NCBI GenBank assembly: GCA_945883625.1
Contig: CAMCXW010000003.1
Coordinates: 27,028 to 91,027 of the forward strand
Direction: 5' to 3'
Length of the DNA stretch: 64,000 bases
Source of the DNA: Spirosoma fluviale
GTDB taxonomy: Bacteria > Bacteroidota > Bacteroidia > Cytophagales > Spirosomataceae
Below, one piece after another: positions 1 to 64,000 of the stretch. The translations under genes were made by a program, and so were the position numbers. Position 1 is the first letter of the stretch, and every line of letters starts with the position of its first letter. Under the pieces are notes generated by a model. It made no database searches, had not been told where the DNA came from, and worked only from the letters and a program-made list of their open reading frames with translations.

Positions 1-426
1 GTTTCTGAGAAGGGATTTGGTAAGCGTTCTGAGGTAGAGGATTACCGATTGACTAACCGGGGAGGTAAAGGGGTTAAGGCCTTGAATATCACGGAGAAAA
101 CGGGTAATTTAGTGGCTATTAAGGAAGTAAATGACTCGAATGACTTGATGATCATAACTAAGGCGGGTATTTTGATTCGTTCGAGTGTGGCTGAGTTACG
201 CGTCATGGGACGTAATACGCAAGGGGTGAAATTGATTCGATTGAAAAATGAATCAGATGAAATATCATCAGTAACCAAAATTGATAAAGAACCAGAGCCA
301 GAAGAAGTTGTCTTGATTGAAGGGGATGAACTTGTGGAAGGTGTGGTACTTGATCAAACGTCAGGAGAAGAAGCAGGGGAGGAGACTCCAAATGTGGAGG
401 GAACTGAAGAACAAATAGAGGAATAA
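1..426 (+). CDS. gyrA: DNA gyrase subunit A, C-terminal part (truncated by window start)
   Basis: Frame 1 is open from base 1; VSEKGFGKRSEVEDYRLTNRGGKGVKALNITEKTGNLVAI...RVMGRNTQGVKLIRL is typical of the GyrA C-terminal beta-pinwheel, followed by an acidic tail. Confidence 0.93.
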   Translation, partial: VSEKGFGKRSEVEDYRLTNRGGKGVKALNITEKTGNLVAIKEVNDSNDLMIITKAGILIRSSVAELRVMGRNTQGVKLIRLKNESDEISSVTKIDKEPEPEEVVLIEGDELVEGVVLDQTSGEEAGEETPNVEGTEEQIEE

Positions 427-433
427 TTTTTTG

Positions 434-461
434 GCCCGTATTTTTGAACGGGCTTTTTTTT
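434..461 (+). terminator. Rho-independent terminator after gyrA
   Basis: GCCCGT-N8-ACGGGC followed by T8. Confidence 0.85.
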
Positions 462-476
462 AATTTAACTAAACAT

Positions 477-1910
477 ATGAAAAAAGTAGTTTTAACCCTG
501 ATTACTGTGGTATTAGCCACAGGCTCAATATTCGCTCAAGTGGATAAGGCTTTGGTCGAAGTACAAAAGAAGAGTATTTTGGACGCTGTTAAAAAGACAG
601 ATGAATCGGTGAAGAAATCACCCACAAAACCAAAATTATGGTATGATCGTGCGATTGCCTATTTAGATTTGGCATCGTTTCCCGACTCCACAGTTTCTAC
701 GTTAGATTTGGATGCTCCTTTCAAAGCACTTGATTACATTGCTGAGGCGGTGAAATTGGATACCAAAGAAGGAAAGAAAGGTTCTATCGCTAAGGATGCT
801 GAAAAATTATTGGATGGCCGTGAGAAAGTATATGGTGCTCTAATGAATGTAGGTGTAGTTAAATATCAAGGAAAGGATTATTTATCCTCGTTCCGTTATA
901 TGTCCAAGGCATCTGCAATTGCCCCGAACGATACGATGTCTGCTATGTATACAGGTGTCGTAGCTCAATTATGTCAGAAAGATGCTGAGGCGCGGAAGTC
1001 GTATGAGCATTATATGTCGATTGGTGGTAAGGATATGGCGATTATTTACGGTTTAGCTCAGATTTATAAGGCGGCGAAGGAAGAGGAGACGGCTTTAGCC
1101 ATGTTGGACAAAGGAATTGCAATTTATTCATCGAACAAGGATTTGCGTAATGAGAAGTTCAATATGTTGATTTCATTTGGTCGTATTGATCAGGCGATTC
1201 TTCAGTTGAAGGGGTCACTGGAGAAGGATCCTAAGGATGTAATGAATTTATTCAATTTGGGTTTGTTGTATGAAAATAAGGTTAACGGTTTAAAAGAGGA
1301 AGTAAATAAAATTGCTGAAACGACCGTAAAAGTTGAAAATGCAAAACGCAAAGTAGTTTCACAAAAAGATAAGGCAGAGGTTTATGTGGATGAATTAAAG
1401 CGTGTGAAGGCTAAGTTAAAAACGGCCCAACCGAAACAAAAGCCGGTTTTTCAGGCCCAAATTAATAAACTTGAGGCATCGATTAAAGCGGATAGTGACG
1501 AATTAAAGCTGTTGATGGATGAGCAGGCAGAGGCGGAAAAGTTAGTAGGGGATGCAGCTGCGAATAAAGTCAAAATGGATGAATTTAACGCTAAAATTTC
1601 AGCTTTACGTGAGGAATTACCTGGTTTTTACAAACGTGCGTTGGAAATAGATGCTAATTATTATGATGCGTTGTACCAGTTAGGTGCGTTGTCTTATAAT
1701 GATGCGGCAGAAATTAAGCGTAAGGTGAATTCAATGGATATGGAGACATATAAGAAAGAAGGTAAGGCGGTAGAAGAACAAATCGCTGTGAAATATAAAG
1801 AGGCGTTGCCATATTTTGAGCGTGCATTAGTGGTGAAGAAAGATGAAGATTTGAAGGAGATTTTACGCCAAGTGTACCGTGAATTGAAGATGGAGAAAAC
1901 GGTAGATTAA
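477..1910 (+). CDS. TPR-repeat protein with signal peptide
   Basis: ORF 444..1910; ATG at 477 gives signal peptide MKKVVLTLITVVLATGSIFAQ; TPR-like helices with central coiled coil. Confidence 0.8.
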   Translation: MKKVVLTLITVVLATGSIFAQVDKALVEVQKKSILDAVKKTDESVKKSPTKPKLWYDRAIAYLDLASFPDSTVSTLDLDAPFKALDYIAEAVKLDTKEGKKGSIAKDAEKLLDGREKVYGALMNVGVVKYQGKDYLSSFRYMSKASAIAPNDTMSAMYTGVVAQLCQKDAEARKSYEHYMSIGGKDMAIIYGLAQIYKAAKEEETALAMLDKGIAIYSSNKDLRNEKFNMLISFGRIDQAILQLKGSLEKDPKDVMNLFNLGLLYENKVNGLKEEVNKIAETTVKVENAKRKVVSQKDKAEVYVDELKRVKAKLKTAQPKQKPVFQAQINKLEASIKADSDELKLLMDEQAEAEKLVGDAAANKVKMDEFNAKISALREELPGFYKRALEIDANYYDALYQLGALSYNDAAEIKRKVNSMDMETYKKEGKAVEEQIAVKYKEALPYFERALVVKKDEDLKEILRQVYRELKMEKTVD

Positions 1911-1951
1911 TAATAATAATACGTTGGACGTCAGACGTCAGACATTAAGAA

Positions 1952-1983
1952 AAGGCTGCTCAGAAATGGGCAGTCTTTTTTTT
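1952..1983 (+). terminator. Terminator hairpin embedded in heptamer array
   Basis: GGCTGC...GCAGTC plus T-tract running straight into TTTAGACATTAGAC. Confidence 0.7.
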
Positions 1984-2063
1984 AGACATTAGACAATAGT
2001 CGTTGGACGTTAGTTTAGTATCTATTTAACATAATATAAATTATATAACAATTTGATATAATT

Positions 2064-2124
2064 TGTAGAAACGCGATACTTCGCGTATTTTGATATGATT
2101 AGACGCAAAGTATTGCTTCTATAC
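2064..2124. repeat. Imperfect palindromic element GTAGAAACGCGATACTTCGCGT...ACGCAAAGTATTGCTTCTATAC
   Basis: The two halves are near reverse complements; each half also contains a small hairpin. Confidence 0.65.
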
Positions 2125-2164
2125 AGACTCTAAAGTCTAGCGTCCGACGTCTAACGTCTAATGT

Positions 2165-3523
2165 CTAGAGTCTAATGGTGAATTTTGTCCATCCATTAAG
2201 TTCAGACTGGACTGATATTTGCCCTAGGTGTAAATGAACGATGCGTTCGACAAGTGATAAACCGATGCCATAGCCTTTAGCATTGGCTGTATTTTCGCCA
2301 CGAAAGAATGGCTGGAAAATATAGGGTAAATCAGCCTCAGGAATTCCTTTCCCTTCATTTTTCACCTCAATAATAATCTTGTTATCCTCAATGGCCAGCT
2401 GTACAAATGCTTGCTTATTTGGGCTGAATTTACAGGCATTTTCTAGCAGATTTTTTAATGCTGTCAGAATAAGTTTTTCATCGCCCTTGATCATCAACAA
2501 TTCTTCGTCTTCTGGCATGAATTGTGTGTCAAATGTAACTTTATAGGTTGTATTCAACTTTTGCGTTAAACTTCGCGCTTCCCAAAGTATTTCATCAATT
2601 CGAATGACCTGAAAACCTGCTTGGTAATCCGAAACGCTGATTTTGTTTAATTCCAACAAGGATTCCGTAATTGCCGCTAAGTCCTGTGTATCTTCTAATA
2701 CAGAGGCGATTGTCAACTTGTAATCTGCTGTTGATCGCTCATTTAATAAGCTTACTTCCAATTGGGCTGAGATCTTGGTTAGTGGGTTTTTTAACTCATG
2801 GGATACGTTGGCAATAAATGTTTTTTGAAAGCGAAATGCACTTTCAATTCGTTCTAAGAGCCGGTTAATGGTCGCTACCATTTTGCCAATTTCATCTTCG
2901 GAATCTGCTGTTTCTAACCTTTGTTCTAGTCGCTTAGGTGACAGTAAATCCACTTGTTTAATAACTTCTGAAATGGGTCGTACTGCCCTTCCGGCAAAAA
3001 ACCATCCAGAGATAACAACAATGAAGACAAATAAGAGAAACAAAGCGATCAGAATGTTCTTTAAATCCTTTGCATTTTCTGCTGAATATTGATCAACCGC
3101 ACCTGCAAAAACGACTATTTGGCCTTCTGGTGTAACAAATACGGTACCTAGTACCTCTAAATCGTCCGTTTCAAATCGAACTTCTTTTTTCTTGAAGACT
3201 TCTTTAACACGGTTTACGTCTATATGAAAGTTAATTGTGTCATTCGATCGATAAATACGCTCATTGCACGTGTCATACGCCATAATATTTTCACGATATA
3301 AGATATCGCGATTAGCGCGGTCGATGATTCTCAGTAGTTTAGAATCAACTTGTTTTACGTTGACTAATAATTCTGCGGCAGTGTTTGCTTTTTGGCGCAG
3401 CCGACTGTAAAATTTGTCTTTGTAATTCTGTTGGGTAAATACATAAATAATAAAATACGATACGAATAAAATCGCCGAAACTAAATATGTAAACTGATAT
3501 GTTAGTCGGGAACGTATCTGCAT
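2165..3523 (-). CDS. Sensor histidine kinase (HAMP, HisKA, HATPase_c)
   Basis: Two TM segments, HELKNPLTKISAQLEVSL H-box, NLLENACKFSP N-box, GKGIPEADLPYIFQPFFRG, GYGIGLSLV. Confidence 0.95.
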   Translation of the reverse strand: MQIRSRLTYQFTYLVSAILFVSYFIIYVFTQQNYKDKFYSRLRQKANTAAELLVNVKQVDSKLLRIIDRANRDILYRENIMAYDTCNERIYRSNDTINFHIDVNRVKEVFKKKEVRFETDDLEVLGTVFVTPEGQIVVFAGAVDQYSAENAKDLKNILIALFLLFVFIVVISGWFFAGRAVRPISEVIKQVDLLSPKRLEQRLETADSEDEIGKMVATINRLLERIESAFRFQKTFIANVSHELKNPLTKISAQLEVSLLNERSTADYKLTIASVLEDTQDLAAITESLLELNKISVSDYQAGFQVIRIDEILWEARSLTQKLNTTYKVTFDTQFMPEDEELLMIKGDEKLILTALKNLLENACKFSPNKQAFVQLAIEDNKIIIEVKNEGKGIPEADLPYIFQPFFRGENTANAKGYGIGLSLVERIVHLHLGQISVQSELNGWTKFTIRL

Positions 3524-4203
3524 TATTCTTGTCGTAAAATGTATCCCATACCAAATTGTGTATGAATCAATTTGCTTGAAAAGCCTTTATCTACCTTTTT
3601 CCGCAAGTAATTTACATATACTTCGATCAAATTGGAGCTGTTTTCATCCTCTACCTCCCAGATATTTTCTGCAATTTCAGCCTTTGAAATTACTTTTTCT
3701 TGGTTGCGAAGAAAGTATTCCATTAATTGGAATTCCTTAGCGGTCAGGTTAATTTTCTGCCCGGAACGCGATACAATTTTACTTGAGAGATCCAATTCTA
3801 AGTCGGCAAATTTTAATACCTGTGCCTCAATCATCGTCTGATTAGAACGTTTAATCAAGGCTTTAACACGTGCTAAAAACTCCTTGAAATCAAATGGCTT
3901 AGCCAAATAATCATCCGCTCCAGCATCAAATCCTTCTATTTTATCGTCGGTAGTACTTAAGGCTGTCAACATTAATATGGGTGTCTGTATCCCCTCTATT
4001 CGTAATTTGCGACATAGTTCGAGTCCATTCAGCCCTGGTATAATGATGTCTGAGATGATTAATTGATACGTATTTCGTGTGGCTAATTGGTACCCCATTA
4101 GACCATCATACGCTACTTCCACTGCATAATTATTCTCTTCCAAACCTTGTTTCAAGGATTGGACGGTTTTAGGCTCATCTTCTATCAATAAAATTTTAAC
4201 CAT
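3523..4203 (-). CDS. Response regulator, OmpR/PhoB family
   Basis: MVKILLIEDEPKTVQSL, DIIIPGLNGLELC, winged-helix C-terminus; start overlaps histidine kinase. Confidence 0.96.
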   Translation of the reverse strand: MVKILLIEDEPKTVQSLKQGLEENNYAVEVAYDGLMGYQLATRNTYQLIISDIIIPGLNGLELCRKLRIEGIQTPILMLTALSTTDDKIEGFDAGADDYLAKPFDFKEFLARVKALIKRSNQTMIEAQVLKFADLELDLSSKIVSRSGQKINLTAKEFQLMEYFLRNQEKVISKAEIAENIWEVEDENSSNLIEVYVNYLRKKVDKGFSSKLIHTQFGMGYILRQE

Positions 4204-4671
4204 TTAACGTAAGATACTCACCAGGTCCGCCGGTGAATAATTAATGGATTTAAGTACTTTATTGTCGGACTTACGATATACTTTCCACAAGCCATTTTCC
4301 TCTAAAATTTCCGCTAGCGTACCATCTTTATCCGCATAAAATTTCACAGTTGCTTCTGCTTCAGCTAGGCTTTGACAAGCTTTTGACATATTCGATCGCT
4401 GTACTTCATTGAATAATTCGACGAATTTTTCACCCATGCCAAACTCCAAAACAGCCCCTGAAAGGACATATTGTAAATCACATAAAGCATCGGCTATTTC
4501 AACTATATCATTCGCAGCTATGGCTTCTTTGAGTTCTTCTAGTTCTTCTGCCAACAAGCTTACGCGGAGCTGGCAGCGTTCTGCACTTGGAATACCTGGT
4601 TTATCCACAATCGGAGCACCAAAAGTTTGGTGAAACTGGGCTACTTGATTTAAAGAATCTATTTTTTGCAT
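4204..4671 (-). CDS. MazG-like nucleoside triphosphate pyrophosphohydrolase family protein
   Basis: LLAEELEELKEAI...VEIADALCDLQYVLSGA EExxE / ExxD motif. Confidence 0.85.
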   Translation of the reverse strand: MQKIDSLNQVAQFHQTFGAPIVDKPGIPSAERCQLRVSLLAEELEELKEAIAANDIVEIADALCDLQYVLSGAVLEFGMGEKFVELFNEVQRSNMSKACQSLAEAEATVKFYADKDGTLAEILEENGLWKVYRKSDNKVLKSINYSPADLVSILR

Positions 4672-4748
4672 GAATTAAGCGTTATTCATTAAAATTAAAC
4701 AATTATTTTTCCAAATTAAAAAGCTAATTAGCTACATATTAGCTCCAT

Positions 4749-4831
4749 TTGTACACATTATTCATGGTTATCCACATAAAAATGTGGATAACTAATGGAA
4801 GAATTATTAAATTGTTCACAACTGTGGATAA
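4749..4831. promoter_or_regulatory. Cluster of DnaA boxes
   Basis: TTATCCACA at 4768-4776 (+), TGTGGATAA at 4783-4791 and 4823-4831 (- boxes); near-matches TTGTACACA 4749-4757 and TTGTTCACA 4812-4820; AT-rich flank 4680-4740. Confidence 0.75.
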
Positions 4832-4861
4832 GTCGTGGAAAAGATCTTGCGAATTAGCATA

Positions 4862-5353
4862 CTAAGACTGTGGCTTGCTTTCAGAAAAAGTTCCATCCGA
4901 ATAAAAAATTAGAACACGCTCAATTTTCTTTTCCAGGTAGGATGGGTTTGCATCTGATACTGCTAACGGAACGCTTGAAACGCGCTCTGAATTATTACTT
5001 TCTCTGGTACGTCTGAGATTTGATTGTACGATCGTTTGTTCAGGCAAAATATTTTTAACGGATTCTGAGGGCGTAGGTAAAACAGGATCAAAAAGAGAAG
5101 GAGCTGTTGGAGTAGTAACCATTTCCTTAGCGACAGCTAGTGATCCTAAGGTGCGATCCTCAAATAATAAATCCTCTGCCGTAATTTCAGGAAATACACG
5201 TAAAATTTTCTGAACGACATCTAAACTAGGTTTATTACGTCCAGAAAGTATATGAGATATGCTACTACGCGGTATACCTAATTTATCAGCGAATTGTGAA
5301 GCACTTAATTGCTTACGCTTAATTAACAATTCGATTTTCTCACTTAAATTCAT
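4862..5353 (-). CDS. XRE-family helix-turn-helix transcriptional regulator
   Basis: N-terminal HTH: LSASQFADKLGIPRSSISHILSGRNKPSLDVVQKIL. Confidence 0.9.
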   Translation of the reverse strand: MNLSEKIELLIKRKQLSASQFADKLGIPRSSISHILSGRNKPSLDVVQKILRVFPEITAEDLLFEDRTLGSLAVAKEMVTTPTAPSLFDPVLPTPSESVKNILPEQTIVQSNLRRTRESNNSERVSSVPLAVSDANPSYLEKKIERVLIFYSDGTFSESKPQS

Positions 5354-5361
5354 AATTGATC

Positions 5362-5385
5362 TTTGTAAACAAATAGTATTACAAA
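5362..5385. promoter_or_regulatory. Candidate operator upstream of the XRE regulator
   Basis: Perfect inverted repeat TTTGTAA-N10-TTACAAA just upstream of the start codon; related TTGTAA-T-TTACAA at 5430-5442. Confidence 0.5.
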
Positions 5386-5436
5386 ATTAAATTATAAATT
5401 AATAAAAACAAATTGAAATTAAGCCACAATTGTAAT

Positions 5437-6276
5437 TTACAAAAGTGATATACAGTCGGAATGCAAAGCAATTAGTTTACTTTTGTAAAGTGCGCCAACA
5501 CCCTTTTTGAAATCCTTTTTAGACATCCCTAATTCAAAATAAATCTCCTCTGCAGGGCTTTTGTCATGTAATTTTAATACGCCATTACTCGCTTTGATTG
5601 CAGTTAGGATTCGTTCAGCCTGTGCATCTATGCGTACCATACCCACAGGTTCTAGACGTAAATCAAGTTTACCATCTAGCCGAATATTATTAATGTATAC
5701 ATTTGTAGATTCGCCAAATGTCAAGTTTGTAAACACTTGATTTTTAAATAACATTCCTATTTTATAATTGTTTACAAGGCATTTGATTCCTAAATCTGTG
5801 TCTTCAAATGGAATTGCGGATACTTTGTCTCCAATTGTAAATTCACTACCATCGGTTAATGGCAGAAACTTCTCTATTCTTGCTGATGCGACGATACGAT
5901 CTGTTTGGCTATCCAAATAAACATATACGAAATATGATCTCCCTACCGACATCTTTTGAAATTGCTGACTAAAAGGAACAAAAAGGTCTTTGGCTAATCC
6001 CCATTCCATAAATACACCTAATGGAGTAACTGATTTTACCTCTAAATAAGCAAATTGGTCTATCGTTGCTTTTGGCTTTAGCGTAGTAGCTATAATTCGA
6101 TCTTCCGAATCGCGGTAGATGAATACATCAATAAAATCATCTATTTGATAATTTTCTGGTACATATTGTAAGGGAAGCAAGATTTCATCCTCATACCCAT
6201 CTAGGTATAAACCAAAAGGTACTTCCTTGATAATGCGTAGGTGATTGTATTCACCAATTTTTAATTCATTTTCCAT
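5437..6276 (-). CDS. CvfB/YitL-like S1 domain RNA-binding protein
   Basis: Tandem S1-like domains and C-terminal winged helix (EIYFELGMSKKDFKKGVGALYKSKLI). Confidence 0.88.
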   Translation of the reverse strand: MENELKIGEYNHLRIIKEVPFGLYLDGYEDEILLPLQYVPENYQIDDFIDVFIYRDSEDRIIATTLKPKATIDQFAYLEVKSVTPLGVFMEWGLAKDLFVPFSQQFQKMSVGRSYFVYVYLDSQTDRIVASARIEKFLPLTDGSEFTIGDKVSAIPFEDTDLGIKCLVNNYKIGMLFKNQVFTNLTFGESTNVYINNIRLDGKLDLRLEPVGMVRIDAQAERILTAIKASNGVLKLHDKSPAEEIYFELGMSKKDFKKGVGALYKSKLIALHSDCISLL

Positions 6277-6283
6277 AAAAAAA

Positions 6284-6302
6284 CCCGGTTGAGTAAACCG
6301 GG
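6284..6302 (-). terminator. Terminator of dapD
   Basis: CCCGGTT-GAGTA-AACCGGG; T-rich tract on minus strand. Confidence 0.85.
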
Positions 6303-6328
6303 CTGTAAAGGTAAGGATAGATTTTGGT

Positions 6329-7147
6329 TTAGACTACCACGTTATTTTCGCGCAAGGCTTGATTTAATGATGTTTTCAAATCTGTACTCTCTTTACGTTT
6401 ACCAATAATGAGTGCACATGGTACACCATACGTTCCTGCTGGGAAATTCTTTTGAATTGATCCTGGGATAACAACTGAGTTTTCAGGTACATAGCCTATG
6501 TATTCTACAGGTTCAGGACCACTTACATCAATGATCTTAGAAGAACCTGTAATGGTTACACCAGCACCCAAAACAGCCCTTTTACCGATGTGCGCACCTT
6601 CAACTACGATACAGCGAGAGCCGATAAAGGCACCATCTTCAATAATCACGGGAGCTGCTTGAGGTGGTTCAAGTACTCCACCAATACCCACACCACCACT
6701 TAAATGAACATGTTTTCCGATTTGTGCGCAACTGCCTACAGTCGCCCAAGTGTCAACCATGGTTCCTTCGTCAACATACGCTCCAATATTTACATAAGAG
6801 GGCATTAAAATTGTTCCTTTCGCCAAAAATGCGCCATAACGCGCTACTGCAGGCGGAACAACACGAACACCTAATTCCTTATAATTCGTTTTTAAACGCA
6901 TTTTATCATGGTATTCAAAAATGCCAACCTCACTCACGGTCATTTGACGAATAGGGAAATACATCACTATGGCTTTCTTTACCCACTCATTTACCTGCCA
7001 TGAGCCATCAGCATTAGGTTCAGCGGTACGTAGTTCGCCCGCATCAACTGATGCAACAACTTGTTCAATCGCCGCAATTACCTCTGGTGTATTACGCGTC
7101 TCTGGTTTGTCCCAGGCCGCTAAAATGATCTGTTCTACTGAATTCAT
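6329..7147 (-). CDS. dapD: 2,3,4,5-tetrahydropyridine-2,6-dicarboxylate N-succinyltransferase
   Basis: Left-handed beta-helix hexapeptides; MNSVEQIILAAWDKPETRN...PSYVNIGAYVDEGTMVDTWATVGSCAQIG; start chosen at 7147 inside ORF ending 7186. Confidence 0.95.
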   Translation of the reverse strand: MNSVEQIILAAWDKPETRNTPEVIAAIEQVVASVDAGELRTAEPNADGSWQVNEWVKKAIVMYFPIRQMTVSEVGIFEYHDKMRLKTNYKELGVRVVPPAVARYGAFLAKGTILMPSYVNIGAYVDEGTMVDTWATVGSCAQIGKHVHLSGGVGIGGVLEPPQAAPVIIEDGAFIGSRCIVVEGAHIGKRAVLGAGVTITGSSKIIDVSGPEPVEYIGYVPENSVVIPGSIQKNFPAGTYGVPCALIIGKRKESTDLKTSLNQALRENNVVV

Positions 7148-7481
7148 ATAATATGTATGCAAAATTTTGAGAGCGCAAATTACCAATAAAAGATTTTTAT
7201 CAGGCCTTATAAGTCAAATAATTCTTAGTCGACCACTCATTTGCCACAAATACAAGGCCAAAATTAACACTAATTTAACTTAAACTTAAATAATCTAACT
7301 TACTGATTATCATTTAGTTGATAATTTATTCCAAATAATATATTGTGAAAAAAGGCTCGAAAATTAGCCAAATAAACAAGTGACAATCTGTCACCCCCCT
7401 GCCCCACTCGATTTGCGAAGCATTTCCTTACTCAAATATGCAAAATATTTTTGAATAAAAAACGTATCCGAGATAAAATGA

Positions 7482-8642
<1,161 letters not shown>

Positions 8643-8664
8643 TTAATTCTATATCATTTTCAAA

Positions 8665-8687
8665 AGAGAGGCTTAGGCCTCTTTTTT
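8665..8687 (+). terminator. gapA terminator overlapping 3' end of trmB
   Basis: AGAGGC-TTAG-GCCTCT plus T6. Confidence 0.8.
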
Positions 8688-9338
8688 GTTTTCTACCCGT
8701 GCATAATTTATGGTATAGCCTTTATCGAACCATATTTTCTCAAATCGGGTCTTAATTCCAAAGTGATCTTCATTCCAAATTGATGTATATAAGTCTTTTG
8801 TTTCAGCTAAGCTTCGTAATTGATACGCTTGGAATTGAGCCAATGAATATTCGAAAAATTCAGATGAATCCGTTTTTAAATGAATTATACCATCCGGTTT
8901 TAATAAGCGTAAATATTTTTCTAAGTAAAATGGAAATGTTAACCGCTTCTTTTCGTCTCGGTCTTTCATGCGTGGATCAGGAAAAGTAATCCATATTTCA
9001 TCAATTTCATTTGGCAGAAAGAAGTCTTCAATAAATTGAATCTGAATGCGCAAAAATGCCACATTGGTAAGTTGCATCGCTTCTGCTTGTTGGCCACCCG
9101 CAGCAAGGCGATCCCCTTTGATATCTACACCAATAAAATTTTTGGATGGAAATAATTTCCCTAAACCATTCGTGTATTCCCCGCGACCACATCCGATTTC
9201 AAGTACAATTGGATTTGAATTCAAAAAATAGTCCGACATCCATTTTCCTTGACAATTTTCAAAAAAATGCTTGGGATGTTGAATAACATTAGCCAATTGC
9301 TCGGCGCATTCGTACTTGTATATTTTTCTTCTACTCAA
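8673..9338 (-). CDS. trmB: tRNA (guanine-N7-)-methyltransferase
   Basis: VLEIGCGRGEYTNGLGKLFPSKNFIGVDIKG; ITFPDPRMKDRDEKKRLTFPFYL. Confidence 0.95.
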   Translation of the reverse strand: MSRRKIYKYECAEQLANVIQHPKHFFENCQGKWMSDYFLNSNPIVLEIGCGRGEYTNGLGKLFPSKNFIGVDIKGDRLAAGGQQAEAMQLTNVAFLRIQIQFIEDFFLPNEIDEIWITFPDPRMKDRDEKKRLTFPFYLEKYLRLLKPDGIIHLKTDSSEFFEYSLAQFQAYQLRSLAETKDLYTSIWNEDHFGIKTRFEKIWFDKGYTINYARVENKKEA

Positions 9339-9341
9339 AAT

Positions 9342-10634
9342 TTATTCAGCTAATTCAGCAACCATATACGTACTGCCTGTAATTAAAATAAAATCTGCTT
9401 GCGTTTCACGCGCTGAAGCTAAAGCGAGATTGACGTTGGCATAAATGTCTCCTCGTAATCCATAAACATTCGCTTTTGCTTGAAGTTCGCCTGCAGATAA
9501 AACTCTCGGATTCGATGCTTGGGTAAAATAATACCGCGCATCTTTGGGGAACAAAGCTAATACGCGATCCAAATCCTTATCTGCTACCATACCCAAAATG
9601 ATATGAAGCTGATTGATTTTCATTTGGTTTACTTGACCAAGTACCTCTGAAATGCCTGCTGCATTGTGTGCCGTGTCCGCCACAACCCACGGATTCCGAA
9701 CTATCACTTCCCAGCGCCCGCGCAACGAGGTATTTTGTCTTGTTAGTTTTATTCCGTGTTGAATCGATTGTGCTGAAAGCTGTAAAACACGCCTTTTAGA
9801 CAGCTGAGTACACCAAGCAATCACACCACGCAAATTTTGAACTTGATAGGTTCCTGCATAAGGACTTTCAATTTTCAAATCACCCCAGAGCTCTGTTTTG
9901 GCAACTAAATGAAGCTCTATTCCTTTTTGCTCTACAGCTGATATTTGTACAAGTTCATCCGCAAAATTCAAAAATGCATCACATGCTTGTGCCGTTGACT
10001 TAAATACCTCTTCTACTTCTTCCTGCCGCTCACTGATTAATATAGGAATTTGACTTTTGATGATACCCGCTTTTTCTGTGGCAATTTCTGGCAATGTTTC
10101 TCCTAAAATATCTTGATGATCATAGCCAATATTCGTAATGTAGGTAGCGATGGGTTCAATGATATTCGTCGAATCTAAGCGTCCACCCAATCCAGTTTCT
10201 ATCACCGCATAGTCTACGCCTTGTTCTTTAAAAAAAGCAAAGGCCATAAGTACGGTCCATTCAAAAAAACTCGGCTTTATCTCTGCAATGAGCGCAAGGT
10301 GTTTGGTAAAAAAGTCAACAACCCAATCATGCGAAACTTCTTGTCCATTTACTTTTATCCGCTCCGTAAATGATTTTAAATGAGGTGATGTGTATAAACC
10401 GACCCTAAATCCCGCTTCCTGTAATATGGAAGCCATGAAGTGAGATGAACTCCCCTTGCCATTCGTTCCTGCAATATGTAAACTTTTAAAATGCTGCTGG
10501 GGATTTCCAATCTTCGCAGCCAATTCCTGAATATTTCCTAAACCTGGTTTGAACGCTTTTTTACCTTCCCGATGAAAAACAGGAAGTTGGGCATACAAGA
10601 AGTTAATAACCTCTTCGTAAGTCATACGAGTCAA
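9342..10634 (-). CDS. folC: Bifunctional folylpolyglutamate synthase / dihydrofolate synthase
   Basis: Mur-ligase-like: HIAGTNGKGSSSHFMASILQ, ETGLGGRLDSTN, VADTAHNAAG. Confidence 0.95.
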   Translation of the reverse strand: MTRMTYEEVINFLYAQLPVFHREGKKAFKPGLGNIQELAAKIGNPQQHFKSLHIAGTNGKGSSSHFMASILQEAGFRVGLYTSPHLKSFTERIKVNGQEVSHDWVVDFFTKHLALIAEIKPSFFEWTVLMAFAFFKEQGVDYAVIETGLGGRLDSTNIIEPIATYITNIGYDHQDILGETLPEIATEKAGIIKSQIPILISERQEEVEEVFKSTAQACDAFLNFADELVQISAVEQKGIELHLVAKTELWGDLKIESPYAGTYQVQNLRGVIAWCTQLSKRRVLQLSAQSIQHGIKLTRQNTSLRGRWEVIVRNPWVVADTAHNAAGISEVLGQVNQMKINQLHIILGMVADKDLDRVLALFPKDARYYFTQASNPRVLSAGELQAKANVYGLRGDIYANVNLALASARETQADFILITGSTYMVAELAE

Positions 10635-10646
10635 AATAGACTTAAA

Positions 10647-11426
10647 TTAGTTTGTTGGGACAATCTTGATCGTTTTAAACCCACTCGCACCACGTGAAAT
10701 ACCCTCACTACGTGGGTAAAAACGGGAATTCTTGATGAGTTTTTTATAGCGCTCTGCCAATGTAAGTTTTACATTGGTCCGATCAATACGAATTTCAGTT
10801 ACATTCCCTCGCTCATTAATCCGAATAAAAAAGGTGATTTCTCCGGTTTCAGATCCATTTTCGATTCCATTCAATGCTTTGGTATCAAATGTCCAATCTT
10901 GTGCAATTTTTCCTTCCCCTTGACCTGAACCATTTCCAGAACCACGTCCGCCACCACCAAGACCCGTCCCTAATCCTTTACCAGATCCTGCACCTGTGCC
11001 AGTTCCACCACCGGCTCCTGCGGCAGTTCCCTGTTTTTGACTGCGTTTTCCAAGTGTTAATGTTAAATCCACTGGCTCTTCCACCTCTTTCGGTTCTACA
11101 GGTACAGGCGGCTGTGTTTTTATAGTAACAGGACTTGATACCGTACTAGTTAGCGGTGGTGTAGGTGTCGTTTGCACCGCATCCGCAGTTGATTGTGTTA
11201 ATTCTTCTTTCTTAGGGGCTGGTGCTGGCGCCGGAGCTTCTTGCTCAAAACTAATTTCACCAATTCCTGCGTCTTGCACAGGAATAGCAGGTGGATTAGG
11301 TGAATCATTCCATATTTTCACTTGCCAAATCAGCAAAAACAATAGCGAATTGATTACTAATGTTATGACCAACGCTTTACGCTGATTGCTTTTTTCGAAT
11401 TTTTTATCTGAATATGCTAAACTCAT
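10647..11426 (-). CDS. TonB-like energy transducer protein (Gly-rich linker)
   Basis: N-terminal TM, Pro-rich and Gly-rich regions, TonB-type C-terminal domain. Confidence 0.75.
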   Translation of the reverse strand: MSLAYSDKKFEKSNQRKALVITLVINSLLFLLIWQVKIWNDSPNPPAIPVQDAGIGEISFEQEAPAPAPAPKKEELTQSTADAVQTTPTPPLTSTVSSPVTIKTQPPVPVEPKEVEEPVDLTLTLGKRSQKQGTAAGAGGGTGTGAGSGKGLGTGLGGGGRGSGNGSGQGEGKIAQDWTFDTKALNGIENGSETGEITFFIRINERGNVTEIRIDRTNVKLTLAERYKKLIKNSRFYPRSEGISRGASGFKTIKIVPTN

Positions 11427-11431
11427 CAGTA

Positions 11432-12403
11432 CTATTGTTTTTTAAACACCCAAATATCTAATTTCTTATCTTTCTTTAATTCAGCGGCCTTTTGGTAACC
11501 CAAATCAAAATTGGCCACACGTCCTATGCTCACCCGAAAATGCTTTTCTCCTGCTTCTTTTTTTATGATTTCAACTTCAGAAAAGCCTTTGCTGACTAAT
11601 TCAGACTGACAGATCGCTGCTTTTTTCTCCGTTAAAAAACTTGCAGCTACTAAATAAATATTCTCCTCTATCACTGGGTCAACTTTTTCTCTAACTTCCA
11701 CCGAAGCGGGCGTAGCTACAGTGACTGATTTTATTGGCGTAATTGGTGTAGCCACCTTCTCCTTTTTCTTGATTTTTATGGTTAAAGGGCTCAATGAACT
11801 ATTAACATAACGCGAATTTGGTTCTGTTAAAAAGTAAGCTGCCGTGCCACCTACTAAAAATGCTAAGATGACATAGGTGTAAAATTTGACAGATAAACGC
11901 TTTTCTTTAACCTCGGGAATTATAGGTTCCGCATCTACCATGGAAATGGCTACCGGACTTGGAATTAATGTAGGCTTTACTTTCTTCGTTTTAATCTGCA
12001 CCGGCAAAAGCCCAAATTGAGTTAAATCAAAATTTGTTTCCGGATTAGGCTCAAAACTGATTTTTGATTCATTACGCAATGTGAATGTTCCTACTTTTCC
12101 TAGAACAACCTTTTCACCTGCTTGTATTCGCTGATTTAAAGAAAGAGCAAATGCATGAATCTCCTTAAATGCATCTTTCTGTTTCATTCCATATTTTTGA
12201 GCCAAAGCCATCGCTAAGATTCCATCATCAGCACGTAAACGCTCGTTAAATGCAACCCACTTGCGCTTCGGATAAATGGTTGATGTTGATTGATCAAACA
12301 TGAAATCTTTTGTATTCAATACAAAACCCCCAAATTGTGGAATAATCACACAATCGTAGCTTAATAATGATTCTTCAATAAGGGATATAATCGTTTCTTG
12401 CAT
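11432..12403 (-). CDS. HU-like (CCDC81-type) N-terminus plus SPOR-domain protein
   Basis: LLSYDCVIIPQFGGFVLN...GKVGTFTLR; C-terminal IYLVAASFLTEKKAAICQSELVSKGFSEVEII. Confidence 0.8.
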   Translation of the reverse strand: MQETIISLIEESLLSYDCVIIPQFGGFVLNTKDFMFDQSTSTIYPKRKWVAFNERLRADDGILAMALAQKYGMKQKDAFKEIHAFALSLNQRIQAGEKVVLGKVGTFTLRNESKISFEPNPETNFDLTQFGLLPVQIKTKKVKPTLIPSPVAISMVDAEPIIPEVKEKRLSVKFYTYVILAFLVGGTAAYFLTEPNSRYVNSSLSPLTIKIKKKEKVATPITPIKSVTVATPASVEVREKVDPVIEENIYLVAASFLTEKKAAICQSELVSKGFSEVEIIKKEAGEKHFRVSIGRVANFDLGYQKAAELKKDKKLDIWVFKKQ

Positions 12404-12408
12404 GTGAA

Positions 12409-14112
12409 CTAAAATGAATAAGCTACTCCTACTGTATAATTAAGACCCTGCGTAGCGTAATTCAAATATCGTTGATATTCTTTACCCAACAAATTATTTG
12501 CGCTAACCGAGGCATTGAATTTTTTTGTAATCAGATAATTTACTTTCAAATTCAAATCAATTATGTCATCCATTTTAATGGATTTCCCTGTTTTTGCTTG
12601 CATGCCATAAAGCCCACCTACGTAAAATAAATCTGGAGATACGATAATACGATCCTTAAAAGTTATCGAATTAGTAAATGATAAACTCAGCATCGGCTTA
12701 GAAACCGCATTTCCTTCCGCGAAATCTATATTCGTATATTGATTATAGTCATACTTTAAAATCGATAATACTTTGTCAAAGGTCTGATAATTAATTTGCC
12801 CCGATAAATTCAAAACTTGTACTTTTTTGTCTCCCCCTGCATACTTAATGTCAAAGCGCGTTGAATCACTCGCCGGAATATAAAAGGCTAAATCACTAAA
12901 TTCAGAGTAAGATACCTTCATCTCAAAGTCTAAGTTCCGCTCATTGGATCCTTTAATCCCACCGTAAATATTAGATGTTTGAACGGTGTTTCGCAAATTT
13001 ACTTGCTGCGCCATCCAATTGTTTTCTGCAGCAAATTGGTTCAATGAATTGAAATAGGTTTCACCGCCTAGGCCAACAAACACATGTATGAAATCCGTAG
13101 GTTTGACGTCTAATTTCACGATTGGAAATAAACGCGTTTTATTTAAACCCAATAATTTATCTTTCTCATTGGCCAAATTAATACCTGCCGTCACTGATAT
13201 TCGGTTGTTTTTATACAAGAAACTCGGCTTAATGCGGTATAACTCCCGGCGATTTGTTTGTCCAAAGGTGTTCTCTGACATGTTCATTTCACCCACTAAG
13301 TAGGCAGACAAATTATCATTTACATGTAAGATTGATTGAATTTTGCTATCCCAAATCCATTCGCGAGTATTGTAATTTGTACTTAAATATGTTAATCCTG
13401 AAGATGCGATGTAATCAAATTTGGCATCTTTTTTAGCATTTGAAATACTCCCTGAATAGTTGAACTTATTGTACTTAATATCAAAATCACTAATAGTTCC
13501 TCCTCCATCAAAAATACGCTCATCGCGGCCATAGTAGTGATTACCTATACGCCTAAAACTAATTTGACCATCTAATAAATAGTTTCCCGTGAACGTTTTT
13601 GAATAGGCTTTTGCTTCATTTTCATTCCGTCCGGAATTCCCACCCCCAATGGGGCCGCGGCGATTTGCATCATGATTTATGTACAATCCATGAAACTGAG
13701 TTTCCTTTGGATTAAATCCAAAATGACCATTTAGTGTCGTATGGCCATAATTACCTGCTCCAACTTTCACTAAATTCATAAACTTAGGACCAAAGGAAGA
13801 AACCAACTCATCCCCTGTTCGAGGTCCGATTACCGATGTAGTCAAAATCGTTTTGTTGGCAGTTTCCCACCGACGATCAAAGAACTCATATTTCATTTTA
13901 CGCCCTTTTTGCGTATTCTCAATTTCTGATAAAGGTTCAAAATTGCGCGATATTTGTGGCTGAAGTACAATTTTACGCTCCTTCTCTAAAATGATATCAT
14001 CATTCTGAATATTACCTTCTTTTTTATCTTGAGCCCCAACTTGCGTCTGTACCCCAAAGATTCCAAATAAGCTGCAAAGGATTATTGATTTTGCGTTCAT
14101 TTCAATTTTCAT
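12409..14112 (-). CDS. Outer membrane beta-barrel / TonB-dependent receptor-like protein
   Basis: Signal peptide, alternating aromatic beta-strands, C-terminal ...NYTVGVAYSF. Confidence 0.7.
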   Translation of the reverse strand: MKIEMNAKSIILCSLFGIFGVQTQVGAQDKKEGNIQNDDIILEKERKIVLQPQISRNFEPLSEIENTQKGRKMKYEFFDRRWETANKTILTTSVIGPRTGDELVSSFGPKFMNLVKVGAGNYGHTTLNGHFGFNPKETQFHGLYINHDANRRGPIGGGNSGRNENEAKAYSKTFTGNYLLDGQISFRRIGNHYYGRDERIFDGGGTISDFDIKYNKFNYSGSISNAKKDAKFDYIASSGLTYLSTNYNTREWIWDSKIQSILHVNDNLSAYLVGEMNMSENTFGQTNRRELYRIKPSFLYKNNRISVTAGINLANEKDKLLGLNKTRLFPIVKLDVKPTDFIHVFVGLGGETYFNSLNQFAAENNWMAQQVNLRNTVQTSNIYGGIKGSNERNLDFEMKVSYSEFSDLAFYIPASDSTRFDIKYAGGDKKVQVLNLSGQINYQTFDKVLSILKYDYNQYTNIDFAEGNAVSKPMLSLSFTNSITFKDRIIVSPDLFYVGGLYGMQAKTGKSIKMDDIIDLNLKVNYLITKKFNASVSANNLLGKEYQRYLNYATQGLNYTVGVAYSF

Positions 14113-14118
14113 GTTCTC

Positions 14119-17100
14119 TTATTTAAGGGGTAAGCTTTTTAACTTTAATTTGGCAACTTCAACGATAGCATTGTCCGTTGAATTATCAATGATAGATTTC
14201 AAGATTGCACGTGCCTGTGCAAGATTTTTTAGCAATACAAAGTTCTCGGCCAACAAGACATAAGCTTTTCCAATTACCCCATCAGATACATCTGCGAACT
14301 CATTTTTGAATTTGGTTGTAATCATCTCATTGGATTCTTTGTATTTACCTCCTTGACTTAATTGCATGGCTAATTCAATCTGTGCCTCACCACCTATATC
14401 ATTTTTGTCTAATGCGATTGTTTTTGCTAGCCATTCGTTACGTTGGCCTATTTGCGTACTATCCGAATATGCATCGGCTAATTTCCGACTCATCGTTGCT
14501 AATTCTGTTGTTGAATACAAGTCTAAGGGTTCAACTTCTAAAATAACTTTTCCCACAGAATCTAAATTCTTTGCTGCATAAAAGGCATTAAAGATCTGCG
14601 TATATCCCATCAGCACATTTTCCGGTTCTTTAATTTTCGCTTGATGCATGCGGTAATAATTCACAGACGACTGATAATTTCCAAGGGTATATTCCAATTC
14701 AGCCGTACGTAAAATAGCTTTAATTACCTGTGGGTGTGCATTTTGCTCAATAACCTTCTTGTAGGCTGCAACTGCTTCCGTAGAATCCTTAATTTGATCA
14801 GCCGCATCAGCAATTAAATAATAGGCTTCCACGACATTCTCATCAGTTGGATACTTAGTAACAAAATCTTTTAATGCAGGAATCGCTTTATCAAATTTCT
14901 TTCCATCATAAATCCCCTTTGCTGCACTATATTTTAAATCCATTGCCTCTGCATCATTGGATTCTGCTGCATGACTCGCTTGGTAATTTTCTAATACTTG
15001 ACCAAACTCCTCTGGACGGCCTACTTTGATCAAGTTCTCTTGTAAGCCGATCAAGGCATCTTTTGCAATTTTATCTCCAGAGAATTCATTGATTATGCGC
15101 TTGTAATCGCTAAGTGCTAACTCAAATTGCTCATTGTTCGTATACGCTTGAGCACGCTTTAAAATTGATTGAGCTAGGTACTCACTCTTCGTTTTGGCAT
15201 CAATTATTTCAGTAAATCCAATAATGGCCTCTTTATATTTAAGGCCATTAAATAATACTATATTCTCCTGAAAAATCGCATCTTCTGCAAATTTTGAATC
15301 AGGGAAATTCATGCGAACTTGCTTAAATGTTTGTCTTGCCTCAGCATCACGATTCAAATAAGTTAAGGTCATCCCTTTTTGATACAAAGCGTAGTCTTTT
15401 TCATTTTTAGCTATTTCCGCAGCTTGCGAATAATACATTAAGGCATCTTGATATTTACGTGAAATCAAATACGTATCAGCCAAACGAATTAAAATTGCTG
15501 GATTATTTTTTGAGTTTGGCGTTGCTTTTAATCGATCTACATACGCCTTAAATAGGTTGTTGGCCTTTGTGAAATCTTTCGTATTAAAATACGCAAACGC
15601 AAGACCCATGCGAACTTGTTGGATGAAATCTTCTGTTTGGCCTTTACCACTCAACAACGGGTTATATAATTCAATAGCTTCTTCAAATTGCTTTAATTGA
15701 GACAAGCTCTCTGCTTTTCCAAGTAACGCTAATTGGGTGTATTGTGCTTTTTGAGGCGTATTAATTGAAATATCAAATAACTTAATAGCCTCATCGAAAT
15801 GCTCTTCGTTATAGGCGCGAACTCCTAAATTATAACTTAAGGTTTGATAAGCTTCATTCAGTTTAGGTGATCGGTTTGTTAAGCCTTGCAAATATTCCAA
15901 AGCAACTTTGAGGTTATCTGCATGTAAAAATGCATCCGCAACTAGTTCGACAGCTTCTTCAGCAAATTTGCTTTTAGGAAATTTTGCCGTGAATAATTGA
16001 ATTTCTTGGATTGTTTCTGATGCCCGACCTAAGTCTAATTGTACCTTGGCGTGGTTATAAAATGCTTCCTCCTGAATCAGCGTATTAAAATTCAAGTTTT
16101 TCGCTAAATCAAATGCGTCTAACGTCGCTGCCAAATTTCCTGCATTTAACTGAGAAAGAGCAAGTGTAAATGCAGCATATTGGCCTAATGAGTCTTTTTG
16201 ACTAGCTAATCCTTTCAATTGTATGGCCGCATCATTAAACTTTTTGATCCGGTAAAGGGAATAGCCTAACCGATATTGAGAAACAGGATTGATTTTATTA
16301 CCTGTTGCTTTAATGAGTACCTCATAGCTTTTCGCTGCTTTATCGAAACGCTCTAATTTGAATTGGACGTCGGCCACCAACCGTGATAATTCATCTAAGC
16401 GGTACCCAGAGTTCTTTTTGACTAAAATAGGTTCAGCGTAATTCAATAATTCATTGAATTTGGATTGGTTAAAATAACAAAGGGCAATCCAATTTGGAAT
16501 TTCCCTACGATATTTGCTACTCGCCTCTGCTTTTTGAAAATCTGGCGCCGCATCAGCATAACGTTTATCATTGAATTGGATGACAGCTGCATAATATGCT
16601 GCAGAAAGTGCATATTCTTCTTCTTGTTCCACCTTAATTTCATTGAAATAAGGTAATGCTTCCACAAAGTTTTTTAGTTCGTAGTATGAAACAGCTAATT
16701 TGTATTTGGCCTCTAAATTTGTTTCGGATGATTTACTCAGGTATTTTACTGCTTTAGCATAGTCGCCATTGTCATAGAAAAACGTACCTATTCCACGAAG
16801 TAATTTGATGGCTTGTGGATGTTCCGGGTTATTGGCTACAAAACGCTCGGCTAATATTTCCGCTTCAGGCTGGCTCATATACAACGAGCACATCGTCATG
16901 TAATATTCAGCTAATACCTTTTGGCCTGCTTGCTCATTACTTAATGGCTCAATACTTTCGAGATATGCATTAAACTCTTCCCGTGCAGCTACATAATTCT
17001 TCGCATCAAAGTATTCTTTGGCCTGGCGGAAATGTAACGTATGATCTTTGAAACTAAGTGTTTGTTGGCCAAAAGCCCCCAAACTCATGCAGAAAAAAAG

Positions 17101-17142
17101 TATTGCTGTGATCCAGCTAGTCGATCTTGAATGGTTATTCAT
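14119..17142 (-). CDS. Large TPR-repeat protein
   Basis: Repeated TPR motifs through ~1000 aa; signal peptide from internal Met at 17142. Confidence 0.88.
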   Translation of the reverse strand: MNNHSRSTSWITAILFFCMSLGAFGQQTLSFKDHTLHFRQAKEYFDAKNYVAAREEFNAYLESIEPLSNEQAGQKVLAEYYMTMCSLYMSQPEAEILAERFVANNPEHPQAIKLLRGIGTFFYDNGDYAKAVKYLSKSSETNLEAKYKLAVSYYELKNFVEALPYFNEIKVEQEEEYALSAAYYAAVIQFNDKRYADAAPDFQKAEASSKYRREIPNWIALCYFNQSKFNELLNYAEPILVKKNSGYRLDELSRLVADVQFKLERFDKAAKSYEVLIKATGNKINPVSQYRLGYSLYRIKKFNDAAIQLKGLASQKDSLGQYAAFTLALSQLNAGNLAATLDAFDLAKNLNFNTLIQEEAFYNHAKVQLDLGRASETIQEIQLFTAKFPKSKFAEEAVELVADAFLHADNLKVALEYLQGLTNRSPKLNEAYQTLSYNLGVRAYNEEHFDEAIKLFDISINTPQKAQYTQLALLGKAESLSQLKQFEEAIELYNPLLSGKGQTEDFIQQVRMGLAFAYFNTKDFTKANNLFKAYVDRLKATPNSKNNPAILIRLADTYLISRKYQDALMYYSQAAEIAKNEKDYALYQKGMTLTYLNRDAEARQTFKQVRMNFPDSKFAEDAIFQENIVLFNGLKYKEAIIGFTEIIDAKTKSEYLAQSILKRAQAYTNNEQFELALSDYKRIINEFSGDKIAKDALIGLQENLIKVGRPEEFGQVLENYQASHAAESNDAEAMDLKYSAAKGIYDGKKFDKAIPALKDFVTKYPTDENVVEAYYLIADAADQIKDSTEAVAAYKKVIEQNAHPQVIKAILRTAELEYTLGNYQSSVNYYRMHQAKIKEPENVLMGYTQIFNAFYAAKNLDSVGKVILEVEPLDLYSTTELATMSRKLADAYSDSTQIGQRNEWLAKTIALDKNDIGGEAQIELAMQLSQGGKYKESNEMITTKFKNEFADVSDGVIGKAYVLLAENFVLLKNLAQARAILKSIIDNSTDNAIVEVAKLKLKSLPLK

Positions 17143-17319
17143 TTGAATATGGTTACAACATGCACATTGCATCAAAAATACGATTTTTCTTTCAAATTAT
17201 TGTTTGAGGTAATTGATTTATTTTAGGTGCTTCCGACCAATTAATAGCTATTTCATAGGAGATACGGCCTATTTTATTAATTTTAGGTTTTCTATTTCAT
17301 CCTTATAAACTATAAATCA

Positions 17320-19089
17320 ATGTTACTGAAGAAATTAGCAATTCTAAGCCTATTTATTCTGGGGTTTGAATTGAGCGCTGCTCCCATCAAGCACTTGATT
17401 CAAATGTCTAATCCACAATCTCATTATTTTGAAGTCACAACTACTTTAGATGTGAGTAAAGAAAACGCCAAGTATATTGACCTTAAGATGGCAGCTTGGA
17501 CGCCAGGGTCCTATTTGATTCGTGAATTCGCCCGGAATGTGGAGCAGGTTAGTGCTACTGCAAGTGGGAATTCCTTACCTATCAACAAAATTTCTAAAAA
17601 TACGTGGCGGATTTCTATTGTTCCTGGCATGAAAAAAGTGCAAGTAAATTATTTGGTATATGCTTTTGAATTGTCGGTACGTACCTCATTTTTAGATGAC
17701 GTACATGGCTATATTAACCCTGCCAATATGCTAATGTATGTCGCGAAATGGGCAAAAGGTCCACAGGAACTTGAAATTATTCCGCATAAGGACTTTAAAA
17801 AAGTGTCAACCGCCCTGAAAAATGTGAGTGGCTTCAAGTATATCGCCAAAGATTTGGATGAATTATTTGATTCACCTATTGAAATAGGCAATCATAAGGT
17901 TTGGGATTTTAAAGTCAATAACATTCCACACCAAATTGCATTCTTTGGCCAAACTAAAGTAGATTCTGTCAAATTTATCGCCGATGTAACTAAGATGGCG
18001 CAAGAAGCCCAAAATGTGGTTGGCACGCATCCTTGTGACCATTATTTATTTATTATTCATAACATTCAACGTGGTACAGGTGGATTGGAGCATTTGTATT
18101 CGACTACGTGTTCCGTTTCTCGAACAGCCTATGAAACACCTGGCGGCTACCAAGGTGTCATAAATTTATTAGCGCACGAGTATTTTCACTTATGGAATGT
18201 GAAGCGTATTCGTCCAATTGCCTTGGGGCCATTCGATTATGAACAAGAAAATTACACGCACAATCTTTGGTTTTCTGAGGGTATAACTAGTTATTATGCT
18301 GAAGTGATCAATCTTCGGACAAAAATGGTTTCATCGGAAGCATATTTAATTGATCTGGGTAAAGACATTTCTTCCGTTGAAAACACACCTGGTGCATCTG
18401 TTGAATCTGCCGCTTCCGCTAGTTGGGACGCGTGGATTAAATACTACCGTCCAAACGAAAATTCGCGCAACTCCTCTGTTTCATATTATGACAAGGGATC
18501 CTTGCTTGGGGGTATTTTAAACATGTGGATTATTCAAAAAACAGCTGGTGCCAAGTGTTTAGACGATGTATTTAAATTGCTTTATACGAACTATTATTTG
18601 AAGCAAGGGCGTGGTTTTACCGACTCAGAATTAGAGAATGCATTCAGTACAGTGGCCGGTACATCTGCTGCTGGATTCTTCAAGGACCATATTTATGGTA
18701 TTAAAACACCGGATTATGCGAGTATTTTTGCCAAATTTGGTTATTCATGGACTGATACAAATCTAAGCAAATCAATACCTTATGTGGGTTTATCGGTTTT
18801 AAACAATCGCATTACATCGATTTTAAAAGCCGGTCCAGCATTTATAGCAGGATTGAATGTAGGTGATGAAATTGTACAGGTAAACCAAACAGATTTTGTT
18901 GGATTAGATAAGCTAATGGCCGACAAGAAAGTGGGTGATTTACTAACTTTTAAAGTTAAGCGTGACGGTTTAGAGCGTTCTTTTGAACTGAAAGTGACGC
19001 AAACTCCTTTGAAAGCTTTCGAGGTTAAATCAGTTGACAATCCAACTGATTCTCAATTGATGTTACGCAAAAAGTGGTTGAGTCTTTAA
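17320..19089 (+). CDS. M61-family (glycyl aminopeptidase-like) metallopeptidase with PDZ domain
   Basis: HEYFHLWNVKRIRP zinc motif, GGLEHLYSTTCSVS, C-terminal PDZ. Confidence 0.93.
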   Translation: MLLKKLAILSLFILGFELSAAPIKHLIQMSNPQSHYFEVTTTLDVSKENAKYIDLKMAAWTPGSYLIREFARNVEQVSATASGNSLPINKISKNTWRISIVPGMKKVQVNYLVYAFELSVRTSFLDDVHGYINPANMLMYVAKWAKGPQELEIIPHKDFKKVSTALKNVSGFKYIAKDLDELFDSPIEIGNHKVWDFKVNNIPHQIAFFGQTKVDSVKFIADVTKMAQEAQNVVGTHPCDHYLFIIHNIQRGTGGLEHLYSTTCSVSRTAYETPGGYQGVINLLAHEYFHLWNVKRIRPIALGPFDYEQENYTHNLWFSEGITSYYAEVINLRTKMVSSEAYLIDLGKDISSVENTPGASVESAASASWDAWIKYYRPNENSRNSSVSYYDKGSLLGGILNMWIIQKTAGAKCLDDVFKLLYTNYYLKQGRGFTDSELENAFSTVAGTSAAGFFKDHIYGIKTPDYASIFAKFGYSWTDTNLSKSIPYVGLSVLNNRITSILKAGPAFIAGLNVGDEIVQVNQTDFVGLDKLMADKKVGDLLTFKVKRDGLERSFELKVTQTPLKAFEVKSVDNPTDSQLMLRKKWLSL

Positions 19090-19322
19090 TTGATTTGTTT
19101 CCCCATTTCAGCATACATCTGCTGAAAGGTGGTTATGACAAAATTTTGAAAGGAGGAGCTGGATGCCAGCTCCTCTATTTCTTTTTGGCCTGAAAAGTCT
19201 AGAACCGAGAATTTATAACTTTGCTCGAGTTGAGGCGTCTCAAATTTCAAAATATATTTTGAGTTCCATTCAAAAAGTGAGATTCGCATATTTTCATGCG
19301 GTATTTCTTTAATAAAATGCAC
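19086..19322 (-). CDS. Conserved-type small hypothetical protein
   Basis: 78 aa ORF abutting the downstream end of the PPIase gene; shares stop palindrome with M61 gene. Confidence 0.6.
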   Translation of the reverse strand: MHFIKEIPHENMRISLFEWNSKYILKFETPQLEQSYKFSVLDFSGQKEIEELASSSSFQNFVITTFQQMYAEMGKQIN

Positions 19323-19759
19323 TAGTCGTGAATGATTTTAACGCTTTGAATCACATCCCCTTCGCGAATTTGATCGATTATGTCTAAGCCTTCAACAACT
19401 TTACCAAAGCATGTATGCTTACGGTCTAAGTGCGCTGTGTTGTTACGAGAGTGACAAATGAAAAATTGGGATCCTCCCGTATTTAATCCACGATGCGCCA
19501 TAGAAAGTACTCCACGATCATGAAACTGATTATTTCCAGTTAATTCACATGGGATTGAGTAACCAGGGCCACCTGCTCCAGTGCCATCTGGGCAGCCTCC
19601 TTGAATGACAAAATCTGCAATTACTCGGTGAAAAGTCAGTCCATCATAAAACCCTTTTTCAGCTAAATCCATAAAGTTTTTTGCGTGAAGTGGAGCATCC
19701 TCTGTATAAAATTCGATTTTCATTAACCCTTTATCGGTTAACATTTCTGCGTATGCCAT
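19322..19759 (-). CDS. Cyclophilin-type peptidylprolyl isomerase
   Basis: FHRVIADFVIQGGCPDGTGAGGPGYSIPCE; GVLSMAHRGLNTGGSQFFI. Confidence 0.96.
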   Translation of the reverse strand: MAYAEMLTDKGLMKIEFYTEDAPLHAKNFMDLAEKGFYDGLTFHRVIADFVIQGGCPDGTGAGGPGYSIPCELTGNNQFHDRGVLSMAHRGLNTGGSQFFICHSRNNTAHLDRKHTCFGKVVEGLDIIDQIREGDVIQSVKIIHD

Positions 19760-19805
19760 CTTAATTAATTAAATTTGAGGCACAAAGATAAAAATTATAT
19801 CCATT

Positions 19806-20543
19806 ATGAGGTACCTCTTTCTATGCATGTTTGCGATTTTAGTAGTCTCTTGTCAATCAGACACCTCAAAAAAAGAAGCATCTGATTTTTTTCTGCGGGG
19901 TAACGCCAAATTTAAAGAAAAGGAATATTTTGAATCTATTAAGTGGTATACAGAATCAATTAAGAAGCAAAAGGAATTTCCAGATGCGTATTATAATCGG
20001 GGTTTAGTATACCAACAGCTCGAGAAAAATGATGAGGCCTTAGCTGATTTTACAATTGCTTACACGCAAGATCCCAAATTTGCCCCTGCCCTGTTTAAAT
20101 TGGCTGAAACTCTTCAAAATTTGGAAAAATATGATTTGGCCATTACTGAATCCGCTAAACTAATCAAGAATTTTCCTGATTCTGCGGCTAATTGGACACT
20201 TCACGGCAATATTCAGATGCATAAGGAAATGTGGAATGAGTCGATGGTTTCGTATGATCGAGCACTAGCTATTGATTCCCTTTCGGTAGAAACGATGATC
20301 AATCAAGGTGTGGTTTTTCAAGAATTAAATCAATTGGATTTAGCGGAAAAGATGTTCAAACTCGCGTTGCGGCAAGGAAAATATCAAGACTTAATTTATA
20401 ATAATTTGGGATATGTGGAGATTCAGCGGATGCATTGGGAACTGGCGAAGCAATATGTTCAAAAAGCATTAGCTGTTGATCCTAAAAACCCATTATATGT
20501 GAAAAATTGGGAGCGAATTCAAAAAAAATCAATGCTTGAATAA
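19806..20543 (+). CDS. TPR lipoprotein
   Basis: Lipobox LVVSC and TPR motifs. Confidence 0.85.
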   Translation: MRYLFLCMFAILVVSCQSDTSKKEASDFFLRGNAKFKEKEYFESIKWYTESIKKQKEFPDAYYNRGLVYQQLEKNDEALADFTIAYTQDPKFAPALFKLAETLQNLEKYDLAITESAKLIKNFPDSAANWTLHGNIQMHKEMWNESMVSYDRALAIDSLSVETMINQGVVFQELNQLDLAEKMFKLALRQGKYQDLIYNNLGYVEIQRMHWELAKQYVQKALAVDPKNPLYVKNWERIQKKSMLE

Positions 20544-22145
20544 GTTCATGTAAGCTTGTAATTCCTCCGTATTTTTAGTTGAAGCGGTACAAATTTCTAA
20601 GATTTTAGCTCGATTGCTTGGCTCAAAAAAATGTCTTAGTTCTTGATTTAATTCATTCCAATTATGAGCTTCGAAGTAGTCTATTCCAGCATCTATAGCT
20701 GTATTTTTAGCTTTAAATGACTGATGCGTTATCATAAATTCACCCAGCTCTGGCAGGACTTTAGCTCCATCTAATATGCCAAAGATTCCTCCACCAGCAT
20801 TGTTGAAAATGATGATACGAACATTCGAACCTACATACGAATTCCAAAGTGCATTTCGGTCGTATTGAAAAGCCACATCACCTATCAGCGAGATAACTAA
20901 TTTTGTTGTTTTTTGGCTCGCTCCAATCGCCGTGCTTAGACATCCATCGATTCCACTAGTACCTCGATTGGAAAACACTTCAGTTTGAGTAAATACTTTT
21001 TCCGTCCAGTTGATGTATCGAATAGCCAATGAATTTGCCACATGAACCTCCGAATTTGGTGAGTCAATGGCGCCAATCAATCGGTTATAAATAACTATTT
21101 CGGACCAGCTTTCTTTTTTAAAATACGCGCCCTGTATATCCTCTATCCTGTTTTTGGCACTATTTATAGCCGACACCCCCCTCAGGGTTTGTTGGCACAA
21201 TGATTCTAAAACCGAGTTTGTTTCTGCATGAACTACCCTTGTTAGACATTGAAATGGATTAGGTTTTCCGATGGGATTGGGGTGCACTAACCATGATGCT
21301 TTGGGCTTATGGGTTCTTAGAAATTGTTTAATGCGTTTGCTAACAAACGATTTACCAAAATGAATATGAAATTCTGGTTGGAACGAAGATAAATTCGCTT
21401 CATTAGCCCAAATTAAATCATGATGCAGTTGGCATTCCGAAGGTAGATTTGCTGTTGCATCACCTACAACGGGTATCCCCTTAAGCGCCAATTGGGCAAA
21501 TAATTTATTCTCAGCTTGATTGAATTGTCTTTGGCCAACGGTGATAAGTAGTGAAGCATCTGGATTTACATCAAAATCGGTATCTAATTCAGGGGTTTTA
21601 TAGGCTTCAACTGCCTGAGGTTCCCGAATTTGCGGTAATGCCTCTCCGCTTGTTGGATAAAACGGCTCAGCAATGGGTATATTCATGTGTACTGGCCCTT
21701 GTGGAAATGCCATGGCTTTCTCCACGAGCTGATTTGGTTGATAGGGAATGAAGCTTTCGGCATGTTTGACATGCTTGCCGAATAGATTTTCCTGATAGAT
21801 AGTCTGACCATCCCACTGACCAATCCATTCGGCTGGTCGGTCTGCTGTTAACACAATGATTGGAACTTCTTGAAAGAATGCTTCGGCTATAGCCGGAGCG
21901 AAATTGAGACCCGCAGATCCAGATGTACAGCAGAGTATAACTGGTTTTTTCGTTTTCAATGCGCGACCGAGACCAAAGAAACCACCAGAACGTTCATCTG
22001 AAATGGAATAGCAATGAAATCCACCGTGGCGAACTAAGGCCAACATAATAGGTGCGTTTCGAGAACCTGGGCATATAATTGCCTCATTTACACCTTGTTG
22101 GTGCAAACCATCAATCAAATCCACAAGTCCATCAGGGTATGCCAT
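20529..22145 (-). CDS. menD: 2-succinyl-5-enolpyruvyl-6-hydroxy-3-cyclohexene-1-carboxylate synthase
   Basis: ThDP enzyme: EAIICPGSRNAPIMLALVRHGGF, CTSGSAGLNFAPAIAEAFF, NRGTSGIDGCLSTAIG. Confidence 0.94.
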   Translation of the reverse strand: MAYPDGLVDLIDGLHQQGVNEAIICPGSRNAPIMLALVRHGGFHCYSISDERSGGFFGLGRALKTKKPVILCCTSGSAGLNFAPAIAEAFFQEVPIIVLTADRPAEWIGQWDGQTIYQENLFGKHVKHAESFIPYQPNQLVEKAMAFPQGPVHMNIPIAEPFYPTSGEALPQIREPQAVEAYKTPELDTDFDVNPDASLLITVGQRQFNQAENKLFAQLALKGIPVVGDATANLPSECQLHHDLIWANEANLSSFQPEFHIHFGKSFVSKRIKQFLRTHKPKASWLVHPNPIGKPNPFQCLTRVVHAETNSVLESLCQQTLRGVSAINSAKNRIEDIQGAYFKKESWSEIVIYNRLIGAIDSPNSEVHVANSLAIRYINWTEKVFTQTEVFSNRGTSGIDGCLSTAIGASQKTTKLVISLIGDVAFQYDRNALWNSYVGSNVRIIIFNNAGGGIFGILDGAKVLPELGEFMITHQSFKAKNTAIDAGIDYFEAHNWNELNQELRHFFEPSNRAKILEICTASTKNTEELQAYMNLFKH

Positions 22146-22147
22146 AG

Positions 22148-22175
22148 CAAAAAAAAGCCTCATAAGAGGCTTTTG
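22148..22175 (-). terminator. Terminator of the sigma factor gene
   Basis: AAGCCTC-TTAT-GAGGCTT plus T-tract on minus strand. Confidence 0.85.
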
Positions 22176-22177
22176 AT

Positions 22178-23041
22178 TTATCCAAGATAAGTTTTTAGGG
22201 CTTTACTACGTGACGTATGACGGAGGCGGCGAATCGCTTTCTCTTTAATTTGTCTTACGCGTTCGCGTGTTAGGTTGAATTTTTCACCGATTTCCTCTAG
22301 GGTCATCGCGTGCTCACCATTTAAGCCAAAATATAATGTAACGACATCAGCTTCCCGTTGGGTTAACGTAGACAATGCTCGCTGAACTTCGCGACGTAAT
22401 GAATCGTTGATTAAACCCGAATCTGGCTTATCCTCTGAATCATTTTCTAAAACGTCTAACAATGAATTTTCTTCACCTTGAACGAATGGTGCGTCCATAG
22501 AAACGTGCCGACCAGAAATCTTTAGGGTATCGACAACTTCGCCGGTGGAAATTTCCAATACTTCGGCTAATTCTTCTGGAGAAGGCTCACGTTCAAATTT
22601 TTGCTCAAGTTCAGAAAAAGTTTTCGAGATTTTATTTAGTGATCCTACGCGGTTCAATGGCAAACGAACGATACGAGATTGTTCAGCCAAAGCTTGTAAG
22701 ATAGACTGACGAATCCACCATACAGCATATGAGATAAATTTAAATCCACGAGTTTCATCAAAACGTTGTGCTGCTTTGATCAAACCTAAGTTTCCTTCAT
22801 TTATTAAGTCACCAAGGCTAAGACCTTGATTTTGGTATTGTTTAGCTACCGATACCACGAAACGTAAATTGGCTTTCGTCAAACGTTCTAATGATAACTG
22901 GTCTCCTTCTCGGATTTTTTGTGCGAGTATTACCTCTTCATCCGGTGTCAATAAATCCACCTTACCGATTTCCTGCAGGTATTTGTCAAGCGATTGACTT
23001 TCCCTGTTGGTAATTTGTTTGCTAATTTTTAGCTGTCTCAT
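22178..23041 (-). CDS. rpoD: RNA polymerase sigma-70 factor, RpoD/SigA type
   Basis: [38 protein letters not shown]-terminal [28 protein letters not shown]. Confidence 0.95.
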
Positions 23042-23095
23042 AGGATTTTACAACAGATTGAATGGGCAAAAGGTTTTCTTTTGCCCATAAATAAT

Positions 23096-25231
23096 TTATT
23101 CAGCGCTTGCTTCTGGTTTTGGTAGTAGTGCTTTTGCAGAAAGACGGAATTTACCCGTTTTCTTATCTACTTCTACCAATTTAACCTGAACTCGATCTCC
23201 TTCTTTGAAAACACCGTCCATCGTTTCAATGCGATCCCATGAAATTTCAGAGATGTGCAACAAACCGTCTTTTCCCGGTAAGAACTCAACAAAAGCACCA
23301 AACGCTTGAATGTTTTTCACTTTTCCTTCATAGATTTCGCCTACTTCTGGAAGTGTAACGATTCCTTTCACCATGCGAACCGCATGTGCCATAGCATCTC
23401 CATTTGAAGAGAATATACTTACGTATCCTCCGTCTTCTTTTTCTTCGATGGTTACTGTGGCACCGGATTGCTTTTGGATATCTTGAACAACTTTACCACC
23501 TGGCCCGATTACTGAACCGATTTGATCTTTTTGGATCTTAATAACGGTAGCACGTGGAGTTTGTGGCTTGAATTCTTCACGAACGGCAGGCATAGCCTTT
23601 TTCATTTCATTCAAAATATGCAAACGGCCTTCTTTGGCTTGCGTTAACGCTTCAGCTAAAACTTCGTATGACAAACCTTGAACCTTAATGTCCATTTGGC
23701 AAGCTGTGATTCCGTTTTCAGTTCCTGTTACTTTGAAGTCCATATCACCTAGGTGATCCTCATCTCCTAAAATATCGGAAAGAACTGCATATTTTCCAGT
23801 TTTTGCATCCGAGATTAAACCCATTGCAATACCTGAAACTGGCGCTTTGATTTTAACACCAGCATCCATAAGGGCTAATGTTCCTGCGCACACTGTTGCC
23901 ATCGACGAAGAACCATTTGATTCCAAGATGTCTGAGACAATACGTAATGTGTACGGAAAATCTTCCATTTTTGGAAGAACCTTACGAATCGCACGCATGG
24001 CCAAGTTACCATGTCCTACTTCACGTCGTCCTACCCCACGATTTGGCTTAACTTCTCCTGTTGAGAAACCTGGGAAATTGTAGTGCAACATAAATTTATT
24101 GTATCCCTGCGTCATTGGTTGATCGATGATTTGCTCATCCATCTTAGTTCCAAGCGTGACTGTAGTCAAAGATTGTGTTTCTCCACGAGTAAACACTGAA
24201 GAACCGTGCGGAGTAGGTAAATAATCTACTTCACACGTGATTTGACGTATTTCGTTCAATTTACGGCCATCTAAACGGTAGCGCTCTTGCAAAACTAGTT
24301 GGCGAGCTGCTTCTTTTTCGATATCGTGTAAATATGTTTTTGCTAACGAAAGGTTAACCAAATGATCTTCAGGCAACGAAGCGATAAATTCATCTACGAT
24401 GGCTTTGAAGCCAGCTTTACGCTCCTCTTTCTTTGGATTAGCTAATTTAGCTACTGCCAAATACTTCTCGTAGTAGTTTTTCCACAATTCAGCACGCAAC
24501 TCTTCGTTGTGTGATTCGTGTGAATACGTACGTTTTTCTGTTTTTCCACACGCTTCAGTTAACTCATTTAATGCCTTACATTGAATTTTGATGGCATCAT
24601 GTGCGATGCGTAAAGCTTCTAACATTTCTGTTTCTGAAACTTCATCTCCTTCACCTTCGACCATTAAAATATCGTTTGCATTTGCAGCAACAATTAATTC
24701 TAGGCTGGCGCCGGCTAATTCGCTAACGCTCGGGTTGACTTTATATGTACCATTGATTTTTGCGACACGTACCTCAGAAATAGGTCCGTTGAACGGAATA
24801 TCTGATACGGCTAGAGCAGCAGCAGCTGCTAGGCCAACAAAAGCATCTGGTAAAACTTCAGCATCACCTGAAATTAAGTTGATCAAAACTTGAACATCTG
24901 CATGATAATCATCCGGGAAAGTAGGACGTAATGCACGGTCTACTAAACGCGAGATAAGGATTTCATAATCAGAAAGACGGGCCTCTCTTTTTAAGAAAGA
25001 ACCTGGAATACGTCCGTTAGACGCAAATTTTTCTTGATAATCTACAGATAATGGAAGGAAATCTACTCCTTCTTTGGCCTCTTTGTTTGCTACCACAGTG
25101 GCTAGCAACATCATATTTCCTGACTTTATGACAACAGCTCCATCCGCTTGCTTGGCTAATTTGCCAGTTTCAATTTGGATTTCCTTGCCATCTGGCATCG
25201 AAATATGCTTTGTAATGATGTTAAATGACAT
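23096..25231 (-). CDS. pnp: Polyribonucleotide nucleotidyltransferase
   Basis: Two RNase PH domains, KH and S1 domains; [31 protein letters not shown]. Confidence 0.97.
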
Positions 25232-25248
25232 ACGTTTCGGATAAATTT

Positions 25249-25268
25249 TTCACGCAACCTCGCGTGAA
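25249..25268 (-). promoter_or_regulatory. Hairpin in pnp 5' leader
   Basis: TTCACGC-AACCTC-GCGTGAA directly upstream of pnp. Confidence 0.4.
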
Positions 25269-25311
25269 GAAGTGTAATGTTTGAAGAATTCAAACGGAGT
25301 AAATTAAATAA

Positions 25312-25341
25312 AACAGGGCTCCATCGACATGAAACCCTGTT
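25312..25341 (-). terminator. Putative rpsO terminator/attenuator
   Basis: AACAGGG...CCCTGTT stem; followed by TTTATTT on minus strand. Confidence 0.6.
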
Positions 25342-25348
25342 GAATTGT

Positions 25349-25624
25349 TTACTTACGAATTCCTAATTCAGCGATAATCGCACGGTAACGAGAAATCTCA
25401 GTACGTGTAAGGTAATCAAGTAAGCGACGACGCTTACCTACTAATTTTAAAAGTCCCAAGCGTGTGCTATGGTCTTTTTTGTTCTTCTTTAGGTGCTCAG
25501 TCAAATGATTGATTCTGAAAGTGAATAACGCAATTTGCGACTCAGCAGAACCAGTATCGATTTTAGACTTTGCATTCCCTTTTGATTCGAAAATCTCTTG
25601 TTTTACTTCGGGTGACAAATACAT
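25349..25624 (-). CDS. rpsO: 30S ribosomal protein S15
   Basis: [33 protein letters not shown]. Confidence 0.97.
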
Positions 25625-25692
25625 CTTTTACCAGTTTATTATGTTTGAAAAATTAATCCACAAAAGTACTTCAATTAATCTAGAATTGCAAA

Positions 25693-27123
25693 TCAAATGG
25701 GGCGTTGCCATTTTTGTTTAAAGCGACTCCAAATAACCAAATAATTATCTGCTTCGAATAAGCGAGAGTCATTCACTGCGATGCGTAGAAAGTAGATTCC
25801 TATGAGCGTTAGGATGGTATTTGAAATCCATGCTCCGATTTCCAAGAGGACTTTCCCCTCTTTTGCCATCTTGTCGCCTTGCTGGCTCATGATGTACATC
25901 AAGATAAAAAAGGACACGGCTACGACGACAGGAATGCCAAATCCTCCTTTTTTGATGATGGCGCCTAATGGTGCACCGATAAGAAACATAATTAAAATAG
26001 CGAGTGAGGTCGTGAATTTTCTGTGCCATTCCAACCGTGTTTTCAATAGTTTATCTTGTCTTGATTCCAAATTCACACGATTCGTTTCACCAAATACTTC
26101 CATGTTGGTGATCTGCTGATCCACCAAATCATATAAATCTCTATTTCTTTTTTTTACTCCTGAATCGATTCGTGCAGCAACCCAGTTGGTTTTTTTCAAG
26201 GTCTTAAATGAATAACGAACGGGGTGAAAGAAATAAATAAAATTAGGCCCACATGCCTTGGGAAAGCCATTTTTGATATTTTTAATCACATGTCGCAGGG
26301 AATCTTCGTCTTCATCGAGTTGCACGTTGCTTCGCATTATTTCATGGTGGGCAAATTGGTTGTCCTCTGTTTTGTGCATGTCAAAAGCTTCAAGTGACAT
26401 GACAATTTTACTCTTTTTGAAATGGTGTAATGCCAAATCAGTTGCATTTAAATTACTTCCTCGATCGGCGTCCTCTACGTAGTCTTTTCCATTAAATAGC
26501 TCGAAAATGAGGTATTTTTTATTTAAAATGGTGTACATCTGAGCTGAATCTGCAAGTGTGACATGGCGATTTCCATCATTGTGGGTATGATCGTAAATAA
26601 TAAGGCTTTTAAGCGTTTTATTATCGGGATATTTTTTCGCCACTTTAATTGAATATCCGGGTAAGTCTGAATAGAAAATCCCTTCTTTGATATTCAAGGT
26701 AGTTTTGGTGGTTTTTATATCGTAAAGTAGTCCCCAACCTTTTAAATTGGCCCAGGGTAATGCCACATTATTAAACCAAAACATGAAAATACTTAGGCCA
26801 ATGGCCGCAATGAAAATAGGTCGCATGATGCGGTTAATGGATATACCGGCACTTTTAAGTGCTGTCAACTCGAAATTTTCACCTAATTTCCCGAAGGTCA
26901 TCAGGGAAGAAAGTAAGACGGATAATGGTAAAGCTAATGGTAAAGTAATGAGCGAAAAGTAGAAGAATAATTCGACGTAAACAAAGAAGCCTAGGTCTTT
27001 CCCAAATAGGTCAGAGAAGTAAAAGAGAACTAATCGGAGGAGGAAAATAAAAATGACTACCAGGGTGGTAAGCGCAAAAGGCCCCCAAAATGCTTGTAAT
27101 ACGAGTTTGTCAATTTTACGCAT
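25693..27123 (-). CDS. LptF/LptG family permease
   Basis: MRKIDKLVLQAFWGPFALTTLVVIFIFLLRLV...; YjgP/YjgQ architecture. Confidence 0.92.
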   Translation of the reverse strand: MRKIDKLVLQAFWGPFALTTLVVIFIFLLRLVLFYFSDLFGKDLGFFVYVELFFYFSLITLPLALPLSVLLSSLMTFGKLGENFELTALKSAGISINRIMRPIFIAAIGLSIFMFWFNNVALPWANLKGWGLLYDIKTTKTTLNIKEGIFYSDLPGYSIKVAKKYPDNKTLKSLIIYDHTHNDGNRHVTLADSAQMYTILNKKYLIFELFNGKDYVEDADRGSNLNATDLALHHFKKSKIVMSLEAFDMHKTEDNQFAHHEIMRSNVQLDEDEDSLRHVIKNIKNGFPKACGPNFIYFFHPVRYSFKTLKKTNWVAARIDSGVKKRNRDLYDLVDQQITNMEVFGETNRVNLESRQDKLLKTRLEWHRKFTTSLAILIMFLIGAPLGAIIKKGGFGIPVVVAVSFFILMYIMSQQGDKMAKEGKVLLEIGAWISNTILTLIGIYFLRIAVNDSRLFEADNYLVIWSRFKQKWQRPI

Positions 27124-27124
27124 A

Positions 27125-27517
27125 CTAACTTCCGACTATTTCTTTTAGTTTATCCGTAAGATAGTCCCATAATTCTTGCGCGTCAGCAGGACTTTTGAAC
27201 GTTGATGCGCTGTCGTATATTTTCAAATAAGTGGCGTTGGTTAATTCACTTACATCGAGTTTAATTTCAATGAATGCGCTTAAAGGTGCTTGATCGGCAC
27301 TGGAAAAGTCGAATTTAACGGATTTGTTAACTTTATTTTGGACTAAATGTCCCGTGTGGGTTTCGTCGTCCCAGTTGAATATGAACAGCTCTGAATTTTT
27401 GACGGTTACTTTTTCCGCAAACCACTGCTGAAGCCCGGAAGCGGAACTGATATACGGATAAAGTACTTTTGGAGAGGCTTTTATCTCATATTCGAATTCA
27501 AAATGTTGCTGTCCCAT
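27125..27517 (-). CDS. START-like / SRPBCC (AHSA1-like) domain protein
   Basis: EFEYEIKASPKVLYPYISSASGLQQWFAEKV. Confidence 0.85.
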   Translation of the reverse strand: MGQQHFEFEYEIKASPKVLYPYISSASGLQQWFAEKVTVKNSELFIFNWDDETHTGHLVQNKVNKSVKFDFSSADQAPLSAFIEIKLDVSELTNATYLKIYDSASTFKSPADAQELWDYLTDKLKEIVGS

Positions 27518-27647
27518 GTGCCTACTTTTATTGATACAAACAAAGGTAAACTATCTTGCCTAATTCCCAAATCTGTCCCAAATTTAATAAGTATTCATAA
27601 AATATTTGTGACTGTACTAGCTTTCAACTACATTTGCACCATGTTTT

Positions 27648-27721
27648 GGCGGGGTAGCTCAGATGGTTAGAGCGTTGGATTCATAACCCAAAGGTCGGCA
27701 GTTCGATTCTGCTCCCCGCTA
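27648..27721 (+). tRNA. tRNA-Met (CAT anticodon)
   Basis: Cloverleaf GGCGGGG...CCCCGCT-A, D-arm GCTC...GAGC, anticodon CAT at 27682-27684, T-arm GGCAG-TTCGATT-CTGCT. Confidence 0.93.
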
Positions 27722-27729
27722 CAAAAAAA

Positions 27730-27757
27730 AGACCTTGCTTTGCGAGGTTTTTTTTAG
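27730..27757 (+). terminator. Terminator after tRNA-Met
   Basis: ACCTTGC-TTT-GCGAGGT then T8 running into a heptamer array. Confidence 0.8.
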
Positions 27758-27797
27758 ACGTTAGACGCTAGACTCTGGACGTTAGACTCTGGATACG
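27754..27797. repeat. Heptamer repeat locus B (GAC type)
   Basis: tagacgt tagacgc tagactc tggacgt tagactc tggatac. Confidence 0.9.
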
Positions 27798-27805
27798 CGT
27801 CTCTA

Positions 27806-28264
27806 CTATATATCCTTGTAGGCAATGGCCTCTACCCCAAATTTACGTAAGAAATCGACTCCTTCGTCGGAGGCTAAGCCTTTGTAAGCAGCGTAGCTAT
27901 TGAGGTAAATCACACGTTTAATTTTCATGCTGTAGATGATGCGTGCGCACGAAATGCAGGGGGAAAGTGTCACGTAGATGGTTGATCCTTCAATAGAAGC
28001 ACCATTTTTTGAGGCATATAAAATGGCATTTTGTTCTGCATGTAGGGCAAGTGAACATGATCCTTTTGAATCTTTTGGACATCCGCCTTCTTCATGAAAA
28101 TCTTCGTCACAATTATGTGTTCCTTGGGGCGGCCCATTATACCCTATTGAAATGATTCGGGTATCTTTGGTCAGCACCGCTCCTACTTGCGCGCGCGTAC
28201 AATGCGAACGTAAGGCTAATTTTTCCGCAAGCTCCATGTAAATGGAATCGAAGGTTGGTTTCAT
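27806..28264 (-). CDS. dCMP/cytidine deaminase family protein (ComEB-like)
   Basis: ALHAEQNAILYA and TLSPCISCARIIY zinc motifs. Confidence 0.93.
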   Translation of the reverse strand: MKPTFDSIYMELAEKLALRSHCTRAQVGAVLTKDTRIISIGYNGPPQGTHNCDEDFHEEGGCPKDSKGSCSLALHAEQNAILYASKNGASIEGSTIYVTLSPCISCARIIYSMKIKRVIYLNSYAAYKGLASDEGVDFLRKFGVEAIAYKDI

Positions 28265-28266
28265 AA

Positions 28267-28343
28267 TTGGACGTCAGACGTTGGACGTTAGACGCTGGAC
28301 AGCAGATTATAAAGCTAACGTCTAATGTCCAACGTCTAAAGTG
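28267..28343. repeat. Heptamer repeat locus C, inverted arms
   Basis: tggacgt cagacgt tggacgt tagacgc tggac ... taacgtc taatgtc caacgtc taaag; 19-nt arms 28276-28294 / 28319-28337 with one mismatch. Confidence 0.9.
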
Positions 28344-28348
28344 TAATT

Positions 28349-28861
28349 TTAATGATGCACCCCGCCTTCGCCATGCACGTGACCATGTGCAAGTTCGTCG
28401 GCAGTGGCCTCTCTTAGTTTAATGATTTTACCTGTAAAAATTAATTCTTTTTCTGCCAAAGGGTGGTTGAAATCCATCATCACGTGATCGTCGCCGATAG
28501 ACACTACTAGACCTTGCATGCGCTCACCTTGATCATCTGTCATGGGAATGTAATTACCTACGACAAGGATGTCGTCGGCTTTTTGTCCCTCAACTTCAAA
28601 GATGGATTTTGGTAATGATATGATGGCATTGGGATCTAGGTTACCGTAGGCATCTTCTGCCGCTATATTGAAATTAAAGGTATCTCCAGCTTTCAGGCCC
28701 ATTAAATTGGCTTCAAAGCTTTCAGGAAGTCCGCTTAATCCGTGGATAAATACCATTGGTTCGTTCTCATCTACAATCTCAACAACGTCTGGTTGGCCAT
28801 TTTCATCTGGGAAAGCAAGTTCATACGAGATAAAAACAACGGTCTTAGGTGCAATTTGCAT
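28349..28861 (-). CDS. FKBP-type (SlyD-like) peptidylprolyl isomerase
   Basis: MVFIHGLSGLPESFEANLMGLKAGDTFNFNIAAEDAYG; His-rich C-terminus. Confidence 0.9.
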   Translation of the reverse strand: MQIAPKTVVFISYELAFPDENGQPDVVEIVDENEPMVFIHGLSGLPESFEANLMGLKAGDTFNFNIAAEDAYGNLDPNAIISLPKSIFEVEGQKADDILVVGNYIPMTDDQGERMQGLVVSIGDDHVMMDFNHPLAEKELIFTGKIIKLREATADELAHGHVHGEGGVHH

Positions 28862-28913
28862 GTAATCATGTTTTGAATGAGGTTCAAAGGTAAAGAAAAA
28901 GTCCGAAGGAGTA

Positions 28914-29055
28914 AAGTCGCTAGTCGCTAGGTAAATTGGGTATTAAGTTAAATAGAATATTTCTTTCACTTCTGACTAAGAGTTAATCTCTACCCTAAAA
29001 ATATTTATCTTTGGAAATTAACTAGCGACTAGTGACTAGTGACTGACAACTTGAC
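28914..29055. repeat. Heptamer repeat locus D (AGT/ACT type), inverted arms in a divergent promoter region
   Basis: agtcgct agtcgct ag ... actagcg actagtg actagtg actgaca acttgac. Confidence 0.85.
29006..29013 (+). promoter_or_regulatory. Candidate Bacteroidota -7 element upstream of holA
   Basis: TATCTTTG matches TAnnTTTG. Confidence 0.45.
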
Positions 29056-29057
29056 TA

Positions 29058-30098
29058 ATGCAAAAATCCCCTCAAGACGTACTTAACGACATTAAAGCCA
29101 AGAAATTTGCGCCTATCTATGTCATTTATGGGGACGAGCCATTTTTTATTGATCAGGTGGCTGATGGACTAGAAGACGGGATTTTGCAGGAGGATGAAAA
29201 AAGTTTCAATCAATTTGTGCTTTTTGGTAAAGATCAAACCATGGGTTCTGTGATTTCTTATGCACGCCGCTATCCAATGATGGCTGAGCGACAGGTCATT
29301 ATTGTAAAGGAGGCTAGTTTCTTAGAAGTTTTGGCAAAAGGAAAAGAGGTTAAAGGCAATGAAGATTTGAAAGCATGGGAAGATTATTGCGATAGACCTA
29401 CTGACTCAACCGTACTAATTTTTACGATTAAGAATCTAGTTGCAGAGAAAGCAAAGGTGCTCACACTTGCGGATAAACTTGGGGTAATCGTATGTTCCAA
29501 AAAGATTAAAGAAGATAAAGTGGGTGCCTGGCTCAAGGATTACTTGGCTCAAAAAGGGTTAACTATCCAGGCGGCATCACTTGAATTGATGGTTTCGTTT
29601 GTGGGTGCCGACTTGCAACGCATTGCGCACGAGGCTGATAAACTTGTGATTAATTTACCACAAGGTGCAGAGGTAGGTGCAGAAGAGATTGAGCGATTCA
29701 TCGGGATTAGTCGGGAATACAATATTTTTGAATTTCAAAATGCGCTTTCTACACGAAACATCGCCAAAGCACAAAAGATTGCCTTTTATTTTGCCGAGAA
29801 CACGAAGCAGAATCCCGTCCCTCCTATGTTAATCATGTTGTTTAACTATTTCATGAAGGTGCTTCAGGTACATGATTTAGGGTCTATGTCGGACGCAGAA
29901 ATTGCCAAAAACATTGGTGTAAATCCTTATTTTGTCCGAGATTATTTGAATGCCAAACGTAATTATCCCCTAGCTAAGGTTGTTCGCGTATTGGAAGCAA
30001 TTAAAAATGCGGATTTAAAAGTTAAAGGGGTAATCGGTCATGCCGTTTCCGAACGTGAAATAATCTTGGATTTAAGCTTTGAGATTTTACACCTCTAG
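29058..30098 (+). CDS. holA: DNA polymerase III subunit delta
   Basis: KKFAPIYVIYGDEPFFIDQVADGLE...; IERFIGISREYNIFEFQNALSTRN. Confidence 0.92.
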   Translation: MQKSPQDVLNDIKAKKFAPIYVIYGDEPFFIDQVADGLEDGILQEDEKSFNQFVLFGKDQTMGSVISYARRYPMMAERQVIIVKEASFLEVLAKGKEVKGNEDLKAWEDYCDRPTDSTVLIFTIKNLVAEKAKVLTLADKLGVIVCSKKIKEDKVGAWLKDYLAQKGLTIQAASLELMVSFVGADLQRIAHEADKLVINLPQGAEVGAEEIERFIGISREYNIFEFQNALSTRNIAKAQKIAFYFAENTKQNPVPPMLIMLFNYFMKVLQVHDLGSMSDAEIAKNIGVNPYFVRDYLNAKRNYPLAKVVRVLEAIKNADLKVKGVIGHAVSEREIILDLSFEILHL

Positions 30099-30832
30099 TC
30101 GATCGGAGAATAATCATTGACTTTAATATAGCCTATTTGACCATCTTGTAGGCAAGTCACCCAAACGTCTTTCGTATTCCAGTAGTTTATTCGATTCCCC
30201 TTCTGAAGTATTTGTTTTACGGGAGCTGCTGCCGAAGCAAATTCGCGTAAATAAGCTTTTTCACTTGTGATAATTCCATAGCGTAAAAATCCAGGAAAAT
30301 TTGCAAAAAGCAGTATCAGTAAAAAATAGGCCATTAAATACATAATTTGGATCTTTCTGAGGCGTCTGCGGCGGCGAAATTTAAGAAGGAGAATCAGTAC
30401 TCCGTAAAGACCCAAGGCGAGTAATATGCCGGTGACGTAGGGAAACAAAGCAAAATAAATCCATTCAATTTGATCTATAAGTGTGACTTCATACCCAGTT
30501 AGGTTACGCTTTACCCCTATTTCTTCCAAACGTTTAGCGATTGCAAGCGAATTTTGTCTCGCGTGAATACTTGATAAAAAGTACAATTCACTTAACCAAT
30601 CATTTTTTGCTTTGGAGATGAATGCCAATTTTAGTTTGATATTTTCAGACTCTGCAAGTGCATTAGGAAGATTTAAACGGTATATTTTTTCTGCTTCCAA
30701 TAGTCGATTCGCCTGAAACAGGGAATCTGCCATTTTTATTTGCTTTCTATCTATTTGGCTGTAAGCGCTTTGACAGAAGGCCAACAAAAAAATAGCAAAA
30801 AATATAATTTTATTTAGAAGGCTCGCTTGCAT
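30095..30832 (-). CDS. Membrane protein with C-terminal SH3-like region
   Basis: Signal peptide, two TM segments, C-terminal KQILQKGNRINYWNTKDVWVTCLQDGQIGYI. Confidence 0.7.
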   Translation of the reverse strand: MQASLLNKIIFFAIFLLAFCQSAYSQIDRKQIKMADSLFQANRLLEAEKIYRLNLPNALAESENIKLKLAFISKAKNDWLSELYFLSSIHARQNSLAIAKRLEEIGVKRNLTGYEVTLIDQIEWIYFALFPYVTGILLALGLYGVLILLLKFRRRRRLRKIQIMYLMAYFLLILLFANFPGFLRYGIITSEKAYLREFASAAAPVKQILQKGNRINYWNTKDVWVTCLQDGQIGYIKVNDYSPID

Positions 30833-30967
30833 AATTCGAAAAACCGTCTTAGTTTTGCACCGCAATAAGGCAATAAAATGCCTTAAATGCAAATGAGAGT
30901 CGGTCAGTGATCGAATCTCCTTTCGGTTCCAGAGTGAACCATTTTATATAACAAGTGCAAGCTTGAT

Positions 30968-31040
30968 GATTCCGTAGCTCAGTTGGTAGAGCAATACACT
31001 TTTAATGTATGGGTCCTGGGTTCGAATCCCAGCGGGATCA
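30968..31040 (+). tRNA. tRNA-Lys (TTT anticodon)
   Basis: GATTCCG...CGGGATC-A acceptor, anticodon loop CTTTTAA, T-arm CTGGG-TTCGAAT-CCCAG. Confidence 0.95.
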
Positions 31041-31043
31041 CTT
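31027..31043 (+). repeat. Candidate attL: tRNA-Lys 3' end
   Basis: TCCCAGCGGGATCACTT; 16/17 identical to 39367-39383. Confidence 0.55.
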
Positions 31044-31054
31044 TATTTTTAATC

Positions 31055-31092
31055 AAATGTCTGTAAACCAATAGTTTACAGACATTTTTTTT
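31055..31092 (+). terminator. Terminator after tRNA-Lys
   Basis: AAATGTCTGTAAAC-CAATA-GTTTACAGACATTT perfect 14-bp stem plus T-tract. Confidence 0.9.
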
Positions 31093-31142
31093 GAATTTGT
31101 AGGTCAAAGTTCAAACTAATAATTAATTCTTTCGAAACTACC

Positions 31143-32432
31143 TCATTTCAACCACTCCCAGCGTTTGGCCCAATCATTTAATACGTCATCACGCCATCTA
31201 TGGACAGTTTTACCCCCTTGTATCTTTCCTTCATATAAATTTAATTCCGGCTTATCTGTATACCAGTAATCGCCTAAACGAAAATCCATAGGGTTCTTTT
31301 TTCCTGGCCACGTATTCGTGACAACGAGTTGGCCTGGTGATAATGCTATGCCAACGATCATACTACTAAAGCGATACGAAATGGTTTCTGCCTGCTTCGG
31401 TACATATTTTAAGCCATAATTTCCTTGACCTAAATAATACCCGGGCCATTTTTGGACATGATCTTTATAGCTGGTCTCCATCCAAAAACATGCTGAATCT
31501 TTCGATATAGAAATTTCAGGCCCTTTAAAATGAAATTCAACTAATGTGCAAAAGGCTACTGTATCTTTGAGCGTTGTGCTTCGATCAAAAATAACTCGTG
31601 GACTTTGAGAAATGGTGGTGAATTGGCCACCCCAACTAGCTTTCGTAGGATTTTCGGGATTACCGTCCATCATGTAGAGAAGTGATGGGGTATCTCCCAT
31701 TTTTATTTCTCCCTGGTAATAGTTTTTAAAATCTTTACCCAATTCACCAGCTCCCCGAATGTGTTTTTCATAATAATTGGAAGGATTAATCTCATCTAAA
31801 AGATCTGATTTTGAAAAGAAACCATAATAGCTGGAATTAACTTCGATCAAATGAAGCTTCGGAAAATTAGATGCTATATAGGAATAGCTGTTGGCCCCCC
31901 ACTTTTTGTTAGGTCCCCCAATCCAATAAACTCTAAGCTTACTTTGAATTTCTGGTGCATCATGCAAGGCCTGTGCCACATCATCTAAACCTCCCCAAAC
32001 CAACACCCATACGGGTTGGGCACTTTTCTTTTTAGCAGACTTTATAATCCAATTCGAACCCTCAGTCGGACTTAAATAACCTTTGTAAGGTGCGCTTCCA
32101 TGTCGTCCTTGTTTGGTAATCGAGCGTAAAAATTCAGGTGAAGGGTAGCCTTTTGTATGTTTTTTAAGTTTTGGTAAGTCTTTTTCATACAAATCAATCA
32201 TTCTCAAAATCTCAGCGATACTCCCCTTTCCGTAGGAAGGCGATGATATCAATCCTTCTAGTTGGAAGCGATCCGCATACATCAATAAATGCGCCATGGA
32301 TTGGTTATCGTCGGGGTCTGTTCCTCCAATATCCGTACTGATTAGAATTCTAGGCTTTTGAGGAACAAGTTTTTGAGCTACTATTCCTGTTGCTGTCAAA
32401 TAAATACTTAAAAACACTAATAACCCCTTCAT
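31143..32432 (-). CDS. Nucleoside hydrolase-like / DUF1593-type secreted protein
   Basis: KPRILISTDIGGTDPDDNQSMAHLLMYADRFQLEGLISSPS. Confidence 0.82.
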   Translation of the reverse strand: MKGLLVFLSIYLTATGIVAQKLVPQKPRILISTDIGGTDPDDNQSMAHLLMYADRFQLEGLISSPSYGKGSIAEILRMIDLYEKDLPKLKKHTKGYPSPEFLRSITKQGRHGSAPYKGYLSPTEGSNWIIKSAKKKSAQPVWVLVWGGLDDVAQALHDAPEIQSKLRVYWIGGPNKKWGANSYSYIASNFPKLHLIEVNSSYYGFFSKSDLLDEINPSNYYEKHIRGAGELGKDFKNYYQGEIKMGDTPSLLYMMDGNPENPTKASWGGQFTTISQSPRVIFDRSTTLKDTVAFCTLVEFHFKGPEISISKDSACFWMETSYKDHVQKWPGYYLGQGNYGLKYVPKQAETISYRFSSMIVGIALSPGQLVVTNTWPGKKNPMDFRLGDYWYTDKPELNLYEGKIQGGKTVHRWRDDVLNDWAKRWEWLK

Positions 32433-32474
32433 CTATTCAAATTTATCTAAGCCAGTAAGCTTTATTTTAGCTTT

Positions 32475-33656
32475 TTATTGCACTAATTTCATCACTTCCA
32501 CATCCCCTTTTACTGCATTAGCAGGCAATGGATATGCTTCGTTAAATACACTCAATTCAGCTGGGCTTAGGACTTTGGAAGGACCTTCATCTATATTTCC
32601 ACCTGCATTCATGACGTTTGATAAATCTAAGGATAAGTATTTAGCCATGAAGGGATACATGCCCATGCGCTTATTTGGCCCATAATCATGTACATCTTTG
32701 GCTAGGTGCACATTCTCCACCAAGTTTTCTTTTTGGTATAATGCATAAATCTTTTGCATGAATGGAAATTCAACCTTAGGTGTATTTTGGGTCCAATCGG
32801 CCCCATCTGAAATCATCAACATAGGTTTAGGTGCCGTTAATGCAGCTATTTCTACGTTATTTGTCTGATAATTGCCTTTCTTATGAATAGGCATACCGCT
32901 CTCACAATTACATCCGCCAAAGAAATGAGATGAAATCATGACCGTGGGCACAGATACTTTAATGCGAGAATCTAGAGCCGTTAATAAAAACGTTTGCGTT
33001 CCCCCACCTGATTCACCGGTAATGCCAATCCGATTTTTGTCGATCGAAGGTAAATCCAATAAGAAATCCAATGCCCTAACACTATTGATCGTTTGTAATT
33101 TTAACGAAGATGCAATGCCATGTGAACATTGCTTGCTATCGTCATACCCAACCATATCCCAGGCAAATACAACGGCTCCCATGCGGGCTAAGGTAGCGCA
33201 ACGGATTTGCGTTTGATCTCTGGTACGTCCTTTTAATTGATTATCATGACCATGAGGACATAAAATACCCGCATAAGTAGCGTATTTTTTAGTAGGTCTA
33301 TATAAACTTCCTGTGACATAAAATCCTGGCAAGCTCTCAAAATAGACACTTTCAATCGTATAGCCGTCAAACTCTTTTTTACTATGGATGACGGCTTTTG
33401 AATTTAATTTAGCTGGAAATTTTTGTAGGCCCATCCCCTCTTTAATTTGTTGGACGATCAATTTCGACCTGCTTTCCCAAGCTTTTTTTGACACAGGCAC
33501 GTGTGCATTTAAAAATTCTGCTCCCTGAACCTCCGTGAAATATTTTCCTCGGCATAAATCAGTCGATACTGCATTTTGATTCGTTTGTCCTTTCATAATC
33601 TGTGTGCTTCCTAGGCATATCACTAAAGAAATACTGACAAGAAATTTATTTTTCAT
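32475..33656 (-). CDS. Alpha/beta hydrolase, acetylxylan-esterase-like
   Basis: ILCPHGHDNQ, RIGITGESGGGTQTFLLTALDSRI nucleophile elbow, secreted. Confidence 0.82.
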   Translation of the reverse strand: MKNKFLVSISLVICLGSTQIMKGQTNQNAVSTDLCRGKYFTEVQGAEFLNAHVPVSKKAWESRSKLIVQQIKEGMGLQKFPAKLNSKAVIHSKKEFDGYTIESVYFESLPGFYVTGSLYRPTKKYATYAGILCPHGHDNQLKGRTRDQTQIRCATLARMGAVVFAWDMVGYDDSKQCSHGIASSLKLQTINSVRALDFLLDLPSIDKNRIGITGESGGGTQTFLLTALDSRIKVSVPTVMISSHFFGGCNCESGMPIHKKGNYQTNNVEIAALTAPKPMLMISDGADWTQNTPKVEFPFMQKIYALYQKENLVENVHLAKDVHDYGPNKRMGMYPFMAKYLSLDLSNVMNAGGNIDEGPSKVLSPAELSVFNEAYPLPANAVKGDVEVMKLVQ

Positions 33657-33766
33657 AGCTGTAGGTTTTTATTCTCCTTTAATAAATTAATATTTTTCCC
33701 GTTCTGCCCTCTTTTGAACACGCGAAAAGAAATGCAAGTGGTACACATGCTAATCGTAAGAACTAA

Positions 33767-34060
33767 TTATCTAAAAAGGGCTTTATCCGCATAAAAAGTG
33801 CCAAAAGGTATGAGTGAAGCTACAAAAGCACCAACTATTTTCAGTAGGTTCCATCGATGTAAAAATGAAACTTGAAGCAGTAAAACGACGTAAATAACAA
33901 AAAGAATTCCATGCGCTAAACCAACGATGTAATTGGGCTGCGGCATAGCATATTTGTATTTCAAGATCATCGTAAAACCTAAAAGTAAATACGAACAACC
34001 TTCCAAAAATGCGACAATTCGCAGTCTTCCTATTGCCGTTTTTAGTAATTTATTTACCAT
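33767..34060 (-). CDS. DUF3817-type integral membrane protein
   Basis: RIVAFLEGCSYLLLGFTMILKYKY...GLAHGILFVIYVVLLL. Confidence 0.85.
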   Translation of the reverse strand: MVNKLLKTAIGRLRIVAFLEGCSYLLLGFTMILKYKYAMPQPNYIVGLAHGILFVIYVVLLLQVSFLHRWNLLKIVGAFVASLIPFGTFYADKALFR

Positions 34061-34291
34061 GCTTTTATTTTTAAAGGACTTTATGAATAAACCAAATTAA
34101 CATATTTTGGTAAAACACCGCTCGACAAAAGTACAAATACTAAGTATGTGGAGAAAAGTCTTCCCAACAAATGTCTATGCATTTTAATTTAGAACCACTT
34201 CTTGGGATTAAATTTGCCTACCCAATTTTCAATTAATTTATTTCGAAAAAACTCCCACCCTTGGCAAGCCTTTGAAACAATTAAATTAGGT

Positions 34292-34316
34292 ATTCCAAAT
34301 GATTATAATTTGGAAT
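34292..34316 (-). terminator. Possible terminator hairpin after MFS gene
   Basis: ATTCCAAAT-GATTATA-ATTTGGAAT; no strong T-tract. Confidence 0.4.
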
Positions 34317-35612
34317 TTACCCCACTAATTTTGCCGTTTTGTTTCTAAAATAAATAAGGGCCAAAGGCACAAGACAAAGTAGCATTACAAAGGAAGCAAA
34401 GATGAAAATATAATCCATAGAAATCTGTGCATCTCGGAGCATTCCTCCCGCATAAATGCCGATTCCTCCCACCAAACAAGCAAATAAATTTAAAATTCCA
34501 TAGGCTGTAGCCCGGTATTTTTCATCAATAATCGTACACAAAATTGGCATCAGGTTCGCATCCGAAAATACCTTGGTAAAGGCATACATCATAAATCCTA
34601 AAATCGCTATTTCAATGTATTGGGTATTCACGGCTAATAGAACACCAGGAATTGCAATCAATAGGCCTATCGCAGGTATCAGCATTCGTGCGCGTTTATT
34701 GCTTTGGTTCCAGCGATCAGCTACTAAGCCACCTACGACAACCCCAATCATCGAAAATGGATATAAATACCCCGTCGCATATAAGCCTGCCATTCCCTGA
34801 GAAACATGAAAATGCACTTGATAATATGTGGGTAGCCAGCCCATAATCAGCCAGCCTACAATTCCCAATAAACACCAAAATACAAGTAACAGCATAAAAT
34901 TGATATTAGTCATTAAGGTGCTCATCACCTGGAAAAAATCGATCTTTTTTTCTTCATTGCGATGGCTGGAGGATACTTCCTTGCTAACAGGTTTGTCTTT
35001 GAGGAAAAATGCCAATATCAATGCATATCCTATACCGATTATACCAAATAAATAAAAAGCATAATTCCAAGTATGCATTTCGGCCAACCACCCTCCCACA
35101 AAGCCTAAACTTTGCCCCGCGATAATGCCCGTCATATGGATTCCTACGGCTAATGATCTCGTTTTATTGCCATGATAATCCGTAATTAGTGCCAAGGCTG
35201 CCGGCAAATAACAGGCCTCACTGATACCCATAACAGCTCTAGACCATACTAGCATATTAAAATCCGTTACATAAGAAGTCAACCAAGTGACCACTGACCA
35301 AATGCATAAACTAAAAATAATTACCCGACTTCTTTGAAACCGATCAGCTAAAAAACCTCCGATGGGGCTACAAATCCCGTAGGAAAATAAAAATACGGTG
35401 GTCAATAATCCGAATTGTGCATTACTCATCGGAATTTTTTCAACAATCGAACTTCTCATCGTGCTCAACATCGTGCGATCGAGGTAATTCAGAAGCCCAA
35501 CCATGCATAATGAATAAACAATAAGCCATTCCTTTGACCATAAGCTAGTCTTTAGAGGTTGCTCAACCTCATGCACCGAGACTACTTGATCAGGCTTATG
35601 GTTTATGGACAT
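34317..35612 (-). CDS. MFS transporter (ACS/sugar-acid type)
   Basis: 12 TM pattern; GLLNYLDRTMLSTMRSSI, GGFLADRFQRSRVI. Confidence 0.92.
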   Translation of the reverse strand: MSINHKPDQVVSVHEVEQPLKTSLWSKEWLIVYSLCMVGLLNYLDRTMLSTMRSSIVEKIPMSNAQFGLLTTVFLFSYGICSPIGGFLADRFQRSRVIIFSLCIWSVVTWLTSYVTDFNMLVWSRAVMGISEACYLPAALALITDYHGNKTRSLAVGIHMTGIIAGQSLGFVGGWLAEMHTWNYAFYLFGIIGIGYALILAFFLKDKPVSKEVSSSHRNEEKKIDFFQVMSTLMTNINFMLLLVFWCLLGIVGWLIMGWLPTYYQVHFHVSQGMAGLYATGYLYPFSMIGVVVGGLVADRWNQSNKRARMLIPAIGLLIAIPGVLLAVNTQYIEIAILGFMMYAFTKVFSDANLMPILCTIIDEKYRATAYGILNLFACLVGGIGIYAGGMLRDAQISMDYIFIFASFVMLLCLVPLALIYFRNKTAKLVG

Positions 35613-35652
35613 ATTTGCTCGTTTTTCAATGAGAAACTATTTTGAGAATTAA

Positions 35653-36696
35653 TCAATTTAGTTGATGTATGGCTTTTTTGAGATATGATTTTGATATTTT
35701 GGCTAAATAAATCGATGTTTTTCCCTCATGGGAAGAATAATAGGTAACCCATAAATAGTTGCCATACGTGACCATTCCTGCATAACTCGTGTCGCCACCT
35801 GAAGGCAATCGGATGATTTCTTTAAAATCCTCTGAGCCCTTTTTGACAAAAATACCAGTCGACATAGTTGTACCCTCATGGATTCTTGTTGCAGCTATGA
35901 TATTCGCTTGATTTTTGTCAAATATAAAATTCGGGCCACCAAGGCGCATGGGCATTTTTTGAAAGGCCCAATCTTCAAAAGGAAATGTACTCTTTGCCAT
36001 GACACCCATTTTATCTTCTAATTCCCTGCGGATCATGACATACATGGAATTTTGTTGGTCGATACGAATAGTTGCCTCATTAGGGAACCCTGACACCTCT
36101 AGTTTAGACACCTTGCTGAATTTTTTTCCGTCTCGTGTTTTGACGAGAAAAAGTGATGTAGGTCCCTTTCTCTCATCGGGTCCGACCTGATAATCGATTC
36201 CATATCCGATGCCTTTGTGCCAGGTGACTCTCCAGATCCAATCACCCCAAGAAACGATGGAGGGGTCGATTTCTACAGGTTCTGGTTCTGAAAATGTCGA
36301 GACAGATGCATTGGAAAAAGATACATGTGGGATTCTACCTTTTAAAATTTTATCGACATACATACTCCCACCTATGATAACCATGATTCGACCCTCAGGC
36401 GTTATCGATAATTTTGCATCACGTAAATCAAAGCCCTTTTTTTCCAATAAGGCCACTTCATTCCAGATTTTACCCTCTTTCGATTTTAGGATGCGAATTT
36501 TTCCATCGCTTCCACCAACGTGGCCTGATCCTTCACGGAAAACACAATAAAAATGACCTTTAAAGCGAATCAGATCAGTAAATGCGTTATGTTCTCCCTT
36601 GTCCCAAATTTTGGTAACTTGTACATTTTCCGAGGCTTGTCCTTGAAGGTAAAAGGCACAGCAAATAAAAATGAAAATAAGTGGACGTAGTTTCAT
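35653..36696 (-). CDS. Sialidase-family (BNR/Asp-box-like) secreted protein
   Basis: FKGHFYCVFREGSGHVGGSDGKIRILKSKEGKIWNEVALL; KTRDGKKFSKVSKLE; secreted. Confidence 0.65.
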   Translation of the reverse strand: MKLRPLIFIFICCAFYLQGQASENVQVTKIWDKGEHNAFTDLIRFKGHFYCVFREGSGHVGGSDGKIRILKSKEGKIWNEVALLEKKGFDLRDAKLSITPEGRIMVIIGGSMYVDKILKGRIPHVSFSNASVSTFSEPEPVEIDPSIVSWGDWIWRVTWHKGIGYGIDYQVGPDERKGPTSLFLVKTRDGKKFSKVSKLEVSGFPNEATIRIDQQNSMYVMIRRELEDKMGVMAKSTFPFEDWAFQKMPMRLGGPNFIFDKNQANIIAATRIHEGTTMSTGIFVKKGSEDFKEIIRLPSGGDTSYAGMVTYGNYLWVTYYSSHEGKTSIYLAKISKSYLKKAIHQLN

Positions 36697-36731
36697 AACA
36701 AATTGAATTTTAAATATAGGATTTAATAGGT

Positions 36732-37703
36732 TCATTTAATTTTTTTGGCATTCATTCGTAACCAGGCATAGGCTGCTGCGGCTTTAATATCTAAATAATC
36801 GGCCTCAGTAGGGTCTTGAGAGGTCGTTGAATCCAATTTGATAGGCCTACTGGATAATTGAATACGTTCAATGATCATCTGGTCTTCTACGGAGTTGGAT
36901 GTCGCTAGGGCCTTGCATAATTCTATTTTTTCTGATTTTTTGGATGAATACTCAAAGCGAAGAAGACATTTCCTGATTTCTTGAAATAGGTCATCCGCAT
37001 GGTGCTTGAATTGTTTGTAATGAACATAAGCGCCACCTATTAGGTAGGCATAGGCTTCCGAATTGGGATCTTCTTTCAACGCGGAGTTTGCTAGGGATTT
37101 CCAAGTAGCTATATTCATTTTGGGCGATAAAAATCCGAAGCTATAGGCGGCTAAAGTTCGGTTTTTTGGATTTTTATTGCTTATTTCTTTGAGAAGGGCT
37201 GTGTAGTCGGGAAGTTCGCGTGGATGATTTCCTAGCGAATAACCCCACCGGGTAAATGAATAAATCATGCCGTCGGAATTAAGGTCCTGACCAACCACCT
37301 TCTGATTCAAATTTTTGAAGGAAACGCCAAGTTTGGCTAATGATTCAGCTGCATGAATTCGATCGGTCTCAGAGCTAGTTAAATAGGTATTTTTGATTTT
37401 AGTTAACCAAAAGTTGCGCTGAGCGCTTTCTTTGGAGGCGAGGAATTGGGCGCGCCAATATCCAATTCGTTTCTCAGGTGTTTTTTCAAAGGGTTTAAGT
37501 TGGGTCAGCGCTAACTTCTCGGCCTCTTTTTTAAAACCTAATTTTGCTAGAAATTCAATGGCATGGACAGATACCCAAAAGTTTTTGCACTGGGCCACTT
37601 GGATTAAGGCTTGGATTTGATTTGATTTGGTAGGCAATTCAGCGGGTTGACCTACATGCCCAAGCCACATACTAATGGTAAGAAATAAGGTCAATAGGCT
37701 CAT
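36732..37703 (-). CDS. Secreted alpha-helical repeat protein of unknown function
   Basis: Helical repeat-like; 4-bp overlap with upstream nanA-like gene. Confidence 0.6.
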   Translation of the reverse strand: MSLLTLFLTISMWLGHVGQPAELPTKSNQIQALIQVAQCKNFWVSVHAIEFLAKLGFKKEAEKLALTQLKPFEKTPEKRIGYWRAQFLASKESAQRNFWLTKIKNTYLTSSETDRIHAAESLAKLGVSFKNLNQKVVGQDLNSDGMIYSFTRWGYSLGNHPRELPDYTALLKEISNKNPKNRTLAAYSFGFLSPKMNIATWKSLANSALKEDPNSEAYAYLIGGAYVHYKQFKHHADDLFQEIRKCLLRFEYSSKKSEKIELCKALATSNSVEDQMIIERIQLSSRPIKLDSTTSQDPTEADYLDIKAAAAYAWLRMNAKKIK

Positions 37704-38635
37704 TTTCTTCCATCTAGGTAAATGATAGAATCAAAAAAACCAACTTCTTCCAACTGCCTTTTTAATCGCTTTAATTCCTCTGGATTTAAATTACGGAGAG
37801 GACTTCGACAAACACCAAAGTCCAAACCGGTCATATTCATGATTGCTTTTCCACCCACGATTGCGTTTACGTGATTTAACATGATTTCTACGACTTCAAT
37901 TGATTTCATTTGAAGGCTACGGGCCAAGGCATAGTTTTGATCAGAATACGCATTCAAAATCGCTTGGTAAACCCCAGGCATAAAATTAAATGTAGTACCA
38001 ATAGCTCCTTCGATACCTAAGACAAGGCCATTAATTAAAATCTCATCATGTCCATGTAAGATGTCGAATCGACCATTTTCTAAGGCTATGCATTGATGCA
38101 TATCCATGTAGTCGGTGTGGGTGAATTTAACACCGGCTAAGTTGGGGATAATCCCAGATGCTTTTTTGAATAATTGGTTTACCTTGATATGGGAACCCGT
38201 AACAGCGGGTAAATGGTAATAGTAAAAAGGGGTATTAGGCGCGGATGAGGCTACTTGTTTGCAAAAGTCAACCATCACATCTATATCAGAAGAAGGGAAA
38301 AAATTGGGGGCCATACAAGCCACGGTGTATACGCCAATTTTCTCTCCATGAGCGGCCAAGTCCTTGGCTATTTCGATACTGGAACTCCCTACATGAACGA
38401 TGATTTTGAAATTATCTTCGCTAAATTCCATCCATTTTTCAATGATGGCTTTCCGTTCCTCTATCGTTAATAACATTCCTTCTCCCGTGGAACCATTGAC
38501 AAAAACGCCGGCGACTCTTTGACTCTTTAACCGGGCGGCATAGGCTGGAATTAGGTCCAAATTAATCTTTCCATCTGGGCGAAAAGGAGTAAATACCGCT
38601 GCAATCAAACCTTTGATTTTTGGGTAAGGAAACAT
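37700..38635 (-). CDS. DapA-superfamily aldolase, N-acetylneuraminate lyase-like
   Basis: GLIAAVFTPFRPDGKINLDLI, FVNGSTGEGMLLTIEER, FYYYHLPAVTGSHI, LAGVKFTHTDYMD, GIEGAIGTTFNFMPG. Confidence 0.88.
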   Translation of the reverse strand: MFPYPKIKGLIAAVFTPFRPDGKINLDLIPAYAARLKSQRVAGVFVNGSTGEGMLLTIEERKAIIEKWMEFSEDNFKIIVHVGSSSIEIAKDLAAHGEKIGVYTVACMAPNFFPSSDIDVMVDFCKQVASSAPNTPFYYYHLPAVTGSHIKVNQLFKKASGIIPNLAGVKFTHTDYMDMHQCIALENGRFDILHGHDEILINGLVLGIEGAIGTTFNFMPGVYQAILNAYSDQNYALARSLQMKSIEVVEIMLNHVNAIVGGKAIMNMTGLDFGVCRSPLRNLNPEELKRLKRQLEEVGFFDSIIYLDGRK

Positions 38636-39014
38636 AGTATTTAATTTTTTTTTAATTTTTCTAAATTAAACATAATTATTTAAAATTTAGATCGGTCTAT
38701 TTAGCTTACTAGGCCATTTTACAACAAATCGAAAACACATCTTACACCTAATTCCCACGAAATTTATATTCCAAGTCCAAATTTAAGTTCAATTTTGATG
38801 TAAAGGGCAGATTTTGTCTTTTGTATTTCCCTGGTTCTTCCCATCATAAAAATCTAATTGTTCACCTAAACATTAAACCAATGAAATACGTGTGTGTCTA
38901 TTATTTTCCTTATATCTTTTCTCTTGCGATATGGAAAATCTCAATCTATCCTTAAAAATAACCGATTTGATGATTATGGTTGCATTCAATGCTTTTGATC
39001 CCTAACCGTGGATA

Positions 39015-39194
39015 CCAACGGTGGTTACGAATCCGGCGACCTCTAGAACAAGTACTTCCGCTGTTTTATCTGCGAAGTTCAAAAGTGAAATTTCTGGTAT
39101 AACTGAAAAACGAAGTTGTTATGTAATTCTGACAGGACTACCGACTTTAAAGAAGGTTGTCAAAGAAAGAGCAGTCTTTCAACTAGTGCCTTAA
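39015..39194 (+). pseudogene. Decayed Ig/Fn3-like surface repeat remnant
   Basis: Frame reads PTVVTNPATSRTSTSAVLSAKFKSEISGITEKRSCYVILTGLPTLKKVVKERAVFQLVP*, resembling PTVxTxxATSxTxTSAxLxGxVxSxGGxxITxRGVCY surface-repeat modules; no start, short. Confidence 0.5.
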
Positions 39195-39366
39195 ATTTGA
39201 CCTCAGGATATGACTTAGTTATGTACTTTGCACCTGAAAAGGAATTTACAGAGTATTTTAAAGAACAAATATTCAAAAAGAAATAAATGTGGCTCGCCTT
39301 TGAGTTGAGAATTTATTTTAGCAGTCTAATAATTTGATATTCTCTTAGTTAGTAATTAATAAGAGG

Positions 39367-39383
39367 TCCCAGCGTGATCACTT
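39367..39383 (+). repeat. Candidate attR: partial copy of tRNA-Lys 3' end
   Basis: TCCCAGCGTGATCACTT vs TCCCAGCGGGATCACTT at 31027-31043. Confidence 0.55.
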
Positions 39384-39445
39384 AGTTGTGTATGGAGCCA
39401 TCATTTTTTTTGACAGCTCCTTGTTGTTTAAATTTTAGACTAAAT

Positions 39446-40069
39446 CTAGGGGATCATCCATAGATTACATTCCTGTTTATAATCAAAGAATGCTCTTCTA
39501 TGCCCTGTATGATGTAAGTATAACCAATCAATTGATTCAACGTGTATACACACAACACCAAAATTTTGTTGGCCTATCTCACTATCCTCCCAAGTAAAAT
39601 TGTCTTGTTCTATTTCAATTGATAATCCACTACTAGGAAAATCAATAAAACTTGAGGGACTTAAGTCGGTTAAATAACTTTTTCTACTAGATAAAGCCGT
39701 TTTCTGCCATGCCTCTGCTGCAATTTCATCATTATAGTGTAATTCTGCGATTCCCTTAATACGTAACTGAACGCGTGCTGTAGCATCATAAAACAGTCCA
39801 CTAATGGATGAATTTATCTTTAATTCGCTCCACTTTGGACTACGAATATCTGTATGAAAACATAACTCTTTTTCTAAGGGAGAAGCTTTTCTCAAGACAA
39901 CTGTTCGAAGGCTTGATTCTCCTTTGTTCAGGGTGGCTATGCATGGAGTGTGAAAGGAATCTCTACTTTTAGTGGCACCATTTACTAATCGTATCCAACA
40001 ATCCTTTTCTAAAGCTTCTAAATCATAACTTAAATTGTTGATGATTATGTGATCTTGTGTTTCTTTCAA
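39446..40069 (-). CDS. Pyridoxamine 5'-phosphate oxidase family flavoprotein
   Basis: CIATLNKGESSLRTVVLRKASPLEKELCFHTDIRSPKWSEL. Confidence 0.88.
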   Translation of the reverse strand: MKETQDHIIINNLSYDLEALEKDCWIRLVNGATKSRDSFHTPCIATLNKGESSLRTVVLRKASPLEKELCFHTDIRSPKWSELKINSSISGLFYDATARVQLRIKGIAELHYNDEIAAEAWQKTALSSRKSYLTDLSPSSFIDFPSSGLSIEIEQDNFTWEDSEIGQQNFGVVCIHVESIDWLYLHHTGHRRAFFDYKQECNLWMIP

Positions 40070-40274
40070 TCGAATTTTAATTTTTTTAAATATAAAGAAA
40101 TTGATTTGTCAAAAGGTACAATGTTGATTAACTAATTTGAGAGTTTCTATTTATACATCTGTTATTATAGACGCTCTCCCGTGTAGTTATTGGCGTTCGC
40201 TTTAATTATGCATAATTTAGTGATTAAGTTAATTGATGACTCAAATCGAGCGCACTTTATACGTATTTAGAAAC

Positions 40275-41408
40275 ATGAGAATCGGATTTGAAGCAAAAAG
40301 AGCCTTTCATAATTTTACAGGTTTAGGTAATTATGCTAGATCTGTCATTCAAATTTTAGCAAATCATTATCCAGCAAATCAATATTTTATTTATAGTCCC
40401 AAACTGAAAAAAAACAATAGAACGGATTTTTTATACCTTTTAAGTAATGGGACAATAAGAACTTCGCCATTTAAATTATTCAAATCGTATTGGAGAAGTA
40501 AAGGAATAATAAGCCAACTTGTAAAAGATAAGGTGGAGCTTTTCCACGGCTTAAGCCATGAAATTCCATTCGGCTTAAATAAAAAGGGAATCAAATCCGT
40601 AGTGACGATACATGATTTAATTTACATACGGTTTCCTCACTTTTTTAAACCTATAGATCGATTTATTTACGGCATAAAATTTCGGTCGGCATGTGAAAAT
40701 TCGGATCGGATTATTGCGATAAGCCAACAAACGAAAAATGATATCGTTCAATTTTTCGGAATTGACGAACGTAAAATTGACGTGGTTTATCAGGGTTGCG
40801 ATCCAATTTTCAACTTGCCCATTAGTGCTGCCGAATTAGCACAAGTTCGATTAAATTACCAACTACCTACAAATTATTTACTCTGCGTGGGCACGTTGGA
40901 AAATCGTAAAAATCAATTGGTAATTCTAAAAGCTTTAGTTCATTTACCCGAACATATCCACTTGGTACTCGTTGGAAAATCATCTCCATACGAACACGTG
41001 CTGCGTGATTTTATTTTAGCCAATCAGCTTGAAGATAGGGTAAGCATTGTCTCTAATGTTGATTTTAAAGACTTGCCGGCAATTTACCAACAAGCAGAAA
41101 TGTTTGTTTATCCTTCTTTATTCGAGGGTTTTGGTATTCCGATTTTAGAGGCTTTAACCAGTGGTATTCCAGTGATTGCCGCAAAAGGGTCCTGTTTAGA
41201 GGAAGCTGGAGGTCCACATAGTTTATATTTTCAACCACACGACGAAATTGAATTGACTGCGTCTATCGCTCAGATTCTTGCTGACAAATTCCTAAAAAAT
41301 GAGATGATCAAAAATGGCAACGAATTTGCATTAAAGTTTAGTGAAGAAAACATCGCTAAAAATCTACAGGAGGTATATCACAAAACAATACAAGATTCAA
41401 ATCTGTAG
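40275..41408 (+). CDS. Glycosyltransferase family 4 (GT1-like)
   Basis: NYLLCVGTLENRKNQLVILKAL; FVYPSLFEGFGIPILEALTSGIPVIAA; start MRIGFEAKRAFHN. Confidence 0.94.
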   Translation: MRIGFEAKRAFHNFTGLGNYARSVIQILANHYPANQYFIYSPKLKKNNRTDFLYLLSNGTIRTSPFKLFKSYWRSKGIISQLVKDKVELFHGLSHEIPFGLNKKGIKSVVTIHDLIYIRFPHFFKPIDRFIYGIKFRSACENSDRIIAISQQTKNDIVQFFGIDERKIDVVYQGCDPIFNLPISAAELAQVRLNYQLPTNYLLCVGTLENRKNQLVILKALVHLPEHIHLVLVGKSSPYEHVLRDFILANQLEDRVSIVSNVDFKDLPAIYQQAEMFVYPSLFEGFGIPILEALTSGIPVIAAKGSCLEEAGGPHSLYFQPHDEIELTASIAQILADKFLKNEMIKNGNEFALKFSEENIAKNLQEVYHKTIQDSNL

Positions 41409-41465
41409 AAATTTGAGTTCAATAGGATTAGTCCGCGTTTAATTACGATGAATAGCCTCGCACAT

Positions 41466-43538
41466 TTATTCTGGCTTATAGATGCGCTCTGCCGTTCTTA
41501 ATACCTCAGCCTTATCCAATGTCATCCGCTTGGTTTGTTGGGCCTGATACATCGCTCGCTGATCCGCGAAATGCTTGGATTCTGGATGCGAACTCGCTCC
41601 AAACGTATTCACGGTCTCAATAAGTGGTAAGCCTCCATCTTTAGGGAATTTGACAAAACCGATGTAGGCATCTCCACTAATCATCTTACGCTTTGACTCA
41701 CCATATGGTTCCGACATCACTGCTGCTAATACATCCGGCATGCCCGCCTGAGGCCAATCTTCATTTCCGCGTTTTAGCCGTTGGTATTCACCTAAGGTTA
41801 CATCCAAACGGCCATAATGCTTCAGTAAGAAATCATGTACATATTGACACAGCTGCACGGCTTCAGCTTCGGATAGAGGATCTTTGGATCCATTGGAGCG
41901 CATTTTGGAAGCATTGTAGTAGGCAATGTTGTAATATAAAGCACCCACACTCTCCACATTCGTCACATGATTCCATTGGTTAAGACCCTTTATAATGGTC
42001 GATAATGCTGGATATTTTGCAGCATCCAAGTTGAAAATCGCAGAGGCATCCCAACCATAGGGATATAAGATCTTAGCGGGTAGTTGGCGATCAAATTTGA
42101 TGCGTTTTAAATCGGTCCAACTGATCTTATCGAAGCTATCGATTAAATCTTTGGCTCTCCGGCTCCGATTATTGTGATAGGTTTCGTAGCCATCGTTTTT
42201 ATCGAATTTGGCTGGATTTAAGTTTTCGGATTCCGCCGTGGCCATAAAGGGCGAATGATTCGTATTAAACAAATACCCACTTGACGGATTCGTATACTGC
42301 GGTAATTCATCTAAAGGTTTGAATGTTTTCCAAAGCGTCGCGCGGGTATTTCCGGGCAGCGTGGAGGCCCAATTGTATTTTGGGTCCGCATTGCGATACG
42401 GCATCTTGCCATTCGAGATGTAAAAGATGTTATCTGACTTATCTGCATACATGATGTTAAACAGGGGCAAATGATTCTGATTCAACGCAGCTTTAAATTC
42501 AGCGAAATTTGTTGACCGATTCATCGCATACCATTGTTGCAATGCACCCGCATCCATCAAGGAAGGTAGTCGGATGGAGAAATATGCTCCTTTTGGCGTT
42601 TTTACGGTCGGTCCATAGATCGATTTATATGCCATTTTGCCCACGGAGAATGGAATGCCTTTGATGTTTAATTTGACTTTTCTTTTTTCTAAGTTTAGCC
42701 ATTCGTCATCCACTTTGTATTGTCCTGGATGATCCTTGTCGGTTTCCAACTGATATACATCGATTTTATCCTGAAAATTTACGGTATGCGCCCAAGCTAA
42801 ATTTGGTGTAACTCCGTGAAAGATTAACGGTCCACCGGGAAATAAACCGCCTAAAATATTCCAACCTTCTTCACTTTGCACGTGGGCCTCATAGAATGCA
42901 GTGGCGCCTTCAATGGGCTGGTGCGCATTAATGACCATCATCGTCTCCCCTGACGCAGATTTAGTACTTTTTATTGCAAAGGCATTACTACCCTCGCCCG
43001 TAAATCCTTTTAAGTGCGGAATTGATCCATCGAGAATCTTAGGAAGTGTTTTATCCACGCCGCAGAAAATGGCTACGGAGAACATGGATGTCGCAATGTA
43101 ATCCTCTAAAGTAATGGGAAATACGTGTTTGTTTAATACGTCGGATGGGTGTGCTTTGGCATAAGCGGTAATTCCTTGTAAATAGCCTTGTAACAACTGG
43201 AGGAAAGCGGGATCCATCGATTTGATTTGTTGGTCCACCACTTGCCGCGTATTCAATAGTCCAAAGACAAAATCCACGGGTGCTCCTTTTTTGCCAAGGT
43301 AGGTACTCAGCTTCCCTTTACCTGTCAAAATGAGTGTTTGGATGGTTTTGAAGTCGTCTTCCGCGTGTGCCCAAGCTAAGCCATACGCCACCTCTGGATC
43401 TGTAGGTGCGAAAATGTGTGGTACGCCATAGCTGTCGCGCGCGATGGTGATTTGGTTGGTACGGATGGTGGGATCTTCAGAGAATGCATTTGAAACTAGG
43501 CCAACAAAGCAAATAAGTACGAGTAAAGGTTTTTTCAT
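41466..43538 (-). CDS. Penicillin acylase family (Ntn-hydrolase) protein, paralog 1
   Basis: ITIARDSYGVPHIFAPTDPEVAYGLAWAHAEDDF; GSNAFAIKSTKSASGETMMVINAHQP. Confidence 0.94.
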   Translation of the reverse strand: MKKPLLVLICFVGLVSNAFSEDPTIRTNQITIARDSYGVPHIFAPTDPEVAYGLAWAHAEDDFKTIQTLILTGKGKLSTYLGKKGAPVDFVFGLLNTRQVVDQQIKSMDPAFLQLLQGYLQGITAYAKAHPSDVLNKHVFPITLEDYIATSMFSVAIFCGVDKTLPKILDGSIPHLKGFTGEGSNAFAIKSTKSASGETMMVINAHQPIEGATAFYEAHVQSEEGWNILGGLFPGGPLIFHGVTPNLAWAHTVNFQDKIDVYQLETDKDHPGQYKVDDEWLNLEKRKVKLNIKGIPFSVGKMAYKSIYGPTVKTPKGAYFSIRLPSLMDAGALQQWYAMNRSTNFAEFKAALNQNHLPLFNIMYADKSDNIFYISNGKMPYRNADPKYNWASTLPGNTRATLWKTFKPLDELPQYTNPSSGYLFNTNHSPFMATAESENLNPAKFDKNDGYETYHNNRSRRAKDLIDSFDKISWTDLKRIKFDRQLPAKILYPYGWDASAIFNLDAAKYPALSTIIKGLNQWNHVTNVESVGALYYNIAYYNASKMRSNGSKDPLSEAEAVQLCQYVHDFLLKHYGRLDVTLGEYQRLKRGNEDWPQAGMPDVLAAVMSEPYGESKRKMISGDAYIGFVKFPKDGGLPLIETVNTFGASSHPESKHFADQRAMYQAQQTKRMTLDKAEVLRTAERIYKPE

Positions 43539-44251
43539 GGTTTGTCGAAAAGTCGTTTAAGTAGCGCGGATGTTCTAGCCACTGGGTTCGAGCGTATTTC
43601 TTTTTCTTGTAACGCGATTTCATCAAAGATCCCTTGCAGGGCTTTTTCTGTGACATAGTCGGCCAAATTAGGATTCATTCTTTTATTGCTAAATGGAATA
43701 GCTTGGTAGGCTTTGTTGAGTTGATCCCAGTATTTGGTGGCCTGAACGGTCGCCAAAGAAGCTTGAATGGTAGGTTTAAATTGTTCGGTCAGTTGGTCCT
43801 GCGTCTTGCTGCGTAAGTAATCAGTTGCTGCGCGCTCATTTCCACGTAAGATAGAAAGTCCATCCGTGACGGTCATTTCTTTGATGGCTTGCAGTAAAAT
43901 GGGAGCTGCCGTTTTGCAGGCGTCTTCTGCAGCACGATTTAGGCTAAGAATGAACGCGTCGGCGAGTTGGTTTAAACCCATACTTCTCAGCGTACTTTCT
44001 ATCTTTTGTGCTTCAGGGGGCATGGCGATTTTACGGGCGGCGTTTTTGAAAAAGCCATCATGCTTAGCTAAATCAGCACATCCTTTTTCTGCCCCAAGTG
44101 TTAAGGCTTCTTTTAATCCTGCTGATATATCAGCGGGATTGATTTGGGGTTTTGTTGTAATTTCTTGGGCTTTCTTGAGTATGCCGTTTAAATTCTGTGC
44201 TTTTAACTGCAGTGAAAGGAATAAGATGGCAAGGATGCGTAGGTAGGTCAT
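43535..44251 (-). CDS. DUF4197-type secreted protein
   Basis: ISAGLKEALTLGAEKGCADLAKHDGFFKNAARKIAMPPEAQKIE. Confidence 0.88.
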   Translation of the reverse strand: MTYLRILAILFLSLQLKAQNLNGILKKAQEITTKPQINPADISAGLKEALTLGAEKGCADLAKHDGFFKNAARKIAMPPEAQKIESTLRSMGLNQLADAFILSLNRAAEDACKTAAPILLQAIKEMTVTDGLSILRGNERAATDYLRSKTQDQLTEQFKPTIQASLATVQATKYWDQLNKAYQAIPFSNKRMNPNLADYVTEKALQGIFDEIALQEKEIRSNPVARTSALLKRLFDKP

Positions 44252-44318
44252 ATCCTTAAAATTAAGTCTTTTTTATTTTTATCACTATATTTAACGTCCA
44301 AGAAATCTATAGGTCTCT

Positions 44319-45692
44319 ATGAAAGTAACGCTTACTTTATTCTTAGCTCTTTTTATTCCTATTTTATCGTTTGCGCAGGCCGACAGTCTTTTCATAAAAA
44401 AGATTTCGGATGACATTATGCGTAACGGAAAAGCGTATGAGTTGTTATATGAATTGACGAAAAAAATTGGTGGCCGGTTGGCCGGATCGCCGCAGCATCA
44501 ACAAGCGATTACGTGGGGAAAGCGGAATATGGAATTGTTAGGACCGGATAAGGTATTTCTTCAAGCCTGCAAATCACCTAATTGGAAGCGTGGAGGTGCT
44601 GATTTTTCCGCAATTGTAGGCGTTCAAGGTGAGGCACGTGTTCAACCTTTGGCTGCATTAGCGCTGGGAAATTCGATGGGATCGAATGGCATGATTGAGG
44701 CTGAGGTATTGGCGGTGGCCAATTTTGATGAATTGGAAAAGCGGAAGAATGAGGTAAAGGGTAAGATTGTTTATTTCCATAGTGTTTTTGACCCAACAAA
44801 AATTCAAACGTTTCGGGCTTATAGTGAGAGCGGTGTGTATCGTCGGTCAGGTGCATCGCGCGCAGCTAAATACGGTGCTTTGGGAATCATGATTCATTCG
44901 TTGAGTACAGCTCCAGATAATGCGCCGCATACTGGATCCATGACGTATGAAAATGATTTACCGATGATCCCAGCGGTGGCTTTAGGGCCAAATGATGCTA
45001 AGATGCTGTACGCATTAGCTCAAAAAGGATCTGTAAAAGTTCAAATGCAAACCTATGGTAATTTCTTGCCAGATGTGGATGACCATAATGTGGTGGCTGA
45101 GATTAAAGGTTCGGAATTCCCGAATGAGTATATTACGTTGGGCGGCCATTTGGATAGTTGGGACGTCAACGAAGGAGCCCATGATGATGGCGCCGGAGTC
45201 GTACATACGATGGAAGTTTTACGCGTCATGAAGGCCTTAAATTATAAACCAAAGCGTACGATTCGCTTTGTGCTTTTTGCCAATGAGGAGAATGGGGTTC
45301 GTGGAGGCAATGAATATGCGAATCAGGCCAAGATAAATAATGAGAATCACATATTTGCATTGGAAAGCGATGAGGGTGGCTTCACTCCCCGTTCGATTGG
45401 AATCACGGCGCCCAAAGCAGCCTTCCAGAAATTTCAGGCTTGGTCTACCCTATTGAGGCCGTATGGTACGGAGGTGACCTTAGGTGGAGGCGGAACTGAT
45501 ATTGGGCCGCTGGCCCGTATAAACCCAGCGACGGTCATTGCGGGCTTGGTTCCGGATAGTCAGCGTTATTTTGATTTACATCATGCGAAAACGGATGTAT
45601 TTGAAAATGTAAATAAGCGGGAGTTGTTGTTGGGTGCGGTTAATATTGCAGCCATTATTTATTTAATTGATCAATACGGTGTAAATCCTTAA
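44319..45692 (+). CDS. M28-family peptidase (carboxypeptidase Q-like)
   Basis: YITLGGHLDSWDVNEGAHDDGAGVVHTMEVLRV; FANEENGVRGGNEYA. Confidence 0.94.
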   Translation: MKVTLTLFLALFIPILSFAQADSLFIKKISDDIMRNGKAYELLYELTKKIGGRLAGSPQHQQAITWGKRNMELLGPDKVFLQACKSPNWKRGGADFSAIVGVQGEARVQPLAALALGNSMGSNGMIEAEVLAVANFDELEKRKNEVKGKIVYFHSVFDPTKIQTFRAYSESGVYRRSGASRAAKYGALGIMIHSLSTAPDNAPHTGSMTYENDLPMIPAVALGPNDAKMLYALAQKGSVKVQMQTYGNFLPDVDDHNVVAEIKGSEFPNEYITLGGHLDSWDVNEGAHDDGAGVVHTMEVLRVMKALNYKPKRTIRFVLFANEENGVRGGNEYANQAKINNENHIFALESDEGGFTPRSIGITAPKAAFQKFQAWSTLLRPYGTEVTLGGGGTDIGPLARINPATVIAGLVPDSQRYFDLHHAKTDVFENVNKRELLLGAVNIAAIIYLIDQYGVNP

Positions 45693-45696
45693 GCGA

Positions 45697-46518
45697 ATGA
45701 AAACGATTATTTTATGTTTAGCGGCTAGTATTTTTGTGGTTTTTTCGGGCTATTCAGTGCCGAAAAAGGGTCAGCGGGTTTTGGTGTATACCAAAAACGG
45801 ACCAGGTTATGTGCATGATAATATTCCAGCGGCTGTTGCCTGTTTTCAGGAGTTAGGAAAGTTGCATCAAATTCAGGTAGACGTGTCGGATGATCCTGCT
45901 GTATTTACGGAGGCGAATTTAGCTCAGTATCAAGCGTTGATTTTTACGAGTACCAATAATGATGTTTTTGCATCGGATGCGCAGCGTTTGGCATTTCGGC
46001 ACTATGTGGAGGCAGGTGGAGGCTTTGTAGGGGTGCATTCCGTGACGGGTACGGAGCGGAAATGGTCTTGGTTTAAGATGATGGTGGGTGAAACGTTCTC
46101 GTGGCATGCGAAGTTTCAGCCGTTTCGGATATTGAATATCAATGCGGCCCATCCTTCGATGCAGGGAGTTCCGATGCGCTGGGAAAAAGAGGATGAGTGT
46201 TATTTCGGGAAAGAGTTATATCCGGGCATTCAGGTGCTGATGATGCATGATTTGAGTAGTTTGGATGAGAAGCAGGCGGACTTGGTAAACCAATATAGCG
46301 GATCGTTTAAGGGGTATTTTCCAGCGGTTTGGACGCAGCATTTTCAAGGTGGACATGTGTGGGTGACGACGCTGGGGCATGATAAGGCGAATTACCAAGA
46401 GCCTGTTTACATCAATCATGTGTGGCAAGGCTTAAAATATGTACTCGATTCGGTAAAGAAAATTGATTATTCGAAGGCAAAGTCGGTGAAGTTTGATGAG
46501 GGGATTTGGGTGAATTAA
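45697..46518 (+). CDS. ThuA domain-containing protein
   Basis: RVLVYTKNGPGYVHDNIPAAVACFQELG; GGGFVGVHSVTGTERKWSWFKMMVGETFSWHAKFQP. Confidence 0.93.
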   Translation: MKTIILCLAASIFVVFSGYSVPKKGQRVLVYTKNGPGYVHDNIPAAVACFQELGKLHQIQVDVSDDPAVFTEANLAQYQALIFTSTNNDVFASDAQRLAFRHYVEAGGGFVGVHSVTGTERKWSWFKMMVGETFSWHAKFQPFRILNINAAHPSMQGVPMRWEKEDECYFGKELYPGIQVLMMHDLSSLDEKQADLVNQYSGSFKGYFPAVWTQHFQGGHVWVTTLGHDKANYQEPVYINHVWQGLKYVLDSVKKIDYSKAKSVKFDEGIWVN

Positions 46519-46552
46519 CAATAGTTTGCATTTTGCAAACTATTGTTAATTC
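46512..46552. promoter_or_regulatory. Perfect 19-bp inverted repeat upstream of HigA-like gene
   Basis: GAATTAACAATAGTTTGCA-TTT-TGCAAACTATTGTTAATTC. Confidence 0.85.
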
Positions 46553-46557
46553 ATACA

Positions 46558-46959
46558 ATGAAATGGAAAGTTTTAAAAACTAAAAAAGATTATGCTAAAG
46601 CTGCCAAACGCATGATAGAGATTTTTCACGTGGAGGAGGAAGGTCCTTTACTTGATGAATTAGAGTTATTAATTGTCTTGATCAAAGACTATGATGATCG
46701 AATTTTTCCTTTGCTAAACATGGATCCACTTCAAGTCATTATTCTTAAAATGAATGAAATGGGAATTAAATCCAAGGATTTAGTTCCTTTGATTGGTTCT
46801 AAAGGGCATGTATCAGCCGTTCTTTCGGGCAAGCGCGAGATAACGTTGAAGATGGCTCAGCGTTTGAGAGAATTTTTTCAATTACCTGCGGAGGTGTTTA
46901 TTTTACTAGCTGTAAACCTCCTGCCCTTTTTTCAAACCCAATTTTACTTGCTGCACTAA
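46558..46959 (+). CDS. HigA-like antitoxin / XRE-family regulator, no adjacent toxin seen
   Basis: DPLQVIILKMNEMGIKSKDLVPLIGSKGHVSAVLSGKREITLKMAQRLREFFQLPAEVFI. Confidence 0.85.
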   Translation: MKWKVLKTKKDYAKAAKRMIEIFHVEEEGPLLDELELLIVLIKDYDDRIFPLLNMDPLQVIILKMNEMGIKSKDLVPLIGSKGHVSAVLSGKREITLKMAQRLREFFQLPAEVFILLAVNLLPFFQTQFYLLH

Positions 46960-47973
46960 TTCTACTGGCTCAAGCACGCGAATTTCTTGCGCATAGCGTA
47001 AGAAGAAATTAACTACTTCTTGGTCAATCTCCAGATTTAGTCGTATTTCTACCGAGGAGTCGTTTGAAAGATTGATTTCTTGGCTCGCATGAATCGGATA
47101 TTTTTCAATGTAGTTTAGCATCCAACTGTCTTTGGAAAGCCAACAGCGAATTTTTGAAGCCGTCAGACTACTACTTCTAAAAAGACCTAAGCAATTTTTG
47201 AAATAATCCGCAGGCCTAAAGTCTGGATGTATCCGCACACGCGGTTGAACTGCCACGGAATTCACCTCTACAATCCGGTCTAAGGCGTATAATTGAAGTT
47301 GGTCTAGGTCAACCTTAATCTGAACCTCATCTGGGCTGACCGGTTGGAAAAGTACATACCAGCCGGTGTACCAACCATTATTGTATTCTTTAAGCAATAC
47401 GGGTAATCCGCGTGTTTTTTTTTGTTTGGACTGTGATGATAAACCGCGATGGCTGAAGTCGACCACACGTTTCGCATAAATGTTTTCCAAAATGATAGGC
47501 ATTAGATCAGCCCCGGAGCGTGCACCGTCTTTTACGAGTTCAATGGCCGACCAGGGTAATACTTCGTGGTATTGCGACAGGGTATTCTCTAATGCGATTG
47601 CACGTAATTTATTGACAACCCCCTCACCTGCTCCACCGGAAAATAAATGCTTATTGGCCTCAATTGATGAAGCTATTTGTTGCAACTCACGATCTGAAAA
47701 TGTAGGGAAAGCGCTAATGTCATCGCGTATGTATAGGTAATTTCCCGTGGCACGCGAAAATCGCAGTAATTCACCAAAGGTATCTTGGAGCGTCGGATAG
47801 CGTGTTTTCAGCAATTCCTTAAGCTCTCGAATATCTCGATTAAATGTCCGTTCGCTATAGACAGAAATATCGTGTTCATCCTGCAAATAAGATGAAATAC
47901 TTGCCAAATTCACTGCAAATGCTTTTTGCAGAAACAAGCCATTCAAAATTTTCAGTCGGTCCGTCGCTAACAT
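46906..47973 (-). CDS. WYL-domain (YafY-like) transcriptional regulator
   Basis: AIELVKDGARSGADLMPIILENIYAKRVVDFSHRG; WYTGWYVLFQ; C-terminal WCX-like region. Confidence 0.88.
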   Translation of the reverse strand: MLATDRLKILNGLFLQKAFAVNLASISSYLQDEHDISVYSERTFNRDIRELKELLKTRYPTLQDTFGELLRFSRATGNYLYIRDDISAFPTFSDRELQQIASSIEANKHLFSGGAGEGVVNKLRAIALENTLSQYHEVLPWSAIELVKDGARSGADLMPIILENIYAKRVVDFSHRGLSSQSKQKKTRGLPVLLKEYNNGWYTGWYVLFQPVSPDEVQIKVDLDQLQLYALDRIVEVNSVAVQPRVRIHPDFRPADYFKNCLGLFRSSSLTASKIRCWLSKDSWMLNYIEKYPIHASQEINLSNDSSVEIRLNLEIDQEVVNFFLRYAQEIRVLEPVELVQQVKLGLKKGQEVYS

Positions 47974-48064
47974 CTTTTTTTCTTAAAGCTATGAAATTTC
48001 TTATTAACCGCCAAATGGTGGCGGTCAGCTAATCTAGCTTTGTACCAACAAAAAAGCAAAACTT

Positions 48065-48358
48065 ATGATCACACAATCAATCAAATCGTTGTTAACCTGT
48101 CTTTTGGTGGTATTTATTTTCAGTTATGTTAGTGAAGGAATATTATTAGCATTTGCCTTGAAAAAATCACGTCGTTCAAATTGGATAAAAATCGGCCTTA
48201 TCACGATTTTATTTCTAAGCTGTTTAGGCTTTATTATTGCTCCATATCATGTCTTTGGACAAACCGAGGCAGATGGTTTATATACGTTGGCCTTCACGTT
48301 TTATGCGCTCGTTATGGCGATTGGAAGTGGATTACGCATGTTAGACGCTGGACGTTAG
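48065..48358 (+). CDS. Small membrane protein whose last codons lie in a heptamer array
   Basis: 97 aa, three TM segments; C-terminal MLDAGR* encoded by TTAGACGCTGGACGTTAG. Confidence 0.6.
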   Translation: MITQSIKSLLTCLLVVFIFSYVSEGILLAFALKKSRRSNWIKIGLITILFLSCLGFIIAPYHVFGQTEADGLYTLAFTFYALVMAIGSGLRMLDAGR

Positions 48359-48443
48359 ACCCTGGACGTTAGACTTTAAATTCTAGCGTCTAATGTCTAA
48401 TGTCTAATGTCCAGGGTCTAACGTCTAGCGTCTATTGTCTAAC
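48341..48443. repeat. Heptamer repeat locus E (GAC type), 33-nt inverted arms
   Basis: Arms 48342-48374 and 48402-48434 are reverse complements at 31/33 positions, spacer 27 nt. Confidence 0.93.
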
Positions 48444-50884
48444 ACATTCGCCATTAATCGCCACGCCCCAGGCACTCCCGCAGGTAGTTGACGGAAGAAT
48501 ACAAGTCCTGTGTAAATGAATTGACCTTTTCCGTAACGAGCCACAGCAATATTTCCCTTTTGTTCCGCTTCACCCGGATCAGTAAATGCTAATGGAAATT
48601 TAAAGTTTGGATCGGATGATTCAGCTAAGTAAATACTGCGTTCTTGAACCCAATCAGCAAAATCAGATTCTTTTATCTCATTTGGTTTGTGAAAAATAGG
48701 AAGATCCACCAAGAATTTTGGTGTAGCTTCTTCTTTAGTAATTCGGTTACGGGTAATGGCCAAAGGGTATGGGCCCATTTGGCTTTTTAATGGACCTAAA
48801 TTACTCTGAGTGTTGTACTGAACCACATAATTTCCACCTTGCTCCACATATTTCATTAATTCTGCATGGGCATTTGGAAGGTAATCTATTGTATTATGTG
48901 CTCGAACACCTGTCAAAACCACATCATACTGAGCCAGATTCGTTGCCTTCAAATCAGATTCAAGTAGGTAATCCACTTGATACCCCATCTGTTCCAAACT
49001 TTCCGGTACCTTATCTCCCGCTCCTTTAATGTATCCAATGCGCTTACCTGTTTTCTTGAAATCAATATGAAGTAAATTGACAGTTACAGGTGAAAAATAA
49101 CGCTGTACAGGAATATGCGGGTAATTAATACTTTCCATTTGTAGTGAATCAACCCAATTTCCGCGGCTTGTTTCATAGGCCAATTGCAATTTCCAAGTCT
49201 CCTTACCATCAAATTTTTGATCTTTCTCGCGTACGGTAATTGGGACATTTTTGCTCATTCCCATGGCTAGACCTTCTGGAAGATCCAATGTTCCCAAACG
49301 AGTTCCGGCTTGATTAAATACATCAACTTTCCCCGCTGCGATGGCTCCCATGGCCTTTATTTGTATATCAAACGACTTAGAATCCCCCGAACCTTTCGGT
49401 AATAAAATGTTGGGATGATTGATTTGAAATATACTGCGTGGCGTAATCGCAATCGGTTGGGAATATTCCCCTTTAACTGGATCTACCACGAGCTCCTGGA
49501 TAGGCCGACTGATCTGTAATTTTTCCCCTTCGATGGTCAAAAAGGCATGAACCAATAGTGCAGGATCTGATGCTGCTTGGCCAATCTTCTCTTGATCCTT
49601 CACCACAAAATGCCCGGTTTCTTTGGTATTTACTAACCAATACGGCTGTGTGATTGATTGACGAACTAGTTGAGTATGGTTCCAATTGACACGTTTGTAA
49701 GGAACAACAGGCTCTTTTAACACCGTATCTTTTTCGCCAATAGCAAGTTTCAATGACGTCACATGAATCGGGCTACGAACGATAAATTCCGTTTTAATCA
49801 TCATGGGATCACCTTGTGCGATCGTTCCGCGATTTGTGTTTCCAGCAAAATGTATGCCTGCTGCTTGTACGATCCACGCATCAATTTGCTTGATCTTTTT
49901 ACTCTTCAAGTAGCTATCATCCAGTTTGTTCAACGCTTTACGCACTTGAATCATATCTGGGATGCTTAAATAAGGCTTTTCTGTTTGATAATTTCGAATA
50001 AGCAGTCCGATCATTCGCTCAATTTCAGCACCAGCTTGGCTAATTTGCCAATGGTTTGGCACTCCCTCTTCAATTGAATTTTTAGGTGCAACTCCTCCCA
50101 AGGTTTGAAAATATTCAGTTGACTTTCCATGATCTACGGCAAATCCAAAACCCTGTGATTTGTGCTGGCTCCGACTAAATGCAGCTAATTCCCCCGTGCT
50201 TTGGCCTATACTAGGTAAGAAATTTCCAATTTGAATCTTGAATTGATCTTCTGAGACCGTTGACGAACTACCAAAACGAAAGGTATTCCAAAGCAATCGC
50301 GTTGCTTTCCAAGGTTTGATATCCCCTTTCAATTGTTCTGGAAAGCGTTTTGGATCTGCAGCAGCCTGATACGCCTCAATCGCTAACACCGCCGAAGCCG
50401 AATGGTGTCCATGTCCCGCGCGTGCGTCAGGTGGAAAACGTGTGAATATGATGTCTGGACGTAGTTTACGAATGACATATACTAAATTGGAAAGCACTAA
50501 TTCTTTATTCCAAAAACTTAATGCCTCATCCGTAGACTTTGAAAAACCAAAATCGAAGGCCTGCGAGAAGTGTTGATTTGCGCCATCGATTTTTCGCGCA
50601 GCTAATAATTCTTGTGTTCGAATTAGGCCCAACGGGATGCCTTGCTCATCGCCGATGAGGTTTTGTCCCCCATCGCCACGCGTGAAAGCAAAGTAATTGG
50701 TTTCCCAATGTTGTTCTTGGGCGAACCAGGCCAACATATGTGTGCTTTCATCATCGGGGTGTGCGGCAATGTGCAGCACGGTACCAGTTGATTCAATGCG
50801 TTTTAAATTTTCCAATAATTGGAGTCCGTTTTGTGCCCACGCTAAACTAGGCATTAACAATAAAGCGAGAATTAGTCTTTTCAT
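48425..50884 (-). CDS. PIG-L family (LmbE-like) deacetylase, multidomain
   Basis: VLHIAAHPDDESTHMLAWF; HGHHSASAVLAIEAY; start in ATGA overlap with upstream gene. Confidence 0.92.
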   Translation of the reverse strand: MKRLILALLLMPSLAWAQNGLQLLENLKRIESTGTVLHIAAHPDDESTHMLAWFAQEQHWETNYFAFTRGDGGQNLIGDEQGIPLGLIRTQELLAARKIDGANQHFSQAFDFGFSKSTDEALSFWNKELVLSNLVYVIRKLRPDIIFTRFPPDARAGHGHHSASAVLAIEAYQAAADPKRFPEQLKGDIKPWKATRLLWNTFRFGSSSTVSEDQFKIQIGNFLPSIGQSTGELAAFSRSQHKSQGFGFAVDHGKSTEYFQTLGGVAPKNSIEEGVPNHWQISQAGAEIERMIGLLIRNYQTEKPYLSIPDMIQVRKALNKLDDSYLKSKKIKQIDAWIVQAAGIHFAGNTNRGTIAQGDPMMIKTEFIVRSPIHVTSLKLAIGEKDTVLKEPVVPYKRVNWNHTQLVRQSITQPYWLVNTKETGHFVVKDQEKIGQAASDPALLVHAFLTIEGEKLQISRPIQELVVDPVKGEYSQPIAITPRSIFQINHPNILLPKGSGDSKSFDIQIKAMGAIAAGKVDVFNQAGTRLGTLDLPEGLAMGMSKNVPITVREKDQKFDGKETWKLQLAYETSRGNWVDSLQMESINYPHIPVQRYFSPVTVNLLHIDFKKTGKRIGYIKGAGDKVPESLEQMGYQVDYLLESDLKATNLAQYDVVLTGVRAHNTIDYLPNAHAELMKYVEQGGNYVVQYNTQSNLGPLKSQMGPYPLAITRNRITKEEATPKFLVDLPIFHKPNEIKESDFADWVQERSIYLAESSDPNFKFPLAFTDPGEAEQKGNIAVARYGKGQFIYTGLVFFRQLPAGVPGAWRLMANVLDNRR

Positions 50885-52248
50885 GCGTTTAATTCGTTTC
50901 GTGACCACGGCTGGCGATAGGTTCTCGCCAACAAGGCTGTTGCCTCTGGATCGTTAATAACTGTTTTTGTTGATGGATCGTAGGAAAGCGGTCGGCCTAA
51001 TTTCATCGAAACATTGGCCAAAATACATGAGGCCGTTGAAATATGACCTTCTTGGATATCTGCGATGGGTTTGGTGCCTTTGTCGATGGCAGCTAGGAAG
51101 TCCAACATGTGTAATCTAGTTGCCGGAGCCGCATTTAATTCAATCCGATCTTCCGTTAAATCTTCCGGGTATTTTTCTTTCTCAAAGACACAATCGCCAT
51201 GTAATTTTTGCGCCTTCGGGTCCGTTGGCGTAAAATCATATTTCATCGTACTCATCCGCAAGGTTCCTTTTTCACCATAGATCGTAAGTCCCCATGGATA
51301 TTCAGGATCGGGAGGTGTTCCCCAGGTACGGTGCTGCCAAACACAATTCAGCCCATCGTATTCATAAACGGCCGTTTGCGTATCTGAAATGTTTGATTTG
51401 CCTTCTTTTTGAACATAGATTCCACCCTCGGAACTAATGCGCTTAGGCCAACCGAGCCCTAGCATCCAACGAGCGGTATCGAACATGTGGACACACATAT
51501 CACCCACGATGCCGTTTCCGTATTCATTGAATGTTCTCCACCAGCGCGTGTGAGGTAGTCCATCGTATGGACGCAATGGAGCGGGACCCGTCCACTGATC
51601 ATAGTCAAAAAAGTCAGGCACCGCCTGAATAGGTGGGTTACCATTGTTGCGCATGTGGTAATAACAATACATTTCCACATGAGCGATTTTACCTAATAAG
51701 CCTGCGTCAATAATATCTTTTTTGGCTTGAATTAAATGGGGAGTTGACTTGCGTTGTGTACCCACCTGCACCGTTTTGCCATATTTTCGGGCTGCAGCAA
51801 CCATGGCTTCCCCTTCTAAAACATCCACTGAAATAGGTTTTTGCACATATACATGGGCTCCTGCTTTCACAGCATCTATCATTTGCAAAGGATGCCAATG
51901 ATCCGGGCTTCCAATCAGGACAATGTCAAGTTGATTTTCAGCCAATAGCTTTTGGTAATTTCCATATAAACGGGGTGTTTTGCGGGATGTTTGACGTGCG
52001 GCAACGAGCTTTCCAGCCTGTGTCAACATGTTTCTATCTGGATCACAAAGAGCGATCACGTCTACCGGTGCCACTTGCATGAGCCTAAATAGGTCACTTT
52101 TGCCGTACCACCCCGCACCGATCAAACCGACACGTAGTGGTTTGGCAGGATTAACTAAATCGATTCCATGCGCCCCGAATGTCGAAAGCGCTAAACTTGC
52201 CGAAGCTCCTTTGAGGAAATGTCGGCGGTTAATGTTGAATAGGTTCAT
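50881..52248 (-). CDS. Gfo/Idh/MocA family oxidoreductase with Tat-like signal
   Basis: NRRHFLKGASASLALSTFG; LRVGLIGAGWYGKSDLFRLM; VYVQKPISVDVLEGEAMVAAARKYGKTVQVGTQRK. Confidence 0.95.
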   Translation of the reverse strand: MNLFNINRRHFLKGASASLALSTFGAHGIDLVNPAKPLRVGLIGAGWYGKSDLFRLMQVAPVDVIALCDPDRNMLTQAGKLVAARQTSRKTPRLYGNYQKLLAENQLDIVLIGSPDHWHPLQMIDAVKAGAHVYVQKPISVDVLEGEAMVAAARKYGKTVQVGTQRKSTPHLIQAKKDIIDAGLLGKIAHVEMYCYYHMRNNGNPPIQAVPDFFDYDQWTGPAPLRPYDGLPHTRWWRTFNEYGNGIVGDMCVHMFDTARWMLGLGWPKRISSEGGIYVQKEGKSNISDTQTAVYEYDGLNCVWQHRTWGTPPDPEYPWGLTIYGEKGTLRMSTMKYDFTPTDPKAQKLHGDCVFEKEKYPEDLTEDRIELNAAPATRLHMLDFLAAIDKGTKPIADIQEGHISTASCILANVSMKLGRPLSYDPSTKTVINDPEATALLARTYRQPWSRNELNA

Positions 52249-52253
52249 AGGTT

Positions 52254-52367
52254 GTCAGTTTTCAGTAATCAGTTGTCAGTATTCAGTCGCCAGTCACTAG
52301 TCGCTAGTCGTCAGTAATCAGTAGCCAGTTTCTACTCTCTACTCTCTACTCTCTACTCTCTACTCTA
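52254..52367. repeat. Heptamer repeat locus F: AGT-type array followed by CTCTACT array
   Basis: tgtcagt tttcagt aatcagt tgtcagt attcagt cgccagt cactagt cgctagt cgtcagt aatcagt agccagt ttctact (ctctact)x4. Confidence 0.95.
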
Positions 52368-53116
52368 ATTTTATGCTCCCCCCCTTCCTCCGGAATTTCC
52401 ACTTCCGCATATTTTCCGGTTAGGTTGAGGTTTGTTGTTATTATTTTACTTGTTTCATTTTGTAAAATTAGGGCAATTTTGCCATCAGGTCGTTTGGCGG
52501 TTGTTCCGTTTAGTCATTTAGGTAAACCTTGTAAATCAATGCGAACAGATCCCGTAGGTATAATTCGCGATGCTTGGCCGATAATGTAATAGGCTTGATT
52601 TCGGCTAATTTCACCTTCTTTTGAGATCGTGAGTGCGCCTTTACATTCCGTACATCCGCCGGGTGTAATAGGTCCAAAATTAGAATTATTCACTAAATTC
52701 CACTCCAAAGCTTTGGCTAAATTGAATTTACGTAGGGAAACATCTCCCGCAATATCATCATAACTATATGCCTCACCATCTAAGTCGGTTGCCCCCACCC
52801 CTAAACGCAAGACTGAAATACCCATTTGTCCCGCTTGGGTACCAAATAATTCATTTAATAAGCTTGTGCGCTCAGCGGGTGCTAACGCTAGAATGACATC
52901 AGCAGATCCACCCGTGAGCGTATAGCCAAAACCGTCGATGGACTGAAACGTAGTTTGAAAGTTGATGATGATGCCAGTAGACTGGCCAGATTGAAATAAG
53001 AGACTTGGATTTTCGTGCCACATATCCGCTCGTTTAGGCTGAGATACCCAAACTTGCGCTAGCATTGTTTGATAAACACCTAGTAGCAATATACTACAGG
53101 TCAAAATCCGATTCAT
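52346..53116 (-). pseudogene. GH30 (glucosylceramidase-like) gene remnant: internal deletion plus in-frame TGA
   Basis: N-terminus FQSIDGFGYTLTGGSADVI...LRLGVGATDLDGEAYSYDD fused near 52705-52715 to C-terminal LEWNLVNNSNFGPITPGGCTECKGALTI...ISRNQAYYIIGQASRIIPTGSVRI; after TGA at 52514-52516 same frame continues LNGTTAKRPDGKIALILQNETSKIITTNLNLTGKYAEVEIPEEGG to a TAG in the CTCTACT array. Confidence 0.8.
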
Positions 53117-53191
53117 CGTATAGGTTTAATTGGGGTTCAATATATTGATTTTTTTTTGAAATTGGTGTCCTGACATTTTAAAGGGCAAAAA

Positions 53192-53218
53192 AATACCGCT
53201 AAAATCGCGGTATTTTTT
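53192..53218. terminator. Bidirectional-type terminator downstream of SulP gene
   Basis: AATACCGC-N7-GCGGTATT flanked by A7 and T6. Confidence 0.85.
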
Positions 53219-53231
53219 CTTAAAATAGAAA

Positions 53232-54818
53232 CTACTTTATGCGCTTATGTGCAGCCGCTTTATGACTAGAAACGGCTTGATGTTCTTCTAATCCCACAAT
53301 AGTGACCGTTCCTCCCTCGCGCTCATAATCGTTTTTGAAATGCTCTAAATTTTCCATCACGGAGTGATCAACTAATTGCGTTTTAGATAAATCAATGGTC
53401 ACTTGGAAAGCAGGTGGAATGGCTTCTAACTTTCGCTTTATACCCAGGAAATTTGTAAATACAGCCGCATCTGAAATCTCAACCAAGTAGGCATCACCTG
53501 TAAAGGAAACCTCCGTAGGTGCTTTGAATATGGAACCTAAAGGCTTTCCATTCAAAAGATTAACTAAAACTTCAATTAAAATACCAGCTACAATTCCAAC
53601 CAGTAAATCCACAGTTAGGGTGAATATAATGGTTACCATAAAGATTAATAACTGCTCTTTGCCTTTTTCAAACGTGCGCATGAACTCTTTGGGATGCGCT
53701 AATTTAATCCCAACGGTAATCAACATGGCCGCCAAAGCCGCATTAGGGATCAATTCGATCAAATCAGATGCCATGAGTACACAAATCAGAATGAAAAATC
53801 CATGAAAAAAATTAGCCCATCTTGTTTTGGCTCCATTCGTTATATTTGCCGAGGAGCGTGCGACCTCTGAAATCATCGGTAATCCGCCTAAAAAAGCGAC
53901 TAGCGTGTTCCCGATTCCAATAGCGATTAGGTCTTTATTTGCATTGGATTTGCGATTAAATGGATCCAACATATCTATGGCCTTTACGGTTAATAAAGAT
54001 TCGAGTGAGCCAATGAGCGCAAACATAAGTACATATTTGATAAAGGTTGCCGTTTGTGTAACCCCTTGAAAACTTACATTCAGTTTGATATTGTCTAGTA
54101 AATTTCCGACATGAACTAGTGCATATTTGGGTTCAGTTGTTTGAAAATCTAGTAGTAGTTCAGCTGGAATGGCGATCGCTAATACCACCAATGGAGCAGG
54201 AATTTTTTTGATGATTTGGTGTTTGATTAATGGCCAACCCATCATGATAACTAAGCTAATTATACCAATTCCTGTTGACTTGGGATCCCAGTTCAATACA
54301 AATTCGGGTATGGATGCAAACAACGCGATTGGGCCTTTCCCTTGGCTTAATGCAGGATTAACATCTAATAAAACCGGAATTTGCTTTCCAATGATGATTA
54401 ATCCAATAGATGCCAACATGCCATGTATAGCGGCTAAGGGAAAGAAATCCATCAGTTTTCCAAGCTTAAAAACCCCAAAAAGGATTTGAACCAAACCTGC
54501 GATCACCATAGCACCTAAAGCTAAGTGCCATCCCGTTTCTCCACCGCCAAATTCATTTACAGCACCTGCGACGATAACAATTAAACCTGCAGCAGGGCCT
54601 TTGATAGTCAAGCGTGATCCGGCAAAAAAACTGACAACCATTCCGCCAATGATTGCGGTGATTAAACCCATAATGGGTGGAAACTCTGACGCCTTAGCAA
54701 TTCCCAGACTTAAGGGTAAGGCCAATAAAAATACAATGAATCCCGAACTTGCATCCTGAATGAAATTTTCTTTTAAGCCCGCAAAACCATCCTTAGGATC
54801 TAAATTATGATTTTTCAT
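53232..54818 (-). CDS. SulP family anion (sulfate/bicarbonate) transporter with STAS domain
   Basis: SGFIVFLLALPLSLGIAKASEFPPIMGLITAIIGG; C-terminal STAS domain. Confidence 0.93.
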   Translation of the reverse strand: MKNHNLDPKDGFAGLKENFIQDASSGFIVFLLALPLSLGIAKASEFPPIMGLITAIIGGMVVSFFAGSRLTIKGPAAGLIVIVAGAVNEFGGGETGWHLALGAMVIAGLVQILFGVFKLGKLMDFFPLAAIHGMLASIGLIIIGKQIPVLLDVNPALSQGKGPIALFASIPEFVLNWDPKSTGIGIISLVIMMGWPLIKHQIIKKIPAPLVVLAIAIPAELLLDFQTTEPKYALVHVGNLLDNIKLNVSFQGVTQTATFIKYVLMFALIGSLESLLTVKAIDMLDPFNRKSNANKDLIAIGIGNTLVAFLGGLPMISEVARSSANITNGAKTRWANFFHGFFILICVLMASDLIELIPNAALAAMLITVGIKLAHPKEFMRTFEKGKEQLLIFMVTIIFTLTVDLLVGIVAGILIEVLVNLLNGKPLGSIFKAPTEVSFTGDAYLVEISDAAVFTNFLGIKRKLEAIPPAFQVTIDLSKTQLVDHSVMENLEHFKNDYEREGGTVTIVGLEEHQAVSSHKAAAHKRIK

Positions 54819-54985
54819 GGGCAGATATATATGAATAAAGCACTTGAGTTTTGCTGAGTTTCGTACTGAATTTGGATTCACAAAAATACCGTATCCATGT
54901 AGATATAAGCTAAGCCCTTCTATATAAAACTTTGTCTAACCTGTCATAAGAATTTTTAATTTAATTAGTTGATATCCCCATAAAC

Positions 54986-55020
54986 AAACATTGCCAAACC
55001 GTCTAGGTTTGGCAATGTTT
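54986..55020 (-). terminator. Terminator-like hairpin after HEAT/cytochrome gene
   Basis: AAACATTGCCAAACC-GTCTA-GGTTTGGCAATGTTT, perfect 15-bp stem. Confidence 0.75.
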
Positions 55021-55039
55021 ACCATTGAATTACTTTCGA

Positions 55040-58000
55040 CTATTTCAACGAAGTCAAATATTCAACTACATCACGAATCTCTCGCTTACTCAACATCGAG
55101 CCCATCGCTGGCATCGATGAAGGATAATTTTCACGTGATTTAATCCGGCTCACCGCGATACGCAACGGCTCCGCCTCACTTGTCTTCAACTGAATTTCCT
55201 GATCCGTTTCAGAAATTACAGATCCACTAACTTCTTCTCCATCTGTTAATTTCAAGGAGATCGTTCCATAACCTGGAGCAATCCGTGCACTTGGCTCAAT
55301 TAATGCTTGCAATAATTGTTCGCGCGTCAACTTACTAGCTATCCCCTTTAACGATGGACCTACATTTCCACCTTCACCACCAGCAATGTGACACCGCACA
55401 CATTGTGCCGTTTGGTTGCGATTGAAAATAAAATTACCCGCCTGAATGTTTCCACCAAATAAGGCCTCTTTGAACTCATCTGTTAACGTCCCTTTAGTTT
55501 TCAATGCATCTAATTGAGCAACCAATTTTTCCTCTTTTGTCGCTTCCACCGCTTCCATTAAGTCTAATTTAATTCCAGCAGGTAATTTACCCTGCAACAT
55601 GCGCGCAATTAAATCTTGCAATACCTCCGATGTATTCGCGGGATCCATTTTGGCCATACTCTGCAATACTTGTTGCTGTTCAATAACAGTTCCTTTTTCA
55701 AAAATTGGTTGCACCACAACAGGCAATTGCGCTTTTGAAATCGCTATCTTATCCAAAGATCCCATCGCTAAACTGCGCACAGAACGATCTGCATCTTCCA
55801 TTCCCTTTTGAATAAGCAAAGGCAAATTCGTATCCTTTAATCTGATCAAGGACGTTAATTGCCCACCCCGAACTTTCGCAGTTGGATGATTTAAAAACAA
55901 CTGAGTCTGTTCCGCCGCTACATCTTTAATCCCCAATTCGGCTACTAATTGGCCCGTTGCATTCAATACTTCTGTATTCTTACTGCGAATGAATGTAGGA
56001 ATGATAGGCTGAATCTTAGTAACTACATCTTGTGCATTGCGGTCCAATTTACCACGATGCCGACCATCTACGCGGTCTAATACCGATGGGTCACCCCAGG
56101 TACCCAAGGTCGCAATCGCTTCCGCACGCATCGCATCCGGAATGTTAGTGCGCTGTACATAAGCAACTAACAAATCAATTTCTTTCGCTGTTCCCACTCG
56201 CAAGCAGGCATTAATCGCCCGACGAATAATTACTTCTGAAGTAATGGAAGCATTATTTAATGTAGCTGCCAAAGCAGGCAAAGCCGCAGGAATAGACAAA
56301 TCATCATGAATCGCTCGTGCCGCTTCCGCCACAATATACATATCTGAATCACTTAAGAATCGTGCTACCTCTGGACTAGCTAAACGTCTTAACACCAAAA
56401 CCGCCGCAATGCGCAACGAACGATTCGATGATGTAGCCAAAGCCGCCATCGGCTCCACTTGACCAATCCGACTTAACGCTAACACGGCCGCATGGCGGAT
56501 GTATACATCCTCATCTTTATTTTGCTCAATCAATTTCAATAAACCCGGAATTGCTGAAGCCGCTTGCGTACGTCCCAATGCCTGAGCTGCAAAGAATTGA
56601 ACGCGCGGTGAAACGGATCCCAATGCCGCAATAAGCTCTTTTTCGACACCTATATAACGCACATCCCCAATTACCTTCAATACCTGCGCTTGAATTTCTA
56701 CATCCGAATCTGATAAATAAGGCACTAAATTAGCCGCTATAGCATTGTTTTTGGCTGCCAATTGACCAATCCCCCAAATGCCATGCACACGCGCTAATTG
56801 GTTTTCTTTTTGCTCAATCGCCTTCCATAATTCCACAGCCTGCTCACGCGCGACTAATTCAAATTGTGCCTTTTGGCGAACGCGCATATCTTCATAAGCT
56901 AATAAACTTGCTAATTGAGCTACGCCAGCCTTGGAATAATCCATCTGAATGTTGGCTTTTGTCGTTGCACGCTCCACTTCCAAATCATTCGATTTTTGGT
57001 CCACATCTATCTTCCAAACACGGCCATAATTTTTAATATCCCAGCCCGTAACCCAATCCGCAACGTATAATGCGCCCTCTGGACCAAAACGAATACCTGT
57101 AGGTAAAATACCACTCACCACATCAACCTCAGATTTGAAATCAAACGAAGCGCCCTTTGGCTTTAAATCAAACGACCAAATGTGTGAGTTATTCACGTTG
57201 CCCACAAATTCAACTAAGAAGAATTTGTTTAACCACTTTTTACCTAACGCAGTACCTGGATTGTAAATCATCCCCGTAGGTCCATTGTGGAAATTCCGAA
57301 TCGGTGGAATGATGTAGGCTGCTTGCCCTTCCCAACGAGGAATATATAATTTCTCATCCATCCACACTTTGTACAAATTATTCTTTGGATCCGTGTACTT
57401 TCCATATTGCCAGTTGGAGCGCCAACCAATATCCGCTCCCTCAACAATATGCACTAATCGCTCGCTTTCACCTGGATGGTCACCATCATTGTCTGAACTA
57501 ATGATATTTCCATAGTGATCAAATACAAATTCGTGTGTATTTCTAATACCCGAAGCAACAATTTCAAAATCCGTACCGTCTGCATTAGAGCGAACTAAAA
57601 CACCTGAATTTGGATTAGCCAAATTTCGACCATCTACCGTCGTTATATTAGCGCCAATGTCACCAATCTGCCAATAGATTTTTCCATCAGGACCCTCAAT
57701 CACACTAGACATCCCATGTCCACCAAAACCAATATGTACCGCAAAACCTGTAGCAATAGATTTAGCATTGGTCCAAAGGCCCTTCTTATGTGTATTGTCT
57801 AAGCGCCATAAATCAGGCCCAACGGCCACAAACGCATCATTTTTACGTACGAGTAGGCCACCCGCGACATCCGTAACTTCTTCGTTGAATTGGTTTAAAA
57901 TGCGCGTTCCCTGATCTGCATAGCCGTCACCATTTTTATCCTCCAACTTCCAGATTTCTTCTTTTTCGACCGTTAAGTCATGCCAATCATGTATGCCGTC

Positions 58001-58420
58001 TCCATTTAAATCAGGAAGCCATGCATTCTTCTCACTGTTCTCTGGGGCAAATGTCCTACGCAAAAAGGCCCTGCGATCTTCTACCGTTTGAAAGCCAATC
58101 GACTCAGTCATCCAATCACGATGCCCACGAATGTCAAATTCAGAAACCTTACCACGATTTGCACTATTTAAATAAACAGCTCCCTGATCATCAATGTCAA
58201 TGGCTACAGGATCGGGTGCTAAACTGTCCGATGCCCAGCGCGTAATAGTCATTCCAGACGTCAACTTGATGGGTAATTTTTCTTTGGCGGCTTGTGCACG
58301 CTCGGCAATTTGATCTTGATCTTCTAAAATGACTTGATAGGTTTGTTTTTCTAATGCGCTTGTACAACCCCAAACTGCGAAAGCCAGTAAACTACTCGCG
58401 ATAATTTTAGTTTTTTTCAT
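55040..58420 (-). CDS. Lipoprotein with beta-propeller dehydrogenase-like, HEAT-repeat and c-type cytochrome domains
   Basis: Lipobox AVWGC; GIRFGPEGALYVADW; HEAT-like repeats; CVRCH haem motif and VGPSLKGIASKLTREQLLQALIEPSARIAPGY. Confidence 0.88.
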   Translation of the reverse strand: MKKTKIIASSLLAFAVWGCTSALEKQTYQVILEDQDQIAERAQAAKEKLPIKLTSGMTITRWASDSLAPDPVAIDIDDQGAVYLNSANRGKVSEFDIRGHRDWMTESIGFQTVEDRRAFLRRTFAPENSEKNAWLPDLNGDGIHDWHDLTVEKEEIWKLEDKNGDGYADQGTRILNQFNEEVTDVAGGLLVRKNDAFVAVGPDLWRLDNTHKKGLWTNAKSIATGFAVHIGFGGHGMSSVIEGPDGKIYWQIGDIGANITTVDGRNLANPNSGVLVRSNADGTDFEIVASGIRNTHEFVFDHYGNIISSDNDGDHPGESERLVHIVEGADIGWRSNWQYGKYTDPKNNLYKVWMDEKLYIPRWEGQAAYIIPPIRNFHNGPTGMIYNPGTALGKKWLNKFFLVEFVGNVNNSHIWSFDLKPKGASFDFKSEVDVVSGILPTGIRFGPEGALYVADWVTGWDIKNYGRVWKIDVDQKSNDLEVERATTKANIQMDYSKAGVAQLASLLAYEDMRVRQKAQFELVAREQAVELWKAIEQKENQLARVHGIWGIGQLAAKNNAIAANLVPYLSDSDVEIQAQVLKVIGDVRYIGVEKELIAALGSVSPRVQFFAAQALGRTQAASAIPGLLKLIEQNKDEDVYIRHAAVLALSRIGQVEPMAALATSSNRSLRIAAVLVLRRLASPEVARFLSDSDMYIVAEAARAIHDDLSIPAALPALAATLNNASITSEVIIRRAINACLRVGTAKEIDLLVAYVQRTNIPDAMRAEAIATLGTWGDPSVLDRVDGRHRGKLDRNAQDVVTKIQPIIPTFIRSKNTEVLNATGQLVAELGIKDVAAEQTQLFLNHPTAKVRGGQLTSLIRLKDTNLPLLIQKGMEDADRSVRSLAMGSLDKIAISKAQLPVVVQPIFEKGTVIEQQQVLQSMAKMDPANTSEVLQDLIARMLQGKLPAGIKLDLMEAVEATKEEKLVAQLDALKTKGTLTDEFKEALFGGNIQAGNFIFNRNQTAQCVRCHIAGGEGGNVGPSLKGIASKLTREQLLQALIEPSARIAPGYGTISLKLTDGEEVSGSVISETDQEIQLKTSEAEPLRIAVSRIKSRENYPSSMPAMGSMLSKREIRDVVEYLTSLK

Positions 58421-58428
58421 AGCGTTAA

Positions 58429-60834
58429 TTAATTTTCTTCATCCATCATGCTGCGTCGCTGTTTAGCGGCTTGCTTCGTGGTTTTAAATCGGTAATTAAA
58501 AGTTAGATTCACTTGGGTCAGTCGGCCTTGAAATCTACCTTTCGTGTAGAATCCTTCACCCATTGTTTCATTCCGATTAATTCGCGAACTAAATAAGTCC
58601 AACACGTTTAAACTTAAGGTTCCATTTCCTTTCATAATGTCTCTAGAAGCAGAAAGGTCCATCCACGCAATTTCTCCTCGTGTTCCTTGCGGAGTTTGTT
58701 GGGGCGCCTCGTAATTTGCCCGTATTTGAACGTCCACCCCTGAATTTAATTTTATGCGTGATGTATGTCGAACAAACCATGAATATGTATCGCTTTGGTA
58801 AGCTGCATTCACGTTTGTCGCATCTGTAATCGCCCTAAATGCATTTAAACTAATATCTGCCTTATAGGCTTTGGCTAAATTCAATGAACTCGTAACTTCA
58901 ACCCCCATGGATTGTTGGTTCGCAAAATTCTCTGGTAAAGTCCGCGAAAATCCATTCGCATCCACTGAACGGATCCGATCAATTTTACCCGTTGTATTTC
59001 GATAATAGATTGAAGAACTAATACTGCCCTGATCAAAATATTTTAAATGGCCCAAATCATAGGAATCCGTAAACTCAGGATTTAAATTGGGGTTACCCGA
59101 AAAGAAGTTTCGATTATCCGATAAGGTAACGAAAGGACTAAGGTCGTTGTACGTAGGTCTACGGACCCTACGTGAATATCCTAGTTGCAAGGAATTGTCT
59201 TTGGAGATCAAATAATTTACATGGGCACTTGGAAATAGATTCGCATACTGACGCGGATTCTTTTCTTTGGTCTGCAGTAATTCTGTTTGAATATCTGTGT
59301 TCTCCCCACGAATACCGACTTGATACGAGAATTGGTTTACTTTATTTCCATATATCGCATAAGCTGCCGTGATGTTTTCTTGGTACACAAATATGTTTTC
59401 CAAGCCTGGTATCGTTGTAAATTCTCCCGAAGCTTGTTGTTCTGTAACGATGTAATCATTCGTCATATCACGAAAACTAGTTCGTAAACCCGTTTCGATT
59501 TTACCCTCTTTGCCCACCGGATTAGCATAATCTACCTGAAGAATCCACTGCCGTTCATATTCATCATTTAATGCCCTTTGAACCAAACCGTTTTCCGGGA
59601 ATGCGGAGCCATCACCCTTCTTACTTACCTGGGTATACGTTTGATCCGAACGCTCCCAATAGTCCAAGTAACGCAAGTCGGCAGAAAACTCTTTACCCTT
59701 CTTCGCAAAGCTCTTTTTAAATGTTAAAGCATATTCTGCATTTGGCTCAGCTTCCAATTCAACCTGCTGGCGATCCGTAATACTGAATAAATTCAACTTA
59801 CTCAATTTATAATCTCGGTAATTGAAATCTGAAATACGCTTCACATCTGTCCTTCTGAAGATATATGAACCCGTTAAGATTGTTTTGTCGTTAAAAAAGT
59901 AATCCGCTCCGCCGCGAATGTTATTCACCATACCTCGAACGTTATTTTTAGAGGTTTGTTCCAAATAGTTCGTTTGCCCATTGGCATACACTTCCTGATA
60001 AATATTACCTCTACCTGGAGTCCTACGATAGAATAACCCATAATTTAAAAAGAAGTTTAATTTATTTTTTCGGTAGTTGACAATCGCCGTCGCACCAAAA
60101 TTCTCCGGATAACCCGTCGTCGTCTCAATCGCCCCATTAAACCCTTGGTTCTGATTTTTCTTTAGGACAATGTTAATAATACCGGCCATACCCTCTGCTT
60201 CATAGCGCGCAGATGGATTTGTGATGACTTCTACTTTATCGATTAGATTACCTTGTAAGGAGCTTAGGCCGGAGGATCCGTTGATGCCCACGAGCGTAGA
60301 CGGTTTCCCATCAATCAATATACGCACATTATCGCTACCACGTAAACTAATTCCCCCTTCTCCACTGACTTGAATCGAGGGTAGATTACCTAAAATTTCG
60401 GCAGCGGTCGCACCTTTATTGGCAATGTCTGTGCCTACATTAAAGATGCGGCGGTCTAATCCCATCTCCATGGATGCTTTTTGGCCTTTAACAGTAACTT
60501 CTTCGAGGGTTTTAGAACTGGGCTTTACGTCAATTTTACCCAAGTTGGTGGCTTTATCAATGGATACATTTTCTATTTTTTTTGTTTCAAAACCAATGCT
60601 CTCCACGAGTACATCATAAATTCCAACTGGAGTATCAAAAGAAAATAGCCCTTTCTCGTCGGTGATTCCACCCGAAATGACTTGCGTTGTTTTTGATTTT
60701 TGAATCCGAATACTTGAAAAAGGAACAGGAGCTTGGGAAGCAGCGTCGATTACATGTCCAGAAATTTTATACCGATTTTGTGCGGGGGAAATAAATGGTA
60801 AGACTAGTAAAAACAGGTATAGAAATTTTTTCAA
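58429..60834 (-). CDS. TonB-dependent receptor (OMP_b-brl_3-like) with carboxypeptidase-regulatory-like domain
   Basis: KISGHVIDAASQAPVPFSSIRI; ATAAEILGNLPSIQVSGEGGISLRGSDNVRILIDGKPS; likely TTG start within the longer ORF. Confidence 0.9.
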   Translation of the reverse strand: MKKFLYLFLLVLPFISPAQNRYKISGHVIDAASQAPVPFSSIRIQKSKTTQVISGGITDEKGLFSFDTPVGIYDVLVESIGFETKKIENVSIDKATNLGKIDVKPSSKTLEEVTVKGQKASMEMGLDRRIFNVGTDIANKGATAAEILGNLPSIQVSGEGGISLRGSDNVRILIDGKPSTLVGINGSSGLSSLQGNLIDKVEVITNPSARYEAEGMAGIINIVLKKNQNQGFNGAIETTTGYPENFGATAIVNYRKNKLNFFLNYGLFYRRTPGRGNIYQEVYANGQTNYLEQTSKNNVRGMVNNIRGGADYFFNDKTILTGSYIFRRTDVKRISDFNYRDYKLSKLNLFSITDRQQVELEAEPNAEYALTFKKSFAKKGKEFSADLRYLDYWERSDQTYTQVSKKGDGSAFPENGLVQRALNDEYERQWILQVDYANPVGKEGKIETGLRTSFRDMTNDYIVTEQQASGEFTTIPGLENIFVYQENITAAYAIYGNKVNQFSYQVGIRGENTDIQTELLQTKEKNPRQYANLFPSAHVNYLISKDNSLQLGYSRRVRRPTYNDLSPFVTLSDNRNFFSGNPNLNPEFTDSYDLGHLKYFDQGSISSSIYYRNTTGKIDRIRSVDANGFSRTLPENFANQQSMGVEVTSSLNLAKAYKADISLNAFRAITDATNVNAAYQSDTYSWFVRHTSRIKLNSGVDVQIRANYEAPQQTPQGTRGEIAWMDLSASRDIMKGNGTLSLNVLDLFSSRINRNETMGEGFYTKGRFQGRLTQVNLTFNYRFKTTKQAAKQRRSMMDEEN

Positions 60835-60967
60835 GGTTGGTAGGTTTAAACGTAAATACAAACATAAGTAGACAAGTCGAATTAATTTGCACGAATCTGT
60901 AGGTTTATGTTGGAGAATTTCAGGCTTTTGTCGAATTTTCAATAACCTAATTTCAATCAACTACTTT

Positions 60968-63118
60968 ATGAGCAAATACGTACTGAGTTTCTTTTTACTT
61001 TCACATCTCCTATTTAGTCAATCTGCAGCCGATCAGGCTCGTTGGAAATCCCAAGCATCTCGCGTCGAAATCTTCCGCGATACCTACGGCGTGCCCCACA
61101 TTTATGGCAAATCAGATGCGGATGCGGTGTTTGGTCTACTGTATGCACAATGTGAAGATGATTTTTCACGTGTCGAAATGAATTATATTGAGAAGTTGGG
61201 GCGCATGGCTGAAGTTAAAGGCGAGTCACAAGTAGCGAATGACTTGTATATACGTTTGATTATCGATGCGGAGGAGGCTAAAGCGGATTATGCCCAAAGT
61301 CCGGTTTGGTTAAAGTCCTTGTTACAAGCCTATGCTGATGGGATCAATTACTATTTATATAAAAATCCGAAGGTGAAGCCTGCCTTATTGACTCATTTTG
61401 AGCCTTGGTTCCCTTTATTGTGGACGGATGGATCGATTGGGGCCATATCCACTGGAGATGTGCAAGCTGAGGAGGCCGCTAAATTCTATCAAATTCGTTC
61501 TTCAGTCGCTTTTAAACAAGTCAAACCACATGGACCTGATGAAAAATTGACGGGATCGAATGGGTTTGCGGTTGGCCCAACTCTTTCAAAAAGTGGTCAT
61601 TCGCTCCTATACATTAATCCACACGTTACGTTTTATTTTCGGCCAGAGGTTCATATGAATAGTGAAGCGGGAATGAACGTTTATGGAGCTGTTACGTGGG
61701 GACAGTTTTTTATCTATCAAGGATTTAACCCCTATGGTGGCTGGATGCATACGTCAAGTGAGGTGGATGTGGCTGATTTGTATGCAGAGACGACACGTGT
61801 TCATGGTACAGGTTATCAATATCAACTAGACGGCCGCTGGTTGGACATCAAAGAAAAGCAAATCTCATTGCGTGTGAAAGGCGAATCTAATCCACGTACT
61901 ATAAAGGCTTTTTATACCCATCGAGGTGCGGTGATGGCGTCGCGGGATGGTCGTTGGATTTCAGTTCGTTCCTTTAACCGATCGTTAAAAAGTTTGGAGC
62001 AGAGCTGGTTGCGCACGAAAACCAAGGGGCTTGCTGATTATACGAAGGTGATGGAGATGCGGGCAAATACATCAAATAATACGGTTTATGCGGATAATCA
62101 AGGTAACATTGCCTACTGGCATGGCAACTATGTGCCGCGGCGTGATCCATCTATAGATTGGGGTTTAGTCCAAGATGGAAGTAAATCGTCTAATGATTGG
62201 AAAGGTTTACATGCCTTGAATGAAATTGTGTCAGTGGTGAATCCGGAGACGGCTTGGATTCAAAATTGCAATTCGACCCCATTTACAGTGTCGGGTACCT
62301 CGAGTCCCAAGCGGGCTAATTTCCCGGTTTATATGGCACCTGATGGTGAAAATTTTCGAGATAAAAATGCGGTGCGTTTATTTAGTGAGGCGCAGCGATT
62401 GGATTTACATGAGCTCATCAAATTAGGTTATGACCGAAATTTAGCTGCATTTCAAGTTTTGCTTCCAGCCCTTATGCGTGATTTTGATGCGCAACCGGTG
62501 GAGGCATTACGTCCTTTAGTGGATACCTTACGGCATTGGGATTATCAGGCACGGAGTTCATCGATTGCTCAAGCTTTAGCTGTTCGTTGGGGATTAAAAT
62601 TGTTACCTAAAATCCCGAAGCCTTTCGTCTTTGGTGGCCAAACGGATCCAGTACAAAATTTCACAAACTACGCTGCGAATCATCGTCCTGCTGAAACTGT
62701 GGAGGCATTGCAGGCTGTATATGCGGATGTTATGCGGGATTACGGTCGGTGGAATGTCACCTGGGGAGAAATGAATCGTTTTCAGCGTATCGCCAACATG
62801 CCCGTTTTTGATGATGCCAAACCTAGTATTGCGGTTCCTTTTACGTCTTCAGCGTGGGGACAGCTCCCTTCGTACACGAGTAGGCCTTTTCAGGGGTCTA
62901 AAAAATGGTATGGTGTGAATGGGAATAGCTTTGTGTGTGCGGTTGAGTTTGGCTCGAAAGTGAAGGCATATTCGTTGTTGGCCGGCGGCCAACAAGGCGA
63001 TCCGACCTCACCTCACTTTTTTGATCAGTCGCAAGATTATGCGGATGGTAAGTTTAAGGAGGTTTTATTTTATAAATCGGATGTGATGAAGCATGTGGAA
63101 AGAAAATATAGACCTTAA
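60968..63118 (+). CDS. Penicillin acylase family (Ntn-hydrolase) protein, paralog 2
   Basis: VEIFRDTYGVPHIYGKSDADAVFGLLYAQCEDDF; GSNGFAVGPTLSKSGHSLLYINPH. Confidence 0.94.
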   Translation: MSKYVLSFFLLSHLLFSQSAADQARWKSQASRVEIFRDTYGVPHIYGKSDADAVFGLLYAQCEDDFSRVEMNYIEKLGRMAEVKGESQVANDLYIRLIIDAEEAKADYAQSPVWLKSLLQAYADGINYYLYKNPKVKPALLTHFEPWFPLLWTDGSIGAISTGDVQAEEAAKFYQIRSSVAFKQVKPHGPDEKLTGSNGFAVGPTLSKSGHSLLYINPHVTFYFRPEVHMNSEAGMNVYGAVTWGQFFIYQGFNPYGGWMHTSSEVDVADLYAETTRVHGTGYQYQLDGRWLDIKEKQISLRVKGESNPRTIKAFYTHRGAVMASRDGRWISVRSFNRSLKSLEQSWLRTKTKGLADYTKVMEMRANTSNNTVYADNQGNIAYWHGNYVPRRDPSIDWGLVQDGSKSSNDWKGLHALNEIVSVVNPETAWIQNCNSTPFTVSGTSSPKRANFPVYMAPDGENFRDKNAVRLFSEAQRLDLHELIKLGYDRNLAAFQVLLPALMRDFDAQPVEALRPLVDTLRHWDYQARSSSIAQALAVRWGLKLLPKIPKPFVFGGQTDPVQNFTNYAANHRPAETVEALQAVYADVMRDYGRWNVTWGEMNRFQRIANMPVFDDAKPSIAVPFTSSAWGQLPSYTSRPFQGSKKWYGVNGNSFVCAVEFGSKVKAYSLLAGGQQGDPTSPHFFDQSQDYADGKFKEVLFYKSDVMKHVERKYRP

Positions 63119-63691
63119 ATCAAATTTCATGTATTCATTTACAAAAAGAGTGCACATGAATTGGGCTCAGATTGAGCTAATTGCAATAAAGAGTATTTTA
63201 TTTATGATACTTATTGCTTTTTATTCTCCATGATTTATCTATTAGTTACCCTAGGATTTGTAATTTCAGTTATAATCTTTATCAGGGCATACGCGTACAA
63301 AACCCGTTATTGCAATAATGAATGATACTACATATACTGCTATATCTATTTGCAGTAGAATTATTTTAGCATACGCTAATATTGAGAGTACAATCGCAAT
63401 TTAAAATCTAACTAATTGATCCATCTTACCAATGTTTTTTCTCATTTTGAATTACGTTTAGATTTAAACTAAAATTGTTATCATTTTAAATTAATCTCTT
63501 TTAATGGATAGTAGAACAATAAATTATTTAATTATCAAACTCGTATTTAAAGTATAATAACTTATTGCCAATTCTAATCAACGCTAACTAATTAATCTTT
63601 TTTTACTTTAACTAACTTTAAATTTTAGTAAGTGAAGGTTTAAATTTCGTAACCTTTTGGGATATTAAGTAAATGTAAAATGTTTTTTTAG

Positions 63692-64000
63692 TTATTTAAG
63701 GGGGCTATCTTTTTCCTTTTTTAAGGTATTGTAGACCATTCGGTCCAGCCAGCAGTTCATCCATTTATTTAAGAATACCGTTAGCTTACCTTGGAAAGTT
63801 AACACCAATGTTTTTTTTCTGGCTTCATAGGCCTTTCGGATTTCATGTGCTACTTCTTCTGCCGACATCATTTTGCCTTCTTCGCGCATGGAACTGCCGG
63901 CTAGGGAACCATCGCCAACTAAAGATGCGCTTCGGATGTTGGATGCCGTAAATCCGGGGCAGGCAGTTAATACGTGTATACCCGTGTCTAATAATTCAGT
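63692..64000 (-). CDS. SDR-family oxidoreductase, C-terminal part (truncated by window end)
   Basis: Frame is open to the window edge: ...VLTACPGFTASNIRSASLVGDGSLAGSSMREEGKMMSAEEVAHEI. Confidence 0.8.
   Translation of the reverse strand, partial: TELLDTGIHVLTACPGFTASNIRSASLVGDGSLAGSSMREEGKMMSAEEVAHEIRKAYEARKKTLVLTFQGKLTVFLNKWMNCWLDRMVYNTLKKEKDSPLK

Follow-up and report, generated by a model that had tools for sequence, protein, structure and literature searches.

The inverted repeat at locus E consists most probably of two separate gene-edge heptamer arrays that were set face to face by a deletion, and not of a dedicated hairpin element; we give this reading a probability of about three in four. 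The locus lies in a window of 64,000 nt (the whole stretch of DNA analysed, from genome G000), where a 97-aa ORF on the plus strand converges on the gene of an 827-aa PIG-L-domain protein on the minus strand. Relatives of the PIG-L protein assign the window to the genus Aquirufa (Cytophagales), and the closest named records are freshwater MAGs, at 94-97% protein identity.

Arrays of the unit TRGACNN start a few bases from a gene edge, mostly at the stop codon and often providing its TAG, and two arrays at facing edges, both pointing into the intergenic space, form an inward inverted pair. At locus E, comparison with relatives shows the loss of a block of about 3.1 kb (Dabb, AMP-ligase, MadL and MadM), with the junction within the direct arrays behind PIG-L and MadM; recombination or slippage between these arrays probably caused it. 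The hairpin in the transcripts would then be a by-product and not the reason for the sequence, and it may incidentally shield or help define the 3' ends of both mRNAs.

Arms and flanking genes of locus E

The arms (48342-48374 and 48402-48434) are inverted with 31 matches in 33 positions, and a repeat search lengthens them to 48342-48378 and 48398-48434 (34/37, that is 37 nt, 92% complementary and 19 nt apart). The coordinates, match count and gene directions given by the initial annotation were all correct, as was its remark that the rare unit TAGACCC stands opposite GGGTCTA: this unit accounts for 5 of the 182 units in G000, and two of the five are at locus E. In the window, TAGACNNTAGAC was counted 11 times against an expectation of 0.03. 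The features are the following:

48065-48358, plus strand: 97-aa ORF, no Pfam family; last codons and TAG stop (48356-48358) made by the array (...MLDAGR*)
48341-48374, plus strand: left arm, TRGACNN array in the same orientation as the 97-aa gene, overlapping its stop
48375-48380, no strand: spacer TTTAAA between the arrays
48381-48443, minus strand: right arm, TRGACNN array in the same orientation as the PIG-L gene, overlapping its stop
48420-48428, minus strand: approximate position of the deletion junction, TAGACG overlap, standing for the ~3.1 kb (Dabb, AMP-ligase, MadL, MadM) retained by the sister species
48425-50908, minus strand: PIG-L domain protein, 827 aa; stop at 48425-48427, C-terminus LDNRR* encoded by the array

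The TAG stops of both genes are array units, each inside its own arm, and the tails of the two proteins (MLDAGR* and VLDNRR*) are therefore coded by the arrays. The right arm is a chimera, in which the first units are those of PIG-L and the following ones belong to the array of MadM. Around the spacer, the minus-strand reading GACGCTAGAATTwAAAGTC is also present in the MadM/97-aa intergenic region of the sister species G006. Orthologues of the 97-aa ORF (E <= 0.001) were found in 24 of the 38 genus genomes searched, its own genome counted.

Heptamer arrays start at gene edges and run into intergenic space

Locus E belongs to a genome-wide family. The pattern TNGACNNTNGACNNTNGAC has 227 matches in G000, against 2 for the reversed pattern; in a first sample of congeners it is plentiful in G003, G006, G011 and G022 and lacking in most others. 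In 421 kb of G000, enrichment of short tandem periods is confined to seven, with 22 arrays at a looser threshold against 0-2 at the other lags between 4 and 13, and with 14 arrays against none at a strict threshold. Period 7 is also the only one enriched in samples of six congeners, several of which use other heptamer units (TAGATTA, GACTATC, AGAGTTA and others).

For the context of the arrays, the analysis covered the 421 kb of G000 together with parts of G006, G011, G022 and G043 selected for their array hits; long ORFs served as gene calls. Among arrays of at least three units, the 5' end is the one nearer the gene edge in 105 of 121 (binomial p about 2e-17); the median distance to the edge is 5 nt for the 5' end and 129 nt for the 3' end, and the arrays run into the intergenic space. 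Arrays at gene 3' ends mostly share the orientation of the gene (86, against 5 antisense), near start codons all 11 are antisense, and where an array overlaps a stop codon this stop is the TAG of the array itself in 42 of 44 cases. The intergenic arrays of G000 are distributed as 14 between convergent genes (3.9 kb), 9 between tandem genes (20.6 kb) and none between divergent genes (9.4 kb, 57 regions).

Where an array anchored by its 5' end at each of two gene edges points inward, an inverted pair arises automatically from the geometry. Within 200 nt we counted 34 inward pairs and one outward pair, the latter placed between two inward pairs, and a pattern search found the inward order in five genomes and the outward order in none. 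Inward pairs also recur behind single genes in tandem regions, some of them kept between species, and many arrays are solo, which in G011 is the majority.

Within the window, a tRNA (27648-27721) is followed by a terminator-like hairpin, and a plus-strand TRGACNN array (27754-27794) starts directly behind the T-tract of this hairpin; the anchoring thus extends beyond protein genes. An inward inverted heptamer pair lies between two minus-strand genes at 28268-28343, and G006, G043 and G022 each have one at the corresponding position. A further inward pair, with poorly matching arms, is found between convergent genes at 1983-2174. One intergenic region (52251-52294 and 52331-52366) carries two other heptamer families, TCAGTNN and TCTACTC, the latter in five copies. 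The longest array seen (L099, G000:C1:98804-99116) has 44 units, about 310 nt, and is located between convergent genes. In G006 (L141, 1520-1749), the far arm of a pair together with its spacer (about 66 nt) is present in three tandem copies downstream of a 192-aa gene, where G000 has two. Dispersed hairpins of the TGTAGAGACGCGATACTTCGCGTCT and CCCCAGGTTTTAACCTGGGG types, possibly REP-like elements, often stand directly behind the heptamer arrays of G011 (L175-L194) and G022 (L155-L174).

Locus E is the apparent scar of a lost malonate block

The history of the locus emerges from comparison with the sister species G006, whose PIG-L is 97% identical. In that genome, the genes downstream of PIG-L on its own strand are Dabb, an AMP-binding ligase, MadL and MadM (Pfam assignments), and it is on MadM that the 97-aa gene converges. 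The ancestral order PIG-L, MadM, 97-aa gene is found in G003 (with an additional gene behind MadM), G006, G011, G022 and G042. MadM, a malonate transporter, was found in every one of the 16 genus genomes with completeness of 90% or more and contamination of 5% or less. It is absent from G000, a MAG 88.8% complete, in which searches also gave no match for MadL, no orthologue of the AMP-ligase (paralogues only, 25-31%) and for Dabb a single 32% paralogue.

At the junction, the G000 sequence corresponds to the PIG-L end of G006 through TTAGACAATAGACG and then to the array of MadM from TAGACGCTAGACGT, with a 6-nt overlap, TAGACG; the loop of locus E, TTAGACGCTAGAATT, is that of MadM. This arrangement places the breakpoints of a ~3.1-kb loss within two direct heptamer arrays and, as shown by the comparison, locus E is the scar left by the deletion of a malonate block. 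The junction is unlikely to be an assembly error, because the two arrays of G006 share exact words of at most 14 nt and because the 91-kb contig continues on both sides of it. The locus provides a concrete case in which heptamer arrays border a block of genes that was lost, here one for malonate uptake and activation.

The relatives also show to which genes the arrays belong. PIG-L has its terminal array in G006, G043, G011 and G003, though the next gene there is not convergent; G022 carries another heptamer (AGTCGCT) at the same place, and in distant congeners PIG-L ends in ordinary codons (e.g., ISNPNLK*). At the boundary between MadM and the 97-aa gene, both genes of G042 carry AGAGTGA-type arrays that point inward, and in G011 and G022 hairpin repeats adjoin the heptamers. 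In these sequences, the arrays go with genes and not with partner genes. The initial annotation had favoured inverted duplication or selection on pairing over two independently expanded arrays. This preference is not supported. In the relatives, the genes that carry the two arms are not adjacent, and each gene keeps or loses its array separately.

A true inverted duplication, in which the second arm was made from the first, would account for the high identity of the arms; in G006 and other congeners, however, each arm is found at its own gene end with other partners adjoining, and the right arm derives from the arrays of both PIG-L and MadM. We rejected this explanation, which we regard as very improbable.

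The arms of one locus are not specially matched

The proposal that the arms are selected for pairing was evaluated by comparing own arms with arms swapped within a genome. Over the 34 inward pairs, the summed similarity is 532 for own arms and 511 ± 14 for swapped arms (p = 0.075, a borderline value), and by duplex energy p is 0.16. Neither test is significant, own arms being not measurably better than swapped ones, and selection on pairing is not supported. An unrelated array (C6:49080) matches the left arm of locus E equally well, at 31/33, and it is one of eight other arrays that reach at least 30/33. In simulations with units drawn independently, two arrays taken at random reach at least 31/33 with a probability of about 0.10; with the left arm of locus E fixed, this probability is 0.027, and it falls to about 0.007 once the CC unit (TAGACCC) is also demanded, post hoc. 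The 31/33 and CC-unit probabilities are post hoc and concern the best of several window pairs, and are therefore weak evidence. The match is much less surprising given that both arms come from one degenerate repeat.

Locus E comes third among 19 in duplex energy; its arms may therefore have been mildly homogenised, possibly after the deletion. Another explanation is quasi-palindrome correction, where a template switch of the replication machinery rewrites one arm from the other and so makes them match; it would explain the TAGACCC pair with no selection on the RNA. In agreement with it, the unit on the 97-aa side that reads GC in G006 has become CC in G000, and CC is also found on the other arm. 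This is nevertheless a single unit at a single locus, the arms still differ at 2 of 33 positions, and over the set of loci own arms show no clear advantage in matching; we consider such a correction unlikely.

The initial annotation had suggested a search for compensatory changes in relatives. Orthologous pairs at three other loci differ in unit number, in register and by one-sided substitutions, and in these few, indel-rich sets there is no clear case of compensation.

Both transcripts fold into a long stem

Folding of both transcripts, proposed earlier as a check, predicts a long stem on each strand, far more stable than those of shuffled sequences (-67.9 kcal/mol and z = -11.6 on the plus strand; -62.0 kcal/mol and z = -11.5 on the minus strand). 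Of the suggestion that the repeat acts as a bidirectional terminator or an RNA stem, the stem thus stands, as one that can form on both transcripts; a bidirectional terminator may still be present, but no U-tract or terminator-like site was found on either strand between 48000 and 48800. No Rfam family matches locus E. Intrinsic terminators are about as frequent in convergent regions with pairs (3/7) as in those with no arrays (15/49).

A hairpin selected at the 3' ends, in which complementarity of the arms is maintained to give both mRNAs a long stem as terminus or as protection, would fit the z of about -11.5 on each strand, the exclusively inward order in five genomes by pattern search and the pairs behind single genes in tandem regions. 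For Xanthomonas, transcript starts and stops were reported to be somewhat more frequent at G-quadruplex (G4)-forming heptamer repeats than at control repeats (PMC4692102). Against this explanation, co-evolution of the arms was not seen over the 34 pairs, the many solo arrays (most arrays in G011) have no partner, locus E has no U-tract, terminators are about as frequent where arrays are lacking, and orthologous pairs shift in register and in the number of units, while the only changes that stand out clearly are one-sided. The idea had no positive test in this analysis, and we find it rather improbable. These results show that the hairpin of locus E is strong and real and that the pairing itself bears no sign of selection. 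They also serve as a warning that, given directional repeats anchored at both gene ends, strongly folding inverted repeats between convergent genes can arise with no selection on pairing.

Comparison with known repeat systems

A literature search on repeats of Aquirufa returned nothing relevant. Cyanobacterial STRR sequences (short tandemly repeated repetitive heptamers, Calothrix) are, like the TRGACNN arrays, intergenic heptanucleotide tandem arrays, and their units are different. The REP/BIME extragenic palindromes of enterobacteria are located at gene 3' ends and in convergent regions, where they form stems; unlike them, the TRGACNN arrays have no fixed palindromic unit and are tandem heptamers, often solo. 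Integron attC sites were considered and set aside: GTTAGAC fits the GTTRRRY consensus, but the order is reversed and the arrays stand behind chromosomal genes.

The TAACTGA heptamer direct repeats described by MacGregor (2015; PMC4679880) in Beggiatoaceae, cyanobacteria and some Bacteroidetes share with the TRGACNN arrays the intergenic 7-nt direct repeat with stop codons and the dispersal over the genome. In Maribeggiatoa, however, TAACTGA is placed forward, just upstream of start codons (PMC4679880), whereas the TRGACNN arrays stand behind stop codons.

The closest known case is that of the GGGAATC and GGGGA(C/T)T heptamer repeats of Xanthomonas and Nostoc (Rehm et al. 2015; PMC4692102). These are degenerate, dispersed 7-nt arrays of two to tens of units, scarcer than expected between divergent genes and forming convergent inverted pairs (70 in Xcc and 75 in Xac); no function was identified for them, and the loci that flank them are more stable (PMC4692102). 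The TRGACNN arrays resemble the Xanthomonas GGGAATC heptamers in their polarity, overlap with stop codons and inverted pairs, and share with the Rehm repeats a degenerate dispersed 7-nt unit, found on the sense strand near stops and antisense near starts, rarity between divergent genes and frequent convergent inverted pairs. They differ in being concentrated between convergent genes in G000, in their high turnover among congeners and, compared with the raised stability around the Rehm repeats, in the deletion between arrays seen at locus E. Moreover, TRGACNN is not G-rich and no G-quadruplex is expected; lacking a G-tract of three, it falls outside the G4 subclass.

The stop-codon-anchored polarity of the G-rich Xanthomonas heptamers is thus now seen with a unit unable to form G-quadruplexes, and since TRGACNN shares the positional rule with no G-rich unit, G-quadruplex formation is not needed for this rule. 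As a tentative idea, which we hold with considerable doubt, the heptamer arrays of Aquirufa might come from a process with a fixed direction, beginning at gene edges, growing inward and independent of the unit (TRGACNN, GACTATC, AGAGTGA and others in different congeners), the same that made the GGGAATC repeats of Xanthomonas; if so, G-quadruplexes would not be its cause.
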